Assembly (NCBI GenBank): GCA_017550965.1
Contig: JAFZNK010000300.1
Span: 1 to 64,000 of the forward strand
Source: Thermoguttaceae bacterium
GTDB taxonomy: Bacteria > Planctomycetota > Planctomycetia > Pirellulales > Thermoguttaceae
Reading direction: 5' to 3'
Length of the DNA stretch: 64,000 bases
In this document: positions 1 through 64,000 of the stretch, one piece after another
Numbering within the stretch: position 1 is the stretch's first letter
Layout of the letters: each line of letters starts with the position of its first letter
Notes under the pieces: model-generated
Told to the model about the DNA's origin: nothing
The model's input: the letters and a program-made list of their open reading frames with translations, nothing else
The model's database searches: none
Made by a program: the position numbers and the translations under genes

Positions 1-478
1 CGTCGCTTAACACGATTTCCACGCCGTCGACTAACCTGCCTTGTTCGCATATGACGTGGAAGTTCGTGACAATCATCCCCGAGGCGTCGACGATAACGCC
101 GGATCCCTGACCTTGCGCTACGGAACTGCCGAAAAAGTCGGTTTGAATCATATTCGTCTTAACGCCGACCACGCTGGGACTAACCAACTTGGCGACATAG
201 GAAACCCTAAGGTTTTCCATCGAGTCGGGATGGGCGGTGAGAAACGCTTCCGCCGCTTCCATCTTGGCGCGTTCGACTCCGCGCGCCGACGAGTACGCCC
301 AACGCTCCGCAAGCGAAGGAAGCAAGGCCAACGCCATGAGGACGCACAACGCCAAAACAAGGTAGCCGGTGCGCGCGGCGGCAAACGCTTTTTTAGCTTC
401 CAACTCTCGCGTCGCTTGCAAGACGCGCGTCGTTTCCATCTCGGAATCGTATCCGACGTTATTATCGTTGACGCTCAT
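1..478 (-). CDS. HtrA/DegP-type serine protease, N-terminal part (cut by window edge)
   Basis: Reading the minus strand from the ATG at 478 gives an open frame that runs off the window, 159 codons long. A short cytoplasmic N-terminus is followed by a hydrophobic segment (GYLVLALCVLMALASLA, about residues 37-53), so the protein is probably anchored in the inner membrane with its catalytic domain outside. Residues about 110-159 match the start of the trypsin-like S1C fold: VSPSVVGV, then GQGSGVIVDASGMIVTNFHV, whose His would be the first catalytic-triad residue. The Asp/Ser part of the active site and any PDZ domain lie beyond the edge. An AAAGG ribosome-binding site sits 7 nt before the ATG. 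The stop of the YdjY-domain gene is only 11 nt upstream, so the two are likely co-transcribed. Envelope protein quality control is the family role; the exact class cannot be decided from this fragment. Confidence 0.85.
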   Translation of the reverse strand, partial: MSVNDNNVGYDSEMETTRVLQATRELEAKKAFAAARTGYLVLALCVLMALALLPSLAERWAYSSARGVERAKMEAAEAFLTAHPDSMENLRVSYVAKLVSPSVVGVKTNMIQTDFFGSSVAQGQGSGVIVDASGMIVTNFHVICEQGRLVDGVEIVLSD

Positions 479-489
479 AAAAAAGCCTT

Positions 490-1278
490 TCATTCTTTTG
501 GCGTGTTTTGCGCTTTTTTCGACAGCGTGAGAAGAACCTTCGTTCCAATCGGAGGAATGTTCTTTGTGTTCGGCTCGTAACAAAGCGAAGCGTTGTCGTT
601 GGAACTTTCAAACGGCACGTCCAGGACGGAACCGGGGAAATTGGAGACTCCGAAAACTTCCCCAGTAACGTTCGCAAGGTAGTATTTTTTTCCGTCCGGA
701 TCGACTCCAAACAGTCCGCCGGTAAAAACCCAGGACGCCTGCATCGTCTTGCCCGACTCATGTTCCAGAATTAGTTCCTGCGCGCGTTTTTTGACGATTT
801 CGCCGCTCTTCTCGTCGGTCCAGCAAACTTCAATTTCAATTTCTTCTCCGCTTGGGGGAACAAAGACGGGATCATATTTCGCGGGCGCGCCCTGTTTCGC
901 GCCGATCGCCAAAAGCGACGCGTGGATCAAATGAGGAGGGATATCCAGAGAAACGATCGATTCGTGTTCCTTGCTATTGCGCCGACACGCGAAAAACTCG
1001 AGGAGCCCTTCTCTAAAACAGATCTCGCCGCCCAAAACGACGCGTTTACGATCTTTTGACGCCCAAATCGGCGCGGTCTTGTCCAGGCGCCGCAAGGAAT
1101 CGGGATCGTCGGCAAGGGTCAGATAATCAAAAGACTCAGTCTTCGCTTCGCCTTCTTTCTCGGAAAGAGCCGCGCCGGCGTCAACGGCTTTTACCGCGTC
1201 TTCGTCAGCCTGACAACAAGCGACTTGAAAAGCGAGAAAAACCGCCGTCAAAAGAAAAATACGTTTACTGTTTTTCAC
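490..1278 (-). CDS. YdjY-domain exported protein
   Basis: 262 aa with an N-terminal signal sequence (KRIFLLTAVFLAFQVACC). A lipoprotein-like Cys follows the hydrophobic core, but the lipobox is poor. The body resembles the planctomycete YdjY-domain family as I remember it: GGEICFREGLLEFFAC, KEHESIV, HLIHASLLAIGAKQGAPAKY, then PPSGEEIEIEVCW and WVFTGGLF. The family has no established biochemical activity. The start is a GTG; the overlapping ATG is out of frame and meets a stop at once. The gene sits between a 554-aa unknown protein (42-nt gap) and an HtrA-type protease (11-nt gap) on the same strand, which suggests an envelope-related operon. Family assignment is from recalled motifs; function is unknown. 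Confidence 0.75.
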   Translation of the reverse strand: MKNSKRIFLLTAVFLAFQVACCQADEDAVKAVDAGAALSEKEGEAKTESFDYLTLADDPDSLRRLDKTAPIWASKDRKRVVLGGEICFREGLLEFFACRRNSKEHESIVSLDIPPHLIHASLLAIGAKQGAPAKYDPVFVPPSGEEIEIEVCWTDEKSGEIVKKRAQELILEHESGKTMQASWVFTGGLFGVDPDGKKYYLANVTGEVFGVSNFPGSVLDVPFESSNDNASLCYEPNTKNIPPIGTKVLLTLSKKAQNTPKE

Positions 1279-1320
1279 ATCAATCAGGAGCTTCTTCCAA
1301 TCGCGACGCGACGACGGCGT

Positions 1321-2985
1321 TCAACTTTCGGAAGAATCTTCCTCCTCCCTCGTTAAAACGTCGACGACTTCGTTACATCCAACTATTTTCTCAACGCATT
1401 CCACCGTCGATTTGCGCTTCAAAAGCGTTATCGTCCTCGTGAGAAACTCCAGATACGACTCCCTGATTTTGAGAATCTCGTCCGCCGATATTCTACTACA
1501 AAAAGGTCGCCAAAACGCTTCCAATTTTTCCACGTCCTCCGCGTGACCGCCCCCTTTGACCGTAGCGCCGATCAAGGCGTGAAGCGTTCGCAAATCGCGG
1601 TCCAATTTTGGAAAAGCGCCGCTTAATAGGACAAAGGGCGAAAGGCGCAATTCAACGTCTCTGACAGAATTAGAATCGTCAGGGTCGACGTCGTTCCCTT
1701 GACTGTGGAAAGCGCCGTCGATTACGCCCAGGATTTCCATTAAACTCGTCTCAATCGAATCGTCGGGAAAACCGGTAGGACGTTGCGGCCGGGCTTCGTC
1801 GCCTGCGGAGCGCTCGGGAGACTGTCCCGCGATCTTCGCGACGTCGTCCTCGATCTGCGTCGAAAAAGATTTCATATCGTCTAAAAAACGATTGCGTTTT
1901 GGAACGCCGCTTGTTTCATCCTCCCAAGACGACGGTTTCCAGGAATCGTTGACGACTTCTTCAGAATCGGCGGCATCGTTTTCGCCGGCTTGTTTCCACT
2001 CTTCGCCCTCTTCGTCCGAACCAAAGTCGGAAAAATCGATAGTCGATTCGTTTTCGTCGACGCCGTTCTCCAACTCCTCAAGCCATTCGCGACCGACTTC
2101 CGCGACGTCTTCCAGACGCAAATCGGAAAATTCTTCGTCAAATTCGTCTTGTTGACTAACCATTTCCTCGACAAGCTTGCCGTAGAAGAAAAAGCGGACG
2201 TATTCGGAAACGAGAACCGCCTGAACCAGCGCCGCCCACGCGTTGTCGACGACGTACATCTCGCTATTCTTTTTGACGTCGCGAAGATCTAAAAACGATT
2301 CGATTTTTCTGCAATCGGCGCTGCGAAGAGGCGCGTTTGCTTTCTTAACGACGCCGATCAAACGCGTCGAACGCTCTTCGCCAAAGTACAAACCTGCGGC
2401 GACCGTTAAATTCTTCCTGGCTCGCGCGGGCAACAAGCTATAAACGCACGATATCAACTTCGCCGCCGACGATTCGGTTACGAAAAAGGTCTGCTCGGAG
2501 TCGAGAACCGACTGCATGAGAACGACGACGGAGTCGCCCCCTATTTGTTGGACGATCTCCAAAAGTTCGTGATGGCGCAATATCGTCTTTTGCTCGTCAA
2601 GATCAAAGGCGCGCAGAACGGCGTCCGGATGATAGTGAGAAAAGTTCATACTGTTAATCGCAGAGGAAATCAACGTCCGGGGATTAGCTCCGCAACGAAA
2701 AAAAGTCTCGTCGTCGACGATCAAACTTTCCAGATAATATTCGTTCGTCCGGCCCGAACTCAGGAAATTCTGCGGCGTCAAACGCCCCATCCCCAAAGCT
2801 CCGCTGGGCAAATTCAAACAAAACAGATTCCCCGGATCGTAGACGCCGTCTATTAGTTTCACGCTGGCGGCGTGTTCCACAATATAGGCGACGTCCCCTT
2901 GAAACGCGTCGGGAGTCGAACGGCACGACAAAATTCTATTGTGCGAGGCGCCCAACTTAATCGCTGCAACAACCTGTTCAATCAT
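1321..2985 (-). CDS. Uncharacterised protein, possibly related to GAP1-N-type planctomycete proteins
   Basis: About 554 aa, no signal peptide or membrane segment, so probably cytoplasmic. The N-terminal part (MIEQVVAAIKLGASHNRIL, then SGRTNEYYLESLIVDD and LPARARKNLTVAAGLYFG) weakly recalls an uncharacterised planctomycete family and GTPase-associated GAP1-N proteins, where an EQ(A/V)V opening is followed by a GR..YTQCLIV-like strand. The similarity is from memory and is weak. The middle (about residues 280-420) is a very acidic, probably disordered linker rich in Glu, Asp and Ser, and a helical C-terminal part follows. I prefer the ATG at 2985, which has a GGAG 12 nt upstream, over the TTG at 3003. 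It is the first gene of the minus-strand group that continues with the YdjY and protease genes. No function can be assigned. Confidence 0.7.
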   Translation of the reverse strand: MIEQVVAAIKLGASHNRILSCRSTPDAFQGDVAYIVEHAASVKLIDGVYDPGNLFCLNLPSGALGMGRLTPQNFLSSGRTNEYYLESLIVDDETFFRCGANPRTLISSAINSMNFSHYHPDAVLRAFDLDEQKTILRHHELLEIVQQIGGDSVVVLMQSVLDSEQTFFVTESSAAKLISCVYSLLPARARKNLTVAAGLYFGEERSTRLIGVVKKANAPLRSADCRKIESFLDLRDVKKNSEMYVVDNAWAALVQAVLVSEYVRFFFYGKLVEEMVSQQDEFDEEFSDLRLEDVAEVGREWLEELENGVDENESTIDFSDFGSDEEGEEWKQAGENDAADSEEVVNDSWKPSSWEDETSGVPKRNRFLDDMKSFSTQIEDDVAKIAGQSPERSAGDEARPQRPTGFPDDSIETSLMEILGVIDGAFHSQGNDVDPDDSNSVRDVELRLSPFVLLSGAFPKLDRDLRTLHALIGATVKGGGHAEDVEKLEAFWRPFCSRISADEILKIRESYLEFLTRTITLLKRKSTVECVEKIVGCNEVVDVLTREEEDSSES

Positions 2986-4026
2986 AGAAAAGTCAAACTC
3001 CAAACCTTAATCAAAACGCGTCGTTTACGCCGTTATAACGACTATTTCGGGAACATTCCCTACAATCGCGCCGTTCAACAAAAACGACGACTCCAACCGC
3101 GATTATCCAATTTGTCAAACAAGCCGGCCCAAAATCGCGCGCGACGTCGCTCGTATCCCGCAGGGGACTACTTTTGACATTAAAAAAAACGGCGACGATA
3201 CCAAGAACGATATTTTAGCGAAATCATTTCCGTTTTACTACGGAATCGCCTTAATTTACGCGCGATTCTCAGCGAATTCTCCATTAGAGAGTCTGTATAT
3301 TTAACACAATCAATACATCTTCACACGCTTAGAATATCAGTCAATCTCGCTCCATTGTGATAATCCTGAAAAATCAATAAAAATCCAATAATGAAGTTGA
3401 TTCTCGCGGCAGGCATTGCCGATATTCTCGCTGTTACGCAGTAAAGCGGCAGATTCGTTTTGGACGCAGACGATAGTCAAATCGCTCGTTTTGTCGAGCG
3501 ATTGCGTAAAAAACGGACTCCGTCGCGCATAAATAACCCTGCGCTTTCGACCGTCGAGCGGCGCGCTCGTCGGGTATTAAAGAGGCGCATGCGCCGTTTT
3601 TTCCCACTTTTCCAAAAGATTGTCTCGTTCCATTACGAACGACTTTGACAAATCTTGCGATTTTTTGTGGCGAATCGAACAAAAGCTTGCCGAAAAATGG
3701 TAAAGCGACGGAAGCGACGATTTCGCTTCCTGAGTTTACTCACGTTTCCTGCCGGGATTCTGCCCTATAGTTCCGGAGAGGTCGGGAGTAAATCGAAAGA
3801 TTGACGGTCGCTCGTCTGTTCGGCTTTTGAACCTTGCGTTCAAGCGCGGAACTGTCGGAGTTATTTAGCCGCATGCTATTTTTCGTTAGCCTTTAGACAA
3901 CGCGTTGGGAGCGTCCGATCGTTAAGGAGAACGATCGACGTCTTAACGAGGGCTTGAGTTCTCTCGCATGGCATTGCGAGAGACTTCGTTGGACACAAAG
4001 CGTATAATTTTATCGGAGAGCCTGCA
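2986..4026. other. 1-kb gap with candidate ncRNA and several hairpins
   Basis: No convincing protein gene is present; the short open frames have no ribosome-binding site and overlap one another. On the plus strand there is a weak promoter-like pair TTGACA (3174-3179), 17 nt, GATACC (3197-3202). Hairpins can be drawn at 3480-3503 (9-bp stem), 3584-3595 followed by a T-run, 3700-3739 (GGAAGCGA/TCGCTTCC inside a GTAAA/TTTAC clamp), 3827-3843, 3916-3937 (CGATCGTT/AACGATCG) and 3961-3982 (CTCTCGCA/TGCGAGAG). The last two lie just upstream of the HTH-receiver gene at 4027. I found no signature of tmRNA, RNase P RNA or SRP RNA. Confidence 0.5.
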
Positions 4027-4605
4027 ATGAAGGTTTTTACAACAGGTCAGGTCGCTAAGATCTGTAAAGTCGCCCCTCGTACCGTTAGCAAATGGTTCGA
4101 TTCCGGTCGACTCAAGGGATATCGCATCCCCGGTTCGCAAGATCGACGCATTCCTCGCGATTGCCTCATCAAGTTCCTCAAAGAACACGGGATGCCCCTG
4201 GGCGATCTTGAAGACGAAACCTTGGCGAAAGTCCTGATCGTCGCCCAAGATCAAGTTTTGATCGAAAACGTCAAACGCGAATTGCCTGTCGAACGACAGT
4301 TCAAAGTCGCGGTCGCCGCGAGCGGATTCGACGCCGGTATCCAGGCGGAGAGCTTCCATCCCGACTGCATCATCGTCGACTTCTCGATCGGCCGCGCAGA
4401 AGCGTTGCAAATTTGTCAGAATTTACGTCGTAATCCGGAATTCGGCGAAATCATCCTTATCGCCCTTCTTCCCGACGACGGAAGCAGCACGAGTTTTGAT
4501 CGTTCCAGCATCAACGAAACGTTCCGCAAACCGTTCGATTCCGCGTTGCTCGCCGAACGTCTGCGCTCGTTGGTTGGTTCCAAAAAGGAACTTGGACTCG
4601 TTTGA
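4027..4605 (+). CDS. Excisionase-type HTH protein with degenerate receiver domain
   Basis: 192 aa. Residues 1-58 form a MerR/excisionase-like (HTH_17) DNA-binding domain: FTTGQVAKICKVAPRTVSKW, then SGRLKGYRIPGS and RRIPRDCL. Residues about 67-185 are a response-regulator receiver fold that has lost part of its active site: the acidic pair at the end of strand 1 is replaced (VLIVAQDQ instead of VLVVDDDK in the paralogue at 47037-47618), and the Ser of the CVSG motif is missing. The phospho-acceptor Asp (IIVDF) and the conserved Lys (FRKPFD) remain. It therefore probably works without classical phosphorylation. No histidine kinase is adjacent. The ATG at 4027 follows GGAG by 8 nt. A TATAAT at 4003-4008 and two strong hairpins (3916-3937, 3961-3982) lie just upstream and may be control sites. 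DNA target unknown. Confidence 0.85.
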   Translation: MKVFTTGQVAKICKVAPRTVSKWFDSGRLKGYRIPGSQDRRIPRDCLIKFLKEHGMPLGDLEDETLAKVLIVAQDQVLIENVKRELPVERQFKVAVAASGFDAGIQAESFHPDCIIVDFSIGRAEALQICQNLRRNPEFGEIILIALLPDDGSSTSFDRSSINETFRKPFDSALLAERLRSLVGSKKELGLV

Positions 4606-4996
4606 GGTCTTGCCGTCAGACGGGACAAAATGGATTGACGTTCCGAGTAGCTTTGTTTTTCGATAGCAAAGTTACGTGTTTCCGACGAAAGACGAAAAAT
4701 AACGAATCAGGAGTTAATTGTCCGGCGCTTTGGCAGGACGTCTCGACGGCGTTCTGCCGCTCCCAACGCGCGATCAAGACACGTTCCGCGACAGTTAGCT
4801 CCTTTCGTTTTTTCGCGTTTTCTTTTTTCTATCGACGCCGACGCGTTTGAACAAAGCGGCGTTCGTCTTGACAGCGTTTCTAAAGCGACTTGCGAAAACG
4901 CGGTCGTTGAGTTATTCTATTCTTGTCGTCTCCTTCTCGAGGCGCGTTCAGGTCTTTTATCGACACTTCCAGCACCCGCGTCACAGGATAATCGCC
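4606..4996. other. Intergenic region upstream of dtd
   Basis: 391 nt without a supported gene. Open frames run through parts of it on the plus strand, one continuous with dtd, but they have no ribosome-binding site and the family N-terminus starts at 4997. A weak promoter candidate for dtd is TTGCGA (4890-4895), 17 nt, TATTCT (4913-4918). A small hairpin (CTTTG/CAAAG) lies around 4652-4672. Nothing else recognised. Confidence 0.4.
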
Positions 4997-5470
4997 ATGC
5001 GAGCTTGCGTTCAACGTGTTTCTCAGGCAAAAGTTCTTCTCCAGGATGAAAACAACCGCGTCTCGGGCGAAATAAACAAAGGGTTTCTCGTCTTGTTGGG
5101 CGTCGGACAGGGAGACGTTGAAGAGGACGCTAAATACCTGGCGAGAAAAATATCGGGCTTGCGCGTCTTTGAAGACGAAGCGGGAAAAATGAATCTCAAT
5201 CTCGAACAAATCGGCGGACGAGCGCTTGTCGTCAGTCAGTTTACTCTGTACGCCGACTGCGTCAAAGGCAACCGTCCAAGTTTCACAGACGCCGCCGCTC
5301 CTGAAACTGCCAATAAGTTGTACCGACTCTTTATCAAAGAACTCAATTCGCTGGGCGTCTCCACAGAAGAAGGCGTTTTTCAGGCCAATATGGGCGTGTC
5401 GCTCGTCAACGACGGTCCGGTTACTATATGGCTCGACTCCGTGAATCGGCCTCAAGGCCGGAAAAACTGA
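4997..5470 (+). CDS. dtd: D-aminoacyl-tRNA deacylase
   Basis: 157 aa, close to the usual 145-150 aa of the DTD family. The enzyme hydrolyses D-amino acids, and glycine mischarged on tRNA-Ala, from tRNA in the cytoplasm. The sequence shows the family start MRACVQRVSQAKV, the LVLLGVGQGD loop, the catalytic SQFTLYAD motif (Ser-Gln-Phe-Thr) followed by KGNRPSFTDAA, and the C-terminal NDGPVTIWLDS (the NxGPVT signature). The start at 4997 was chosen because the family begins exactly here, although the frame stays open further upstream. Transcription appears to end before the Pmp-like gene: a CCGCAA/TTGCGG hairpin (5476-5490) and a new promoter follow. Confidence 0.96.
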   Translation: MRACVQRVSQAKVLLQDENNRVSGEINKGFLVLLGVGQGDVEEDAKYLARKISGLRVFEDEAGKMNLNLEQIGGRALVVSQFTLYADCVKGNRPSFTDAAAPETANKLYRLFIKELNSLGVSTEEGVFQANMGVSLVNDGPVTIWLDSVNRPQGRKN

Positions 5471-5535
5471 AAGAACCGCAACTTTTGCGGCAAAACGCCG
5501 TCTAAAGACGCGGGTTCCCGCGCCCTTAAATGGAA

Positions 5536-5564
5536 TTGTCAAGTCGTCAAACCTTCGCTATAAT
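5536..5564 (+). promoter_or_regulatory. Sigma70-type promoter for the Pmp-like gene
   Basis: TTGTCA (5536-5541), 17-nt spacer, TATAAT (5559-5564). This is the best consensus match in the window. It would start transcription near 5571, leaving a leader of about 107 nt before the ATG at 5678. Confidence 0.65.
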
Positions 5565-5677
5565 TGCGGAGGAGACGTCGCGTCTCGTCCATGACTTGAA
5601 TTAGAACGTCAACTTGTCGATAAATAGAGTATTCGCCTTTGTTGTTTTCGCGTATGCCTGTTTTTAGGAGATCAAGA

Positions 5678-8600
5678 ATGCGCCTGCCGAATTTATTTCG
5701 TTCGTCGAAACCGTCTCGTCGTCAACACGATTCGCTTCGCGCAAAACTCTCTCTCCGTCGATCTCGATTCGAAACGCTGGAAACGCGCGACCTGTTGGCG
5801 CTGACGGTTAATACGGCGGACTACCGCGCTTTGGCCGCGGGTTCGTCCCTGGACGGTTCCGACGATTCGGCAATATGGGTCGATTCTCTTCAAGACGTCG
5901 TCAACGCCAACGACGGTAAGATCACGTTGCGCGAAGCGCTCGATTACGCCGCTCAAAACCTTGCTTCGGGAGAGACCGTCGCGTCGACGATTCGCTTCTC
6001 CATAGGGGGGAAAATCACTCTTTCGAACGCCAATCAGTCGCTCAAGGTTATGTCAAAAAGCGTTACAATCGACGCGTCCGACGTAGGCGGCGTGACAATC
6101 CAGGGGCAAAACTCGCTCTTACTTTACGTCGCCGGCGGCACGACGGCTTCGCCCGTTTCTGCAACCTTGAAAAACCTGACGTTCACAGGGGGAAAAACGA
6201 CGAGCCCCAGCGCCAAGGGCGCCGGCGTCCAGTTAGGCTCCAACTGCAATTTGATCGCGAACAACTGTTCGTTCCTCAACAACGCGTCGGCGGGATCGGG
6301 CGCGGGAATATACGTCGGCGCAGGCAATTTAACGCTTGTCGACTGCTTCGTGTCCAACAACGTCTCGCAAGCGACAAACGGCAAAGGAGGCGCCGTTTAT
6401 GCGGAATCGGGCTCAATTTCCGCGTCTCGCACGACGTTTGCCGACAATACCGCGACTAACGGCGGAGCCGTCTACGTCAAGAGCGGGATCGCTTCTTTCA
6501 GCGACTGCTTCTTCCGAGAGAATCATGCGACGACGGGCGACGGCGGAGCGATCAACTCGACGGCCTCCGTTCTTACGGTCGACAACGCAAGTTTCCTGAA
6601 AAACGCAAGCGGCGCCGCGGGAGGCGCCCTCTATGTCGACGGCGAAAAGGAATCTGAACTTATCGACGTAAAATTTATCGGCAACACGGGCGTCAACGGC
6701 GGCGCGATTTATCACGACGGCGAGGCTCTGGCTATGGACCACGCCTATTTTTCCGAGAATCAGGCGACGCAAAACGGCGGAGCTCTTTACGTCGGTTTAA
6801 ACGCCGGTTCCAAAATTACTCAAGGCTCTTTCAGCGCAAACGTCGCGTCTCTAAACGGCGGGGCCGTATACAACGAAGGAGCCCTTTATTTGACGGGCGG
6901 AAACTTTGACTCGAACAGCGCGCAAAATTCCGGCGGCGCGCTTTATTCCAATTACTATTTTGAAATTCGGGACGCGTCGTTTTTCAACAACCAAGCTGTT
7001 AAAAACGGCGGCGCGATCTATAACGGGAGCGCTATTTCGTCGTGGCTGCTACGCGTTTCTATCGAAGATTCGACGGCAAACGAAGGCGCGGGCGTCTACA
7101 ACAAGGGAAGAATTAAAGCGACCGATTCGACGTTTTCCAACAACGCGTCGACACTTTACGGCGGCGGCGTTTCCAATCTTGGCGACGCGTTTATCGCGCA
7201 ATCTACGTTTGACAACAACAAGGCGTTAGGTCTAAACGGCGCGGGAGGCGCGTTGCTCAATTACCCCAACGCGACGCTGTCGCTTGTCAATTCCACGTTG
7301 TATTCCAACGCGGTTCCCGAAGGTTCCGGGGGCGCGCTTGCCAACAACGGAACCGCCAAAATAGAAGCTTCGACAATCGACGAAAACGTCGCCGGCGAAT
7401 TTGGCGGAGGCGTTTACAACGGCGGCTCGTTAACGATTCAGTACTCGACGGTTTCCTACAACGTCGCGAACAACGGAGGGGGCGTCGCAAACGTCTTCGG
7501 AAGTTCCTCAAGTTCTGTAGGATCAACGTTTTGGGGCAACAAAGCCCAGACGAACGGCGGAGCGTTTTATTGCTACGGCCCCACGTCTTTCCAAAATTGC
7601 GCGATCGCTTACAACGTCGCCTCAACGACGGCGGGAGCGGCCTATTACTATTCTCCGGAAGCGACAAGCGAACCGGATTTCGACTCAGCGACCGTTTTGA
7701 CGGAAAACGTCGATATTTCTTCCGTTCAACCTAAAAATCTGGACGAAAACGTCGTCGTTATCGACGCGCAAACTTACGAAGTAGTCGATCCCAAGGTTTA
7801 TTTCGGCAATATGGCCGTTTTGGACACGACGACGCAGAAATCGTTTATCGTCAAAAACGTCGGATCTCAAAGAGTTCGATTCTCCGACTTTGAGGAGGTT
7901 ACAAACGCGGATTCTTCGACTTTTAATTACGACCTGGTTTCCAGCTCGAACAGCTCTATCGACTTGGATAATTCTTTTGTTCTGGCTCCCAACGATTTCG
8001 CAATCCTTACAATAACAGTTTCCCCAAAGAAACTGGGCTCGAAATTCGTCGAACTTTCCTGGAAGACTACGAAGCTTTCGAACTCGGGAACGGCGTTGCA
8101 GGGAAGCGACAGAATTGTTTCCCTTGCCGGAACGGCGGAGATTGCAAAATCGGGTTCCGCGTCAACTAACGTCGCCACGTTGCCGGACTCGGACGCCAAC
8201 GTGTCTTTCAACGTCGACGGCAGTTTTTCAATTTCCCTCCCCAAAGCGCCGACGGAACAGATTATCATTTACTTGAAATCTTCTGAAAACGCAACGCTTT
8301 GGATTCAATCGGGGGACCAAAAAGTCGAAACGGACGCGCTCAGTTTCAGTCCGTCAAACTACAACGTCGCGCAAACGGTTTACGTTTCTCTCAACTCCGA
8401 TTACCTGCGCGAAAACGGCTCAATCGGCGACGTTGTTACCGTCAACCCGCAAATTCTGTCGAACGAACGCAACTGGGACGGCGCTTCTTTCGCCTCGATA
8501 ATTCTCGACGTCGATAATTATATCGCGTTTATTGGCGACAATTACGTCGATCTTAATCGATACGCCGACACGGGAACGACGCGTTGGGATCTCAACAGCG

Positions 8601-9229
8601 ACGGCAATGCGGACGTTATCAGCAGCGGCGAAGAGACCTGGATCGATTCCTCTGAAGTAACAGGCGATTCTATTGTCTCGTATCGAACAAAAAACAGCGT
8701 CACGACAAAAACGACGTTCGACGCGCCCGTCGTAAATTCTATTCCTTCTGCGACCGGTCGTCTTTCCACGTTTGAACAAACGCCCGGTATGGTAAGACTT
8801 GACGTCGAATCGAACGCGACCGTCGTTCAACGATGGCGCGTCGATTGGGGCGACGGTTCGCCCAATACCGAGCTGAACGAACTTAGTTCCGCTCAAACGT
8901 TCGCGCACTATTACGCGGAAGACGGCGATTATCAAATATCGGTCGAATTAGTCGACGTCAGCGGCCTTGGTGCCGACTGTTGGTCGAGCGTCGGCAAGGC
9001 GTCGATCACGGGAATCGCGCAATCGTCAAGCGCTCTCCTGGCAATTGTCGACGAAAACAATTCCGACGATCTTGAAAAAGCGACGGAGGAAATCGCCCTG
9101 ACGATGCAAAATAGCGTCGTTGAGGAAAACGCGTCCGCTACAAATTTCGTCGCGACTGATCTCGTTCAAGACTTATTTGGACCTCGCTATTTGCGTAAAA
9201 AGGCCAGTCGGCCCCTTAATTTGCTTTAA
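5678..9229 (+). CDS. Giant Pmp-like beta-helix surface protein with PKD domain
   Basis: 1183 aa. The very basic N-terminus ends in FETLETRDLLALT (about residues 31-43), a form of the planctomycete LEPR-LLS export motif. Residues about 150-670 are a right-handed beta-helix built of repeats with GGA(I/L/V)Y and FxxN motifs, about 17 and 11 copies respectively, the pattern of chlamydial polymorphic membrane proteins. Then come an immunoglobulin-like region of the choice-of-anchor type (about 705-830), a calcium-loop-like DLNSDGNADV (about 970) and a PKD domain with DWGDGSP (about 1055). No autotransporter barrel follows; the C-terminus is basic (RYLRKKASRP). The ATG at 5678 has TAGGAG 8 nt upstream and is preferred to the TTG (5639) or ATG (5654) upstream. 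It has its own promoter and a strong terminator. Likely role: cell-surface structure or adhesion (inference). Confidence 0.85.
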   Translation: MRLPNLFRSSKPSRRQHDSLRAKLSLRRSRFETLETRDLLALTVNTADYRALAAGSSLDGSDDSAIWVDSLQDVVNANDGKITLREALDYAAQNLASGETVASTIRFSIGGKITLSNANQSLKVMSKSVTIDASDVGGVTIQGQNSLLLYVAGGTTASPVSATLKNLTFTGGKTTSPSAKGAGVQLGSNCNLIANNCSFLNNASAGSGAGIYVGAGNLTLVDCFVSNNVSQATNGKGGAVYAESGSISASRTTFADNTATNGGAVYVKSGIASFSDCFFRENHATTGDGGAINSTASVLTVDNASFLKNASGAAGGALYVDGEKESELIDVKFIGNTGVNGGAIYHDGEALAMDHAYFSENQATQNGGALYVGLNAGSKITQGSFSANVASLNGGAVYNEGALYLTGGNFDSNSAQNSGGALYSNYYFEIRDASFFNNQAVKNGGAIYNGSAISSWLLRVSIEDSTANEGAGVYNKGRIKATDSTFSNNASTLYGGGVSNLGDAFIAQSTFDNNKALGLNGAGGALLNYPNATLSLVNSTLYSNAVPEGSGGALANNGTAKIEASTIDENVAGEFGGGVYNGGSLTIQYSTVSYNVANNGGGVANVFGSSSSSVGSTFWGNKAQTNGGAFYCYGPTSFQNCAIAYNVASTTAGAAYYYSPEATSEPDFDSATVLTENVDISSVQPKNLDENVVVIDAQTYEVVDPKVYFGNMAVLDTTTQKSFIVKNVGSQRVRFSDFEEVTNADSSTFNYDLVSSSNSSIDLDNSFVLAPNDFAILTITVSPKKLGSKFVELSWKTTKLSNSGTALQGSDRIVSLAGTAEIAKSGSASTNVATLPDSDANVSFNVDGSFSISLPKAPTEQIIIYLKSSENATLWIQSGDQKVETDALSFSPSNYNVAQTVYVSLNSDYLRENGSIGDVVTVNPQILSNERNWDGASFASIILDVDNYIAFIGDNYVDLNRYADTGTTRWDLNSDGNADVISSGEETWIDSSEVTGDSIVSYRTKNSVTTKTTFDAPVVNSIPSATGRLSTFEQTPGMVRLDVESNATVVQRWRVDWGDGSPNTELNELSSAQTFAHYYAEDGDYQISVELVDVSGLGADCWSSVGKASITGIAQSSSALLAIVDENNSDDLEKATEEIALTMQNSVVEENASATNFVATDLVQDLFGPRYLRKKASRPLNLL

Positions 9230-9247
9230 CGTTTCCTAGTGATCGTC

Positions 9248-9302
9248 AAAAAGGGCGATGTTCCAACTTTCTCAATGAGAATTTGGAACATCGCCCTTTT
9301 TT
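9248..9302. terminator. Bidirectional terminator between convergent genes
   Basis: A long stem (AAGGGCGATGTTCCAA with TTGGAACATCGCCCTT) has a T-run on the 3' side of both strands. It can serve the Pmp-like gene and the hydrolase gene that ends at 9330 on the minus strand. Confidence 0.9.
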
Positions 9303-9329
9303 CACGGGAAATCCGCTCTTTATAAACGA

Positions 9330-10907
9330 TTATCGTTCATTCCACTTCCTGGCGTATTCGAGAGTAACCCGATATTTCGGAGAATCGTTTTCCGTTTGAT
9401 CCGCATATTCAATAAGCCCCCACGAACCCCATTTTGACCAGGTTCCTACGGAGGAAAAGTGACATAACGCCCCGCCGCCAATTTCTTCCCAAGCTTTGAA
9501 ATACTTGTCATAAATTGCGCCCATGCGTTCCGAACGATTAGCGGTTGTAAGAATCGAATTTAGATTCTCGTCGTCGTTAGCGACCCAAAGTCCAACAAGA
9601 TGTTGTCCGGCCTCATAGGAAACGAGTCCAAGACCGTATTGATCGGCAAGTTCCTTCTGTTTTTTCATCATGTCGATTGTTTCGGGCAAAATCTTGTTCT
9701 CCACGCGTTCAAGAACGCCGTCTAAGCCTAGTCCTAAAACTTCGTCTTTTTCTTCCGCTGAAACGCTCCATCCCACGTAAGGCGCGATCGCAAGCGCGTC
9801 CGCATGCTTCCAGGCGTCCTCAAATTTCAAAATCTGCTCGCTGACATAAGGATTCGCGGCTTGCGAAGGCAGGAGCCTGATCAAACGGTCGGCGCCGCCA
9901 AAAACGTCTTCAAAGATCGTAAAAATCTCGACGGAACGACGCGCGGTGTAAAACCACGCCGCCTCCCAGTCGGTCTCAGCCATTTCCAACGCTCTGCCTT
10001 TTTGGGCGGCTCGACGATTTTGTTCAAAGGAAAAATTCCAAACTTCGTTCGAGTATTCCAAATAGATCTGTTTTTCGGGACGGAGATTATCTTTCAGGAG
10101 AATCGCCATATTACGGACGAAATCGTCGTCGGCGTCGTCGGGAACGCAAATCCAGAGATCGGCGTCCGTTCGATTAATGAAGTCGCAAATTACCTCGTAA
10201 GGGAGCCCCGCGCGGGAGTAAACCGCGTCGTCGGGAAGAGGTCGATCTTGCCAAGTCCTTAATTTAGAACCGTTCGTCGCCTGCCAATCCATCGTTCGAA
10301 AGATCTTCATCGACTTCCATCGTTTCAAAAACTCGGGGTTCCATACGCCTGTTTCAGAACGCGAGGCCTCAGTTCCGTATCCGGGCAAATAAACGTGAAT
10401 ATTACGAACGTAATCCGACGGATCGGTTTCTTTGATTCGAACCCAAAACGAACCGTTGGAAGAATCGACGTCAATTTCAAATCGACCTTCTTTTTCGGAA
10501 ACAACCTTGGCGTTCCCAAAATCAAGTTTGCCTTTTCCTTCGTAGGTAACCGTATACACGCCAGACGGATAATGACCGCCATTAATGGTGCACAACGGAA
10601 CCTCCGCCCAGCAATTATCTTCGAGACGTTTAATCCAACCGCGTTCGTCAAGATCGAGCTCAGGGCCCTTTCCCCACCCTTCTCCTTCGCGTTGACTGAT
10701 CCATTGACGCGTCTCCAGAAAAACGTCGACAAACGGAAGTTCCGTGTTCCAATCGCAAATTCCCGCCAAATTAATTCCCATTATTGGTTCCGCAGGTAAT
10801 TTTGCACTTCCGCGCGCTTCCTGATCGTCAGCAGCTTTTAAAACGGCTCCGAAAGTTCCAAATAAAACAAAACAGCATACGCCGAAAAAAAAGGTTCTAC
10901 AAGTCAT
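9330..10907 (-). CDS. Secreted glycoside-hydrolase-like protein (clan GH-A type TIM barrel)
   Basis: 525 aa with a signal peptide (FFFGVCCFVLFGTFGAVLKA). After it comes MGINLAGICDWNTELPFVDV, an opening I recall from planctomycete proteins that databases often label cellulose-binding. Two Glu motifs fit a retaining clan GH-A active site: EYSNEVWN near residue 285 (acid/base in an Asn-Glu pair) and SYEAGQH near residue 429 (nucleophile). The length suits one TIM barrel plus a small beta domain (about residues 80-165). The protein should act outside the cytoplasm on a polysaccharide. The substrate cannot be told, and the GH-A assignment rests on these two motifs. It lies 65 nt after a lipoprotein gene on the same strand and ends at the bidirectional terminator. 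Confidence 0.65.
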   Translation of the reverse strand: MTCRTFFFGVCCFVLFGTFGAVLKAADDQEARGSAKLPAEPIMGINLAGICDWNTELPFVDVFLETRQWISQREGEGWGKGPELDLDERGWIKRLEDNCWAEVPLCTINGGHYPSGVYTVTYEGKGKLDFGNAKVVSEKEGRFEIDVDSSNGSFWVRIKETDPSDYVRNIHVYLPGYGTEASRSETGVWNPEFLKRWKSMKIFRTMDWQATNGSKLRTWQDRPLPDDAVYSRAGLPYEVICDFINRTDADLWICVPDDADDDFVRNMAILLKDNLRPEKQIYLEYSNEVWNFSFEQNRRAAQKGRALEMAETDWEAAWFYTARRSVEIFTIFEDVFGGADRLIRLLPSQAANPYVSEQILKFEDAWKHADALAIAPYVGWSVSAEEKDEVLGLGLDGVLERVENKILPETIDMMKKQKELADQYGLGLVSYEAGQHLVGLWVANDDENLNSILTTANRSERMGAIYDKYFKAWEEIGGGALCHFSSVGTWSKWGSWGLIEYADQTENDSPKYRVTLEYARKWNER

Positions 10908-10972
10908 TTATCCGTTTCCCTGAAATACATTACGTTGGAAAAAATTGACCAACCCGCGTCAAAACAAAACGC

Positions 10973-11461
10973 TTATCTCTTCGTTTTTATCATCAACGTA
11001 TGAGAGGGAACGTCGTAAACGTAAGAATCTCCCTCCGGCAACTTCGGGAGCTGAATTTGATTTTCTTTGATAATCCGTTGAAAGAATTCTTCTTCCGAAT
11101 TGGGATATCGTCCTTCCGTCGCCTGAAAAAGATTCATCGTATGCGGAATTTGCATATCAAACACGGCTCTTTCCTGGGCTTGAAAATAGGTTGAAATGGG
11201 AACGGTAATAATCGACATGGCCTCTTCTGAGGTGACGCCGTAATCCCCCTTGCCCGTCGCTCCGACTCCGGCGACTTTCATCATATATTCTTCCCCAGCG
11301 GCGTTTCGAGCGGCTTCTTCCTCTGCGGCTTTCGCCTCTTCTTCCTCTATTTGCGCTTTGACTTCTTCAGAAACAGTCGGCGGTTCAACAGATTGATCGC
11401 AACCGGCGACAAATAAAACGCTTACACAAACGAACGCGCCAAAAACACTCGTTTTTCTCAT
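10973..11461 (-). CDS. Lipoprotein, conserved in planctomycetes, unknown function
   Basis: 162 aa. A signal peptide ends in a good lipobox (VLFVAGC, Cys about residue 21), so it should be lipid-anchored. A charged helical stretch of Glu and Ala (EEEEAKAAEEEAARNAA) follows. Then comes a compact domain with VGATGKGDYG, a segment on YFQAQERAVFDMQIPHTMNL and RYPNSEEEFFQRIIKENQI, and a C-terminal YDVPSHTLMIK strand. I recall similar small lipoproteins across the Pirellulales but no known function. The ATG at 11461 has a GGGAG ribosome-binding site at normal spacing and is chosen over the one at 11476, which overlaps that site. It precedes the hydrolase gene by 65 nt on the same strand. Confidence 0.75.
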   Translation of the reverse strand: MRKTSVFGAFVCVSVLFVAGCDQSVEPPTVSEEVKAQIEEEEAKAAEEEAARNAAGEEYMMKVAGVGATGKGDYGVTSEEAMSIITVPISTYFQAQERAVFDMQIPHTMNLFQATEGRYPNSEEEFFQRIIKENQIQLPKLPEGDSYVYDVPSHTLMIKTKR

Positions 11462-11632
11462 CGCATAATCTCCCATTTTAACTCAAATAACTGTTTCTCT
11501 TTTAAATCTTAAAAAACTGATCGGCTCCAGTATCAGAAGAAAGCGTTCGAATAGTTTCAACACTCTAATTGTATCTCAGGTAAGAACGATTTCATCAGGT
11601 CGGAAGGAAAATATCAAAAGAAACAACAAAAA

Positions 11633-12505
11633 TTAACGGTTACGGTTGAATTCGTATAAGAAAATGCCCACGGAGACCCCAAGATTCAAAGAATCGACAT
11701 CCGCCCTCATTGGAATCGTTATTTTGCGATCGCATGCCGATACTTGCTCTCGCGTTAACCCCGTATATTCGTTTCCAAAAACAAACGCGGCAAGCTTGTT
11801 TTCGAAACCCTGTTTAAATTCATAGATAGAAACGGAATCGGCGTCAAGCGTCGTAGCAAAAAAAGGAACGCGCCACCGTTTGCGAACTTCCTCAATCTCT
11901 CCTAATAAATTCTTCGCCCGGTATATGCGCGTCTGTAATACGCCCCCCATTGAAACTCGAAGAGCGCGACGCGAAAAGGGATCGCAGCAACTCTCCCCTA
12001 GTACGACGGCTTCCGCTCCCAAGGCGGCCGCGCAACGAAACGCCAAACCGAGGTTGTCGGCCTTTGTCGCGTCGGGAAGAACAACCCATGCGCGTCTTGA
12101 GTCTGTTGGGGAACCGCTTTGAAAAAAGGAGTCCATTCCTTCAACTAACGTCGGAAGCTCCGCTCGCTGCCCCAGAGCTAAAACACCCTGATGAAATTCA
12201 AAGCCGAGCAGCTTATTCGCGGCGACGCGTTCGTCAACGTAATATATGGGGACAGAGTCCGGGACAAGCGAAAGACAAGCGCCAAAGCCGGACTCTTTAT
12301 GAGTCGTTAAAACAGAGGATACTTTGTAAGGAGAACGCAAAAGGCGTTCCACGACAAGAGCGCCCTCGGCGATAAAAATCGACTCGCCGCGCAACGTTCG
12401 TTCGCGAAGATTCCAATAAGGGCGTAGACGAGGATCATCGAGATCGTCTATCGTTATCACGCGACGCTTAAAAAAAACGTCGTCCGAACAAAAATCAGCG
12501 CTCAT
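11633..12505 (-). CDS. SpoU/TrmH-family RNA 2'-O-methyltransferase
   Basis: 290 aa. The C-terminal half is a SPOUT (trefoil-knot) domain that moves a methyl group from SAM to a ribose 2'-OH in tRNA or rRNA. The three family motifs are present: motif 1 KADNLGLAFRCAAALGA (about residues 153-169, with the Asn and Arg), motif 2 FVFGNEYTGLT (about 241-251, SAM-binding loop), and motif 3 ITIPMRADVDSLNLGVSVGI (about 262-281). The N-terminal part has the substrate-binding form seen in TrmH-like enzymes (FIAEGALVVERLL, HQGVLAL). The target nucleotide cannot be told. The upstream TPR gene ends 46 nt away on the same strand, so they are probably co-transcribed. Confidence 0.92.
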   Translation of the reverse strand: MSADFCSDDVFFKRRVITIDDLDDPRLRPYWNLRERTLRGESIFIAEGALVVERLLRSPYKVSSVLTTHKESGFGACLSLVPDSVPIYYVDERVAANKLLGFEFHQGVLALGQRAELPTLVEGMDSFFQSGSPTDSRRAWVVLPDATKADNLGLAFRCAAALGAEAVVLGESCCDPFSRRALRVSMGGVLQTRIYRAKNLLGEIEEVRKRWRVPFFATTLDADSVSIYEFKQGFENKLAAFVFGNEYTGLTREQVSACDRKITIPMRADVDSLNLGVSVGIFLYEFNRNR

Positions 12506-12551
12506 ATAATTCGTTTATCGCTTCGTAAAATACGGGCTAATGGGCGCGACG

Positions 12552-13388
12552 CTACTGCGACACAAGCAGTTCGCGCTTGAGTTCGTCGGCCTTTTGGAAG
12601 TCTTCGTTTGCCCCGTCAAAATCATTCATCATTTGTTTCGCCAAACCGCGAAAATGATACGCCGCCGCACATAAGGGATCGGTCTTAATCGTCGCGTCGC
12701 ACAACGCCAACGTCTTTTGCGGAGCTTTTCTACGAAGCCACGCGCTGGAACAGTAAGCTCTTACTACGCTTGATCTAGGATCGAGCAAATATGACGTCTC
12801 AAAATCAGATTCAGCGTCAGATTCGCGCCCCAACATCAACTTGGCAACGCCTCGATTATTGAAAGCTTCGGCATAAATAGACTCGCCGCCGTGTTCAATA
12901 AGGAAATCGCAGTCGCTTTCCGCTTCTTCAAAAAGCTGCGCTTCAATTTCGACGGCGCTACGCATAAGCCGAACCTGATCCGGACAATCGCCTGCCTCAA
13001 TCTTTTGGGATAACTCGTCGAGAGCCTCGTCCAACCGTTTTTGGGTCCGGAAAACGTCGATGCGTTCCAGAAAAATAGAGGTCTGCCCAGGCTCAAGTCG
13101 CTCAACCGCGTCGAGCGCTTCTAACGCCTCGTCAAGTCGTTCCGCTCTTCGTAGAGCTAGGCTGTAGCCATACCAGATTCTGGCATCTCGCGGAGAGATT
13201 TTCAGAGCTTTGAAAAACGATTCGACGGCGGATTGATAGTCGCCGATTCTAAGTTTTTTCGACGCCCGCCAACATAAAACCTTCGGGATCAGGAAGAAAT
13301 AACCAAAAAAGAAAAGCAAAACGACAACGGTCGCCAAAAGCAACACAACGTTCAAATTGCCGGAAAATAACGAGTCCGAAAGCAACAT
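12552..13388 (-). CDS. Membrane-anchored TPR protein
   Basis: 278 aa from the ATG at 13388; an in-frame GTG at 13466 would add 26 residues. One N-terminal membrane helix (LNVVLLLATVVVLLFFFGYF) is followed by four to six tetratricopeptide repeats, for example GDYQSAVESFFKALKISP, ERLDEALEALDAVERLEP, and the C-terminal AAAYHFRGLAKQMMNDFDGA. Such repeats bind partner proteins, but no partner is evident. It is upstream of the SpoU methyltransferase gene in the same direction. The domain type is clear, the function is not. Confidence 0.8.
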   Translation of the reverse strand: MLLSDSLFSGNLNVVLLLATVVVLLFFFGYFFLIPKVLCWRASKKLRIGDYQSAVESFFKALKISPRDARIWYGYSLALRRAERLDEALEALDAVERLEPGQTSIFLERIDVFRTQKRLDEALDELSQKIEAGDCPDQVRLMRSAVEIEAQLFEEAESDCDFLIEHGGESIYAEAFNNRGVAKLMLGRESDAESDFETSYLLDPRSSVVRAYCSSAWLRRKAPQKTLALCDATIKTDPLCAAAYHFRGLAKQMMNDFDGANEDFQKADELKRELLVSQ

Positions 13389-13678
13389 TACCCTAAACCG
13401 ATTCCATTTGTCAAAGATTACGAGACGTCGTATGACGTCGAAACGTCCATTCTCGCCGGCGTTCACGCCAACGGCAAAAATACCGTCAAATATGGATAGA
13501 GTTTAACAAAAATAACGCTTATTAAAAGTCAAAAGCTCCAATTTGAATAAAAATAATTAAAAAGGACCGTCGTCAAGTCGATAAAGCCAAGGAATTGACT
13601 AAGTATAAGAAACGACTGGAACGGTCGGCGCCAAACGCCTGTTGCACACTTTATTGACGACAAATCGGAAAGCCAAAT

Positions 13679-14464
13679 ATGTCAAACGATCCTCGTGACG
13701 CGGAAATTGCCGAACTTAAAGAACGAATTCGTCGTCTGGAAGACTCGTTGGCGGCGACACAATCTCTCACGGCCGTCGGCGAACTTGCGGGAACAACGGC
13801 TCACGAATTCAACAACATTTTGACGTTAACGATTAATTACGCCAAAATGGGGTTGCGCAGGCGCGACGACGAAACTCGTGAAAAAGCGTTTAATAAGATT
13901 CTTGACGCTTCTAACCGGGCGGCGAAAATAGTCGGCGTCATTCTGGGAATGGCCAGAAATCGAAAACCCGGCCGAGAACCGATCGACCTCGTCAGCCTCG
14001 TCGAAGACGTGTTGTTGCTTTTAGAACGCGAACTGACGAAATACCGAATAACAATTGAAAGAAAATTTGAAGAGATTAAACCGGTACTGGCAAACGCAAA
14101 TCAAATTCAACAGGTGCTGGTCAATTTACTGGTCAACGCTCGACAAGCGTCCCCAAACGGCGGACGTCTAATCATAAAAATAAGGCCGTGCGAAGAATCG
14201 CCGCAACATGTGGAAATAGTGATTCGCGATTTTGGAGTCGGTATTCCCAAGGAAAAGTTGCCGCGGATCTTTGACGCTTTCTATTCGACCAAACAAGGCC
14301 CCGACGAAACAGGCAAAGGCGGCTCTGGGCTCGGGCTTTCGCTGTGTAAGAGAATTATTGAAGAACATTCAGGGAAAATCAGGGTTGAAAGTACCGTCAA
14401 CAAGGGAACCGCTTTTATCATTCGTCTCCCAATCGCTCAGGAAGAAGACGAAAAAGAATCATAA
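13679..14464 (+). CDS. Soluble sensor histidine kinase
   Basis: 261 aa without membrane segments or a recognised sensor domain. A short coiled-coil (IAELKERIRRLEDSLAATQS) leads into the HisKA H-box TTAHEFNNILT (His about residue 42, the phosphorylation site). The HATPase domain is complete: N-box QVLVNLLVNARQAS (about 145), G1 IRDFGVGIP (about 182), F-box IFDAFYSTK and G2 GGSGLGLSL (about 215). It resembles NtrB-type cytoplasmic kinases whose input is a partner protein or the coiled-coil itself. No response regulator is adjacent, so it is an orphan here. The HTH-receiver protein at 47037-47618 is one possible partner in the window, though that gene has a kinase next to it. Confidence 0.93.
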   Translation: MSNDPRDAEIAELKERIRRLEDSLAATQSLTAVGELAGTTAHEFNNILTLTINYAKMGLRRRDDETREKAFNKILDASNRAAKIVGVILGMARNRKPGREPIDLVSLVEDVLLLLERELTKYRITIERKFEEIKPVLANANQIQQVLVNLLVNARQASPNGGRLIIKIRPCEESPQHVEIVIRDFGVGIPKEKLPRIFDAFYSTKQGPDETGKGGSGLGLSLCKRIIEEHSGKIRVESTVNKGTAFIIRLPIAQEEDEKES

Positions 14465-14837
14465 AATCCCGCGCTTGCGAACGACTTCTACCGAACGCGC
14501 ACCTTCTCTCAGAACAATGAGCTCCGAACAAGTCAAAAAAGTAAAAAATTTTTGAGAACGCTTTGAAAAAAGAGATAAAGAGGTTATACTAGTAGGGAGC
14601 GGCGCGTTTGGAAGGAACAAATACGCAAGCGGACAAAGATTTGTTCCAAGTTGGTTTTCGCGTCAAACCGTCATTTCTGGAGAATACGCCAAAGCGAGAC
14701 TCTTTGAGCGAGCGCCTGTTTTTAAACGTGTCTCTCCTACGCCTGAGGCGGTGTTTCGACGTTGTTTTTGTCCGTTTTGAAACGAAGACGACGTCGTCAG
14801 TGAGTTTTGTGCCTTACTAAGAAACTAGGAATAAGCG
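14465..14837. other. Intergenic region: promoter and long leader of the small membrane protein
   Basis: The first 100 nt after the kinase hold nothing clear. From the promoter at 14563-14590 a leader of about 240 nt follows, with a 9-bp inverted repeat GGAACAAAT (14614-14622) / ATTTGTTCC (14639-14647). An open frame inside the leader (from 14608) lacks a ribosome-binding site and any family look. Confidence 0.45.
14563..14590 (+). promoter_or_regulatory. Sigma70-type promoter for small membrane protein
   Basis: TTGAAA (14563-14568), 16-nt spacer, TATACT (14585-14590). Predicted start near 14597, giving a leader of about 240 nt before the ATG at 14838. Confidence 0.5.
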
Positions 14838-15020
14838 ATGTCCAAAGTATTATGCCTTTTCTCAACTGCTGTTTCGGCGCTTTTGTTACTTGTTTTCTTG
14901 CTTGACATAGCCGCCGGCGTGCCCTTTAAAAAGGCAAACACTTTGATGGATATAATCTTCATTGTTTGTTCCGCGGGAATCATCGCGTTAAGTATTCTCT
15001 GTTTTCGCAAGTTAAAATAG
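14838..15020 (+). CDS. Small two-helix membrane protein
   Basis: 60 aa, with two predicted membrane helices (about residues 7-27 and 38-55) joined by a short loop containing GVPFKKANTLMDI, and a basic C-terminus (CFRKLK). This outline, with a PF-(G/K)-A/S-MDI loop, recalls a small planctomycete membrane protein of unknown function. The start has a clear TAGGA ribosome-binding site 8-9 nt upstream. The promoter at 14563 and a hairpin at 15053-15077 bracket it as a single-gene unit. I believe it is real despite its size. No function is known. Confidence 0.7.
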   Translation: MSKVLCLFSTAVSALLLLVFLLDIAAGVPFKKANTLMDIIFIVCSAGIIALSILCFRKLK

Positions 15021-15585
15021 AAACGTCAGAACAATCCAGCGACACGCTCTTATAGCCGTTTCTTCGTACGACGGCTAATCAGAAAACAGAAAGAGGAAAG
15101 AGTTTCTCCGCCATTATTGCGACCAGGAAAAATGTCGCTGCGAGAAAAGCGAACGCCGGGCGTGCACCTGCACTAGCCGTTTGGTGGCGTTGGCTTACGC
15201 TGATGGTTGACCATCCGGGCAAAAATTTATGGAGAAACTCCTCCAACTCTCATTATAGTTGATCTCGTGTGGAATTCAACGTCTAAAATTAGTTTCTCTA
15301 GACATTTTTATTCAGTCTTTATCAATTATAACGAATGTTCCAATAGCAAATTGGGGATAAAAACAGGCCGGGAGCGCCAACCTTTTTTTAAAAAAACTCT
15401 TAAAATACGCGCGGATTTATCGGTTTCAGAGTATAATAGAGACGCGTGGGCTGTTGTCGCCTAATCGAAGAATCGGGTAAATCGCCGCTCCGTAGAAGAG
15501 GTCGCCAAGGCTTTTTCTTATTCCCCTCCCAATCATTCGGAATCGTCAAAGGTTTCCTAACGCGTCGCGTTAAATTAAATAAATC
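15021..15585. other. Intergenic region with hairpin; no supported gene
   Basis: 565 nt. A TAGCCGT/ACGGCTA hairpin (15053-15077) follows the small membrane protein but lacks a T-run. A TATAAT at 15432-15437 could belong to the next gene, although no good -35 box is visible. An open frame starting with TTG at 15207 has no ribosome-binding site and an unconvincing protein, so I leave it out. Confidence 0.4.
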
Positions 15586-16047
15586 ATGAACAAATCAAAA
15601 TATGAACTGGTAACTTCGATCGATCAGGCTCCGTCGGCAACCATAACTCAACGGGTCGAATCGCAATCGGAAGTTCCCGACCTTCTGCGTCAATTGATCC
15701 TTGCGCAAACGAGACAGAACGAGTTGTTGCAAGAAATTGCGAATCAATTGACGGCTTCACAGCGGCAGCGAAATCTCGAACTGGCCCAGTGGAAGCGCGC
15801 TAATCCTGTTCTTGCCAATTCATGTAGAATGGCGGCAGAGTGTCTTGGAAAACTCCAAACGGATTTCCTGACGTCGTTGGCATACGACGTCGACGACAAT
15901 TTTGAAGATCTGCAAGGCAACGAATACTTGCTCAACGAGTTTTTCGAAAAATACGGTCCCCGAATAGTACATTTGAATACTATTTTACAGACGTTGACGG
16001 TCCTTGGCAACGCGCCCGACGTTACTAATTCCGTCTCGAACAACTGA
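15586..16047 (+). CDS. Coiled-coil protein conserved in planctomycetes, unknown function
   Basis: 153 aa, no signal or membrane segment. Residues about 25-75 form a helix rich in Gln, Leu and Arg (LLRQLILAQTRQNELLQEIA) that probably makes a coiled coil. A helical C-terminal domain has LGKLQTDFLTSLAYDVDDNF, then LNEFFEKYGPRIVHLNTIL. I recall the same order (LLRQ...QN.LL, KLQ..FL..L...V..N, F...YGP...HLN..L..L) in uncharacterised planctomycete proteins. A two-hairpin terminator follows. Function unknown; a scaffold or partner-binding role is only a guess. Confidence 0.7.
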   Translation: MNKSKYELVTSIDQAPSATITQRVESQSEVPDLLRQLILAQTRQNELLQEIANQLTASQRQRNLELAQWKRANPVLANSCRMAAECLGKLQTDFLTSLAYDVDDNFEDLQGNEYLLNEFFEKYGPRIVHLNTILQTLTVLGNAPDVTNSVSNN

Positions 16048-16054
16048 CAGTCGT

Positions 16055-16133
16055 ACGAGTTTGGTCAAACTCGTCCTTTGTCCTAACGCCCTTTTTCGTC
16101 CAACGCTACAATGTGTGGCGTTGGACGCTTTTT
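16055..16133 (+). terminator. Double hairpin with rho-independent terminator
   Basis: First an 8-bp hairpin ACGAGTTT/AAACTCGT (16055-16074), then a 10-bp stem CGTCCAACGC/GCGTTGGACG (16097-16127) followed by CTTTTT. The second is a classic terminator for the coiled-coil gene. Confidence 0.85.
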
Positions 16134-16219
16134 AACGGGTTGTCCGGTCTCCTTCCGTCTTTTTTCGTTATTTACGAATATATTAGACGGTCGTCAAAAA
16201 ATTTCAACGTACAAACGAG

Positions 16220-17410
16220 GTGTCTCAATTGGGTAGTTCATTCGCACTAGCGCCGTTTTGGTCTTTGCACAAAGTTTTAACGAGGCCTCGCATTTTGTCA
16301 TCGCTGTGCTGGCTCTTTTGCCTTTCTTTATTCCTGCCTGTCGCGAAAGCGGAGGATCAAAATCCTAATAAAGAAACGCCCGTTCTATCCGCAAAGAAAA
16401 TCAGCGACGACGAAATCAGAGTTTTTGTCGACGACGCCTTTTTCGCAGCGTACCGTTCCGACTATAAAGGCACGCCCATTGTTTGGCCTATTTGCGGAAT
16501 CGATCAAACGCTGGCAACTCGTGCCTGGCCGATGATCGACGACGTAGACGTCGACGCGGAGCAAGATCCCGAGATGAAAACGATTTACCAAAACGCCGTC
16601 GTTTCTGAGCGCGGCGGGGTCAAGGATCATCCGCATCACCGTTCGCTCTGGTTTAACCATGGAAACGTTTTAGGCGGGGATTTCTGGGGAGGGACGCCTT
16701 CTGTCATCAAACAATCCCGACTCTTAAATCTCCAGTGCGACGGTGATACAGTTCGCGTTCAAACAGAGAATTATTGGCATAACGACAAATTAAACAGGGA
16801 CGTTTGTCGAGACGTTCGCGACGTCGTTTTTGGAGTTCTTTTTATCGGAGATAAATTGGTTCGATATCTGGACTTTTCCGTCGAAGTTTTCGCTTTGGAG
16901 GACGGGGTGGTTTTCGGGGACACCAAAGAGGGTTCTTTTGGTATACGCGTGCCCAGTCCAACGGCGATGACGTCGAAAAAAATCGATCCCCAATGGGGCG
17001 GATCTATTCTTAACGATCAGGGAGACGAAGGCGGCGCCACATGGGGAAAACGCTCCAAGTGGGTAAATTACGTAGGCCCGGCCGAGCGTTTTCTTACGGG
17101 AAAGGAACTGGAACAAGAATATGCCAAAGACGCAAGCGCAAAAGATTTTCCGTTAACCCAAATGGGAATCGCAGTGCTTAGCGGACCGACAAGTCTGGGC
17201 CAGCCAGCTTGGCGACACGTTAGAGACTATGGACTTTTTGCCAGCAATCCTTTTGGACAACGGGATTTTGAACCTAACAATCCGGATGCAAACGGCGAAA
17301 GAAAACTTAACAAAGGCGATTCGATGACTTTTAATTTCCGCGTTTTGTTCCATAGCGGCAATTTGACGCCGGATGAACTGAACCAAGCCTATCAGAATTA
17401 CGTCAAATAA
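16220..17410 (+). CDS. DUF6807 (PmoA-like) exported protein
   Basis: 396 aa with a long signal peptide (hydrophobic core LSSLCWLFCLSLFLPVAKA). The body matches the DUF6807 family, annotated in databases as PmoA-like: WPICGIDQTLATRAWPM, then KDHPHHRSLWFNHGNV and DFWG, a His-rich segment that is the clearest family mark, and near the end WRHVRDYGLFASNPFGQRDF. Despite its name the family is not shown to oxidise methane. In planctomycetes and Bacteroidota it sits among sugar-degradation genes, and a carbohydrate-related role is likely (inference). The start is uncertain: GTG at 16220, or TTG at 16229 with the GAGGTG acting as ribosome-binding site. A terminator follows at 17481. Confidence 0.85.
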   Translation: MSQLGSSFALAPFWSLHKVLTRPRILSSLCWLFCLSLFLPVAKAEDQNPNKETPVLSAKKISDDEIRVFVDDAFFAAYRSDYKGTPIVWPICGIDQTLATRAWPMIDDVDVDAEQDPEMKTIYQNAVVSERGGVKDHPHHRSLWFNHGNVLGGDFWGGTPSVIKQSRLLNLQCDGDTVRVQTENYWHNDKLNRDVCRDVRDVVFGVLFIGDKLVRYLDFSVEVFALEDGVVFGDTKEGSFGIRVPSPTAMTSKKIDPQWGGSILNDQGDEGGATWGKRSKWVNYVGPAERFLTGKELEQEYAKDASAKDFPLTQMGIAVLSGPTSLGQPAWRHVRDYGLFASNPFGQRDFEPNNPDANGERKLNKGDSMTFNFRVLFHSGNLTPDELNQAYQNYVK

Positions 17411-17480
17411 ACCGGCGTGTCGCCGAAAGTTTTTAAACGATCCCCTGTAGCCATATCCAGGGGCAAGTCGAACCCTTTGC

Positions 17481-17516
17481 AAAAGCCGACAGGGACAGTC
17501 GCCAGCGTCGGCTTTT
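17481..17516 (+). terminator. Rho-independent terminator after the DUF6807 gene
   Basis: Stem AAAAGCCGAC (17481-17490) / GTCGGCTTTT (17507-17516) with a T-rich tail. Confidence 0.8.
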
Positions 17517-17572
17517 GTTGTTGACAGGACTTCTTACAACATTTGTCGTTCCCTTTTGGAAAAAAAGAGCAT

Positions 17573-20500
17573 ATGGATTCTCAAAAATTCAGAACTCAAT
17601 GTCCGTTTTGTTCAGAAATCTATCAGTTAGACAGATCGCTGATAGGGAGAATCGTCGCTTGTAGTAAATGTCGCAAGTCGTTCCGTCTTGAAGAAACGTT
17701 CGCCGAACAAAATCAGGTTCCATCCTCCCGTCAAGACGAAACAGATCAGCCTGTCAACGCGGCCCGTCCTGAGGGGAAAATCAACGCAGATTTCAACGAC
17801 TCCGTTTCCCTTGAAATGATTGAGGAATTTGCTCGTCGTTTTCCAGATCCTCCTAAGGGCGTTTGGCAAGTCGGCGACACGTTGTTGGACGGCATGTGTC
17901 AAGTTTTACCCCTTACCCCGGAGAAACTCTATGCCGAAGGCGGCGTAGGAGTCGTTCAACGCGTTCGTCGAAAAGACTGGAACGTCGACCTTATTATCAA
18001 GAGTCCTAAACCGGGAGTCGTCCTGACGGAATCAGGAAAGGAAAGTTTTGAGCGGGAATGTCAAACCTGGATTGAATTGGGGTTGCACGCTAACATCGTT
18101 TCCTGTTATTTCGTACGACGAATCGACGGAATACCAAGGCTTTTTGCCGAACTGGCGCCAGACGGAACGTTAAACGACTGGATATCTGACAAACGCATTT
18201 ATTCAGGTTCTAAAGAAGAGGCTCTGGCACGGATTATCGACGCGTCTATTCAGTTTGCCTGGGGACTGGAACACGCGCATCAACAGGGACTTCTCCACCT
18301 GGACGTCAAGCCGAGCAACGTCATGATATCCGGCACGACGGTCAAAGTTACCGACTTTGGTCTCTCAAAATTCGCAGCCCCCAGCGAAACTTCCGAGATT
18401 TCGACTTCTTTCTGCGAAGGGATGACTCCGTCGTACTGCTCGCCGGAACAGTTTCAAGCGTTTCAAATCTATCGAGAACGTCGTCAAAGCGGCAATTCGT
18501 CCAAACAAGGTTTTGCGACGATTCCCATGACCAAACAATCTGATATTTGGTCATGGGCCATCTCGGTTTTAGCGATGTTTCACGGACGTTCTCCTTGCAA
18601 AAAAGGAGGGCAAACAGCCGCAAAAGTATTCGATCTCTTTCTACAAGCGCCTCCATCCCCCATGAAACCGATAATTCCCGTCGGCATGGTTGATCTTCTG
18701 CGTTGCTGTTTCAAGGAGAATCCCGCCGATCGCCCGGCTTCTATGCAATACGTCGCCGACGAGTTGGTCAGAATATACGAGGAAACGACGGGAAACAAAT
18801 ACTGTCGACGTCAACCGAAAAACGCCGCGTTAACCGCCGAGAGTTTTTCAAATCGAGCGATATCGTTACTCGACCTTGGAAAAACGCACGAAGCGCTTGA
18901 ACTCCTGCGACGCGCCGACGAGGCGTCGCCCAACCATCCCCAAATCAAATTCAATTATGTCCTGGCTTTGTGGCGAGCGGGATTGTTGCGCGACGAACAG
19001 GCGGTTCAAAAAATCAACGATCTTACCCAAAATAGCTCCGCGGATCCGTCAGCCTTCTACGTTTTCGGACTGACGCATCTTGAGCGCGGAAAATTGCAGG
19101 AAAGCGTCGTCGCGTTCAATCATGCTCTTGAACTTGATCCGAGTAGAAAAGACGTCCGACATTCCCTGGAGGAGATCAAACAATTACTTCCGTTCGATTC
19201 GTTGTGTCTTACGCAACACGTTTTGAATCGGGGAGACGACGACAAGCTCCCTTCGCTGTTTGTCGACGAATCAGGCGAATTCATGATTGTTGAATTCATC
19301 GACCGAAGGATCGCCCTATTAAAAATTCAGTCGGGTCAAACGCTTGCAACGTTTCTAAGCAAGAAGGACGCTGGGAACAACAACGCCGGCGGTCGCAACT
19401 ATTTGGCGATTAGCGAAGATTATAAATGGAATCTTGAATCGACAAGTCCAACGGAAATTCTCGTATCGACGGTCGCTCATACAAAAAAATCTGTTCCGAA
19501 AGCCAGTTATCGATTCCACCTCGTAGATTGGGGGCAATTTAGCCCCAGCTCCGTGACCGCAGGCGCTTCTCCCAATTCCCAAACAATGAAAATCGTTCCG
19601 GATGAAAACGGCGTCAGCGTGCTTTCGGAGCAAACTTCTCAATCCCAATTTGACGCGGTGGAAGAAGAGCAACTTCTGACTGCTTACGCCGTCGCTCCGA
19701 ACGGAAAATGGCTTGTTACAGGAGGCGACGAATCGCTCATTCGCGTGTGGAACGTCCCTCAAAAACGTTGCATGCGAACGTTTCACGCGGCAGGCGGCGT
19801 TGTCGAAGCGCTTTGGTTCGATCCAAAAGCGCGAATAATCGTCTCTTTGGCAAAACGTAACATCTGCCAAATCTGGCGCGTCACGCTGCTTTGCAACCAT
19901 CCAAAAAAATTACGCGCGCCTCATTTGCTTTGCTTGATCAACTCTTCGGAAGAACTTCAAGAGCGACAAGCGCAGATGGATAGCTTTTATAAAAACGCTA
20001 AAGAGGCGGCGGAACAAAAAGACAATTCAAAACTCCTTCAAGCCTACCGAGCAGCGAAAGAAATTCAGGGGTGGCAAGCGGAACGCAATAAATTTGAAAA
20101 CCTTCTGGAAAGGAGAATTCCCCGCGCCAATCTGGAAGACGCCGTTCAGGCGTTCCAAATTCACGCGCATGAAAGCGACGTTTCCACTCTCGCCTTAGCG
20201 TGGGACGCCTCATTTCTCGTTTCTGCTGGAAAAGACCGAGCTATCCGCTTGTGGACGGACCCGTCCTGTCAAGGCGAAGAACTGACTAAACGTCGCCAAG
20301 GCCTCGTTCAACGCCCTCAGAATTGGAAACAAACGTTAGAATTAAACTACCATTACGATTGGGTTCGCTCGATCGCATTGTCTCCTAATAATCGTTTTTT
20401 GGCGTCTGGCGGTTGGGATCATCGAGTCGTTCTATGGGATATTGCCAAGGGGACTCGATTATTTACGCTTCCCGAACAGGTTAAAAATCTTACCAAACTT

Positions 20501-21376
20501 GGTTTTGCGCCTGACGGAAGGACGATCGCGACGGCGACTGCAAACGGAGCCGTTGCGCTTTGGGATCTTGCCACGGCTCAAATCCTTATTCGACTCGACG
20601 TTGGCTCGGGATATACGCGCGCGCTCTCTTTTAGTAGAGACGGACGTTTTTTTGTTACGGCGACCGACGATTCCATTGTTCGTTTCTGGAACGGCAGAAG
20701 CACGTTGCCATGGAAAGAAATAGGCGGATTCCAGGCAAATATCCTTACGCTCGATCTCTCGTACGACGGATCCCGATTGGTTGTTGGATGCGACAACGGC
20801 AAAATCTACGACGTCGATCTTCGCGATCCAAATTTGAAATCGCGAAGAATTCTATCGGGACACTTAGGGGCTATTAATGTGGTAAAGCTTTTTTCTGACG
20901 GAAAATGGCTTGCTTCTTCAGGCAAGGACAAAACTATTCGCGTTTGGGATTTACAGAAAGGGGAAGAAGTCCGCAAAATAGCCAGCGCCGACGACGAATT
21001 CTGCGACTTAGCCGTTGATTTTTCAGGATTGACGCTCGTCGCCGGCTCCACGGCAGGTTCTATAAGAAGTTGGAATTTACTGTGGGACTACAATTTACAC
21101 GCGCCGCGTTCTCGCGACGAACTTCTAACGGCTCTCGCTCCCTTGTGCGATTACTACGCGTTTAACAACAAATTGCGTTCTTCCTCGACGCCTCCCAATA
21201 AATACTATGGAACCAACGCAAAGGAACTCATAAAGAGTTGTTCCGATTCCGGCAAGTTAACTCCTAAAATTGCACAAAAGATTTATTTAGAGGCAAAATA
21301 CAGAGGTTTTTGCGACGTTTCTTTTGAGGAGACAAGCCAACTGATCGCCCATATTTGGAATCAAAACAGAGAATGA
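17573..21376 (+). CDS. Zinc-ribbon / Ser-Thr kinase / TPR / WD40 protein
   Basis: 1267 aa, apparently soluble. Residues about 8-40 form an MJ0042-type zinc ribbon (CPFC...CSKC). The kinase domain spans about 115-400: glycine-loop region GGVGVVQRV (about 123), Lys of strand 3 in LIIKSPK (141), catalytic loop HLDVKPSNV (about 242) and DFGLSKF (about 261), then SPEQF. The catalytic loop has HLD, not HRD, a non-RD kinase that may not need activation-loop phosphorylation. TPR units (about 420-555) and a WD40 propeller (about 690-1190; GKDRAIRLW, GGWDHRVVLWD, GKDKTIRVWD) follow, with a helical stretch of about 60 residues between blades. The ATG at 17573 is chosen over the TTG at 17543. It probably phosphorylates partners held by its WD40/TPR part; targets unknown. 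Confidence 0.9.
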   Translation: MDSQKFRTQCPFCSEIYQLDRSLIGRIVACSKCRKSFRLEETFAEQNQVPSSRQDETDQPVNAARPEGKINADFNDSVSLEMIEEFARRFPDPPKGVWQVGDTLLDGMCQVLPLTPEKLYAEGGVGVVQRVRRKDWNVDLIIKSPKPGVVLTESGKESFERECQTWIELGLHANIVSCYFVRRIDGIPRLFAELAPDGTLNDWISDKRIYSGSKEEALARIIDASIQFAWGLEHAHQQGLLHLDVKPSNVMISGTTVKVTDFGLSKFAAPSETSEISTSFCEGMTPSYCSPEQFQAFQIYRERRQSGNSSKQGFATIPMTKQSDIWSWAISVLAMFHGRSPCKKGGQTAAKVFDLFLQAPPSPMKPIIPVGMVDLLRCCFKENPADRPASMQYVADELVRIYEETTGNKYCRRQPKNAALTAESFSNRAISLLDLGKTHEALELLRRADEASPNHPQIKFNYVLALWRAGLLRDEQAVQKINDLTQNSSADPSAFYVFGLTHLERGKLQESVVAFNHALELDPSRKDVRHSLEEIKQLLPFDSLCLTQHVLNRGDDDKLPSLFVDESGEFMIVEFIDRRIALLKIQSGQTLATFLSKKDAGNNNAGGRNYLAISEDYKWNLESTSPTEILVSTVAHTKKSVPKASYRFHLVDWGQFSPSSVTAGASPNSQTMKIVPDENGVSVLSEQTSQSQFDAVEEEQLLTAYAVAPNGKWLVTGGDESLIRVWNVPQKRCMRTFHAAGGVVEALWFDPKARIIVSLAKRNICQIWRVTLLCNHPKKLRAPHLLCLINSSEELQERQAQMDSFYKNAKEAAEQKDNSKLLQAYRAAKEIQGWQAERNKFENLLERRIPRANLEDAVQAFQIHAHESDVSTLALAWDASFLVSAGKDRAIRLWTDPSCQGEELTKRRQGLVQRPQNWKQTLELNYHYDWVRSIALSPNNRFLASGGWDHRVVLWDIAKGTRLFTLPEQVKNLTKLGFAPDGRTIATATANGAVALWDLATAQILIRLDVGSGYTRALSFSRDGRFFVTATDDSIVRFWNGRSTLPWKEIGGFQANILTLDLSYDGSRLVVGCDNGKIYDVDLRDPNLKSRRILSGHLGAINVVKLFSDGKWLASSGKDKTIRVWDLQKGEEVRKIASADDEFCDLAVDFSGLTLVAGSTAGSIRSWNLLWDYNLHAPRSRDELLTALAPLCDYYAFNNKLRSSSTPPNKYYGTNAKELIKSCSDSGKLTPKIAQKIYLEAKYRGFCDVSFEETSQLIAHIWNQNRE

Positions 21377-21447
21377 ACTCGCTTATGGGTTAAACGCTAA
21401 GCAAAAGCCAAGAAAACCTTTAACGACTATTGAGAAAAACAAACGTC

Positions 21448-22062
21448 CTAACTTCTTAATGAGGCGTTTGCTTCCTCGCAAACTCTTTTGATTACGCCGG
21501 GCGGTAATTCGTTAAACGACAGAGGAGGAACTGCCGGCTCCTGAAATACCCCAAGAATCCGCTCATACCATATAACGTCAAGCCAACGTCCAAATTTGTA
21601 TCCCGTCTTTGGAAAGACGGCGACGGAATGAAAGTCGTTTTTTTGATGAAAAACGCAACTCTCGGCGTTTTCTGCGACAACAACGGCATAAGCAATTTTG
21701 TACCCCTGAATAGCCAAATAATCAATTAAAGCTCCATATAAAACGCGACCTATGCCGCGTCCTTTGGCATGACGATCAAGATAAATGGTCGTTTCCGCGC
21801 ACCAGGCGTAGGCGGCTCGTTCAAAAGCCGGATGCGCGTAGGCGTACCCCAATATTTCTCCGTCTTCGCAAAAAACCAGATAAGGACATTTCTCAGAAAA
21901 GGCGCGTATTCTTCGTTCAAACTCGTCGACGCCGGGCGCCGTATATTCAAACGACGCCGTCGTACGCTCGACGTAATACGAATAAATTGAACACAATCGA
22001 TAAGAGTCGTCAGGAGTCGCAAGTCGCACGCTCCTGTGTTGAAACTTAGTGTCTGCGTTCAT
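21448..22062 (-). CDS. GNAT N-acetyltransferase, phosphinothricin acetyltransferase-like
   Basis: 204 aa, cytoplasmic. The GNAT fold begins with VRLATPDDSYRLCSIYSYYV and TTASFEY, a pattern typical of the Pat/MddA branch that acetylates amino-acid analogues such as methionine sulfoximine or phosphinothricin. The acetyl-CoA loop is RHAKGRGIGRVLYGALIDYL (about residues 110-129; R/Q-x-x-G-x-G/A), then VVAENAESCVFHQKNDF and a GYKFGRWLDVIWYER end that is also characteristic. The natural substrate is unknown, and resistance is not implied. It runs towards the kinase gene, with a 70-nt gap that has no clear terminator. Confidence 0.88.
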   Translation of the reverse strand: MNADTKFQHRSVRLATPDDSYRLCSIYSYYVERTTASFEYTAPGVDEFERRIRAFSEKCPYLVFCEDGEILGYAYAHPAFERAAYAWCAETTIYLDRHAKGRGIGRVLYGALIDYLAIQGYKIAYAVVVAENAESCVFHQKNDFHSVAVFPKTGYKFGRWLDVIWYERILGVFQEPAVPPLSFNELPPGVIKRVCEEANASLRS

Positions 22063-22484
22063 AAAGCAAGCCTTTCTTAATATGCGTCCGTCAAACGTCG
22101 CGATGAAACATTCGCAACTTTTGGCTATTATACATCAGAAACGATCGGTTGCTCAATACGTTGACGTTTTGATCTCTTCCGCGTCCCCATTTAAAAACAG
22201 TCGTCGCTCGCGAATATAAACAATTCAGCGTCCTATCATTGGGGAATAGAGAGCGTTATAAAAAAAGTCGGGGACTTTTTTCGATTCGTATTCTGTGTAT
22301 AATTGAGGAGTTGTTTTGTTCTTTTGGGCAAAACGAGACCTTTACGCGTTTTTGCCGACGTTCTCAGACCTAGCTGTCGAAAGAGACGACGCATGCCTCG
22401 CTCAAACGGCCTTCGTGTAAAAGTCAACAGCTCCAATTGTCGCCATTATACTTTTATGCCAATATATAGATCAGGAATAAGCGA
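22063..22484. other. Divergent intergenic region with palindrome and BtaA-like leader
   Basis: 422 nt between divergent genes. A tight hairpin AAAAAAGTC-GGG-GACTTTTTT (22261-22281) looks like a bidirectional terminator although no gene ends here. A TATAAT at 22298-22303 could start the plus-strand gene with a leader of about 175 nt; its -35 box is poor. No coding frame is supported. Confidence 0.4.
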
Positions 22485-23681
22485 ATGGGTTCTCTCGCCG
22501 AACGTATCAGTATGAAGGTATTTACCTCCGTACACGGCAATAATCTCGTCTACAACACCTGTTGGGAAGACCCCCGACTTGACAAAAAGGTCCTAAATCT
22601 CACATCGGAAGACAACGTCTTCGTGATCACTTCCGCCGGTTGCAACGCGCTCTCTTACGCTATTGGCGGAGCAAAACATGTGTATTGCGCGGATATGAAT
22701 TATCGCCAAAACGCGACTCTTGAACTCAAAATCGCCGGAATCAAAGAACTGGATTACGAAACGTTTTTCCAACTGTTCGGCGAAGGCCGTCTTCCGGGCG
22801 TTCAACAGATTTATCGAGATAAGCTCCGTCGTCATTTGAGCGAACAATCTCAACAATACTGGGATCAATATATTAAGAAGTTTTTTGACAATCCGCGTAA
22901 GACTTTCTACTTTTGCGGCACTTCCGGTTATTTGGCCAAATGGATCAACACGTACGTCAATTTACGGGGCATGCGCAAAAAGTTGACCGCGCTCATTAAC
23001 GCGTCCAGCATTGAAGAGCAGAAGGAACTTTGGAACGATCTACGCAAAAAGTTTTGGTCCCCTTTGATGCGCTATGTCGTCAACCTTGACACGACGATGT
23101 CGATGATTGGCGTTCCCAAGGACCAAAGAAAACAAATTGAAAAAACCTACGGCGACGTTGTTCCGTTCGTTCAAGAGTGTCTTGATACGATCTTTAGCGT
23201 TCTGCCGATTCAAGACAATTACTTCTGGCGCGTTTATATTACCGGATGCTACACCAAAGAATGCTGTCCCGAATATTTAAGTCGCGAAGGTTTTGACGTC
23301 CTCAAAGCGGGCGCCGTGGACAACGTTACCGCTTACACTTGCACTGCCGAGCAGTTCCTCCGCAAGAATCCCGACGTCAAAATTAGCAAATTTGTCTTAT
23401 TAGACCATATGGATTGGCTTTCAGATAATTTTTACGACAGTCTGGTTAGCGAGTGGGACGCGATTCTCCAGACGGCGACTCCTCACGCGCGCGTTATTTG
23501 GAGAAGCGGAGGACTCGACACGTCGACGTATATCAATAACGTCCCCGTTAAATTGAACGGACAGGAAAAGAAACTTGGCGATATTCTTGACTACAGCCTC
23601 GACGAGGCCGCCGAACTACATAAATTATGCCGTGTTCATACTTACGGCAGCTTCTATATCGCCGATTTACTTAATGATTAG
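22485..23681 (+). CDS. DUF3419 / BtaA-like aminocarboxypropyl transferase
   Basis: 398 aa, no signal. The family includes BtaA, which transfers the 3-amino-3-carboxypropyl group of SAM to diacylglycerol, the first step of betaine-lipid synthesis. The match is strong at the N-terminus: VYNTCWEDPRLDKKVLNLT, then VITSAGCNALSYAIGGAKHV and CADMNYRQNATLELKIAGI, the SAM-binding region. FFQLFGEGR and the later LLDHMDWL and IWRSGG also fit. No BtaB-type N-methyltransferase is nearby, so the final product is uncertain. The ATG at 22485 has AGGA 9 nt upstream. Activity is inferred from family only. Confidence 0.82.
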   Translation: MGSLAERISMKVFTSVHGNNLVYNTCWEDPRLDKKVLNLTSEDNVFVITSAGCNALSYAIGGAKHVYCADMNYRQNATLELKIAGIKELDYETFFQLFGEGRLPGVQQIYRDKLRRHLSEQSQQYWDQYIKKFFDNPRKTFYFCGTSGYLAKWINTYVNLRGMRKKLTALINASSIEEQKELWNDLRKKFWSPLMRYVVNLDTTMSMIGVPKDQRKQIEKTYGDVVPFVQECLDTIFSVLPIQDNYFWRVYITGCYTKECCPEYLSREGFDVLKAGAVDNVTAYTCTAEQFLRKNPDVKISKFVLLDHMDWLSDNFYDSLVSEWDAILQTATPHARVIWRSGGLDTSTYINNVPVKLNGQEKKLGDILDYSLDEAAELHKLCRVHTYGSFYIADLLND

Positions 23682-23798
23682 ACGATTCTCTATCGCTCGC
23701 GCCGTCCTGAATCAATAATTCAGCGACGGCGCGACGCCCGTTTGGTAAGATTATTCCCAACCGTCTATCAAACGAACATTTCTGCAAGACTCGACGAC

Positions 23799-26700
23799 AT
23801 GATATCTCTGATCCCTTGTTACAGTCTCGAAGATTTTTCGATTTATCGTCAAGCCTCTGAAGTCGATGAAATTTTTTCCGCATGGTCCGCGCTCTATCAT
23901 CCGGCTCTTGTCGCGCACTTTGGGGACGCTCCTCGCTGGGAAGCGGCCGGCAGTCCTTCAACCGGTAAGCAACGTAGGCTTGTCGTCGTCCCTCCATGCG
24001 CGGAATATCTCGTTTCAAGGTCTTGGTTGAAATCCGCCGAAGAGGAAGGCGCGATTATCATACGTCACGTCGCCGATCGAGACGAGATTATAAGAATCGC
24101 GCTTGAAAAACTTAATTTATCCCCAGACGGTGCTGAAAACCAATCTTCCCAAACTGAACCGCAAAACAAAGTCGGAAAAGAGGTACAAAACGCCTCTCCA
24201 ATCCCAAAGCTTCCTTATGACGACGCAGCCGAATCTTTTTTAGCCGTTGGACTATGTTGTCTTCTTGAGGAACTACTCACGCGCAAATTGCGATATATGA
24301 GTAATTTGGATCAGGTTAGTTTCAACATGCGTATTGTCGACGCAGCCAAGGCGCATGTGACAAACAACGTAGAAGAACGAGAAAAGAATCTGCAAAAAGC
24401 GTTCGATCTTCTTACAACCTCAAAAGAATACTTCTTTCCAACGGCGACTAAATTTCTCGACTTAACATGGATAGAAGAGGAAGACTTCGCAAAAACGCTC
24501 CCAGAAGAATTATCGTTTAGGAAGCTTAGAGGTGAAAAAACGAATCTTGTCCTTCCCGTCCCGCTTATGAAAAAATGTGAAGCGGAACACCCGGAAACAT
24601 TTGTTGCGCTTCGGGAAGAGATTCAATCCAATCGCGTTACTCTAATCGGAAGCGACAAGTGGGAAGCGCCGCTTTACCTGATGGGACCGACCGAAATCGC
24701 TAATCAACTGATTGCCGGACGCAACGAGTATCTTCGCGCGTTCGGCGTCGCCCCGACTGTTTTTGGGCGTCAGGAAGCCGGTTACGCTCAAATACTTCCT
24801 CAACTTTTGAAACAAGCCGGTTATCAGGGCGTTTTATCTCGTACCGGCGACGGTTGGTCTCTTCTCGAAAAACCGGGCGATCGATCTCAGTTTCGTTGGC
24901 AAGGACGAGACGGATCTACGATCGCCGCGTTGTGTAAAAGGCCGCTCGACGCGACAAGTAGCGAAGATCTGTTGCAACTCCCCGACAGGATAGGAAATTC
25001 GTACTATTCCGACAACGCGAGCGCAATTGTGTTTGAACACAGACCGGGCGCAGAATCACGTTGGCTTCGCGACATTTTGCGCATGGATCGATATTCCCCG
25101 GTTCTGGGCAAGTTCTACGACGTCAACGACTATTTCCGCGTCACCGAAGGAACAGGCGACAAAGAAAAATTCGTCAAGGATCGATTCAAGACCAATTTCT
25201 TATCTCGTTCGGTAAAACGCAATCGTTCCGACGTCGTTTCAACGTGGGTAAGACGCCAACGATTATGTCAAATAAGAGCGACTCTTGGCGCGCTTGAAAC
25301 AACGATCAGAACCCTAACTCACAAAACAAAAGCGCGGCCGGAACTGGAACAGGCGTTTAACGAGTATCTTACTCGTTCCGCCGCTCTGCTTGAAAAGACA
25401 GAAAATGTTCTTGAAAGCGTCGATAAGTATCTTCTGCCCGTCGAACAAATTCAACCCGTTCAAATTCCAGAATTAGACGTTCTCTTCGAACAACTTGAAG
25501 AAAACAAACGGCAAACGTTGACCGCGGCGTCGCAATATCTGTCGCAGGCTCAAGGAAAAAACGACGAACAGTCGGGCAGTCTGTTCGTCAACGTCGCTTC
25601 TACCCAACAAAACGTATTTTGGGAAGCGTTTTCATCAACAGGCAAAGACTCAATTATCGAAAGGAGTCAACGTCATTTCGAACAAATAACAGCCGTTAAA
25701 GTCAGATCTTTTTCAAGTCCAACGTCAGACGTCGTTCAATACGTCGCCACGCTTCCAGCCGGCGCGACATTTTGGCTCCCCACTTTTGACGACGTCGAAT
25801 ATCGCTTTCATTCGCGTCCGCTTTTTGACACGCAACTTCCGTCCCAAAGTTTTCTATCGTCAGAAAAAGGAAACGAAGGACAGTCTGAACATATTTCTGA
25901 CGAGCCAGGCTCTTTGGTAAAGGAACCCGCCAATAAGAAAAAAGGCGGCCTATTTCAGAAATTTGCGTCAAAGATACGAGGCGACGTTCCCAATTCGGCA
26001 AACGGTCAAGATAACGAAACAGAAGACTCCGATTTTCGGGCGTTAGCCGAATATGTCGAGAAAAGATATTCCCAAACAGAAGTCGAGAAATATTACAGGC
26101 TTCACAACGATTTCTTCGAAATAAGGATCGATCCGGTCATGGGATCGGTTCGCCGTTTAACAACTTACCGTTCTAACGCGCGCTTATCGAACGGGGTGTT
26201 GAGACAACCAGGCATTGGAAATCGACTCGCCTGGGATTTCGCACTTAAGCTTCCGGAAGATCTTTTGAAAGAAGACCATCGTCCAATAGAAGATTCCTAT
26301 TACGGTTACACAACCTCCGCCGCCGACTCTATTGAAATCCTTTCCAACGGACCGAGCGTTGGACGAATTAAAATTGCCGGTCGGATGATCGCTCCAAACG
26401 GCGAACTGGCCGGCAAATATACGCAAACGCTAACCGTTCGATTAAAAAGTAAAGCAATTGACGTCGAAGTGGAACTTGAGCCAATCGTCTCGCCGGGCCC
26501 TGCCCCCTGGGAATCGTATTACGGATGTCGATTGGCGTGGAAAGATCCTATGGCGGAAATTAAAGGAGGGGTCGCCGCGTCGCTCATTGGAACGACAAGA
26601 GACTACATACAAGCGCCTGAAAGCGTCGACGTCCGTAGCGACGAACATATCGGAATTACGTTCCTTTCCTCAGGACTTCCCTATTTCAAAAGAATCTCCG

Positions 26701-27173
26701 ACACAAGACTCGACGCTATTCTTATCCCCGAGGGGGAAACGAAACGACGATTTCGATTCGCCATCGGGATCGACTTGGAAGATCCTCATTACGAGGCGCT
26801 CGAATATCTAGCTCCGGATCCTTTAAGACTGGACAACACGCCCTGCCCCAAACGCCCCGTTTCGACGTTTATTTCTTCGAACGAACAGAACGTGCAAATT
26901 ATAGAAACGTTTCCAATTCTTCCTGAAACGTCCGCTAATAAAAGCGGATCGCTTGCAGGCGTCCGCTTAACAATTCTTGAAACGCATAGCGTAAAGACTC
27001 ATGCCACGATTCGTTCGTTTCTTCCGATAGATCGAGTCGAATCGCTTGATCTTATAGGAAACGTCAACAAGGAGACGATCAAGCCGACAAACGCCGGCTC
27101 GATCGATTTGGAACTTAACCCGCGTCAACTTAAAACGCTTAATGTCTACTTTAAAAATTCGTCGTTAAAATAG
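23799..27173 (+). CDS. GH38 alpha-mannosidase-like protein
   Basis: 1124 aa, no signal peptide. The N-terminal part, starting MISLIPCYSLEDFSIYRQ and SALYHPALVAHF, is a segment I recall from planctomycete GH38-like proteins. A GH38/57-type barrel region follows: AFGVAPTVFGRQEAGYAQIL, PQLLKQAGYQGVLSR and RWQGRDGSTIAAL. Helices and a charged linker (about residues 700-760, KKKGGLFQKFASKIRGD) lead to a C-terminal beta-sandwich (FFEIRIDPVMGSVRRLTTY) as in mannosidases. I cannot place the catalytic nucleophile Asp with certainty, so enzyme activity is not proven. The ATG at 23799 matches the family start; a TTG at 23742 is in frame. Its stop lies 1 nt from the convergent TolC-like gene's stop, without a terminator between. 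Confidence 0.75.
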   Translation: MISLIPCYSLEDFSIYRQASEVDEIFSAWSALYHPALVAHFGDAPRWEAAGSPSTGKQRRLVVVPPCAEYLVSRSWLKSAEEEGAIIIRHVADRDEIIRIALEKLNLSPDGAENQSSQTEPQNKVGKEVQNASPIPKLPYDDAAESFLAVGLCCLLEELLTRKLRYMSNLDQVSFNMRIVDAAKAHVTNNVEEREKNLQKAFDLLTTSKEYFFPTATKFLDLTWIEEEDFAKTLPEELSFRKLRGEKTNLVLPVPLMKKCEAEHPETFVALREEIQSNRVTLIGSDKWEAPLYLMGPTEIANQLIAGRNEYLRAFGVAPTVFGRQEAGYAQILPQLLKQAGYQGVLSRTGDGWSLLEKPGDRSQFRWQGRDGSTIAALCKRPLDATSSEDLLQLPDRIGNSYYSDNASAIVFEHRPGAESRWLRDILRMDRYSPVLGKFYDVNDYFRVTEGTGDKEKFVKDRFKTNFLSRSVKRNRSDVVSTWVRRQRLCQIRATLGALETTIRTLTHKTKARPELEQAFNEYLTRSAALLEKTENVLESVDKYLLPVEQIQPVQIPELDVLFEQLEENKRQTLTAASQYLSQAQGKNDEQSGSLFVNVASTQQNVFWEAFSSTGKDSIIERSQRHFEQITAVKVRSFSSPTSDVVQYVATLPAGATFWLPTFDDVEYRFHSRPLFDTQLPSQSFLSSEKGNEGQSEHISDEPGSLVKEPANKKKGGLFQKFASKIRGDVPNSANGQDNETEDSDFRALAEYVEKRYSQTEVEKYYRLHNDFFEIRIDPVMGSVRRLTTYRSNARLSNGVLRQPGIGNRLAWDFALKLPEDLLKEDHRPIEDSYYGYTTSAADSIEILSNGPSVGRIKIAGRMIAPNGELAGKYTQTLTVRLKSKAIDVEVELEPIVSPGPAPWESYYGCRLAWKDPMAEIKGGVAASLIGTTRDYIQAPESVDVRSDEHIGITFLSSGLPYFKRISDTRLDAILIPEGETKRRFRFAIGIDLEDPHYEALEYLAPDPLRLDNTPCPKRPVSTFISSNEQNVQIIETFPILPETSANKSGSLAGVRLTILETHSVKTHATIRSFLPIDRVESLDLIGNVNKETIKPTNAGSIDLELNPRQLKTLNVYFKNSSLK

Positions 27174-27174
27174 C

Positions 27175-28980
27175 TTATAGAATACCGACGGCATAACGCA
27201 GGCGTTGAGTTGCGAGAATAGCGTCGTAACATGCGTTGGTGTAATTGCTTTTCGCCGCGGTCCTCATCGTCGCCGCGTCAAGCGTTTCCGTGTGATTGAC
27301 GGCGCCCTCCTGGAACCCGCGCGTTACGACTCGTAAATTCTCTTCCGCCTGCTCCACCGCTACGCGAGCGACCTCTACGCGCTCCCTCGCCTCTTGTTCG
27401 GCCAGCCAAGCTTGTCGGACTTGTAAGCGAATTCCAGATTCCGCTTCGTCACGGACGCGCGCAACCGCCATCGCGTTTTGTCGCGCCGCGTTTTGACGCG
27501 CTCGACTGGTTCCGCCGTCGATGGGAGTCCATGTCAAACCGACAGCCGCCGTCGCGTTGGAATTGTCTCTTAGATGGCTGTTTTCGAAATACGAATAAGC
27601 GCCGACAACCGCAACCTGAGGCAAAACGTCGGCCCGCGCGACCCTTACTTGTTCTTGCAAAGCGCGAGATTCTGCAGAGAGAACTTGCAACTCGCCGCGG
27701 GTTTGAACAGCTTGGGAAGTCAACGTCTCTAAATCGCCAAGCGGGGCGCCTAATTCAACGTCGGCAATTACGACCGGAGCGTCCAACGGTCTCCATAAAA
27801 GTCGATTATAAGCGGCTTCCGCCAGCTGCTGCGCGTTAGCGACTTTAAGTTCCGTTTGACGCGTTTCCGAGAGCGCGACTTGCGCTGCCAAAACGACGTT
27901 ACGCGTAAGCAAACCAACGTCAAACATACGCTCGGAATCAGAATAATGTTCTTCAGCCGTTTGGACGGCCTCGACGGCGACTTGTCGGAGCTGACGAGTT
28001 CGTAATACGAGAAAATAGGCTTCGGAAACCTGGAATTTAACAGCCTGTTCTCCAACGTCCATACCGGCTTGCGTCGCCTGAGCCATCGCCTCGGCCTCGC
28101 GAGTCAAAGCGTTTATACGTCCTCCCAGGTAAATAGGGAGAGAAACCGCCGTAACCGTCGTTACAAAATTTCTATCGCATAAAGGGGTTTCAATTTGATA
28201 TTGCGTCGGCAACTGCGATATCACAGGCGCCAGCGAGGGGTCTGCCGCCGCAACGCCGGCGGCGACGTTTGACAAATCTAAGTCTGAAACCGTCGCCGGT
28301 TGGTTCAACATTCCAACATACGACGTTGCGTTCGTAACTTTCGGTTTGCGCAAAGATCGCGCGGCTTCGACGGTAGAACGAGACGCTCCGTTCTTCAACG
28401 CCAACGCGCGTTGAGTTCGGCTTTCGGCAAGCGCAATCCTTGTCGCTTCTTCCAAAGTTTCGGCGTGCGATCCTTGAACCTGCTCCGAATATGCCGACGA
28501 CGGTTCCTTCGTTTGCAGAGTTTGGCGTTTGCGCGTCGCGTTCGTGCGCATGCTGTCTTTTGACAAATATAAAGACGAATTATCTCGCGGTTTCGACGTT
28601 TGGGCATACGCCGACGCCTGGCGAACGTCGCGTGAAGACGAATTAGGACTCGGAGCCCTGTCTAATACCAAAACGTCAGAACGACTTTGACTGGAAACCG
28701 AATCGGGAGACGACGTTTCTTTTATATTTTGAGAGTCCTTCCGTTCTCTTGCAGACACGGAATCGGAAGCTGGCCGCGTTTTCGGAGCGGTAGAAGCATA
28801 AACGCTCGGATTTGAAGAATCATACGCTTGCGAAAAAGCCTCGACTTCGCCGAAACCGAAACACAACGCCGCCAAACTGAAAAACGCGCCGAAGCGTAAA
28901 ACGCGCCTATAATACCGTTCGAAACGCCTGCGTTCGCGAATTCGAATTGTTTGAGGGAGTTTAACGACATTGTTTCTCAT
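27175..28980 (-). CDS. TolC-family outer-membrane efflux protein
   Basis: 601 aa. A long basic N-terminus (about 35 residues) precedes a signal-peptide core (FGAFFSLAALCFGFGEVEAF). A Ser-rich disordered region follows up to about residue 155. The rest is the duplicated TolC fold of long helices and beta segments: EEATRIALAESRTQRALALK, VSLPIYLGGRINALTREAEA, VSEAYFLVLRTRQL, LTWTPIDGGTSRARQNAARQ, and the C-terminal TNACYDAILATQRLRYAVGI. It would form the outer-membrane channel of a tripartite pump or type I system. No adaptor or inner-membrane transporter lies next to it. The ATG at 28980 has AAGGA 6 nt upstream and is preferred to the start at 29058. The long disordered N-terminal insert is unusual for TolC. 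Confidence 0.9.
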   Translation of the reverse strand: MRNNVVKLPQTIRIRERRRFERYYRRVLRFGAFFSLAALCFGFGEVEAFSQAYDSSNPSVYASTAPKTRPASDSVSARERKDSQNIKETSSPDSVSSQSRSDVLVLDRAPSPNSSSRDVRQASAYAQTSKPRDNSSLYLSKDSMRTNATRKRQTLQTKEPSSAYSEQVQGSHAETLEEATRIALAESRTQRALALKNGASRSTVEAARSLRKPKVTNATSYVGMLNQPATVSDLDLSNVAAGVAAADPSLAPVISQLPTQYQIETPLCDRNFVTTVTAVSLPIYLGGRINALTREAEAMAQATQAGMDVGEQAVKFQVSEAYFLVLRTRQLRQVAVEAVQTAEEHYSDSERMFDVGLLTRNVVLAAQVALSETRQTELKVANAQQLAEAAYNRLLWRPLDAPVVIADVELGAPLGDLETLTSQAVQTRGELQVLSAESRALQEQVRVARADVLPQVAVVGAYSYFENSHLRDNSNATAAVGLTWTPIDGGTSRARQNAARQNAMAVARVRDEAESGIRLQVRQAWLAEQEARERVEVARVAVEQAEENLRVVTRGFQEGAVNHTETLDAATMRTAAKSNYTNACYDAILATQRLRYAVGIL

Positions 28981-29189
28981 AGCGATTCCTTTTCCGTAGC
29001 GGCGTTTGTAACAAATCATATCGGCAACAATCGATACGCCCGTCCGCATGTAAATCAACAGCTTCTTGCCGTCGTCTTCGTTAGAATCGGAAAAATTTAA
29101 CGTCGTTCTTTAAGACATCTGTTAAAAAAGATAAAATCTCGCGTTTATTTCAACAGCGCCAATTATAGCGCTTATACATAAAAAACTTG

Positions 29190-30785
29190 CTACGGTCTTA
29201 AAATCGCCTTCTCAGGAAACAAGTTGCCGGCTTCCTTCACCAAAGCTCTTTCTGAAATACGAACAGGAACGGTCGTAAACTCAGGAACGTTGTACGAACG
29301 CATCACGTCAAGCGTGCTGCGAGGATCCTTTTGAGGAAGCATGAAAGGCTTAGAAAAACGCCCTGAATCGTCATAATGCGCAAAATAAAGGCGAGTAAAA
29401 GAACCGTCGTCTCTTCGAGAACTAAACGCCACCCAACGGCCGGAAGAACTCCACGAATGGTAGCTGTCAGGTTCTTCGGCAGAATTAATTTCGTCGAGCG
29501 GACGCGCCTTGCCTGACGCAATATCTAAAACCCACAGATCGGCGTCGCGTTGCCAAATAGGAAAACAGCCGTAACGAGTCATTGTAAAAAGAAGCGTCTT
29601 TCCGTCGGGAGAAAGGCGAGGAAAAAGAGCGCTTTGTTCGCTGGAAGAAGCGTCAAAAACGAGTTCCGGTTCGCCAAAACTATTAGTTTTCTCGTCGTAT
29701 GAAACTTTCTTAATGTCATAGTGAAGATTCTCGCGGAGCTCTATCGTCTCGTTCTGTCTATTTTCCTGGTCTTCTCTTGAAGTCCTGAAACCCGGATTTT
29801 TTGCGGAACAGTAATACAAAGTTTTACCGTCCGCCGTCCAGGTGGGATAAGTGTCAAGCGTATCGTCGCCGGGAGGAAAAACGGGCTTGATGAGATTATT
29901 GGCGACGTCGTAAAGATACAGATCGGAAAACATGTCAAGCACGTCGATTCTATCCAGCGAATTCGAGTGAAACGTTTGAAAAGTCTGACAAGAAACAAAA
30001 GCCACGTGCAAAGAATTCGGGCGCCAGGCTGAATAGCTGCAACCAGCAAGCATTCCATCCGCTTTAAGATCGCGTTTAGCAAATTTTCCGTTTGCGCTAA
30101 AAACAGTCCCTGGGTTTTGAAAGCGCATATGAAAGAAAAAAGCGTCGGTCTCGTAATTTTGATAAGAATGACAATTAACGCACGTGCGTTCGCTAACAAG
30201 TCTCGCACGAAAAAAAGCGCGTTCGTCAAAAGATTCTAAATTGCGATTCCAAAGCGCGAGGTCGGTAAAGTATTCGTAACCGGGTTCAATTTTACGGTAA
30301 GAGATCCAGGAATCGATCTCGTCGGAAGATATTTTCATCGTCCAGTCGTCAAATTTACGCCACTCTCCTTCGTTCTTGACAAAAACTGAAAAACAAAGAG
30401 ACTTTCCGGCGTTTTCTCGCAACGTCTTTTTCCAAAACTTCTTAGAAAAACGAGTTTTCTTCCCTGAAAAATAAGCCGCTTTTTCCCGGATAATCTTTCC
30501 GTCGACGTCAACGATCGAAACTACTGTCAACGCTTTTTCAACGTCTTTTTCGACCAAATCATAATTCAACGGCGCAATATTGACGGGAATCGTTACGTCT
30601 CGGTAATCTGGAAATATCTCAGGCTGTCGCCCAACCGATTCAAAATCATTCGGAACATTACTAACGCCTGAACTCCCACATCCTAAAAAAGAACATATGA
30701 CAAGCGTTAGAAAGAATATTGCATAAGAAACTTGATTGGAGCGGCTTGCGTTATTTGTTTTTCCGTCGTCGAGACCTATCCGCAT
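29190..30785 (-). CDS. PD40/TolB-like beta-propeller lipoprotein with haem-binding CxxCH motif
   Basis: 531 aa. The signal peptide ends with lipobox ICSFLGC (Cys near residue 36), so the protein should be a lipoprotein. Near residue 200 is RTCVNCHSY, a CxxCH motif that usually binds haem c, followed by FFFHMRFQNPGT. A TolB-like propeller with PD40 repeats follows: AWRPNSLHVAFVS, YPTWTADGKTLYYCSAKN, FPRLSPDGKTLLFT and YHSWSSSGRWVAFSSRRDD. The same order of NCHS motif and propeller is familiar from Bacteroidota proteins linked to cytochrome c biology. Function is unknown; haem attachment would need the Ccm/Ccs system. The ATG at 30785 has AGGA 8 nt upstream and is preferred to 30821. Confidence 0.8.
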   Translation of the reverse strand: MRIGLDDGKTNNASRSNQVSYAIFFLTLVICSFLGCGSSGVSNVPNDFESVGRQPEIFPDYRDVTIPVNIAPLNYDLVEKDVEKALTVVSIVDVDGKIIREKAAYFSGKKTRFSKKFWKKTLRENAGKSLCFSVFVKNEGEWRKFDDWTMKISSDEIDSWISYRKIEPGYEYFTDLALWNRNLESFDERAFFRARLVSERTCVNCHSYQNYETDAFFFHMRFQNPGTVFSANGKFAKRDLKADGMLAGCSYSAWRPNSLHVAFVSCQTFQTFHSNSLDRIDVLDMFSDLYLYDVANNLIKPVFPPGDDTLDTYPTWTADGKTLYYCSAKNPGFRTSREDQENRQNETIELRENLHYDIKKVSYDEKTNSFGEPELVFDASSSEQSALFPRLSPDGKTLLFTMTRYGCFPIWQRDADLWVLDIASGKARPLDEINSAEEPDSYHSWSSSGRWVAFSSRRDDGSFTRLYFAHYDDSGRFSKPFMLPQKDPRSTLDVMRSYNVPEFTTVPVRISERALVKEAGNLFPEKAILRP

Positions 30786-30890
30786 CGTCTTCTTCCTGCT
30801 TTTCGAGCGCTCATTCTCCAAAGAACCTAATGGACGATTATAAGAAAAACAGGAACGAAGTCAACTAACAAAGACGTCGACCTTACCATG

Positions 30891-30924
30891 AAAAACTCCC
30901 GTTAATCCTGTGACGAGCGGGAGT
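30891..30924 (-). terminator. Terminator of the porin gene
   Basis: On the minus strand ACTCCCG (30924-30918) and CGGGAGT (30901-30895) form a 7-bp stem with a 16-nt loop, followed by T's at 30894-30891. Confidence 0.75.
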
Positions 30925-30962
30925 AATAACAGCAGACTCAAGCAACAACGTCAGATTCAAAA

Positions 30963-32708
30963 CTAGAATCTAAAGGTCATTTGCGAGACGATCGTGTCAA
31001 AAACGGAATCAGCATGATCGTTACCCTTGCGTGCGTGGACATAAGCGCGTTCCCAGTTGAACGTCATGAACGTCTGAGCGTTCCAAAACCAGTTAAACCC
31101 CATGACGCTACGGTTCACAGAACCATAGGTTGATCCGGGAACATCTTTCAAGTTATTCAACTCGGTCCATTCCCACTTGGCGACGGCTTCCCAAGCGCCC
31201 CAATGACGTCCCACCGTGCGCTCCTTACAATTCAAAAAGACGTATTCCTCAGGCATCGTAATCGAACCAAATCGTCCGCTATTCTTCAAATAAGTTCGCG
31301 AGCAGTGAGGAGTTAAAAAACGACGCGCGACGACGGTCGTCCCCCAAGCGGTTCCGCCTCCGTCGTAGACGTTGCACATATACCCTTCGGCGGTCAAGGC
31401 AGCTTCGCCAATCTGATACGCAATCTCCGCTTGAGTAACGGAGAACGAAGTATCGGCCAAAGAAATCGAACCGTCGAGGAAGTAGGGATTGTCGTCGCCG
31501 CTCCACATCTCGCCGCGAGTGTACAAGCGCAGTTTATTCTCCCCGCCAGGGATAAGCCAGTAAAAACTCGCGCCCAAATGGAAAACTTCGCGAGTAAATC
31601 CGTCGTCGTCAACCTCGCAAACAGGAACGGTCGTAAAACGCGAGTTGAGAATGAAGCCCGGATCGCTGTCTACAATCATGTGAGGCGACGACGCGATCGA
31701 AGGCGCCGCAAAGACTCCGAAAAACGCGCGGGTGCGTTGATCCGCGCCATAGTGAACAGATGAAACGCCAAGACGACGACTCTGCCAAAACGCCTTTGTT
31801 CCCTCGTCGATGGACGCAAAAACCCGGTCATAAGTGGCTTCAACGCTTTCCATTCCAGATTCGACGAAGAAGTGACCTACCGTGACGTCGCCAAAATATT
31901 GAGTATCCTTAACGCGCAGGTAGACGTCTTTAAAACCGATCTTATCGTTAACGCCAATCCCCATGGCGTATTCTAAATTGCCGTGACCGGATCCTTTCAT
32001 TGTGAAACGAACGTCGCGCATACCAAACGAGTTTTTCGTATTGCCGTACATATCCTCGGCGTCGTCGTCTTTGCCAATGGTAGTGGCGTCCATAGAAACG
32101 TGCCCCGTAAGTTTCATCGTAAAAGGATCGCTAACTTTCGGGTCTTTTTTCTCGTTTTTTTTCTGTTCCGCAGCAAGATCGGCTCTCAGCTCTTCTGAAG
32201 TCTTCTGCAATTCGGCAATTTGATTTTGCAACTCCTCAAGTTCGGGAATTCCTCCTGTCAACACCCCGCCGTGATGAACCATTGCAACAGTTTCGTCCGC
32301 TTGAGCAAGCGCGACCGTCTCGGCTCGAGCAGACGCGACAGTTTCGTCCGCAACCCATCCGTCGTCGTAATCTTCATCGTAATCTTCGTCAGAATCATCG
32401 TCGGACTCTTCCTCTTCTTCGAGTTCCTCGTCTAATTCCTCGTCGGATTCCTCGACTAATTCCTCGTCCGATTCTTCAGAATACTCCTCGTCATACTCGT
32501 CGGTTTCTTCGTCGTACGCTTGTTCTGCGAAGGGAATAGCAACGGAAGCTTCGTGGAAACGTTCGGAGTTCGGCGAAGGAGCCGAAACATACGACTCGTC
32601 GTCGTATGTCAATCCTGCCGCATACGACGTTGGCATGCCTGAGCCCGAACCGCTGACGCAGACAAGCAACGCGCACAAGCAAGCTAATATCTGGATTCGC
32701 CAATTCAT
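30963..32708 (-). CDS. OprO/OprP-like porin with an acidic N-terminal tract
   Basis: 581 aa with a signal peptide (ILACLCALLVCVSGSGSG). Residues about 66-122 are almost entirely Glu, Asp, Ser and Tyr, including an octapeptide repeat EESDEEL(V/D). A coiled coil follows (LEELQNQIAELQKTSEELRA, about 155-180), as in other planctomycete porins. The remainder is a barrel of the phosphate-selective porin type: TMKLTGHVSMDATTIG, DVRFTMKGSGHGNLEYAMGI, FGDVTVGHFFVESGMES and FWQSRRLGVS. The C-terminus SQMTFRF ends in Phe, as outer-membrane barrel proteins do. The ATG is preceded by GGAGG. The solute carried is unknown. It has its own terminator and a 383-nt region upstream. Confidence 0.88.
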   Translation of the reverse strand: MNWRIQILACLCALLVCVSGSGSGMPTSYAAGLTYDDESYVSAPSPNSERFHEASVAIPFAEQAYDEETDEYDEEYSEESDEELVEESDEELDEELEEEEESDDDSDEDYDEDYDDGWVADETVASARAETVALAQADETVAMVHHGGVLTGGIPELEELQNQIAELQKTSEELRADLAAEQKKNEKKDPKVSDPFTMKLTGHVSMDATTIGKDDDAEDMYGNTKNSFGMRDVRFTMKGSGHGNLEYAMGIGVNDKIGFKDVYLRVKDTQYFGDVTVGHFFVESGMESVEATYDRVFASIDEGTKAFWQSRRLGVSSVHYGADQRTRAFFGVFAAPSIASSPHMIVDSDPGFILNSRFTTVPVCEVDDDGFTREVFHLGASFYWLIPGGENKLRLYTRGEMWSGDDNPYFLDGSISLADTSFSVTQAEIAYQIGEAALTAEGYMCNVYDGGGTAWGTTVVARRFLTPHCSRTYLKNSGRFGSITMPEEYVFLNCKERTVGRHWGAWEAVAKWEWTELNNLKDVPGSTYGSVNRSVMGFNWFWNAQTFMTFNWERAYVHARKGNDHADSVFDTIVSQMTFRF

Positions 32709-33091
32709 TGTTATACCTCCATTGCATAACGTAAAGGCGGAGCTATCTACTGTACTTTCTGCTCAATCGGCTAATTCCAGATAGAAAGATAAATAAAAAT
32801 TTAGGGATTATTCAACTCCGCCGATTATTCGGGACAAACCGCAATGATAAACAAGAGAAAACAAAGATCGAGATTCCCGTAAATAAGAAACTATTCCGAA
32901 TACCCCGTAAAAAAAGAACGTCAAAAAGACTCGTTCCCCTCCCTTTTCCTGAAAAACGTTTATCGGGGGAAATATGCGCCGTCGAAACCCTAGGACAGTT
33001 CGCTAGAAAAATTGATAGAGAAACGATTGATCCGGCGCAACTCGTCTCCACGCAAGGAAGAAGTTACGTCGGACCCGATAATGTTCACGAC
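32709..33091. other. Intergenic region upstream of the porin
   Basis: 383 nt on the minus strand between the hydrolase stop and the porin start. A weak pair TTGACG, 16 nt, TATTCG lies about 190-220 nt upstream of the porin start. No hairpin terminator is evident for the hydrolase. The GGAGGT ribosome-binding site of the porin is at its left end. No gene is supported. Confidence 0.35.
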
Positions 33092-35548
33092 TTACCAGCG
33101 ATAAATTCTAACGCCAAAACCTTCGAAACAATCGCGCAAAACGCCGTTTTTAAAAGTTGGAGCAGCGGATTCGTTTTCGTCGAACAACACTTCAAATTTC
33201 GAACCGTCCTGCCTGGTTGGAAATTCAAATTGAACGTCGACAGGCTTTGGCGACGAATTGACGGCGAGCAAAACAGTCTTCTCTTCGTGAACCTTCAACA
33301 AACAGGTTATCGAATCGTTTCCTTCTGGATCTTGTTTGGGACCGCTAAGAATCGTCGTCTTCGGTTGCTGTTCCGAGTCCGTCAACTGCAAGAGGACGGG
33401 CGACAATTCGTTGATTTGAGTAGCGATCGTCGAAATATTCTTCCATCGTTCAGGGGTCGTCGTAACGCCGTAGTTAAACATCTTTTTTTCGGGATCGACG
33501 AATCCGCCGTAAGTATACCAGGTAATCCCGTTGGCCCCGGCGGCAAGAGCGGCAAAACTCATCGCTCGCAATTCCTGATACGTAGGAAAACGTTCCCAAC
33601 CCCACCCCTGGAAATACTGAATAATCGGCCAAATCGCCTTGGGACCGTCGTTAGCGTCGCGCGCGTCCGCAAAACTGCGTTTAACGTCCATAATCGTCTG
33701 CGCGACGCAATGAGTTCCTCCTTCGACTCCTTCTTTACGAACTGGGTATATTTCAGGTAAAAACGCGTCGGTTCCTTTAACATACGGTCGATAATTCGAG
33801 ATTTCTTTGCCGGCGTCAATAGGATCCGCTTGCACGGTCAGTCGAGTCGGATCAACGGCCTTACAGGAATCAAAGTAATCGTACAACTCGGACGGTTTGG
33901 TATTGTACGAGGTGTCGTCTCCAAGATACCAGGCGATAATCGCGGGACAATGGCGTTCGACTTCGACAAAACGCTCGTCCGGAAATCTTGCAACGGACCA
34001 CAATTTGAAACCGTATTTCTCGGCGGCTTGTAAAAATTTGTCTTCACGAGGCATTGAATAAGAATGAGCGAAATTGAACCCCGCTTCTTTCAAACCGCGA
34101 AACGCTTCGTCAATATTGTTGCCGTTGAATTCGCGCTCCGTTACGCCATAAATGCCGATGGGAAAGAACGGGGTCCCGTCGATAAGCGTCGCGCCATCCT
34201 CACGCAACGTAATTTTTGGAGTCGACGGAGCTTTTCCAATAAGGAAATAGCGCGTCGCCAACACGGAATTCCCCAGAACGTCCGCAACTTCAACGGTCGC
34301 TTTGTGAAGACCTTCTACAAATTCCTCGTTTAAACGTCCGCTCAAATGAAGAGAGCCGGACGCAGTCTTTCCTCGCTCAAAAATACTCGTAACGTCTTCT
34401 TCGTCGACGGTGACGACTATTGACGACGATCGGACGTACGAATCGTCGGAAATATCGAATTCCAGCGACGCATGACGATCTTCCGAGGGTTCGGCGTAGA
34501 CTCCGGCCAGTTTGACGCGCGGAGGATCGATATCGCCGCCGTTTCGCCAGGAAGAATCGTTTTTCTGCCCAATAAAAACGTTCTTCAACGTGGGAGAAGC
34601 CTTACCGTTAGGAATCAAAAACGCCTTATATCGCACAAAGGGCGCTGAAACCTCAAACGGAGAAGTAAAGCGAGAATTCGGCGTTCCGTCCGGACCAACA
34701 AACTCAGAGAATTTGCCAGGTTCTTCTGAGTCTGGCAAAACGCTCGCCGTTGAAATTTGAAAACTAACGCCGGCTCCATCCGGAACGTCCGCGTCCCAAG
34801 TTATCTTGCCGCCCTCAAAGATGTTGGAAACAAATTCGCCGGGAGAAATATAACTCTTTTCAGGATCGACTATTTCTAATGAAACGCATCGAACGACAGC
34901 AAACTCGCCTTGTTCAATATTGGGAACGTCAAAGCCAAGTTGTATTTCATATCCGACAGTTCCATCAGGAATCCTCCCCGAGACGACTTTTTGTCCGGAA
35001 GACAAATCGGCGAGAAAAGAGAACGTTTGCGAACTGATTTCTTCGTTATTTGAGTCAAACCAACGCACTAAACTACTGTACGTCGGTCCTTGGGCGGAAC
35101 CGACAATTTGTTTGGAAGCGATCGACTCAAAACGTAAGACATATTCGCGTCCCGAACAATCTTTCTCGAAAGGACGAACGTCAGTTGAAACGGATATAGC
35201 GGTGTCCCTAGGAAACTCAACTCCTTCGTCCAGAGGTTTGGAGCGCGTAATCACCAGCGAATTAACGCCGTCATATTCCTTGTTAAACTCAACGTCAAGC
35301 AGATTCTGGTAGTTGTTAATCGTTGGCCAAACGTCAGACGATTCAAAACGATCGAAGAAAATCGGCGTTCCAGAACGTCCCGCCTGAACGGTTCCGTCGG
35401 ATAAAGCGATATTTGACGCGTTATAAATAGAGCCGTCCGCCCATGTAAACGCCGGAACGGCTGAAAAAGCGACAACGAAGCCTACCGCCGTCAAAAGCGC
35501 CCCTAAACAACTGTTCGATCGACCAAACGAAAGCCAAGTAGCCGTCAT
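33092..35548 (-). CDS. Secreted multi-domain glycoside-hydrolase-like protein (TIM barrel)
   Basis: 818 aa with a signal peptide (GALLTAVGFVVAFSAVPAFTWA). Residues about 60-215 look like a jelly-roll/carbohydrate-binding domain (FFDRFESSDVWPTINNYQNL). Two beta-sandwich regions follow (about 230-440). The TIM barrel begins at about 455 (PFFPIGIYGVTEREFNGNNI) and continues with LKEAGFNFAHSYS, CPAIIAWYLGDDTSYN (a common planctomycete motif where others have W-Y-L-x-D-E-P), and ANGITWYTYGG. A C-terminal beta domain ends the chain. The replaced Glu in GDD leaves the catalytic set uncertain, so this may be a non-standard or binding protein. The ATG has TTAGGAG upstream. It lies 80 nt after the FHA-sigma54 gene. 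Confidence 0.7.
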   Translation of the reverse strand: MTATWLSFGRSNSCLGALLTAVGFVVAFSAVPAFTWADGSIYNASNIALSDGTVQAGRSGTPIFFDRFESSDVWPTINNYQNLLDVEFNKEYDGVNSLVITRSKPLDEGVEFPRDTAISVSTDVRPFEKDCSGREYVLRFESIASKQIVGSAQGPTYSSLVRWFDSNNEEISSQTFSFLADLSSGQKVVSGRIPDGTVGYEIQLGFDVPNIEQGEFAVVRCVSLEIVDPEKSYISPGEFVSNIFEGGKITWDADVPDGAGVSFQISTASVLPDSEEPGKFSEFVGPDGTPNSRFTSPFEVSAPFVRYKAFLIPNGKASPTLKNVFIGQKNDSSWRNGGDIDPPRVKLAGVYAEPSEDRHASLEFDISDDSYVRSSSIVVTVDEEDVTSIFERGKTASGSLHLSGRLNEEFVEGLHKATVEVADVLGNSVLATRYFLIGKAPSTPKITLREDGATLIDGTPFFPIGIYGVTEREFNGNNIDEAFRGLKEAGFNFAHSYSMPREDKFLQAAEKYGFKLWSVARFPDERFVEVERHCPAIIAWYLGDDTSYNTKPSELYDYFDSCKAVDPTRLTVQADPIDAGKEISNYRPYVKGTDAFLPEIYPVRKEGVEGGTHCVAQTIMDVKRSFADARDANDGPKAIWPIIQYFQGWGWERFPTYQELRAMSFAALAAGANGITWYTYGGFVDPEKKMFNYGVTTTPERWKNISTIATQINELSPVLLQLTDSEQQPKTTILSGPKQDPEGNDSITCLLKVHEEKTVLLAVNSSPKPVDVQFEFPTRQDGSKFEVLFDENESAAPTFKNGVLRDCFEGFGVRIYRW

Positions 35549-35628
35549 TGCGAAAACACTCCTAAAAAAGCGACGAGTCGACTCTTGTTCGCCGATTCGT
35601 CAAATCTAACTCCATACGGCGCTACACG

Positions 35629-37083
35629 CTAACCCTCTTTCGACAATCCGTACAGAGCGATTTTGCGATCGAGGGTCGTGCGTTCAATACCAAGAACCTT
35701 AGCTGTTTTACTCTTGTTCCAACCGTAATACTTCAACGTTTTCAAAATAAACAGAGACTCCATCTCTTTAAGAGTCGTCGGCTCAAAGCGAACAGAATCG
35801 TTTGGATTCGCTAATTGACCGTCGGAAACGTCGACGTTTTTAACGGAGGAGCGTTGCGAGTTCGTATCGTCTACAGATCCTAGCGCCGAAGTAACGAGAT
35901 CCGCCTTCTTTATCGTCGGCGGATTCCCCATAAGGACGGCGCGTTCAATAATATTCTTCAGTTCGCGAACGTTGCCGGGCCAATGATAGGCGTTGAGCGC
36001 GGCGCGCGCCTCGGGAGAAAAATCAAGATATCGTCGACCTGTCTCCTGGGAATACCGTTCGCGAAAATGATCGGCCAAGAGATCGACGTCCCCTTTACGC
36101 TCGCGAAGAGGAGGCACGTTAATTTCCAGAACCCGCAATCGGAAATATAAATCGCGTCTGAATCTTCCGGCGGCGACCTCCTCTTCCAAATTTCGATTCG
36201 TGGCCGCAACGACGCGAACGTCGACAGAAATTGGTTTATTCCCGCCGACACGCTCAAAAGTAGCCCCTTCTAACACGCGCAAAAAAGTCGCCTGTAGCCC
36301 CGGATTCATTTCCGCGATCTCGTCGAGAAAGATTGTGCCGCCGTCCGCAGCCTCAAACTTGCCAATCTTCGTCTCCATCGCGCCGGTAAACGCGCCTTTC
36401 TCATGTCCAAAAAGTTCGCTCGTAAGCAAACTTTCCGAAAAAGCGGCGCAGTTCAAACACAACATCGGACCGGCGCGACGCGAACTGCGTTCGTGCATAG
36501 CGCGGGCGACAAGTTCTTTGCCAACTCCGCTTTCTCCGCGAATTAAAACGGTGGCTTTCGATCGAGCGGCGCGATCGATACATTTCTCCACCTCGCGAAT
36601 AGCGCTCGACTGTCCAATCATCTTCGAGTTTTGTTCCAATAAGGAACGCAAACGCATATTCTCCGTTCTCTCAACGCCGAGCAACGCGGTCATTTCGTTT
36701 TGACGTGAGAAATAATCCTGCTGTTCTAACCGAGCCGTTGTCTCTCGTGGTTCGCCGCAATGAACGAGTTCGCGTTGTTCTTCGATTAAAAGCGTTTCAC
36801 GACCAATTTGAATTTTTGAACCAACGGAAATAATAACGCTTCCGTCGACCGAAGTCCCGTCGACCGTCGTTCCGTTGCGGCTATTGAGATCGTGCAAACT
36901 CCATTTTCCGTCGCGATATTCAATTGTGGCGTGAAATCGACTGCAACGTTCGTCGTCGAGAACAATCACGTTTTCAATGGCGCGACCAATTGTCGTGGGA
37001 CGGTCTGTTCTTAAAAAAAAGGCGACCGTCGGAACGCCGTTATGAAAACATATCACTTCAAGTTTAGGGACGATATTTTCCAT
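35629..37083 (-). CDS. FHA-domain sigma54-dependent transcription activator
   Basis: 484 aa. Residues about 25-100 form an FHA domain that recognises phosphothreonine: TTIGRAIENVIVLDDERCSR, then FHATIEY, LHDLNSRNGTTVDG. The sigma54 AAA+ domain (about 148-375) has Walker A GESGVGKE, the sigma54-contact loop GAFTGA (in HEKGAFTGAMET), Walker B GGTIFLDEI and the VRVVAATNRNL sensor. A Fis-type HTH at the end (MESLFILKTLKYYGWNKSKT, AKVLGIERTTLDRKI) binds DNA. It starts 32 nt after the Ser/Thr kinase stop, so the pair is almost certainly co-transcribed and likely linked: the kinase could create the phosphothreonine the FHA domain reads (inference). Target promoters should carry a -24/-12 GG/GC site. 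Confidence 0.95.
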   Translation of the reverse strand: MENIVPKLEVICFHNGVPTVAFFLRTDRPTTIGRAIENVIVLDDERCSRFHATIEYRDGKWSLHDLNSRNGTTVDGTSVDGSVIISVGSKIQIGRETLLIEEQRELVHCGEPRETTARLEQQDYFSRQNEMTALLGVERTENMRLRSLLEQNSKMIGQSSAIREVEKCIDRAARSKATVLIRGESGVGKELVARAMHERSSRRAGPMLCLNCAAFSESLLTSELFGHEKGAFTGAMETKIGKFEAADGGTIFLDEIAEMNPGLQATFLRVLEGATFERVGGNKPISVDVRVVAATNRNLEEEVAAGRFRRDLYFRLRVLEINVPPLRERKGDVDLLADHFRERYSQETGRRYLDFSPEARAALNAYHWPGNVRELKNIIERAVLMGNPPTIKKADLVTSALGSVDDTNSQRSSVKNVDVSDGQLANPNDSVRFEPTTLKEMESLFILKTLKYYGWNKSKTAKVLGIERTTLDRKIALYGLSKEG

Positions 37084-37115
37084 GTGATTATTTCAGCGAT
37101 AAAACCGAATTGCCG

Positions 37116-40100
37116 TCAATCATACTTGACAAGGACGTCGAAAAAACCGCTTTTGATCGTTTCAGCATGAGCTTTAGCATCAGACGAAACCGTCATTGAA
37201 GCAGACGTTGGAACCAGTATGTAATTGGTAAAGTTGGAAAGAGCAAACCGATGAGGCGCAATGACGTCCAACCTTGTATAATCGGGAGTCAAATCGCTCA
37301 GCTTTGCCAGTTCGCAGGATTTGGCGTCGGTCGGGAAAGGACAATCCTGGTAAAACGACGAACGATCCGCTCTCCAGCGGCAGAAGCATGGCGCGTCCAA
37401 CGCTAAAACGCCGTCAAGTTTCCACTGGTCCCCAAATGAAGACGCGTCAAAATCAACAGGACACAAAACCAGCGCAAAAGCCTGATCGTTTAATCGCACA
37501 ATCGAATTGGTTATTGACGCCATAAAAGGCGGAGACGTTTCCGCTTCTTCGGCGTCGACACGGACTAAACAAGTTCTTCCAACGACGACCGTTTGTTCAA
37601 AATTAAGAGAAAAACATGGCGACGGCGTTTGTAATTCTCCGTTTCCAACGTTTGAATCGGGCGCGGCCAATTCGGAGCTCTGCAGTTCGTCAGAAGATTT
37701 TGCAGGCGGGACGGCCGAAACGCGCGATTGACGCCTTTCCACATAATGCATAACGGCGCCAGCCAAATTGAAACCGCTGTTTTTAGCGTCTAAACGCGCG
37801 CCTTGACGTTCAGAAACAAAGAGCGTAGCCTCGCCGCGCGCTAAAACTCTGTCGAGTCTAACGGTAAAAGGCGCGTCGACGCTAAGCCCTTCTAATTGGT
37901 CGTAGGAGGTTTCAGAATGAGCGCGGAAAAAGGCGACGTTCGAATGTAAAGGAGACGAATAGACTTCACCGGACATATTGCAAACGGTCAACACAGAATC
38001 GCTCACGGAGACGGTCGACGCGCCGACGTCTTCAAAAACCGTCCATTCTTCGGAGGACACTGCGTCTAGTGAAGGAACGGTGAACTCTATGGAGACGCCG
38101 CGAATCGCAACGTCGGCCTCTTTAAGTAAAAACATACTTTCTCCACCGGAGCCGTTGGGCGTTTCCGGAGGCACAAATCGCAACTTGGGAGTAAACTCTT
38201 TTGCGGCGCAAATCTCAACGTTTTGTCGATCAATCGTCAAAGACGGCGAAGAAAGCGTATTATTAAATTTTAGTTCGATCCTGACGTTCAAACGCGCGTC
38301 GCCGCTCGCCGTTCCAGTTTCACGCGGCGAAACGCTCGCTAAAGCGGACTGTAACGAAGCAAAAGTATTTGGCTCCTTACCGACGCCGTCGACGACGCGA
38401 ACAACTGGAGTCGCGAAAGGCGACGAGGAAGAGCTGGAGCCAGAGCCCAAAAGAGGATAAACGCTGAACGAACAAGCCAACGTCTCGGCGGGATTAGTCG
38501 TCAGGGAGTTTTCGAAAACGCTGAGAGAATCGCTCTCCGCAGAAACGCTCCGGGAACGCCAACCAAACGCGTAATCGTCCGATTCAAAAGCTGAAAACCC
38601 GGAAGTTAAATATGAATTACGCCATTCGAGTCCGTCGTCGATCGAACCGCTCAAAAAAACTTCGGAATAACGCGCGGAATTCTGAGCGTACAATTCGTTG
38701 AGTTCCAAAGCTCCAAGTTCGACTTCGGAGCTAATTTTGGAAGCGTCGGAAACGCCGTAAGAAGATTCAGGCGACGAAACGTCGCTCGAATTCGTTCCAA
38801 CGTCGTTTTCGTCCGCGCCGGACGCTATCCGAGGTTCGCTCTCAGTTTGTTCTGAGACGTCCGTCGACGCAAAAGGCGACTCTATCGGACGCGGAGGGGT
38901 AATTTCCGGAAGCGACAAATCCCGGTTGTCTGAAAAAAACGCGTATCCCCCGACCAAAACGACAAAAAGCGCGGCGGCGCACACGCCAGGAAGACGCCAT
39001 GCGCTGAGACGTTCGGACGATTTCTCTTGAGAAGAAGATTCGGCGTATCCACGAGAGGAAACTCTCAAACCGATCATATCGGCGACTTCAAGAAGATCGG
39101 CAATCAACGCGTCGGGCGTTTGATAACGCTCGTCGGGATTCTTCTTCATCATCTTCTTGACGATAGCTGCCACTTCGAGAGGAACGGAGGGATTGACCTC
39201 GCGAATATCAGGAGCCTCGTCCGCCTGGTGTTGCAACAATTTTTGCAACATCGTCCCTTCCGGGAAAGGAGGCGTCGAGGCAAGCATGTAATAAAACGTG
39301 CAGCCAAGAGAATATACGTCGCTACGCACGTCTGCAAGACGCGGATCTCGCGCTTGTTCCGGCGAAATATAATCGAACGTCCCAAGCGTGACGCCGCTTT
39401 CGGTGAGATCGTCGTCGAGTTGAGGTTTGAGCAGCCTTGCGAGCCCCATGTCAATCAACTTAACGCGTTTCTGAGGCGTCACGATAATATTGGAGGGTTT
39501 AACGTCCCGGTGAGTCACGCCATGCGCGGCGGCGTGCGACAACGCGGCGGCCGTTTGCAGCACATAGTCGACCGCTTCGCCTAACTCTAACGCGCCGCAT
39601 TCGCGCACGTAGTCTCGTAAATTGACGCCTTCAACATATTCGAAAGCGATGTAGGGAACGCCGTTCTCGTTTCCATACAAGTAGACCTGCGCAATATTTT
39701 CGTGGTTCAAACGAGCGGCAGATTTCGCTTCGTTCAAAAACCGAGCGGCGACCCCGTCTTCTCGCGCGCGTTTCTGGGGCAAGACTTTAATAGCGACTTT
39801 GCGTTCAAGATTACGGTCTTCGCCTTCATAAACGCGTCCCATTCCCCCGCCGCCGACGTAGCGGATAATGGTGAATTGCCCAAATTTGGAACCGGGCTTT
39901 AAATCGCTTGGATCTCCGTCCGGACTATTGTCTTCATGAACAGGACCGGATAGAACCGTGCGTTCTTGTCTTTGTTCGGAAATTCTTGTCGAAGCGGAAC
40001 TTCCAGTCGACCCTAGCGGAACTTCGCTCCATACGTCTTCCAAAGAGTCCGTCGATTCTAAATCGCTAAAGGAAGAGCTGAAGCTTTTGGCTTTTTCTCT

Positions 40101-40379
40101 GTTACTTACCTCCACAGAACCGACGGGCTGAGTTTGAGTCGTCTGTGAACTGGAGAAATTCTTTCGAGTCGCCGTTGGAACGGAACCGGCGCTTCGTTGG
40201 GTAGATCCGTCTTCAAAAGAACGTTCTTCAGAATCTGCGTCGGAACTTGTTTGCGTCGTCCCTCCGGCTAAAACTTGTTCAGAACCGCTCGATTTTTCAA
40301 GAGAATCCTGCGAGGGCGACTTTTGCACGTCCGCCTCGGACGACGTTTCAGAGTGATGTTTCTTAGAACCAGACGACAT
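37116..40379 (-). CDS. Membrane Ser/Thr protein kinase, PknB-type, with large extracytoplasmic part
   Basis: 1087 aa. A Ser-rich disordered N-terminus of about 165 residues precedes a kinase domain (about 168-435): VGGGGMGRVYEG glycine loop, VAIKVLP (Lys), HRDVKPSNI catalytic loop and IDMGLARL, where DMG replaces DFG as in many planctomycete kinases; then GTFDYISPEQA. A single membrane helix (about 460-481, AALFVVLVGGYAFF) separates a C-terminal outer part of about 600 residues, Ser-rich first and then beta-rich (RVVDGVGKEPNTFASLQSAL), resembling a parallel beta-helix. The ATG at 40379 is used; a TTG at 40400 is in frame and neither has a good ribosome-binding site. Paired with the FHA-sigma54 activator downstream. 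Confidence 0.9.
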   Translation of the reverse strand: MSSGSKKHHSETSSEADVQKSPSQDSLEKSSGSEQVLAGGTTQTSSDADSEERSFEDGSTQRSAGSVPTATRKNFSSSQTTQTQPVGSVEVSNREKAKSFSSSFSDLESTDSLEDVWSEVPLGSTGSSASTRISEQRQERTVLSGPVHEDNSPDGDPSDLKPGSKFGQFTIIRYVGGGGMGRVYEGEDRNLERKVAIKVLPQKRAREDGVAARFLNEAKSAARLNHENIAQVYLYGNENGVPYIAFEYVEGVNLRDYVRECGALELGEAVDYVLQTAAALSHAAAHGVTHRDVKPSNIIVTPQKRVKLIDMGLARLLKPQLDDDLTESGVTLGTFDYISPEQARDPRLADVRSDVYSLGCTFYYMLASTPPFPEGTMLQKLLQHQADEAPDIREVNPSVPLEVAAIVKKMMKKNPDERYQTPDALIADLLEVADMIGLRVSSRGYAESSSQEKSSERLSAWRLPGVCAAALFVVLVGGYAFFSDNRDLSLPEITPPRPIESPFASTDVSEQTESEPRIASGADENDVGTNSSDVSSPESSYGVSDASKISSEVELGALELNELYAQNSARYSEVFLSGSIDDGLEWRNSYLTSGFSAFESDDYAFGWRSRSVSAESDSLSVFENSLTTNPAETLACSFSVYPLLGSGSSSSSSPFATPVVRVVDGVGKEPNTFASLQSALASVSPRETGTASGDARLNVRIELKFNNTLSSPSLTIDRQNVEICAAKEFTPKLRFVPPETPNGSGGESMFLLKEADVAIRGVSIEFTVPSLDAVSSEEWTVFEDVGASTVSVSDSVLTVCNMSGEVYSSPLHSNVAFFRAHSETSYDQLEGLSVDAPFTVRLDRVLARGEATLFVSERQGARLDAKNSGFNLAGAVMHYVERRQSRVSAVPPAKSSDELQSSELAAPDSNVGNGELQTPSPCFSLNFEQTVVVGRTCLVRVDAEEAETSPPFMASITNSIVRLNDQAFALVLCPVDFDASSFGDQWKLDGVLALDAPCFCRWRADRSSFYQDCPFPTDAKSCELAKLSDLTPDYTRLDVIAPHRFALSNFTNYILVPTSASMTVSSDAKAHAETIKSGFFDVLVKYD

Positions 40380-40445
40380 TATTCGAACGCTAACTGTCAA
40401 GCGATGATTCGAGACGGTATGCTATCATCTCCGCAACTCGGGGGC

Positions 40446-40527
40446 GAAAAGCCGTTTCCGCACGCTCGAGACGTTTGGAAACGGCTTTAAAATACGTCGA
40501 TCGGACTTCAAGTAGCAAGTCCGATCG
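40446..40527 (-). terminator. Two tandem hairpins ending xylA transcription
   Basis: Reading the minus strand, an 11-bp stem CGATCGGACTT/AAGTCCGATCG (40527-40498) comes first, then AAAGCCGTTTCC/GGAAACGGCTTT (40488-40448) with a T-run. They separate xylA from the kinase gene. Confidence 0.85.
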
Positions 40528-40533
40528 GGACTA

Positions 40534-41847
40534 TCAGAATACGAAACGATTAATGAGGTTTTCCACGAACTCTTGACGACCGCTGACGCACGCGTCGGCT
40601 TCGCCCTTCTTCAGCATGTATTCCGAAAGGGACTTGAAATCGTGTTTGTCGGCTTCAATCTCCGCGCCAATCCCAGAATCCCAAGAGGAATAACGCGCTT
40701 TGACAACCGCGTCAAGCTCGCCCGATTCGCGAATAGCGGCGGCGATTTTAAGACCTTTTGCAAACGCGTCCATTCCGCCGATATGAGCGTAGAAGAGATC
40801 GATCGGCTCGAAACTTTCGCGGCGAACCTTGGCGTCGAAATTCAAACCGCCGGTGGTGAAGCCGCCGTACTTTAACAAAACGAGCATCATCTTCGTCGTC
40901 ATATAGACGTCTGTCGGGAACTGGTCGGTGTCCCATCCAAGAAGCATGTCGCCGATATTGGCGTCAACAGAACCGAGAAAACCTTGGCTGGCCGCATATT
41001 CCATTTCGTGTTCAACGTTGTGGCCGGCAAGCGTCGCGTGATTCGTCTCGATATTCATCTTGACGTGATCTTCGAGACCGTAAGCGCGAAGGAAATTAAT
41101 GCAAGCGGCGCAGTCGTAATCGTATTGATGTTTAGTCGGCTCCTTCGGCTTCGGTTCAAAATAGAATTGGCCCGTGAAACCGATTTCCTTAGCGTAATCG
41201 ACCGCCATATGCATAAACTTGGCAAGGTGATCGAGTTCGCGTTTCATATCGGTGTTCCAAATGCACTGATAACCTTCGCGACCGCCCCAGAACGTGTAGC
41301 CCTGCGCGTTAAGTTCTTTGGAGACTTCAATCGCCTTCTTGACTTGCGCGGCGGCATAAGCGAAGGAATCGGCGTTGCAACTGGTCGCCGCGCCATGCAT
41401 GAAACGAGGATTGCCGAACAGATTGGCGGTGCCCCACAACATCGTAATCCCGGTTCTCTCAGATTCTTCTTTAAAAACCTTTACGACTTCGTCGAGATAT
41501 TTATTTGTTTCCGCGAGATTTTTTCCCTCCGGGGCAATATCGCGATCATGGAACGCGTAGAATTGCAATCCGGCCTTTTCCAGGAATTCGAAGAATGCGC
41601 GAACACGATTTTGGGCGTTTTCAATCGAATCGGAGCCGTCGTCCCAAGGACGAGACATGGTCGGCATGCCAAAAGGATCCGAACCGTTCATACGCATAGT
41701 GTGCCAAAAAGCGCAACTAAAACGAAGATGATCCTTCATCGACTTGCCTTCGACTAACTCGTCTGGGTTGTAATAACGAAAAGCCAGAGGATTCTTGGAA
41801 TCGGGACCTTCATATTGTACTTTTGTAACGTCAGGAAAAGCCGCCAT
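40534..41847 (-). CDS. xylA: Xylose isomerase
   Basis: 437 aa, the usual length of the class II enzyme, which interconverts D-xylose and D-xylulose in the cytoplasm with two divalent metals. Landmarks: [20 protein letters not shown] at the N-terminus, catalytic His in [14 protein letters not shown] (about residue 100), the metal-site region [18 protein letters not shown] (about 230-247), and [19 protein letters not shown] (about 263-281, catalytic metal ligands). [20 protein letters not shown] completes the barrel. An AGGAG ribosome-binding site lies 7 nt before the ATG. No xylulokinase or xylose transporter is adjacent; the strong double-hairpin terminator makes it a single-gene unit. Confidence 0.97.
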
Positions 41848-42050
41848 TATAAAACTCCTGTTATATGGACTTCAATGCTAAATCGCGCGTCTAGTTATTT
41901 AAAACGGTCGAAAGAATCAACCAACTTTATGCGCTCGGAACAAATCGCCGCACGCCGACAAACGCAAAGCGAACTCTTACGGTTACAGTATATCAGATTA
42001 AACAAAAAAAAGAAAGAAAAAATGGCAAAGAAAAAATAATTTCAAAGAAA

Positions 42051-42084
42051 ATAACCGAGAAACAATCGGTTGTCTCTCGGTTAT
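42051..42084 (-). terminator. Terminator of cysC
   Basis: Minus-strand stem ATAACCGAGA/TCTCGGTTAT with a 14-nt loop followed by T-rich sequence (TTTTCTTT). Confidence 0.75.
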
Positions 42085-42115
42085 AAATGGCGCGTTTCCA
42101 CAAACAAAAACACGC

Positions 42116-42772
42116 TCAGTTGATGACTCCGCGCGACTTCAGGAAGAAGATGACCTCGTCGGCAAGTTCGTCGGCGGGACGCGAACCCCCGTCGAGAACC
42201 AATTCGGGTTCAAGGGGAGCTTCATAAGGATCGTCAATGCCGGTAAAACCTTTAAGTTCTCCGGCGCGCGCTTTCTTATACAAACCCTTCGGGTCCCTCT
42301 GTTCGCAAATTTCCAAGGGAGTGTCGACAAAAATTTCATAGAAATCGCCGACTTCCATCATTGCGCGAACTCCGTCTCGATCAGCGCGATAAGGACTGAT
42401 AAACGCCGTCAGAGCGATGGCTCCCGATTCGACAAACAATTTGGCGACAGCGCCGATACGGCGAATATTCTCTTCGCGGTCTTGCGCGGAAAAACCCAGG
42501 CCAAAGCGCTTCGCGAACTCTTCTGAATGACGTTCCGCCAGAATCTTGGGAGAAGCGTTCAAGTTATGACGAACATTATCGCCGTCCAAGACGAAACTCC
42601 GCTTGCCCATTTCGTGCAATTTGTGATCGACCAAATTCGCTACAGTGCTTTTACCGCTCGCGCTAAGCCCTGTGAACCACAAAACACAACCCTTATTCCC
42701 GTTCAACTTTTCCTTTTCCGCACGAGAAACGGCATGTTGATGCCAATACACTTCGACTTCTGGCGAACCCAT
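42116..42772 (-). CDS. cysC: Adenylylsulfate (APS) kinase
   Basis: 218 aa, cytoplasmic. The enzyme phosphorylates adenylylsulfate to PAPS with ATP. Walker A is GLSASGKST (about residues 34-42). Other landmarks are [11 protein letters not shown] (APS binding), [35 protein letters not shown], the [20 protein letters not shown] segment and [14 protein letters not shown], all typical. The N-terminal addition ([18 protein letters not shown]) is also seen in many stand-alone CysC proteins. No ATP sulfurylase (cysN/cysD or sat) is nearby. PAPS may feed sulfate reduction or sulfation of exported polymers; the sequence does not say which. Confidence 0.97.
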
Positions 42773-42873
42773 CTTTACTCCTTACTGAAAAACTGTCTAT
42801 TCCATAATAGCGCCGAAATCTCCCGACTCGAGACAACCGCTAAAACATGACGCATTCTACTCAATTCGCCCAA

Positions 42874-43740
42874 TTATTTCAAGGTCTCTTTGGCCGCCGC
42901 TTTTTCCAACGCTCTTTCTTCTGCAGCAGCTTTACGCGAATAAATCGGCAATATACTGAACGGATTATCAAACGATTCTCTCAAAACGCGCGTCCAGGCT
43001 ACTTGCGCGACATTAGCGGCGGTCGGTTTCCACAACGACGATTCGGCGACAAGCGCGTTTGGAAAAAGAGTCTTGTAATTCTTTACGCGTAAAAGAGCCG
43101 GTCCCGTATAAACCACAGCCTCGCGCGATCGTCTTTCCGCCTCTTCTCGAACTTCTTCTCCCGCTTTATCATACGCCAACGTGGGAAAATCGCCGTCGAC
43201 GTCGCTCGTAAAAATCGATTGTTCGACGTCAAGCCACTTCTTATACGGAAGGATCTTAAATTGGCCGTTAAGAAAAAACGTCTTTTCCCCATTGGAATCA
43301 TTGGACGGAACAATCCAGTAGTTTCTAAACGCCACGTCGCCGCGTTGCGCGTCGACTCCCGCAGAAACGAGAACGCCCGACGCATACGTGACGCCAGACT
43401 CCAGTGTTTTTCCAGAAAAGGCGTCTACGACGGCGTCAAGTGTGTCGACTCCCACAATCCGGGCGCCTACGCTCCATGCAAACATTTTCGCGGCGGCAAC
43501 GCCAACCCGTAACCCGGTAAACGAACCCGGTCCTACGGTCGTAGCCACTACGTCGACGTCGGAAGGTTTCCAGGAAAACTCGCGAAGAATGCTTTGAATG
43601 GCTGGCGCCAGCGACTGCGCGCTCCTTTGTTCCGGATCAAGGAAACGAACCGCCAAAACTTTTCCTTGTTCGAATAAAGCGACGCTTCCGGTTAAGTCGG
43701 TCGTTTCTAACGCTAACAATCTCGACAACTCGTTCATCAT
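42874..43740 (-). CDS. tsaB: tRNA threonylcarbamoyladenosine biosynthesis protein TsaB
   Basis: 288 aa. TsaB pairs with TsaD and TsaE to make t6A37 in tRNAs that read ANN codons. The ASKHA-fold start RLLALETTDLTGSVALFEQG and the family motif TTVGPGSFTGLRVGVAAAK (about residues 65-83), then VGVDTLDAVVDAF, are clear. The C-terminal half is more variable and ends in a charged helix (RKAAAEERALEKAAAKETLK) longer than in Escherichia coli TsaB (231 aa). Two adjacent ATGs (43740, 43737) could start it. tsaD is not in the window. Divergent from the SH3-like gene at 44054. Confidence 0.93.
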   Translation of the reverse strand: MMNELSRLLALETTDLTGSVALFEQGKVLAVRFLDPEQRSAQSLAPAIQSILREFSWKPSDVDVVATTVGPGSFTGLRVGVAAAKMFAWSVGARIVGVDTLDAVVDAFSGKTLESGVTYASGVLVSAGVDAQRGDVAFRNYWIVPSNDSNGEKTFFLNGQFKILPYKKWLDVEQSIFTSDVDGDFPTLAYDKAGEEVREEAERRSREAVVYTGPALLRVKNYKTLFPNALVAESSLWKPTAANVAQVAWTRVLRESFDNPFSILPIYSRKAAAEERALEKAAAKETLK

Positions 43741-44053
43741 ACTACCCTATGTTTAGCGTTCGGCGCAACGAAGAAAAAGGGAACGACGTCTTCGACAAGC
43801 GCCCCGCGGCTTTTCAAGTATAGTCTGCCTTAAAAGGTAAGGAAGCCCCCGGAAACCCGATTATGAAACAAGCGTTTGATTTGTTTCAAAAACGAGCGGA
43901 AAGTCGTACGACGGTAAATTGGCCTTGTAAAGCGGTGAGAAAAACGTTACTCTCGCCCAAGACGTTTAGTAGCGTTAGAGCGTTAGACTTTTGCGCGTTT
44001 GTAAGTCGACGCGGTCGGTAGTTTAAAGAGCCGTCGAAAACAGCGATATTCCA
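43741..44053. other. Divergent intergenic region between tsaB and the SH3-like gene
   Basis: 313 nt. A TATAGT at about 43820 could be a plus-strand -10 box but lacks a clear -35. A 52-codon frame (43863-44021) has an ATG but its AAGGAAG is too far upstream and its product is featureless. Nothing else is recognised. Confidence 0.35.
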
Positions 44054-46165
44054 ATGAACTTGAAACGAACACGACAATTTGCGTTTTATTGCGTATTATG
44101 GCTAACAGCCGCAGGGTCGGCGTTCGTCTGCAAACACAGTCTCGCTCAAGACGCTCCAACCAACCAGGTGGTATTCTTTTCCATTCCTGTCGACGTCGAC
44201 GCCGCTCCAATCTATGCGAGTCCGTCCCGAAGTTCATATCAAACGGGAGCCGTGCTCAAAGACCGTTATGTTGAAGTCTATTTTCATAACGGGCACGGCT
44301 TTTGCGCAATACGACCTCCTCATGGAAGCTTTTCCTGGATCAACGGAAAGTTCGTCGAATTGTCAGGCAATTCTTCGGGCTTGATTGTGTCTCCTAATGG
44401 AAAAGCGATACCTTCAAGGGTGGGCGGAGATTCTCCGTCGACGAGTTCGGTCGTTCAAGTTGGCTTGCAACACGGTCAGAAAGTTACGATTCTTGGAAAA
44501 GTCGGGCTATCTGACGGCTCCACATGGTACAAAATCGCGCCGCCTCCGGGGGAATTTCGCTGGATCGAATCAAAATCGCTTGTTCAGGACGCGGCGTTGG
44601 AACATTTGCCGCCAAAGCTTATGTTCCAGTCGGAATACATAGGGCAGTTTACAAAAGGCGAAGACGCGGCGAACGACGGCGCGCCCATCCTTCCTAACGA
44701 CGCCGACGATAATCTTGAACTGACGCTCCCGGGTTTTGACGACTTTGATCAGGAATCGCAAGAACAAAGCGGCGTAAATAATTACGACGAAAATGTTTCC
44801 GAACTCAACAATACCGACGTCGATATAGACGTCAGCGCGTTTAAACTCGAAACGTCTCGTTTAAACGCCGACGTATTCCAAACGTTGCAAAAGAAACCGG
44901 TCTCAAAAGAAGACTTGCAAATTCTCGAGCTAAGAACAGAAGCCTTATTTGACGCAGCTCCGTCAGACGACGAACGTTTTGGGCTACAGGCGATCTACGA
45001 CCTTTTGAAAAAAACGGAAAAGGGAGTCGCGCAAGGCGTTCAGGCATACCAACCAAACGGCCAAAACGCCGCGTTCGACGTTTCCGCCCCTTACCAAGGT
45101 CAGGGAGCGACGTTTGGGAGCCCAACGTTAAACGGAACTTTCCCTCAGAACGGATCTGCACTTCCCTCGACAGGCTTCTCCAATATCCAACCTAATTTCA
45201 ACGGATCAAACGTGCGATGGGTTCAAGCGTTCGACGAAAATGGAAACGCTCAGATGTTGCCTGTCGATCAGAACGGCGTTGTGCTTTTACAAGATCAGAT
45301 TTTGGGAAATCCTACTCCCAATTCGCTCGGCGCAAATAGCCTCAATAATGGAGATGGAATTGGTTCGCTTCCTCCGTCGTATGTGTCTTCCAACCGACTT
45401 GGTTCGACGAACAAAGGAAAGACCAAAAAGACGTCGTTCGCGTTCTCAAGCGAAAATTCCCCGTTCAGCCCCAAATCAAAGAGTCCGCGCATTGTCGTAG
45501 ACGACGTTTCCGAACACGCGAATTCTAATTTATCTCGATTGCCTTCGTTATTTCCGACTCCTCAAACGATCGTTCCCCCGCAAGATTACAACGTAGGCGT
45601 TCCGTTAAGCCAAACGCGCCAGAATTCCAGACTTGTCGCGCAAGCCCAACGAAAAGCCTCTCAAAACGGCTTAAACGACAATGCTGCCAACAAGACAGAA
45701 ACACAACTTGCGTCTTCAGAAGCAAGCCGCGCCCGCAAGCCTCAGGGAACGCTTGTTTTTCAGGCGCCGCAATTGACAGACTCTTCGTCGAAAGATCCTC
45801 AGGCAAAGGACTCGACCGTCACGCCCGCGTCTTCAGAAACGAAGAAGGCTAACAACGTTGAAAAAACGAACAAAATACGTCAAACCGGTTCCTTCACGCC
45901 TATCACCGTCCGTAGCGCCGACGGCTTTGAAGCAAAGGGAACGCTCATCGCCATTTCCTCGCCGGGCGACGGAGCCCCAAGATACGCTCTTCTTGACGCC
46001 GCTGGGAATAATTTAAGTATTAACGCCTATTTAGAATCGTCAAAGGGCGTGATACTGGAATCGTTTGTTGGAAAGAAAGTCGGCGTTAAAGGGAACGTCG
46101 GCTCGGTCGCTGTCGACGGACAAACGTATAAGCTTATTATTGTTAGTTCCGTCTTTCCTTTGTAA
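44054..46165 (+). CDS. Exported protein with two SH3-like domains, unknown function
   Basis: 703 aa with a signal peptide (FYCVLWLTAAGSAFVCKHSLA). Two SH3b-like domains lie near the N-terminus: VDVDAAPIYASPSRSSYQTG... SFSWINGKFV (about 35-95) and LQHGQKVTILGKVG... STWYKIAPPPGEFRWI (about 135-180). A long low-complexity middle rich in Asn, Gln, Ser and Pro follows (about 320-590). The C-terminus is a compact beta domain (FTPITVRSADGFEAKGTLIA to YKLIIVS, about 615-700), perhaps an OB fold. Such SH3b-plus-linker proteins are common in planctomycetes and may bind envelope polymers; no enzymatic motif is visible. It converges with the histidine kinase gene, 18 nt apart. Confidence 0.75.
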   Translation: MNLKRTRQFAFYCVLWLTAAGSAFVCKHSLAQDAPTNQVVFFSIPVDVDAAPIYASPSRSSYQTGAVLKDRYVEVYFHNGHGFCAIRPPHGSFSWINGKFVELSGNSSGLIVSPNGKAIPSRVGGDSPSTSSVVQVGLQHGQKVTILGKVGLSDGSTWYKIAPPPGEFRWIESKSLVQDAALEHLPPKLMFQSEYIGQFTKGEDAANDGAPILPNDADDNLELTLPGFDDFDQESQEQSGVNNYDENVSELNNTDVDIDVSAFKLETSRLNADVFQTLQKKPVSKEDLQILELRTEALFDAAPSDDERFGLQAIYDLLKKTEKGVAQGVQAYQPNGQNAAFDVSAPYQGQGATFGSPTLNGTFPQNGSALPSTGFSNIQPNFNGSNVRWVQAFDENGNAQMLPVDQNGVVLLQDQILGNPTPNSLGANSLNNGDGIGSLPPSYVSSNRLGSTNKGKTKKTSFAFSSENSPFSPKSKSPRIVVDDVSEHANSNLSRLPSLFPTPQTIVPPQDYNVGVPLSQTRQNSRLVAQAQRKASQNGLNDNAANKTETQLASSEASRARKPQGTLVFQAPQLTDSSSKDPQAKDSTVTPASSETKKANNVEKTNKIRQTGSFTPITVRSADGFEAKGTLIAISSPGDGAPRYALLDAAGNNLSINAYLESSKGVILESFVGKKVGVKGNVGSVAVDGQTYKLIIVSSVFPL

Positions 46166-46183
46166 AACGCGCCGAAAGAAACG

Positions 46184-46948
46184 TTAATATACCACGCTCC
46201 AACGTTGTCCGCTGGGAAAACTTCTCGATTTCTCGTAAACGAGCCTCATTCCAAGAGCTTCCGTGTAACGAAGCGCTTTAGGCAAGCCAAATCCTAAACC
46301 GCGTCCCGCTTGTCGTCCGGAATAAAACGGAGCAAACATCAACTGTTGCTCCTCTTCTGAAATACAGGGACCGTCGTTCTCGACGCCAATTTCCAAAAAA
46401 GACGAATGTTCCCCGGACGCCGATTTCTCTTGATCCCGGAGGTTACAGAAGAAAGACAACCTGCCGTTTTGAGAAATTGCGTCGCTTGCATTTCTACTCA
46501 AAGCGTCTAACACGCTTGCCAACATCGCTTCGTCAGTTTCAATCTCTTTCGTCCTTGAACCGACATAATCGACGTCAATCTGAATTTCAGAAGCGTTAAG
46601 ACGCTTCTTTTCACGTTTTGTCCATTCTTCGAAAAACCGGGCGATATTAATCGCGCCGTATTCAGGTTTTGGCGGTCGGGCAAAACTACGAATGTCGGCA
46701 ATCATCTCGTACGCGCGGCGCGTCTGGGCGATAATTGCGGCAAACGCTTCGCGTACCGCAGGATCTCTTTCTAATCGAAGGCGTTTCTGAGATATGGCGC
46801 TAATAATCGCAAGGGGATTATTTAACTCATGTCCCGCTCCTGCGGAAAATTCAGCCATAAAGTCGAACAAACGCTTTTCAAAATCCTCCGCGCACATCGT
46901 TCCGTCGTCGTCGGGTGAATTATTATCCGGTATATTTTGTGTATTCAT
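46184..46948 (-). CDS. Soluble sensor histidine kinase
   Basis: 254 aa, no membrane segment and no recognised input domain. The H-box is SAGAGHELNNPLAIIS (His near residue 40). The N-box LSRNASDAIS (about 152), G1 VENDGPCIS and G2 GRGLGFGLPKAL mark the ATPase domain, and the C-terminus is complete (SGQRWSVVY). G1 lacks the usual second Gly-x-Gly spacing (DGP), as in several NtrB-like kinases. The HTH-receiver gene lies 88 nt upstream on the same strand, so they are a likely two-component pair, though a terminator-like hairpin stands between them. Confidence 0.9.
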   Translation of the reverse strand: MNTQNIPDNNSPDDDGTMCAEDFEKRLFDFMAEFSAGAGHELNNPLAIISAISQKRLRLERDPAVREAFAAIIAQTRRAYEMIADIRSFARPPKPEYGAINIARFFEEWTKREKKRLNASEIQIDVDYVGSRTKEIETDEAMLASVLDALSRNASDAISQNGRLSFFCNLRDQEKSASGEHSSFLEIGVENDGPCISEEEQQLMFAPFYSGRQAGRGLGFGLPKALRYTEALGMRLVYEKSRSFPSGQRWSVVY

Positions 46949-46971
46949 CCTATTTTGTTATAATGTCGTAT

Positions 46972-46994
46972 AAAAAACGGCTCGTAAAGAGCCG
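46972..46994 (-). terminator. Terminator or attenuator between regulator and kinase genes
   Basis: Minus-strand hairpin CGGCTC-TTTAC-GAGCCG followed by six T's (46977-46972). It could end most transcripts after the regulator gene and so lower kinase expression. Confidence 0.75.
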
Positions 46995-47036
46995 CGAATT
47001 TTTGCATCGAAGTAAAAAAAGTTACTTCAAATTAGT

Positions 47037-47618
47037 TCATACGATCGATTCAATCTCAAGTAATCGACAAATCGTATCGATAAGCTTCTCGGTTTCAAAA
47101 GGCTTCGCCAAAAATTCGTTAGCGCCGGCGCGACGAAGTTCGTCAATTTTATCTTCTTCGACAATTCCAGACACGCAGACAATTTTAACAGCTTCAAGCG
47201 ATTTATCGTTACGAACGCGAACGCAAACGTCTTTACCGTTAATGTCGGGCAACATAACGTCGAGAATAATGAGGTCGGGACGATATTCGCGAACCGTCAT
47301 ACCAGCGTCAAAACCGTTATTCACAGACCGAGTCTCAAAACGACCGTCCCCTTCCAAAACGTCGACGAGCAATTCGACAAGCTCTTTATCGTCGTCGACA
47401 ACGAGGACTTTGCGCTTTCCGCTTTCGAGCGCGTCGGTTGGAATATTGTTTTCCTTCATAAACGAATAAAGACTCTCGCGAGGAATCCGTCGAAAACGAC
47501 TTCCCGGAACGCGAAAGCCTTTTAATTGTCCAGAATCAAAGCAACGGATGATTGTTTGTTGGCTAACTTTGCAAATCTTAGCGGCTTCGCCCGTGGTGAA
47601 TACTGTTTTAATTCCCAT
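47037..47618 (-). CDS. Response regulator with N-terminal excisionase-type HTH
   Basis: 193 aa. Residues 1-60 form an HTH_17/MerR-like domain: FTTGEAAKICKVSQQTIIRC, SGQLKGFRVPGS and RRIPRESLYSFM. Residues about 69-190 are a complete receiver: KVLVVDDDKEL (acidic pair), IILDVMLPDINGKDV (phospho-acceptor Asp), VKIVCVSGI (Ser) and NEFLAKPFE (Lys). The domain order, DNA-binding first, is the reverse of most response regulators but is seen in planctomycetes. It is a close paralogue of the protein at 4027-4605, which has lost the acidic pair. The soluble kinase downstream is the likely partner. Target genes unknown. Confidence 0.93.
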   Translation of the reverse strand: MGIKTVFTTGEAAKICKVSQQTIIRCFDSGQLKGFRVPGSRFRRIPRESLYSFMKENNIPTDALESGKRKVLVVDDDKELVELLVDVLEGDGRFETRSVNNGFDAGMTVREYRPDLIILDVMLPDINGKDVCVRVRNDKSLEAVKIVCVSGIVEEDKIDELRRAGANEFLAKPFETEKLIDTICRLLEIESIV

Positions 47619-48457
47619 TATAGTAGCCTACGTTATATAAAAAGTGATATCCGTTGTCGCCAGGAGTTTGAGGAAAGTTCAACAAAGCGCTTTCCTCGAA
47701 CGTCTCGACGCTTATCAAAAAAGCGAATCTAACGAAAAGTGAGAACAATATAAAAGGTCTCTCGACACGATTGTTAAATTATTCTCATTTTGCCGAATTT
47801 ATGTATTAGCCCAATTATAGCTAATTTATCTGTGGAGTCAACATCAAAATACGTTTACAAATTACCTCGAAACGCCGAAGCGCATGTCGGAACGCTCCAA
47901 AAAAGCTAACAATAACCTCTCAGTTACGCTAACTTCCTTATTCTGAATCTCCAAGTTTTCTCATTTTAAACAATCGACTTTATTTTGCCAACCTCTTTAA
48001 GAACTAAAAATAATATTTTTTGTCTTTTTTTCTTTTTTTTATTTTTTTACGTCAAACATTTCTTCAACGAATTTTCCCAAAACTCAACATTTTGAATACT
48101 TATAAACTATTTTAACAACAAACAACCAGCGAGCGATAGGAACAGAAAAACTTCGAATTATAGTTGTCCGTCACAGGTTACGACAATATAAAGCCCGCGC
48201 TACTCGGCAAATAGTCGACGTCTTTCCTTCTGAAAAGCCGTTTGAGGAACAAATAAAAAGCCTCGGTTAAAGCTTATACGTTCCAACTTTTCTTCAACAA
48301 ATCGATCGTGTCTGGACTTGCGTCAAAAGACAACCGACGCTTTTTCCCTTGCATTTTACGCAAAAAAAGCTATATTTAGGCGAGAAAACAAGGCGTTTTT
48401 GTTTATCGCCAACAGGTTTTAAACGTCGTCATAAACAACAGTTTCAAGGAGTCCCTA
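47619..48457. other. 839-nt divergent intergenic region with T-rich tract
   Basis: AT-rich between 47760 and 48120, with a nearly pure T tract at 48015-48048. The right end holds the pfp promoter (48349-48376) and an AAGGAG ribosome-binding site (48447-48452). No DnaA-box cluster, tRNA, known RNA or protein gene was seen. Confidence 0.45.
48349..48376 (+). promoter_or_regulatory. Sigma70-type promoter of pfp
   Basis: TTGCAT (48349-48354), 16-nt spacer, TATATT (48371-48376), giving a leader of about 75 nt. Confidence 0.45.
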
Positions 48458-49762
48458 ATGACTCAACGAAAAAATCTTGTCGTCGCGCAAAGCGGCGGTC
48501 CTACTTGCGTTATCAACAGTAGTCTTCGCGGCGTTATTGACGCGGCTCGTGAATTTGACGCTATTGGAACCGTCTTCGGAGCTAATCACGGAATCGAGGG
48601 CGTGCTTAAAGAAGAGTTGCTCAACCTTTCCGCGCAACCAGAAGAAGAAATAGCGCTTCTTAGATACACGCCTGTCGCAGGTTCTATTGGAACATGCCGC
48701 TACAAACTAAAGTCCTGGCAAACGGAAGATTTCGAACGCGTCGTCGAAGTCTTTAAGGCTCACAATGTAGGTTACTTCCTCTATAACGGCGGCAACGATT
48801 CCATGGACACCGCTAACAAAATCGCTAAGCTTGCCGCTGAACGCGGTCTTGAACTACAGGCCGTCGGCGTCCCCAAAACAATCGACAACGATATTGGCGA
48901 CTCAAAGTTTCAATTAATCGATCACACGCCCGGTTACGCGTCTACCGCAAAATACTGGACCCATATGGTTCAATATGCAAACGAGGAGAACAAAGGGTCG
49001 TGCCCTGCCGATCCCGTCCTTGTTCTTCAAGCGATGGGAAGAAAAATCGGATTCATTCCCGCGGCCGCGCGTATGGCGGATCCAAAACGCGAAACGCCGT
49101 TGCTTATTTATCTTGCCGAGTCTCCCTGCTCCCTCGAACAACTTGCCGAACAAGTCAACGAAACGCTTAAAGACGCTGGGCGTTGCGTCGTTGTCGTCAG
49201 CGAAGGCTTCAATGTCGGCGACGTTGGCGCAATTAAAGACTCTTTTGGACACACTAATTTTGGAGCCAGTAAAATTACCGTCGCTCAAACGGTCGTCAAC
49301 TATCTCAACGGAGTCGGCCTCGCCGCCAAGGGAGCCGCGCGTTGTAACGTTCCCGGCACCGATCAGCGTTGTTCTATGGGTTACGCCTCAACCGTCGACT
49401 TGGACGAAGCGTACCGTCTGGGGCAAAAAGCGGTAGAGCTCGCCGCTACCGATCAAGGCGGATACATGTCGACAATTCTTCGCGACGCCGGTTTTATTTA
49501 TAGCGTTCGATACGACAAAGCGCCTCTAGCCGAGGTGGCTAATAGCGAACGAACCTTCCCTAAAGAATGGATTCTTCCAAACGGATGCGACGTTTCCGAC
49601 GACTTCTTAAGGTATCTTAAGCCGCTCGTAGGCGAAGACATGTTGACGTTGCCTATGTTAAACGGGCGGCAACGTGTTACCCAATTCCGTCCGATTTTCG
49701 CAGAAAAACAACTTGCGGAATACGTTCCCCAGGCAGATCGCCAACAACCGCCCGCTAAATAA
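48458..49762 (+). CDS. pfp: 6-phosphofructokinase, diphosphate-dependent type
   Basis: 434 aa. The enzyme phosphorylates fructose 6-phosphate to the 1,6-bisphosphate, probably with pyrophosphate. Landmarks: VVAQSGGPTCVINSSLRG at the N-terminus, YNGGNDSMDTANKIA (about residue 108), where Asp follows GGN instead of the Gly of ATP enzymes, and VPKTIDNDI (about 136) with Lys in place of the ATP-type Gly. These two changes mark pyrophosphate use. AMGRKIGFIPAAARMA follows. AAGGAG lies 6 nt before the ATG. The reaction is reversible, so it may serve glycolysis or gluconeogenesis. It is a single-gene unit with its own promoter and terminator. Confidence 0.93.
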   Translation: MTQRKNLVVAQSGGPTCVINSSLRGVIDAAREFDAIGTVFGANHGIEGVLKEELLNLSAQPEEEIALLRYTPVAGSIGTCRYKLKSWQTEDFERVVEVFKAHNVGYFLYNGGNDSMDTANKIAKLAAERGLELQAVGVPKTIDNDIGDSKFQLIDHTPGYASTAKYWTHMVQYANEENKGSCPADPVLVLQAMGRKIGFIPAAARMADPKRETPLLIYLAESPCSLEQLAEQVNETLKDAGRCVVVVSEGFNVGDVGAIKDSFGHTNFGASKITVAQTVVNYLNGVGLAAKGAARCNVPGTDQRCSMGYASTVDLDEAYRLGQKAVELAATDQGGYMSTILRDAGFIYSVRYDKAPLAEVANSERTFPKEWILPNGCDVSDDFLRYLKPLVGEDMLTLPMLNGRQRVTQFRPIFAEKQLAEYVPQADRQQPPAK

Positions 49763-49797
49763 TCTTTTTGAAGTCGCGCGCTGAACGCTTTTTTCTC

Positions 49798-49836
49798 ACG
49801 GCTTTTCTTTCTTTTCAGAAGAAAAGCCGTTCTTTG
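49798..49836 (+). terminator. Terminator of pfp
   Basis: Stem ACGGCTTTTCTT (49798-49809) / AAGAAAAGCCGT (49819-49830), then TCTTTG. Confidence 0.75.
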
Positions 49837-50018
49837 ATAACAGACTCTTCCCCGAAAAATTCTCTCAAGAAAATACGACTTGTAGCAATAGTCGTTATTT
49901 TGTATTCTCTCGCAAGGTCGATTTCGTCAATTGCGCTTGACGAAAAGAAGGGATTGTTTTCTTGAAAGCGCGTCAAAATGAAATCGATTCGCAAGTATCC
50001 GATTATAAAGGTTAGACG

Positions 50019-53000
50019 ATGCGGTTTTCAGAACCATTGACATTACACAGAACAGTCGACGAGAAATCCTCGCGCGTCGCAACGTTCGAACAACGCTTGA
50101 AGGCACGGGAACGCAATCGCTTATCGGCATTGTCAATTCTATTGATCGCGGCGTTCGTCTTTTGTTCTTTTTTTGCGTTGGGGGGTGATGCGCTCGCGCA
50201 AAACTCTTCCTCCAATACTAGCGTCAATGCGTCTAAATCGTCTAACAACGTCCTATCGCCAGAGGAAGCGAGCGGCGTTTCCATGCGAGATTTCAACGCT
50301 ATTCGCGTTATAAACTCCGATTATTTTGAAAATCCTGACGGCGGGGACGTCCCGCAAAGCGAAGACGACGTTTGGATTCCCGACCTCGCGTTAGGTAAGA
50401 AAACCTCGTCGCAATCGTCGACACAAGGTATGCGCGTTATTTCCTACGGGGAGAAAAAAACGACTACTGAAACGATCGATTATAGCGCTCCAGTGGTAAA
50501 CAGCGCCAGCAAAAAACCGGTCGTGCCACAGAACGCGGCGACAAGCGAAGAATATAAGCGTCAAAATTCTCAGAGCCAAACAAACGCCGGCGTCAATCGA
50601 GGGGCGACTCCGGCAGTCTATAACGCTCCGCAAAATAAAAACACGTCTAATCCTATTCGTCAAACTCAATCTTTAGAACCTCAAATATCAGACGGAGGAT
50701 TTGACGGATACGAACAGGGCGGCTTTAGCGATTATTCTACAGCCGAATTAGAGGACGAGGAAGAAACGACTATCTTCAGTACTAACGCGGCAAGAGAGTC
50801 GGTTGAAAGTTTGGACTCTGACGAATCGTTTGACGACTATTATGGCGTCGACGCCAATTTGCCGACTTCGGAAGATTATCCGGTTCCAGCGTCTCTGGAC
50901 GGCGCTTCCGAGGTAGTCGACGTCCAACCGACGCCGCAAATTCAAGAATCTCTTCCCAGCGACTCGCCAGATCAAACGATCGACGTCTTAAACGTCGATT
51001 CGTTTCAGGAAACGGACGCTACAGACGCTTCCAAGACGGATCCTTTTCGCGAAACTTTTGCCGCAACGGAACGTTCCAATTCTCAAAACGTCGGCAGTGA
51101 AGTCGTCCGCGATCCAAAGGAAGTCTCGCTGGAAACGGCTCAATTATCCGAAAAAGAACTGAAAAAACTGATCGTTGAAGATATTCGCATTTCCGGACTG
51201 GAAATGACGACTCAACAATTCAATAAAATCATCAAGACGAGAATTGGCGCAAAATTCAGTCAACAACGTCTTGAAGAAGACAAACGCGCATTGCTGCAAA
51301 CGAAGCAATTTATCGACGTTGCGATTTCCACTTCATGGACTCCCGATAAACCGGACAAAGTTATCGTCAACTTTGACCTCACGCCTCGCCGATTGATGCG
51401 TTATGTGAAAGTAGTCGGCAACTCAAAAATATCAAAACACGATATCCTCGAAGAACTCGGGATCAAACCGGGCGAATCGCGGATGGATCCTTACGAAGTA
51501 GAAAACGGTCGCGTAAGAATTATCGAGCTTTATAAAAGCAAGAGTTATGCGGAACCTTATGTTGAAATACTGAGAGGGGATCGTCCGGAAGATATTGGAG
51601 TCGTTTATCTTATCGACGAAGGCGTCAACCAAAGAGTTCTAAAGACCAAGTTCACGGGAAACACGATCGTAAGCGCCGCGCGTTTACGTAGTTTGATTTC
51701 CGTCAAGCCGGGATTTCTTTATTTCATTGGCGGGAAGTTTACGCGCGAACTACTCGACGCCGACGTCGAAAAACTGCTTGAATATTATCGACAACTTGGA
51801 TATTTCGACGCTCGTATCGATCGAGAATATCAAGAAGGTTCCGGCTTTGCGGGCCTGGGTAAAGACAACGCCTGGGTTACGGTTCACTATATCATCGATG
51901 AAGGGCCCCGCTATAAAATCAGGAACTTTGTATTCAGCGGCAACCGCGTGATGAAGACGGAAGAGTTGGAGAAGAAGCTAAAAGTCAAGCCTGGTTCCTT
52001 CTATTATTTCAACGACGTCGAAGCAGACCGAGTTACTTTACGTTGCGAATACCAAAACATGGGATACGTCCGCGCCGACATTACCCCCAACCTGGTCTTT
52101 ACGGACGAGGTGGGAGTAGTCGACGTTCGTTATGATATTGTTGAAGATCATCGTTATCGCGTCCGCGACGTCATTGTCGACTACGTCGGAACGGAGTCAC
52201 GAACGATGACTCCCGTCGTCTTGAATATACTCAGTTTGACGCCTGGCGAACTTCTTGACGGCGTTAAGATTCGACAAAGCGAAAACGCGTTGCGTCTATC
52301 GGGCTACTTTAACGATAAACCGTCAGAAGGTCAATTGCCTGAAATCGCCGTTATTCCAGACGAAAGCGCCGTCTTTGTTACCCAAAAACACGGCGACACG
52401 CAAACGCTCAAAGAAGCGCGTCGAATTGAAGACGATGACGACGACGATGAAAGCGATCAGGAGAGCAAATCGTCCAGAACGACTCGTGGACAACGAGTTA
52501 CGCGGGGGCAGACCGCCGAAACGAAAGCGCTGATTGCTAGTTATGTTCCCTATGATCAAACGAAGCGGGAACAAGAGTCAAAACAGTCGTCTGAACCCGT
52601 TCAGACGACCCAAACGGCTTACCAGTCTTACGGTCCCAGCGTATCGCACAAGAATGAGAAAACAATCGCGACGGCGCCAAAAGTTCAAATATCTCCCATT
52701 CGTCCGTTTAACTCGATCATTAGAGCTCAAACGACGATTCCAAGCGGTTTTTCGTCCGTAACGACGCGTGCAAACTCAAACGTGTCCTCGGGGTATACCG
52801 CGTACGATCCGAACGCCACGCAAAATTCGCAATATGCAATTGGTCAGGAATACGCCAACTATCAAGACGAATATATCGATAATCCGTATGAAGAAAGCTC
52901 TACTCCGGCGGGATTCTCTCATGGCGTTTACGACTCGGTTGTCGTCCCTGCCGTTGATCCCATAAGTCCGGAAGAAGACGATATCTACAACGGAGACGTT

Positions 53001-54065
53001 TTGGTTAAATTGCAAGAGGGACGCACGGGCACTTTTACAGCGTCGATCGGAGTCAATTCTGATTATGGGCTGGTAGGAAACGTCAGTTTCACAGAAAGAA
53101 ATTTCAATCTTTTCCGCCCGCCTACTAATTTGTTTACTTGCGACGGTTGGAAAGACGCTTTCCGCGGCGGAGGTCAGATTTTCAACATTCAAGCCAGCCC
53201 CGGAATAAACGTTCAAAGTTATCGAGCCTCCTGGGACGTTCCTTACGTGTTTCACACGAAATACGCGTTTGGAATTACGGGCCTCTACGGGGATCATTCA
53301 TACGACGAGTGGTTCGAATCGCGCTATGGAGGAGAAATCCGCCTCGGCCGTCAATGGACGCCTCGTTTCAGCACAACGCTAAGCGGAGGCATATACGGAG
53401 TCAAAATTTCTGACCCGCAGGTTTCCTTTGTTCCCGACTTAAACGAAGCCCTTGGAAGACATACGGAATACACCGTCGGACTCTCTGCAGCGTACGATAC
53501 GCGTAATCATCCTTACCAGCCGTCAGAAGGTTATATGGTTAAAGGAACAATTGAAGAAGTTCTCGGGGATTACCAATTCCCGCGCGTTTCGCTTGGAGGT
53601 CGATACTACAAGACCTTGCACAAACGCGTCGACGGATCCGGTCGCTGGATTTTGGGGCTGTCCTCCAATGTCGCCTGGAACGGAGACGACGCGCCAATTT
53701 ACGAGCGTTACTACGGCGGCGGATCTTCGAATCTTCGCGGCTTTGAATATCGCGGCGTTACGCCCCGGTACGGTTCTTCCGGTTTTGGAATCGGAGGTAA
53801 TTTCGAGTTCTACAACTCGGCTGAGCTCCTGATTCCTGTTTCTGGAGGAGACCAATTCCAGTTTGCGATGTTTGTCGATTCTGGAACGGTAGCCAAGGAT
53901 ATCAAAAAATGGGGACGGTATCGTGTCGCTCCAGGCGTCGGATTAAGATTCTCCATTCCGATGTTGGGACCGGCTCCGTTGGCTCTCAACTTCGCGTTCC
54001 CAGTTAATAAAGATCCTAACGACGTTACGACGGTTTTCAGTTTCGACATGAGCGGTTCAAGGTAA
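50019..54065 (+). CDS. bamA: BamA/Omp85 outer-membrane assembly factor with long extra regions
   Basis: 1348 aa, far above the usual 750-850. A signal peptide with an unusually long basic front (core LSALSILLIAAFVFCSFFAL, about 37-56) is followed by about 310 disordered residues. Five POTRA domains start near 378: IVEDIRISGLEMTTQQFNKI; MRYVKVVGNSKISKHDILEE; LKTKFTGNTIVSAARLRSLI; YKIRNFVFSGNRVMKTEELE; RYRVRDVIVDYVGTESRTM. The fifth is split by about 220 low-complexity residues (about 770-989, with a DDDDDDE run) before its last strand (DVLVKLQEGRTGTFTASIGV). The barrel follows: GLVGNVSFTERNFNLF, GGSSNLRGFEYRGVTP (the lid-loop (V/I)RGF-type motif) and a C-terminal FSFDMSGSR. AAAGG lies 7 nt before the ATG. 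Role: inserting barrel proteins such as the porin and TolC-like protein. Confidence 0.93.
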   Translation: MRFSEPLTLHRTVDEKSSRVATFEQRLKARERNRLSALSILLIAAFVFCSFFALGGDALAQNSSSNTSVNASKSSNNVLSPEEASGVSMRDFNAIRVINSDYFENPDGGDVPQSEDDVWIPDLALGKKTSSQSSTQGMRVISYGEKKTTTETIDYSAPVVNSASKKPVVPQNAATSEEYKRQNSQSQTNAGVNRGATPAVYNAPQNKNTSNPIRQTQSLEPQISDGGFDGYEQGGFSDYSTAELEDEEETTIFSTNAARESVESLDSDESFDDYYGVDANLPTSEDYPVPASLDGASEVVDVQPTPQIQESLPSDSPDQTIDVLNVDSFQETDATDASKTDPFRETFAATERSNSQNVGSEVVRDPKEVSLETAQLSEKELKKLIVEDIRISGLEMTTQQFNKIIKTRIGAKFSQQRLEEDKRALLQTKQFIDVAISTSWTPDKPDKVIVNFDLTPRRLMRYVKVVGNSKISKHDILEELGIKPGESRMDPYEVENGRVRIIELYKSKSYAEPYVEILRGDRPEDIGVVYLIDEGVNQRVLKTKFTGNTIVSAARLRSLISVKPGFLYFIGGKFTRELLDADVEKLLEYYRQLGYFDARIDREYQEGSGFAGLGKDNAWVTVHYIIDEGPRYKIRNFVFSGNRVMKTEELEKKLKVKPGSFYYFNDVEADRVTLRCEYQNMGYVRADITPNLVFTDEVGVVDVRYDIVEDHRYRVRDVIVDYVGTESRTMTPVVLNILSLTPGELLDGVKIRQSENALRLSGYFNDKPSEGQLPEIAVIPDESAVFVTQKHGDTQTLKEARRIEDDDDDDESDQESKSSRTTRGQRVTRGQTAETKALIASYVPYDQTKREQESKQSSEPVQTTQTAYQSYGPSVSHKNEKTIATAPKVQISPIRPFNSIIRAQTTIPSGFSSVTTRANSNVSSGYTAYDPNATQNSQYAIGQEYANYQDEYIDNPYEESSTPAGFSHGVYDSVVVPAVDPISPEEDDIYNGDVLVKLQEGRTGTFTASIGVNSDYGLVGNVSFTERNFNLFRPPTNLFTCDGWKDAFRGGGQIFNIQASPGINVQSYRASWDVPYVFHTKYAFGITGLYGDHSYDEWFESRYGGEIRLGRQWTPRFSTTLSGGIYGVKISDPQVSFVPDLNEALGRHTEYTVGLSAAYDTRNHPYQPSEGYMVKGTIEEVLGDYQFPRVSLGGRYYKTLHKRVDGSGRWILGLSSNVAWNGDDAPIYERYYGGGSSNLRGFEYRGVTPRYGSSGFGIGGNFEFYNSAELLIPVSGGDQFQFAMFVDSGTVAKDIKKWGRYRVAPGVGLRFSIPMLGPAPLALNFAFPVNKDPNDVTTVFSFDMSGSR

Positions 54066-54088
54066 AAGAATCTCATGCTGTCGCGATC

Positions 54089-54123
54089 AAAAAGGCGAGC
54101 GTTGTAACGCTCGCCTTTTTTTT
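54089..54123 (+). terminator. Terminator of bamA
   Basis: 13-bp stem AAAGGCGAGCGTT/AACGCTCGCCTTT (54091-54118), 2-nt gap in the palindrome, then a run of T. Preceding A's make it usable on the minus strand for the GntP gene too. Confidence 0.9.
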
Positions 54124-54146
54124 CGACCTCTTCTAACTGAACAAAA

Positions 54147-55613
54147 TCAAATCATCGGAAAAACCTGACTTAGAACCAAAGTGATTATGAACCCCGCGAC
54201 GCCTAAGAGCCCCGTGCCCAGCGTCCATACTTTCAGACAGTCGACTTCCGCCACGCCCGACGACCTTGAAAAAACGCAAAAACCGCTGTCGTTCATCCAA
54301 CTAGCGACGCAAGAGCCAACGCCGATCGCCGAAGCTAAATATCCAATGTTAAAGCCAAGAGTTTCGCTAGTTAGATCCATTGCGGAAAAAATACCGGCGG
54401 AGGTAATCATCGCCGTTGTGCTCGATCCTTGTGCGGATTTCAACAACGCGGTCGAAACAAAGGCCAGAATAAGAATAGTTGTTCCGCTGAAACTGCCGGT
54501 CGCTACAAACATTTCTTTGATTCGGTCTCCAATTCCGGAGGCGCGCAACATTTCGCCATAAGAGCCGCCTGCTCCGGTAATCATTACGATCATTCCGGCG
54601 CTCATTAACGCAAAATTCAATTTCTCCTCCATTTGAGAACGAGAAGTTCGGCTTTTTTTAGACCAAACCAACGGAACGGCCGCAAACAAAGCGGCTATTC
54701 CCAACGCGACGTTCGCGCTGCCAAGTAAAGCGACGCAAGAACGCCAGAGAGGAACGCTGGAACCTGACGGGATTTTACCTAAACGAGCTTCGACAATCGA
54801 CGCGACGGCTATCAAAATCACCGGCAATACAATAGGCGCAAAAGAGAGCCATAGAGACGGCAAAGCCCGCTCAACAACCGATTCGTCAGGCGCAGAAGAA
54901 GCGTTGGCGCGAAACTCTTTATCCTTTGAGTCAATCCCCATTTCGCGAAGGACGTTAAGATCTATTTGGGGATCAGGCAACGTTTTATTCAAAAACCAAG
55001 CTAAAACCAAGACGACAGGTAGTAAACAAAAACCGACGATTAAACCGATTTTCAGAGACGTCGCAAGAGGAATATGGAACGCGTCGGCAACGGCGATAGG
55101 ACCGGGAGTAGGCGGAATCGTCGTATGAGAAATCGTCGCGCCCAGGCCGACCGCAAGCAGGCACAAGACATAGTTCTTTCGGCATGCGCGGTAAACCGAC
55201 TTCGCCAACGGCAACAAGAGGTAAAACGTCGCGTCGTAAAAGACCGGAACAGAAAGGATAAAAGCGCTGCCAGCCAACGCCGCCGGAAGTCGTTTTGGCC
55301 CTAAAAGTCTGCGGCATGCCAAAACGATACGGTCGGCGGCGCCGCTGTCGGTCATAAACTTGCCGACTATCGTGCCAAGAAGAATTAAAACGCCGATCTT
55401 CCCAATCGTCGTTCCCATTGCTTCACACACTCGCGTTACGTTGTGAACAAGGTCAAATGAATCTTCCCCCGCAGACGCCGCCCAAAAACTAACCGTCAAA
55501 GCTCCCGCCAGAAGCGACAAAAAAGCCCCAATGCGCAAGTAAAGTATCGCCCCTACGACGACAAACAGACTGGCTAGCAAAATAATGAAGGGATCGTGAA
55601 TTATTCCGCCCAA
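54147..55613 (-). CDS. GntP-family gluconate/organic acid permease
   Basis: About 488 aa with a dozen predicted membrane helices. Family marks: DPFIILLASLFVVVGAILYL at the N-terminus, GTTIGKIGVLILLGTIVGKF, ADRIVLACRRLLGPKRLPAA, SVPVFYDATFYLLLPLAKSV, and GATISHTTIPPTPGPIAVAD, the most diagnostic. The C-terminus has AQGSSTTAMITSAGIFSAM and SWMNDSGFCVFSRSSG. The family imports gluconate or related sugar acids by proton symport; the substrate here is not known. No ATG opens the frame; a TTG at 55613 with AAAGG at good spacing matches the family N-terminus, while a TTG at 55685 abuts the previous stop. No gluconate kinase is near. Confidence 0.88.
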   Translation of the reverse strand: MGGIIHDPFIILLASLFVVVGAILYLRIGAFLSLLAGALTVSFWAASAGEDSFDLVHNVTRVCEAMGTTIGKIGVLILLGTIVGKFMTDSGAADRIVLACRRLLGPKRLPAALAGSAFILSVPVFYDATFYLLLPLAKSVYRACRKNYVLCLLAVGLGATISHTTIPPTPGPIAVADAFHIPLATSLKIGLIVGFCLLPVVLVLAWFLNKTLPDPQIDLNVLREMGIDSKDKEFRANASSAPDESVVERALPSLWLSFAPIVLPVILIAVASIVEARLGKIPSGSSVPLWRSCVALLGSANVALGIAALFAAVPLVWSKKSRTSRSQMEEKLNFALMSAGMIVMITGAGGSYGEMLRASGIGDRIKEMFVATGSFSGTTILILAFVSTALLKSAQGSSTTAMITSAGIFSAMDLTSETLGFNIGYLASAIGVGSCVASWMNDSGFCVFSRSSGVAEVDCLKVWTLGTGLLGVAGFIITLVLSQVFPMI

Positions 55614-55685
55614 AATGACGACCTTTCCAAAAAAAGCGTTGAAACGCCTATAAGTCAGCCAACGATTTACGCCAATCGAAAACAA

Positions 55686-56216
55686 CTACGTCCGCTTCGT
55701 CCCAAAACGAACGGCGCGTACTTTATACCTGGGAACAACCAAGTCAACGTCATAGGTTCGAATCAAAAGGCGTCGTGAATCTACTCGAATAAGAGTTCCT
55801 AATAACTCGTCCCCGTTACAAAGCCAAACGCAATCTTCCTTTCTCCCGGAATCTTGAACGCGACGGCAAAATTGTTCTGAAACCTCGGGATTAACGGGAG
55901 GTAAAAAAACGACCCCGACTCCGGGTTCACGTAAAAAAGAGCCTTTCTCGTCTCGCAATCGATCTTCGAAGACAACGTTCTCTTCGTCGATCGCTATAAC
56001 AAGGCCAATCCCTTTGACGTCGTCGTTCATCGAAAAAGCGTCGCCTTCGTTACGCGGCGTTATACGCCAGTTTTCACAGGAAAGAGGTCGCGTTAAAAGA
56101 GGCTCGCCCGCTCTGCATACGTTTTCTGATAAAGACAAAATTGGATGTATTTGCGTAATCGCCCCAAAATAAAGCGACAAACACATAACAAGGACGATCG
56201 TGGCGCTCCTACGCAT
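55686..56216 (-). CDS. Small exported protein of unknown function
   Basis: 176 aa with a signal peptide (TIVLVMCLSLYFGAITQI). The mature part is mostly beta; LVIAIDEENVVFEDRL and the ending WLCNGDELLGTLIRVDSRRL, YDVDLVVPRYKVRAVRFG repeat a pattern common in planctomycete exported proteins (G-D-x-L-x-G-x-L ... L-x-(I/V)-P-x-x-x-V-x-A-(V/I)-x-F), which I take to be a small beta-barrel-like module. No catalytic motif is seen. It precedes the GntP gene by 72 nt on the same strand, so may be co-transcribed with it. Confidence 0.7.
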   Translation of the reverse strand: MRRSATIVLVMCLSLYFGAITQIHPILSLSENVCRAGEPLLTRPLSCENWRITPRNEGDAFSMNDDVKGIGLVIAIDEENVVFEDRLRDEKGSFLREPGVGVVFLPPVNPEVSEQFCRRVQDSGRKEDCVWLCNGDELLGTLIRVDSRRLLIRTYDVDLVVPRYKVRAVRFGTKRT

Positions 56217-56571
56217 AAAAAGTCTCGAAAAATTACGATTATTAACGATTTCGTTCTTTCCAAATCCGACGTTTTACGGTATCCTTCCAGCGGAACCATC
56301 CAGAGTATACAGGACCGACGACAAGGTTTCAACAGCCCTATCACGGCGACGTCCAAAACCCGTCGATTCCTTATATTTCAAAATAGGCAAAAAATAACAA
56401 TTATTCCATTTTTACTAATTATACAACTTTCGATTGTCGATAAGAGAAGTAGCTAGAAAACGGACGCTTGCGAAGCGCTACGTTTAGAGTCGAACGTAAG
56501 CCGTTTTCAACCGTCGGAAAATCCGACGTTATAAAATAACAATGCTTCTCCACTTGTTGTTAGAGGTCAAA
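56217..56571. other. Divergent intergenic region holding a structured leader
   Basis: 355 nt, AT-rich on the left. A possible -10 TATACA lies at about 56421. The right part holds the three-way-junction element (56457-56509) and a further hairpin (56513-56529), listed separately. No protein gene is supported. Confidence 0.45.
56457..56529 (+). ncRNA. Putative structured leader RNA: three-way junction plus hairpin
   Basis: P1 GAAAACGG (56457-56464) pairs with CCGTTTTC (56502-56509). Inside it P2 CGCTT/AAGCG (56466-56470, 56474-56478; 3-nt loop) and P3 TACGTT/AACGTA (56480-56485, 56494-56499; 8-nt loop) are joined by 1, 1 and 2 nt. Four nt later P4 CGTCGGA/TCCGACG (56513-56519, 56523-56529) closes a 3-nt loop. 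It lies 43 nt upstream of the Cys-rich gene's ATG. The pairing is read directly; a regulatory role is inference and no known riboswitch class is recognised. Confidence 0.45.
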
Positions 56572-57486
56572 ATGAAGAATAATTGGAAAAACGTCTCCGT
56601 CTTTACGGCGACCCTAATCATGGCGTTTGGCGTTACAAACGCCTTTGCTCAATATGGTTCTGGAGCTTGCGCGCCGACCTGCGAGGTTCCGACGGCCTCC
56701 TATGCGCCCAGTTGCGACGTTCCCACGTGCGACGTTCCCACGTGCGACGTTCCTGGTTGCGACGTCGGTTGCGGCCCATCGACTTGTTATGGATCCGGAT
56801 GCTATGGCGACGGCTGTTATGGCGAAAACGGCTGTTTCAGTCTTTACGGGCTTGTAAACGGCGCTTTGAACGTCGCCGTTTCGCCGTTTCGATGGATTTA
56901 CTGCGAATTTACCGACGGCATATTTCCGGACTGCGGATGCGCCCCCCGTCCTCCGAAAGCCCCTTGTAATCCGTGCACTATCTGCGGAGACTATGTAGGC
57001 GGCTGCAACGACAATTGCGAAGGTTACCCCGCGGGTAATTACTGCTGTCAGGACGCGGGCGGATATGCCAATACCTATCCGTCAGGCGTTTATTCGTCGG
57101 CAGTTTACGACGTCGAGCAATACGACGCTTCGCCGACTCGAGGCGGTCAGGCGTTGCCGACCCTTCCAATCAACAGAGGCGGACGCAACGACTTCTCCAT
57201 GAAGAGTCGTAATTTTAACGTTTCCAACATGTTCGGGCCCGCTCCTAGAATTTCAAACGTTCGCTCGGTAAGCTACGAACAACAAAACGCGAACTCCGTT
57301 CCAGCGCAAGTTTCGCAAAGAGTCGTCGTTTCGCAAGTTCAACCTCCTGTGAGAACCGACGTTCAAAAAATTCAAAGCGCCCGAGAATTACAAAACAAAC
57401 AAAACGTTCGCATCGTTGCTGAAACTGCAGAATTAGGCCGCGCGGCCAATTCAAAAACGTTCGGAACTACGCGAACTGTTCAATGA
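56572..57486 (+). CDS. Cysteine-rich secreted protein
   Basis: 304 aa from the ATG at 56572. A signal peptide (SVFTATLIMAFGVTNAFAQ) is followed by a Cys-rich half with 21 cysteines, then about 140 residues without any. It opens with a CDVPT pentapeptide repeat (about residues 47-65; CDVPTCDVPTCDVPGCDVG) coded by near-identical 15-nt units at 56713-56772, then CYGSGCYGDGCYGENGC. A conserved-looking block LVNGALNVAVSPFRWIYCEF and FPDCGCAPRPP follows. Similar Cys-rich exported proteins are typical of planctomycetes and may be disulfide-linked in the wall or surface layer (inference). Its leader carries the structured RNA element, which suggests regulated expression. Confidence 0.75.
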   Translation: MKNNWKNVSVFTATLIMAFGVTNAFAQYGSGACAPTCEVPTASYAPSCDVPTCDVPTCDVPGCDVGCGPSTCYGSGCYGDGCYGENGCFSLYGLVNGALNVAVSPFRWIYCEFTDGIFPDCGCAPRPPKAPCNPCTICGDYVGGCNDNCEGYPAGNYCCQDAGGYANTYPSGVYSSAVYDVEQYDASPTRGGQALPTLPINRGGRNDFSMKSRNFNVSNMFGPAPRISNVRSVSYEQQNANSVPAQVSQRVVVSQVQPPVRTDVQKIQSARELQNKQNVRIVAETAELGRAANSKTFGTTRTVQ

Positions 57487-57535
57487 GACGGCGGCATTTT
57501 CGTAGACAAACGAGAGAATGATACGTCCCATTCAG

Positions 57536-57598
57536 AGCCCGTCGACGCTGAGTCGACGGGCTAAAGTCGTGAAAACGACGTCTTTTCTTCAGACGTCG
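57536..57598 (+). terminator. Two hairpins after the Cys-rich gene
   Basis: An 11-bp stem AGCCCGTCGAC/GTCGACGGGCT (57536-57562, 5-nt loop) and an 8-bp stem CGACGTCT/AGACGTCG (57576-57598). Neither has a good T-run, so they may be a processing site or a weak terminator. Confidence 0.5.
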
Positions 57599-57659
57599 CG
57601 GAGCTGTACAGGCTACGCGCGCACGATTAGATCATAACGATTACAAACGGCGTTACTAA

Positions 57660-57672
57660 GTAAGGAGCTTAC
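57660..57672 (+). promoter_or_regulatory. Hairpin covering a ribosome-binding site
   Basis: GTAAG-GAG-CTTAC folds on itself and contains the AAGGAG that serves the ATG at 57677. Pairing would mask part of the site; the stem is only 5 bp. Confidence 0.35.
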
Positions 57673-57676
57673 GTTA

Positions 57677-59593
57677 ATGCAACTGGTACAACGTTTCACC
57701 ATTGGTTCGTCATATGTCAAACGAATTATGTTGGCTCTCGGTTTTCTAGCCGCTTGTCCAACGCTTTTCGCGCAACAACAATACAAACCTGAACAAATAC
57801 TAAGCCGAGTCCCGACTCAGGCGGACGTCGACGTCGACACGCCTACTGAAGAAGAAACGCCTGACTGTAAAGTTAAAAGTTTCAAGGAAGGCGCTTATCA
57901 GGGCGTAGCTTTATACAAACCGGACGGCGTGACGCCGTTGCGCGCGTGGTGCGCTCCAACGCCGACGAAACAAGGAGAAAAAGCCAGCGTCGAACAAATT
58001 CGTTTTTATAAGAACGGTCAGGAAGTCTTTCGCGACGTTCTTGGTAAAGAAGCGCGCTGGCTCAATACCGCCGGTTCTCGTCGCGGGACGCTTGCCGCCG
58101 ATAAAACGATCGCCGCATGGACGGTTCTCTCGCCGGAAGAAGCTACTCAGGAAATCGTCGCCGCAATTGTGAACAACGATTATGCGCGATTCCAACGCGT
58201 CGCTCTTTCAGAAGAGGATATGAAAACGCTCGGATTAACAGGCTCTTTAGCGGCGGAAGTCCAAAAAGAGATTCAGTCGGCAAACGCGGCTAATTTCGCG
58301 ACTCTCGTAAAAACGTTAAAAACGCCCGCCGACGCTCACTGGGGAGCTTTTAATACGTCGCTTCCGGCGACTATTCCCGCTGGGAACGGCTCCGCCAACG
58401 ATTTGACGCTCTACTACAACGCGGCGATTGTCGTCCTGAAGGGGGACGACGCTTCCCAAAATCAACAGCTTTACGTCGGCGACCTCATTAAAGTCGGCAA
58501 TGTTTGGAAGATTCTCGGATTGCCTGCCGGCGAAGCTTTCGGTCAAGCGACCGGAACCGTTTCGGCCTCGTCGATATTCTTCCCCGCCGTCGGCGGCGCA
58601 AGCGCAGGAGCGGAAACAACCGCAGACGTCGGCGAATTTGGGACTCAATTGAACGAAGCGTTCGAAAAACTCGACGCCGCGTCCCCGGAAGAATATGCGG
58701 GTGTTTGCGACCAAACCGTCGAACTTCTTCTTAACATCGCCGAAAACAACCCGTCCGAACGAGAAAATATGCTCTCTCAAGCGGTCAACGTTATTTTTAG
58801 CGGCGTTCAATCCGGACTCTATCCGCAAGGAGCGCAAAAACTTGCCGCACTCGAGGAAGCGTGCGGAGACGATGTGAGCGAGAATGTCAAAGCGCTCGTC
58901 AAACATCGCCTGATTGTCGCGGAATTTTACGCGGTCGCGCAAGCGCAACCGCAGCCGAAACAATCGGTTCTTCAGAAAGCCCAGGAAAAGTACGCCGACG
59001 ACCTTACCGCTTTTGTTGACGAATACTCGACGACTCCCGCAGGAGCGGAGGCCGCGATGAGTCTGGCGCTAGACCAGGAATACGTCCTCGAAAACGACGC
59101 GGCTATTGAATACTATCAAAAAGTCGCTCAAAACTTCGGCGACGCTCCCATTGGACAAAAAGCGACGGGCGCTATCGCGAGACTTCAATCTGAGGGGGGC
59201 AAGTTAAACTTTCCCGCGATGAAGTATTTCGGCGGCGGCGTTTGCGACGTCGCGGCTTTAACAGGCAAGCCGACGGTTATTTTCTGTTGGGCCAGCTGGG
59301 ATCAAGAGAGCGTAGACGCCGTGAAAAAAATCGCGTCGCTGGTCAACGTGGTTGGCGTCAACCTTGACTCCGCTCCTACTGCGGAAGCGGCAAACGATTA
59401 CTTCAAGCAAATCTTTGCCGGTATTCCCTGGAAAAACGTTTGCGATCCTGCCGGTCTCGAAGGCGCGCCAGCTACTGCGCTTGGCGTTCAAACCGCTCCT
59501 TGGGCGATTCTTATCGACAAGTCGGGCAAAGTCGTTCGATCAAATATCGTCGACATGAACGAACTTGTCGATATCATTAAAGAACTCAAATAA
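57677..59593 (+). CDS. Exported protein with C-terminal thioredoxin-like fold lacking CxxC
   Basis: 638 aa. A signal peptide (IMLALGFLAACPTLFAQ) precedes a large N-terminal region: a beta domain (about 45-130), a part with AAWTVLSPEEATQEIVAAIV and YNAAIVVLKGDDASQNQQLY, and a helical, TPR-like stretch (about 320-500). Residues about 510-636 look like a TlpA/AhpC-type thioredoxin domain: LTGKPTVIFCWASWDQES, where the usual W-C-x-x-C is WDQES, then VVGVNLDSAP, and APWAILIDKSGKVVRSN (the position of the cis-Pro TxPx loop). Without CxxC it cannot be a classic disulfide reductase. The ATG at 57677 has AAGGAG upstream, inside a small hairpin. Role unknown. Confidence 0.75.
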   Translation: MQLVQRFTIGSSYVKRIMLALGFLAACPTLFAQQQYKPEQILSRVPTQADVDVDTPTEEETPDCKVKSFKEGAYQGVALYKPDGVTPLRAWCAPTPTKQGEKASVEQIRFYKNGQEVFRDVLGKEARWLNTAGSRRGTLAADKTIAAWTVLSPEEATQEIVAAIVNNDYARFQRVALSEEDMKTLGLTGSLAAEVQKEIQSANAANFATLVKTLKTPADAHWGAFNTSLPATIPAGNGSANDLTLYYNAAIVVLKGDDASQNQQLYVGDLIKVGNVWKILGLPAGEAFGQATGTVSASSIFFPAVGGASAGAETTADVGEFGTQLNEAFEKLDAASPEEYAGVCDQTVELLLNIAENNPSERENMLSQAVNVIFSGVQSGLYPQGAQKLAALEEACGDDVSENVKALVKHRLIVAEFYAVAQAQPQPKQSVLQKAQEKYADDLTAFVDEYSTTPAGAEAAMSLALDQEYVLENDAAIEYYQKVAQNFGDAPIGQKATGAIARLQSEGGKLNFPAMKYFGGGVCDVAALTGKPTVIFCWASWDQESVDAVKKIASLVNVVGVNLDSAPTAEAANDYFKQIFAGIPWKNVCDPAGLEGAPATALGVQTAPWAILIDKSGKVVRSNIVDMNELVDIIKELK

Positions 59594-59643
59594 CGCGTGA
59601 TTTGACGGAGATTCTCTTCGCAAATCCAAGCAGCCGACATTGT

Positions 59644-59685
59644 AGCCTAACGTCGTGTCTTCTATGTCAAGGCGTTAGGCTTTTT
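59644..59685 (+). terminator. Terminator of the thioredoxin-fold gene
   Basis: Stem AGCCTAACG (59644-59652) / CGTTAGGCT (59673-59681) followed by a T-run. Confidence 0.85.
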
Positions 59686-59798
59686 GTCCCAAAGAGGCCT
59701 AAACACAATTCTCTGCGTCAGGAGTTTTTGAAGTCAAAAAGCCTGAGAGCGCATATCATGACGCCTGTAATGAAACAGGAAAAAATGGAGTTTTTCCC

Positions 59799-59826
59799 TT
59801 GACGAAAAGGCAAAGCTCGATAGAAT
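59799..59826 (+). promoter_or_regulatory. Sigma70-type promoter of the tRNA-Pro pair
   Basis: TTGACG (59799-59804), 16-nt spacer, TAGAAT (59821-59826). Confidence 0.55.
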
Positions 59827-59912
59827 AGACGAGTCGTTTAGGATTATATTCGACGGTCGTATGAGCGGCGCGTTCTTCCCGAGTTCGCTTTTTGGGGTCG
59901 CTTAATACGCAT

Positions 59913-59989
<77 letters not shown>

Positions 59990-60060
59990 GGCCTGTTGGC
60001 CGTGTCAATTTGACGTTATTCCCGAGGTTTGAGCGACGCGTCGTTCAAACAAGTCCTTAT

Positions 60061-60135
<75 letters not shown>

Positions 60136-60141
60136 TTGAAG

Positions 60142-60167
60142 CCGCAGGCGTAAACCTGCGGTTTTTT
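60142..60167 (+). terminator. Terminator of the tRNA-Pro pair
   Basis: Stem CCGCAGG (60142-60148) / CCTGCGG (60155-60161), 6-nt loop, six T's. Confidence 0.9.
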
Positions 60168-60193
60168 CGTTTCTTGCGCGAATCCTTTAGCGC

Positions 60194-60221
60194 TTGACCG
60201 TTTTCTTCGTTCCGGGATAAT
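60194..60221 (+). promoter_or_regulatory. Sigma70-type promoter of purB
   Basis: TTGACC (60194-60199), 16-nt spacer, GATAAT (60216-60221), about 70 nt before the purB start. Confidence 0.5.
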
Positions 60222-60295
60222 ATGGAAAAATTATCGCGACGCGCGCGTCGGTCGACGAGTCCCCTTTTCGTCGTTTGGAACAAAGGTCTATAATT

Positions 60296-61726
60296 ATGCA
60301 AAATCGTTTGAATTACGACAATCCATTGATTGAACGTTACGCGTCTCGCGAAATGTGCGAACACTTCGGACCGCAAAAAAAATTCTCCACATGGCGTAAA
60401 CTCTGGGTAGCGTTGGCAGAAGCGGAACATGAACTGGGACTTCCCGTTGCGCAAGAACAGATCGACGAATTAAAGGCTCATATCGACGATATCGACTTCG
60501 ACGTCGCCGCAGAATACGAAAAGAAGCTCCGACACGACGTTATGGCTCACGTCCATACTTACGGCGACGTTTGTCCTAACGCGCGCGCCGTGATTCACCT
60601 CGGCGCGACAAGTTGTTACGTTACGGACAACGGCGACTGCATTCTTTATCGCGACGCGTTAAAAATGATTCGCGATCGTCTCGTCGTCGTCATTGACCGT
60701 CTTGCAAAATTCGCCGAGCAATACCGCGCGCTTCCTTGTCTCGGCCTGACTCACCTTCAACCGGCGCAACCGACGACTGTCGGCAAACGCGCGACGCTTT
60801 GGACTTACGATCTTGTCACGGACTTGGAAGACCTTGAGTATCGCATTGCCAACATGAAAACGTTGGGCAATAAAGGCACGACGGGAACTCAGGCAAGCTT
60901 CTTAAAGCTTTTCGACGGCGATCACGCCAAAGTTCGCGCGCTCGAACAACTTGTCTGCGATAAAATTGGTTTCGACAAGCCGTTTGCCGTCACCGGTCAG
61001 ACGTATCCGCGTAAACTTGACGCGCAAATACTGGACGTTCTTTCGAGGATCGCGCAAAGCGCTCACAAATTCGGAACGGACATGCGCATCCTGGCGAACA
61101 AAAAAGAACTGGAAGAACCGTTCGAGAAGAATCAAATCGGTTCAAGCGCAATGGCGTACAAACGCAATCCGATGCGTTGCGAACGAGTTTGTTCGCTCGC
61201 TCGATTCGTTATGAGTTTGCAATCAAGTCCGGCGATGACGATCGCTACTCAATGGATGGAGCGAACTCTGGACGACAGCGCTAATCGCCGCCTTTCGATC
61301 CCTCAGGCTTTTCTGGCGATCGACGCCATTTTGATCATTATGCAAAACGTCGTCGAAAATATCGTGGTCTATCCTAAAGTGATCGAAAAGAACCTCCGCG
61401 CCGAACTTCCGTTCATGGCCACAGAAAATATTCTTATGGCGGCGGTCGAAGCAGGCGGCGATCGACAAGATCTTCACGAACACATTCGTCAACACAGCGT
61501 CGCCGCTTCTAACGTCGTTAAGATTGAGGGCGGAGAAAACGACCTTCTGGAACGCTTACGAAACGACCCGGCTTTCGACAAAGTCGATATTGACGCGGAA
61601 ATGTCGCCCGAGAAGTTCGTAGGACGAGCGCCCGAACAAGTCGAAGAGTTCATTCAGGAGATCGTCGAACCAATTCGCAAGCGTTATGCCGACGTCGCCG
61701 TCGCGCAAACGGAGCTTCGCGTTTGA
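60296..61726 (+). CDS. purB: Adenylosuccinate lyase
   Basis: 476 aa, a normal length. The enzyme cleaves adenylosuccinate and SAICAR with release of fumarate in purine synthesis. Landmarks: [20 protein letters not shown] (about 84-103, with the GATS motif after it in [11 protein letters not shown]), [17 protein letters not shown]-type segment ([16 protein letters not shown]), TGTQASFL, and the fumarase/aspartase signature [17 protein letters not shown] (about 280-297). The ATG at 60296 has AAAGG 11 nt upstream; the frame is open slightly further. aroC begins 33 nt after the stop and is likely co-transcribed. Confidence 0.97.
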
Positions 61727-61759
61727 TTAGCGCGACTGTCTCGCATTCTGGGAGATAAT

Positions 61760-62920
61760 ATGCTAACCTATAAAACCGCAGGGGAGTCTCACGGTAAAGG
61801 AATAGCCGCGTTCGTCGACGGGTTCCCGGCGGGAGTTCCTCTGGATTCCAATTTTATCGACGGCGAACTGGCGCGACGCCAAGGCGGATACGGTCGAGGC
61901 GGTCGTCAAAAGATCGAAACGGATTCGGTCGAAATACTAACGGGGATTCTCCATGGAGCAAGCATGGGGGCCCCAATCTTGCTCTGGGTAAAAAACAGAG
62001 ATTATAAGTTAGAGTCGACGCCCGATTTAACGCGTCCGCGTCCGGGACACGGCGATCTGACGGGATCCGTCAAATATGGTTGCGCGATTCGCCCCATACT
62101 GGAACGTTCCAGCGCCAGAGAAACTGCGGGACGCGTCGCGGCCGGCGCGCTTGCTCGTTTGTTGCTGCGTGAGATCGGCGTCGAGGTAGTCGGTTACGTT
62201 TCGCAAATTGGAAACGTCGACATGACGCCGGCGTCCGACGTTCTTAATCAATCTCCGCAAACTTTACTGAGCGTCCGCAATTCAAGTTCCGTTTACTCGT
62301 TGCGCAAAGACGCCGATCCAACGGCGGAACAAGCGATCGACGAAGCGATCGCCGTTGGCGACACGCTTGGCGGAATCATAGAAGCTCGCGTTTTTGGCGT
62401 TCCGTTCGGCTTGGGAACTCACGCTCAATGGTCCTCTAAACTCGACGGTAAAATCGCGCAGGCGACGTCTGCAATTCAGGCAATTAAGGGGGTCGAAATT
62501 GGAGACGGCTTCGCGCTCGCTTCCCAACCGGGCTCTTTGGCGCATGACGAAATACTTTGGAACGAATCGCAACGAGTTTCTCGTAGTCTCGGCTTTGTTC
62601 GTCCAACCAATCATGCCGGCGGCCTTGAAGCGGGGATGACAAACTCTCAGCCAATTGTCGTTCGAGCCGCAATGAAGCCGATCCCAACGCTCCGCAAACC
62701 GTTGCGGTCGGTTGACCTGGATTCCAAAGAATCGGTCGAAGCTTCCTTTGAACGAAGCGACGCATGCGCCGTGTCAGCGGCAAGCGTCGTCCTGGAAAAC
62801 GTCGTCGCGTTTGAAATTGCGGCGGCAGTCGTTGAAAAGTTCGGGGGAGATTCTCTGGACGAAATCAAAGAACGGCTGGAGCTGTTTGAAAAAAGCGCGG
62901 CAAAACGTCTTGGCGCATGA
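61760..62920 (+). CDS. aroC: Chorismate synthase
   Basis: 386 aa. It converts 5-enolpyruvylshikimate 3-phosphate to chorismate, with reduced FMN. The N-terminus TYKTAGESHGKGIAAFVDGF holds the family GESHG motif; RRQGGYGRGGRQKIETDSVE, RPGHGDLTGSVKYG and ERSSARETAGRVAAGALARL are further signatures, and GGLEAGMTNSQPIVVRAAMK and SDACAVSAASVVLENVVAFE close the core. GGGAG lies 6 nt before the ATG. It follows purB by 33 nt. Whether FMN reduction is built in cannot be told here. Confidence 0.97.
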   Translation: MLTYKTAGESHGKGIAAFVDGFPAGVPLDSNFIDGELARRQGGYGRGGRQKIETDSVEILTGILHGASMGAPILLWVKNRDYKLESTPDLTRPRPGHGDLTGSVKYGCAIRPILERSSARETAGRVAAGALARLLLREIGVEVVGYVSQIGNVDMTPASDVLNQSPQTLLSVRNSSSVYSLRKDADPTAEQAIDEAIAVGDTLGGIIEARVFGVPFGLGTHAQWSSKLDGKIAQATSAIQAIKGVEIGDGFALASQPGSLAHDEILWNESQRVSRSLGFVRPTNHAGGLEAGMTNSQPIVVRAAMKPIPTLRKPLRSVDLDSKESVEASFERSDACAVSAASVVLENVVAFEIAAAVVEKFGGDSLDEIKERLELFEKSAAKRLGA

Positions 62921-62933
62921 TCCTTTCGCCTAC

Positions 62934-62973
62934 AAAAACGCTTCGTCGCTCAATTCAGAACGACGAAGCGTTT
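62934..62973 (-). terminator. Terminator between aroC and the symporter
   Basis: 13-bp stem AAACGCTTCGTCG/CGACGAAGCGTTT with a 12-nt loop. The minus strand has five T's after it, so it fits the symporter gene best and may also slow aroC transcripts. Confidence 0.8.
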
Positions 62974-63002
62974 GGGGAACGTATTCTTCTATCTGACCCG
63001 TC

Positions 63003-64000
63003 TCATTTCTGTTCTTGCGCGTCTTCTGTCAAAACGTCCGTTCCGTTATTAACGGATATTCTTTCCATTTTCTTCCACGAAGCGAAGAGTATCCAAGCGC
63101 TAACGACAGTAACGACCAATAGCGCGCAGGCGTTTGTATAACTGCCGTAAAGTAGAGAACCGACGGTAAAAAGCGAACAGTAAATCGCTATGCATCCGAC
63201 AAAACTGCATAAAATTCCCATGGGAACGGGCCATTTATCGTTCGCGCCCTCAAGAGAAACGCCGTCTTTCTTCGCTTGCTCGTAGACCTTCTTCCAACCG
63301 GGTCCTCCGGCGCGAGTCTTACGCACAAAAGCGTACAACGTTTCTTTGGAATCAGGGGGAGTAAGGTACGTTACAAGCAACCATCCAATCGTCGTAAGAG
63401 CCACGCTAAAAACAAGTTGATAGCCGCTATTACTCAGCCAGGAATTCTTAAACGCCTCTTCGGTCATGCCAAAACACTTGCAACATACGGAGGCGTGCCA
63501 CAATTGAAAATAAATCGCAGTGGGAAACGCGAAACACATCGCGGCGATTTCACTATAAGCGTTAATACGCCACCAGAACCAGCGCAACAGGAAAAGCAAT
63601 CCTGTGCCCGCGCCGATAAGAAGAAGAATTTCAAACGCTTGCAAAGCGTTTCGCAAGGTCAACGCCAAAAGACATGCGGCGATCATCAAGCCGATCGTCC
63701 AAACGCGTCCGATTAGAACCAACTTCTTTTCGGGCGCGTTCGGATTGACAAAACGCTTATAAAAATCGTTGACCATATACGACGAGCCAAGATTGAGGTG
63801 CGTGGCGATCGTCGACATATACGCGGCAAATAAAGACGCGACAACGATTCCCAGTATTCCGTGAGGCAACATCGTCATCATTGCCGGATACGCCAAATCG
63901 TCGTCCATTTTAACGCCTTCGGGCAGCGAGGGAAACGCCTCTTTCAACGCGTCCAAATTAGGAAAGACTACAATCGACGCGAGCGCGACAAGAATCCACG
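63003..64000 (-). CDS. Sodium:solute symporter (SSS family), C-terminal part (cut by window edge)
   Basis: The frame is open to the window edge (332 codons seen); the protein starts beyond 64000. Several membrane helices are visible, for example GILGIVVASLFAAYMSTIAT and IGAGTGLLFLLRWFWW. The segment ATHLNLGSSYMVNDFYKRFV is the typical SSS motif after the sodium-site helix, where the T and following residues line the second sodium site. The cytoplasmic loop near the C-terminus (KTRAGGPGWKKVYEQAKKDG) and two last helices are common in the planctomycete and Bacteroidota members related to sugar or sialic acid carriers. The substrate is unknown. A strong terminator follows. Confidence 0.9.
   Translation of the reverse strand, partial: WILVALASIVVFPNLDALKEAFPSLPEGVKMDDDLAYPAMMTMLPHGILGIVVASLFAAYMSTIATHLNLGSSYMVNDFYKRFVNPNAPEKKLVLIGRVWTIGLMIAACLLALTLRNALQAFEILLLIGAGTGLLFLLRWFWWRINAYSEIAAMCFAFPTAIYFQLWHASVCCKCFGMTEEAFKNSWLSNSGYQLVFSVALTTIGWLLVTYLTPPDSKETLYAFVRKTRAGGPGWKKVYEQAKKDGVSLEGANDKWPVPMGILCSFVGCIAIYCSLFTVGSLLYGSYTNACALLVVTVVSAWILFASWKKMERISVNNGTDVLTEDAQEQK

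Follow-up and report, generated by a model that had tools for sequence, protein, structure and literature searches.

A candidate 5'-terminal stem-loop behind a putative sigma28-type promoter in the leader of a Cys-rich protein gene of a Thermoguttaceae bacterium

The Cys-rich protein gene and its surroundings

The window, that is, the whole stretch of 64,000 nucleotides (64 kb) that was analysed, carries a gene for a protein of 304 aa with 21 Cys residues, the N-terminus of which resembles a signal peptide by eye, and for which no Pfam or NCBIfam family was matched. The start codon was taken as the ATG at 56572, and a conserved ACTTGT box is found just 5' of the GAGGT of the Shine-Dalgarno region in several lineages. 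The following features were assigned to the gene and its leader:

56416..56443, + strand: putative sigma28-type promoter, comprising a -35 element TAATTATA (56416-56423), a 12-nt spacer and a -10 element GTCGATAA (56436-56443), with a T-run before it; kept in 19 congeneric orthologs and 4 distant homologs
56450..56452, + strand: putative initiator T-A-G, with the start at about A56451, from the Y-A-R conservation in the leaders
56456..56508, + strand: predicted 5'-terminal stem-loop, P1 (8 bp) around P2 and P3 in a three-way junction; P1 kept in the related loci L003 and L004, P2 and P3 not
56512..56528, + strand: second hairpin, 7 bp; two compensatory changes against L004, a shorter form in L003
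56563..56566, + strand: Shine-Dalgarno GAGG, from the sequence; GAGGT precedes the ATG in nearly all the orthologs
56572..57486, + strand: secreted Cys-rich protein; start set by the orthologs and the Shine-Dalgarno
57536..57562, + strand: hairpin after the gene, probable terminator, from the sequence and the fold score

Orthologs of the gene were found in 19 of the 20 genomes of the genus (this genome counted), which belongs to the Thermoguttaceae, along with weak homologs of the protein in two other genera and further distant homologs at the loci L078 and L079; the named records with Cys-rich homologs are Thermoguttaceae and other planctomycete MAGs, many of them from rumen or gut. The leaders of the 19 congeneric orthologs and of 4 distant homologs were compared, and the leader length among the orthologs ranges from 87 to about 190 nt.

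Several other features of the surroundings may be mentioned. The hairpin at 57536-57562 is perfect (AGCCCGTCGAC...GTCGACGGGCT) and lies directly 3' of the Cys-rich gene, and the next gene (57677-59593) encodes a thioredoxin-like domain protein; at the distant locus L079, too, a counterpart of this gene comes directly after the one for the Cys-rich protein. Shortly 5' of the promoter block, at 56380-56391, lies a AAAATAGGCAAA box, a possible activator site, and similar boxes recur upstream of many orthologs (e.g., L004-L007, L009, L011 and L014). The strongest fold in the window is a very strong inverted repeat at 9248-9302 (AAAAAGGGCGATGTTCCAA ... TTGGAACATCGCCCTTTTT, z about -11), which resembles a bidirectional terminator. 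Elsewhere in the same genome (L057:12422-14755, on G000:C170), a 777-aa protein with an N-terminus that is MlaD/Mce-like by eye carries a CDVP/CEAP Cys-repeat tail resembling the Cys-rich protein; the neighbours of its gene are ABC transporter and permease genes, and a FliA/WhiG sigma gene lies about 4 kb away.

The predicted fold and its fate in the relatives

Both the sequence and the folding gave P1 as 56456-56463/56501-56508 (8 bp) and P2 as 56465-56469/56473-56477 (5 bp, with a 3-nt loop); P3 (56479-56485/56492-56498) consists of 6 Watson-Crick pairs and a closing U-G, the joints of the three-way junction are 1, 1 and 2 nt, and the second hairpin (56512-56518/56522-56528), with 7 bp and a 3-nt loop, follows 3 nt after P1. 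The stems of the earlier note, which had described a structured leader of the Cys-rich gene, were recovered in the sequence and in the fold, with the corrections that P1 begins at 56456 rather than 56457 and that the last gap is of 3 rather than 4 nt. The element exists in a single copy in its own genome, as found by a DNA-similarity search of the whole genome.

The fold of 56457-56529 goes beyond chance only modestly (z = -2.1, in the best ~6% of same-size windows, the background being 5,116 such windows on both strands of the 64-kb window, with a mean z of -0.23). A longer stretch of 141 nt reaches z = -3.4 because of an outer stem, 56444-56451/56543-56550, which was rejected as a part of the RNA: with its 5' arm situated before or at the putative transcript start, it is probably absent from the transcript.

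In the two closest relatives, L003 and L004 (63-65% protein identity), P1 is retained with 8/8 and 7/8 pairs, respectively, and in L003 two G-C pairs have become A-U. The second hairpin also persists, with U-A to C-G and A-U to G-C replacements in L004 and in the shorter form in L003; these compensatory pairs were read partly from a hand alignment of three sequences. The arms P2 and P3 are swapped in both relatives for one longer single arm, and the other 16 congeneric orthologs carry unrelated hairpins. The covariation across the three sequences is thin, not firm (the observed score is equalled or exceeded in 72 of 500 shuffles), although only 37-65% of the cells are paired once the partner columns are slid, against 87% before. 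A covariance model (R1) built on these three leaders found no further copy in 29 sources or 20 genomes, matching only its three source sequences, as would not be expected of a conserved cis-acting RNA class. Since the junction is missing from the relatives and the model finds no others, the three-way junction is a local form. Thus, of the covariation and conservation by which the earlier note proposed to judge the element, the first is represented, thinly, by the compensatory changes that L003 and L004 show in P1 and the second hairpin, the second fails for the junction, and a class of compact three-way-junction RNAs is not supported.

The putative promoter and the transcript start

Upstream of the gene, conservation is strongest not in the RNA but in a block whose end lies about 130 nt from the ATG; it was found in 19 congeneric and 4 distant loci as TTTTTACTAATTATA-N12-GTCGATAA here and ATTTTTCTGAATTTT-N12-GACGATAA in another genus. 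The block TAATTATA-N12-GTCGATAA reads as a putative sigma28 (FliA/WhiG)-type promoter, the consensus of which is TAAAGTTT-n11-GCCGATAA (PMC2859248): TAAA-N15/16-GCCGATAA-like -35 and -10 elements occur with near-constant spacing in all the orthologs and are followed by a YAR initiator. The sigma28 (FliA/WhiG/SigD) promoters are matched in the TRAW core of the -35 element, in the -10 NNCGATAA and in the near-identical spacing; the differences are a spacer of 12-13 rather than 11 and the T-run before the -35 element. Recognition of the block by a FliA/WhiG sigma factor is what we infer from these likenesses.

After the -10 element, Y stands at +7 in 22 of 22 leaders, A at +8 in 18 of 22, and a purine at +9 in 22 of 22, and on this Y-A-R conservation the transcript start was therefore placed at about A56451, five bases before P1, which would give a 5' UTR of ~121 nt. 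For comparison, the start of E. coli aer was reported 6 bp after the -10 octamer (PMC2859248); a literature search for mapped transcript starts in planctomycetes found none. The putative start lies upstream of P1, and not downstream of the element as in the case that would have counted against the earlier note, and the element would thus be transcribed.

Genes for FliA/WhiG sigma factors scoring over the NCBIfam cut-off are present in 20 of the 20 congeneric genomes, with two in most of them (here G000:C170:8196-8864 and G000:C53:26589-27248). Flagellin was not found in the genus, nor were flagellar rod proteins in the five genomes checked, but there is an FlhA/SctV-like export gate, which scores below the FlhA cut-off; in contrast to the known sigma28 systems, the regulon in a genus without flagellin is thus not the classical flagellar one. 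The pattern TTTNNTRAWN{16,17}KNCGATA gave 123 matches in the 20 genomes against 21 in the reversed control, an enrichment that is an upper bound for other genes, with ~18 of the matches belonging to the Cys-rich gene and some, near RNase P genes, being sigma70-like by judgement. The strict pattern occurs in its own genome at this site only, and a looser pattern is at the control level in one genome and informative only across the 20. The sigma28-type promoters appear to serve genes other than flagellar ones in this genus. Other loci behind the same pattern are L093, L094, L097, L101, L112-L114, L034, L082, L115-L117, L127 and L128, with genes for a lipoprotein (SGCAGALMMPYYLIYGTDAP), a coiled-coil protein (MSSQLQDAPQTEPLE), a capsule-export-like lipoprotein and an unknown secreted protein, and several of the other genes with this pattern have a hairpin at the inferred start.

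Stem-loops near the 5' end and their possible role

The fold z-scores of 50-nt windows in 22 leaders, with the composition controlled by dinucleotide shuffles, dip to a mean of -1.6 at the offsets +10 and +20, counted from the -10 element; between -80 and -10 they stay near zero, as they mostly do from +30 on. At +10, the lineage mean z is -1.41 with a standard error of 0.46. When the 60 nt that begin at the putative start are scored, each of the 10 lineages has a negative mean (about -1.8 on average, compared with the -0.23 of the window background; t-test p 8e-5; Fisher 2.6e-5), the offsets and the start rule having been chosen after looking at the sequences. Counted from that start, 0-10 nt precede the first helix in 18 of 22 orthologs, and 5 nt here; a stem-loop, unrelated in sequence, recurs in 10 lineages at a distance of about 0-18 nt from the putative 5' end. 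Examples are GGGGCG-loop-CGCCCC, 6 nt in, in L009; AGCCCU-loop-GGGGCU, 1 nt in, in L008; GAGCAG-loop-CUGCUC near the inferred start in L022; and a stem enclosing a second stem at the same place in L078 and L079. There is almost no fold signal in L014, and the leader of L021 is very short and forms no hairpin. For five further gene groups behind this type of promoter, the mean z is -1.1 at offset 0 and mostly near 0 elsewhere, the coiled-coil protein and the lipoprotein being clear and two moderate; the capsule-export-like gene has no fold signal at offset 0, and two of the five groups are weak or absent. Only the presence and the position of a stem-loop near the putative 5' end are kept, not a core sequence; the peak of structure holds its place although the sequence turns over, as in the stem-loops of the ompA/papA type.

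The best reading of the element, to which we give about an even chance, is a 5'-terminal stem-loop of the ~121-nt 5' UTR that would hinder 5'-end-dependent decay. The ompA and papA mRNAs are known to be stabilised by 5'-terminal stem-loops, since RppH and RNase E depend on a 5' end that is single-stranded (PMC3997798; PMC7509114). By analogy, the sigma28-type promoter at 56416-56443 would start an mRNA at about A56451, as judged from the conservation, the RNA would begin with 5'-AGCUA followed by P1, and its triphosphate end would have only ~5 unpaired bases, so that the stem-loop and the hairpin behind it may hinder the access of a pyrophosphohydrolase and a 5'-end-sensing nuclease. This would give a long-lived mRNA for the secreted Cys-rich protein, with the ribosome-binding site staying open. 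Both the folding in the cell and the protective function are what we infer here. As in the E. coli ompA/papA stem-loop (Emory, Bouvet and Belasco 1992; Bricker and Belasco 1999; cited via PMC3997798), the element would stand a few bases from the 5' end, in a long leader, away from the ribosome-binding site and with no conserved sequence; it differs in its planctomycete host, in the three-way junction of its stem in this species and in its putative sigma28-type promoter.

It is unlikely that the structure is incidental, with hairpins arising and being lost without selection in a GC-containing, fast-evolving leader, as might be thought from the position of the element fold alone only in the best 6%, the species-specific junction and the little that is seen in L014 and L021. 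However, under dinucleotide shuffling the signal is position-specific, with its peak directly behind the putative start in lineages that are independent and no signal in the flanks, and the compensatory changes in P1 and the second hairpin also speak against it. Quite unlikely, too, is a translation leader, with the hairpins as spacers or insulators by which the Shine-Dalgarno is kept open and the translation rate constant: the Shine-Dalgarno is weakly paired in the predicted fold, with no strong sequestration, and the ACTTGT box just upstream of GAGGT in several lineages would suit such a role, but the position of the stem-loop is fixed to the transcript start and not to the ATG, across leaders of so variable a length.

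It is very unlikely that the leader is an undescribed cis-regulatory RNA that binds a ligand or a protein through the core of its three-way junction, along the lines of the earlier note. The leader does share with riboswitches and ribosomal-protein leaders a compact multi-stem form upstream of a gene, here with 1-2-nt joints, and no known Rfam class matches it, in agreement with that note: at the gathering score, Rfam gave only two tRNAs in the 64-kb window, and at relaxed thresholds the best sub-threshold match on this strand was 17.4 bits against a cut-off of 50. However, in a small riboswitch or a leader that binds a protein the core sequence should be retained, and such a class is not supported here: the junction is missing from all the orthologs, including the two closest, no loop or joint sequence is conserved, no expression platform is seen, and there is neither a + strand terminator nor a strongly sequestered ribosome-binding site. 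An attenuator was rejected, with no + strand terminator-like site in the leader. Most improbable is that the inverted repeats work at the DNA level, as operators for a regulator at the start, for, immediately downstream of the promoter as they are, and with a conserved palindrome TTAACAACGTTAA there in the L015-L020 lineage, they differ by lineage in arm sequence, arm length and loop length, unlike the operators of one regulator.

The 5'-terminal stem-loop may tentatively be extended to a class, although we regard this as doubtful: the transcripts from sigma28-type promoters in these flagellin-less gut planctomycetes would be selected to begin with a stem-loop of free sequence, a 5' hairpin 'cap' shared by the whole regulon of one alternative sigma factor. 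The kind of element is already known, and what is possibly new is the pairing, in different genes of a flagellin-less genus, of a 5' hairpin with one class of promoter. A tidy junction in one genome need not mean a new RNA class; the one-off fold is turned instead into a testable rule, that of stem-loops at the start of the transcripts from sigma28-type promoters in planctomycetes, and a candidate promoter motif with several target genes is provided for the FliA/WhiG sigma factors in bacteria without flagellins.
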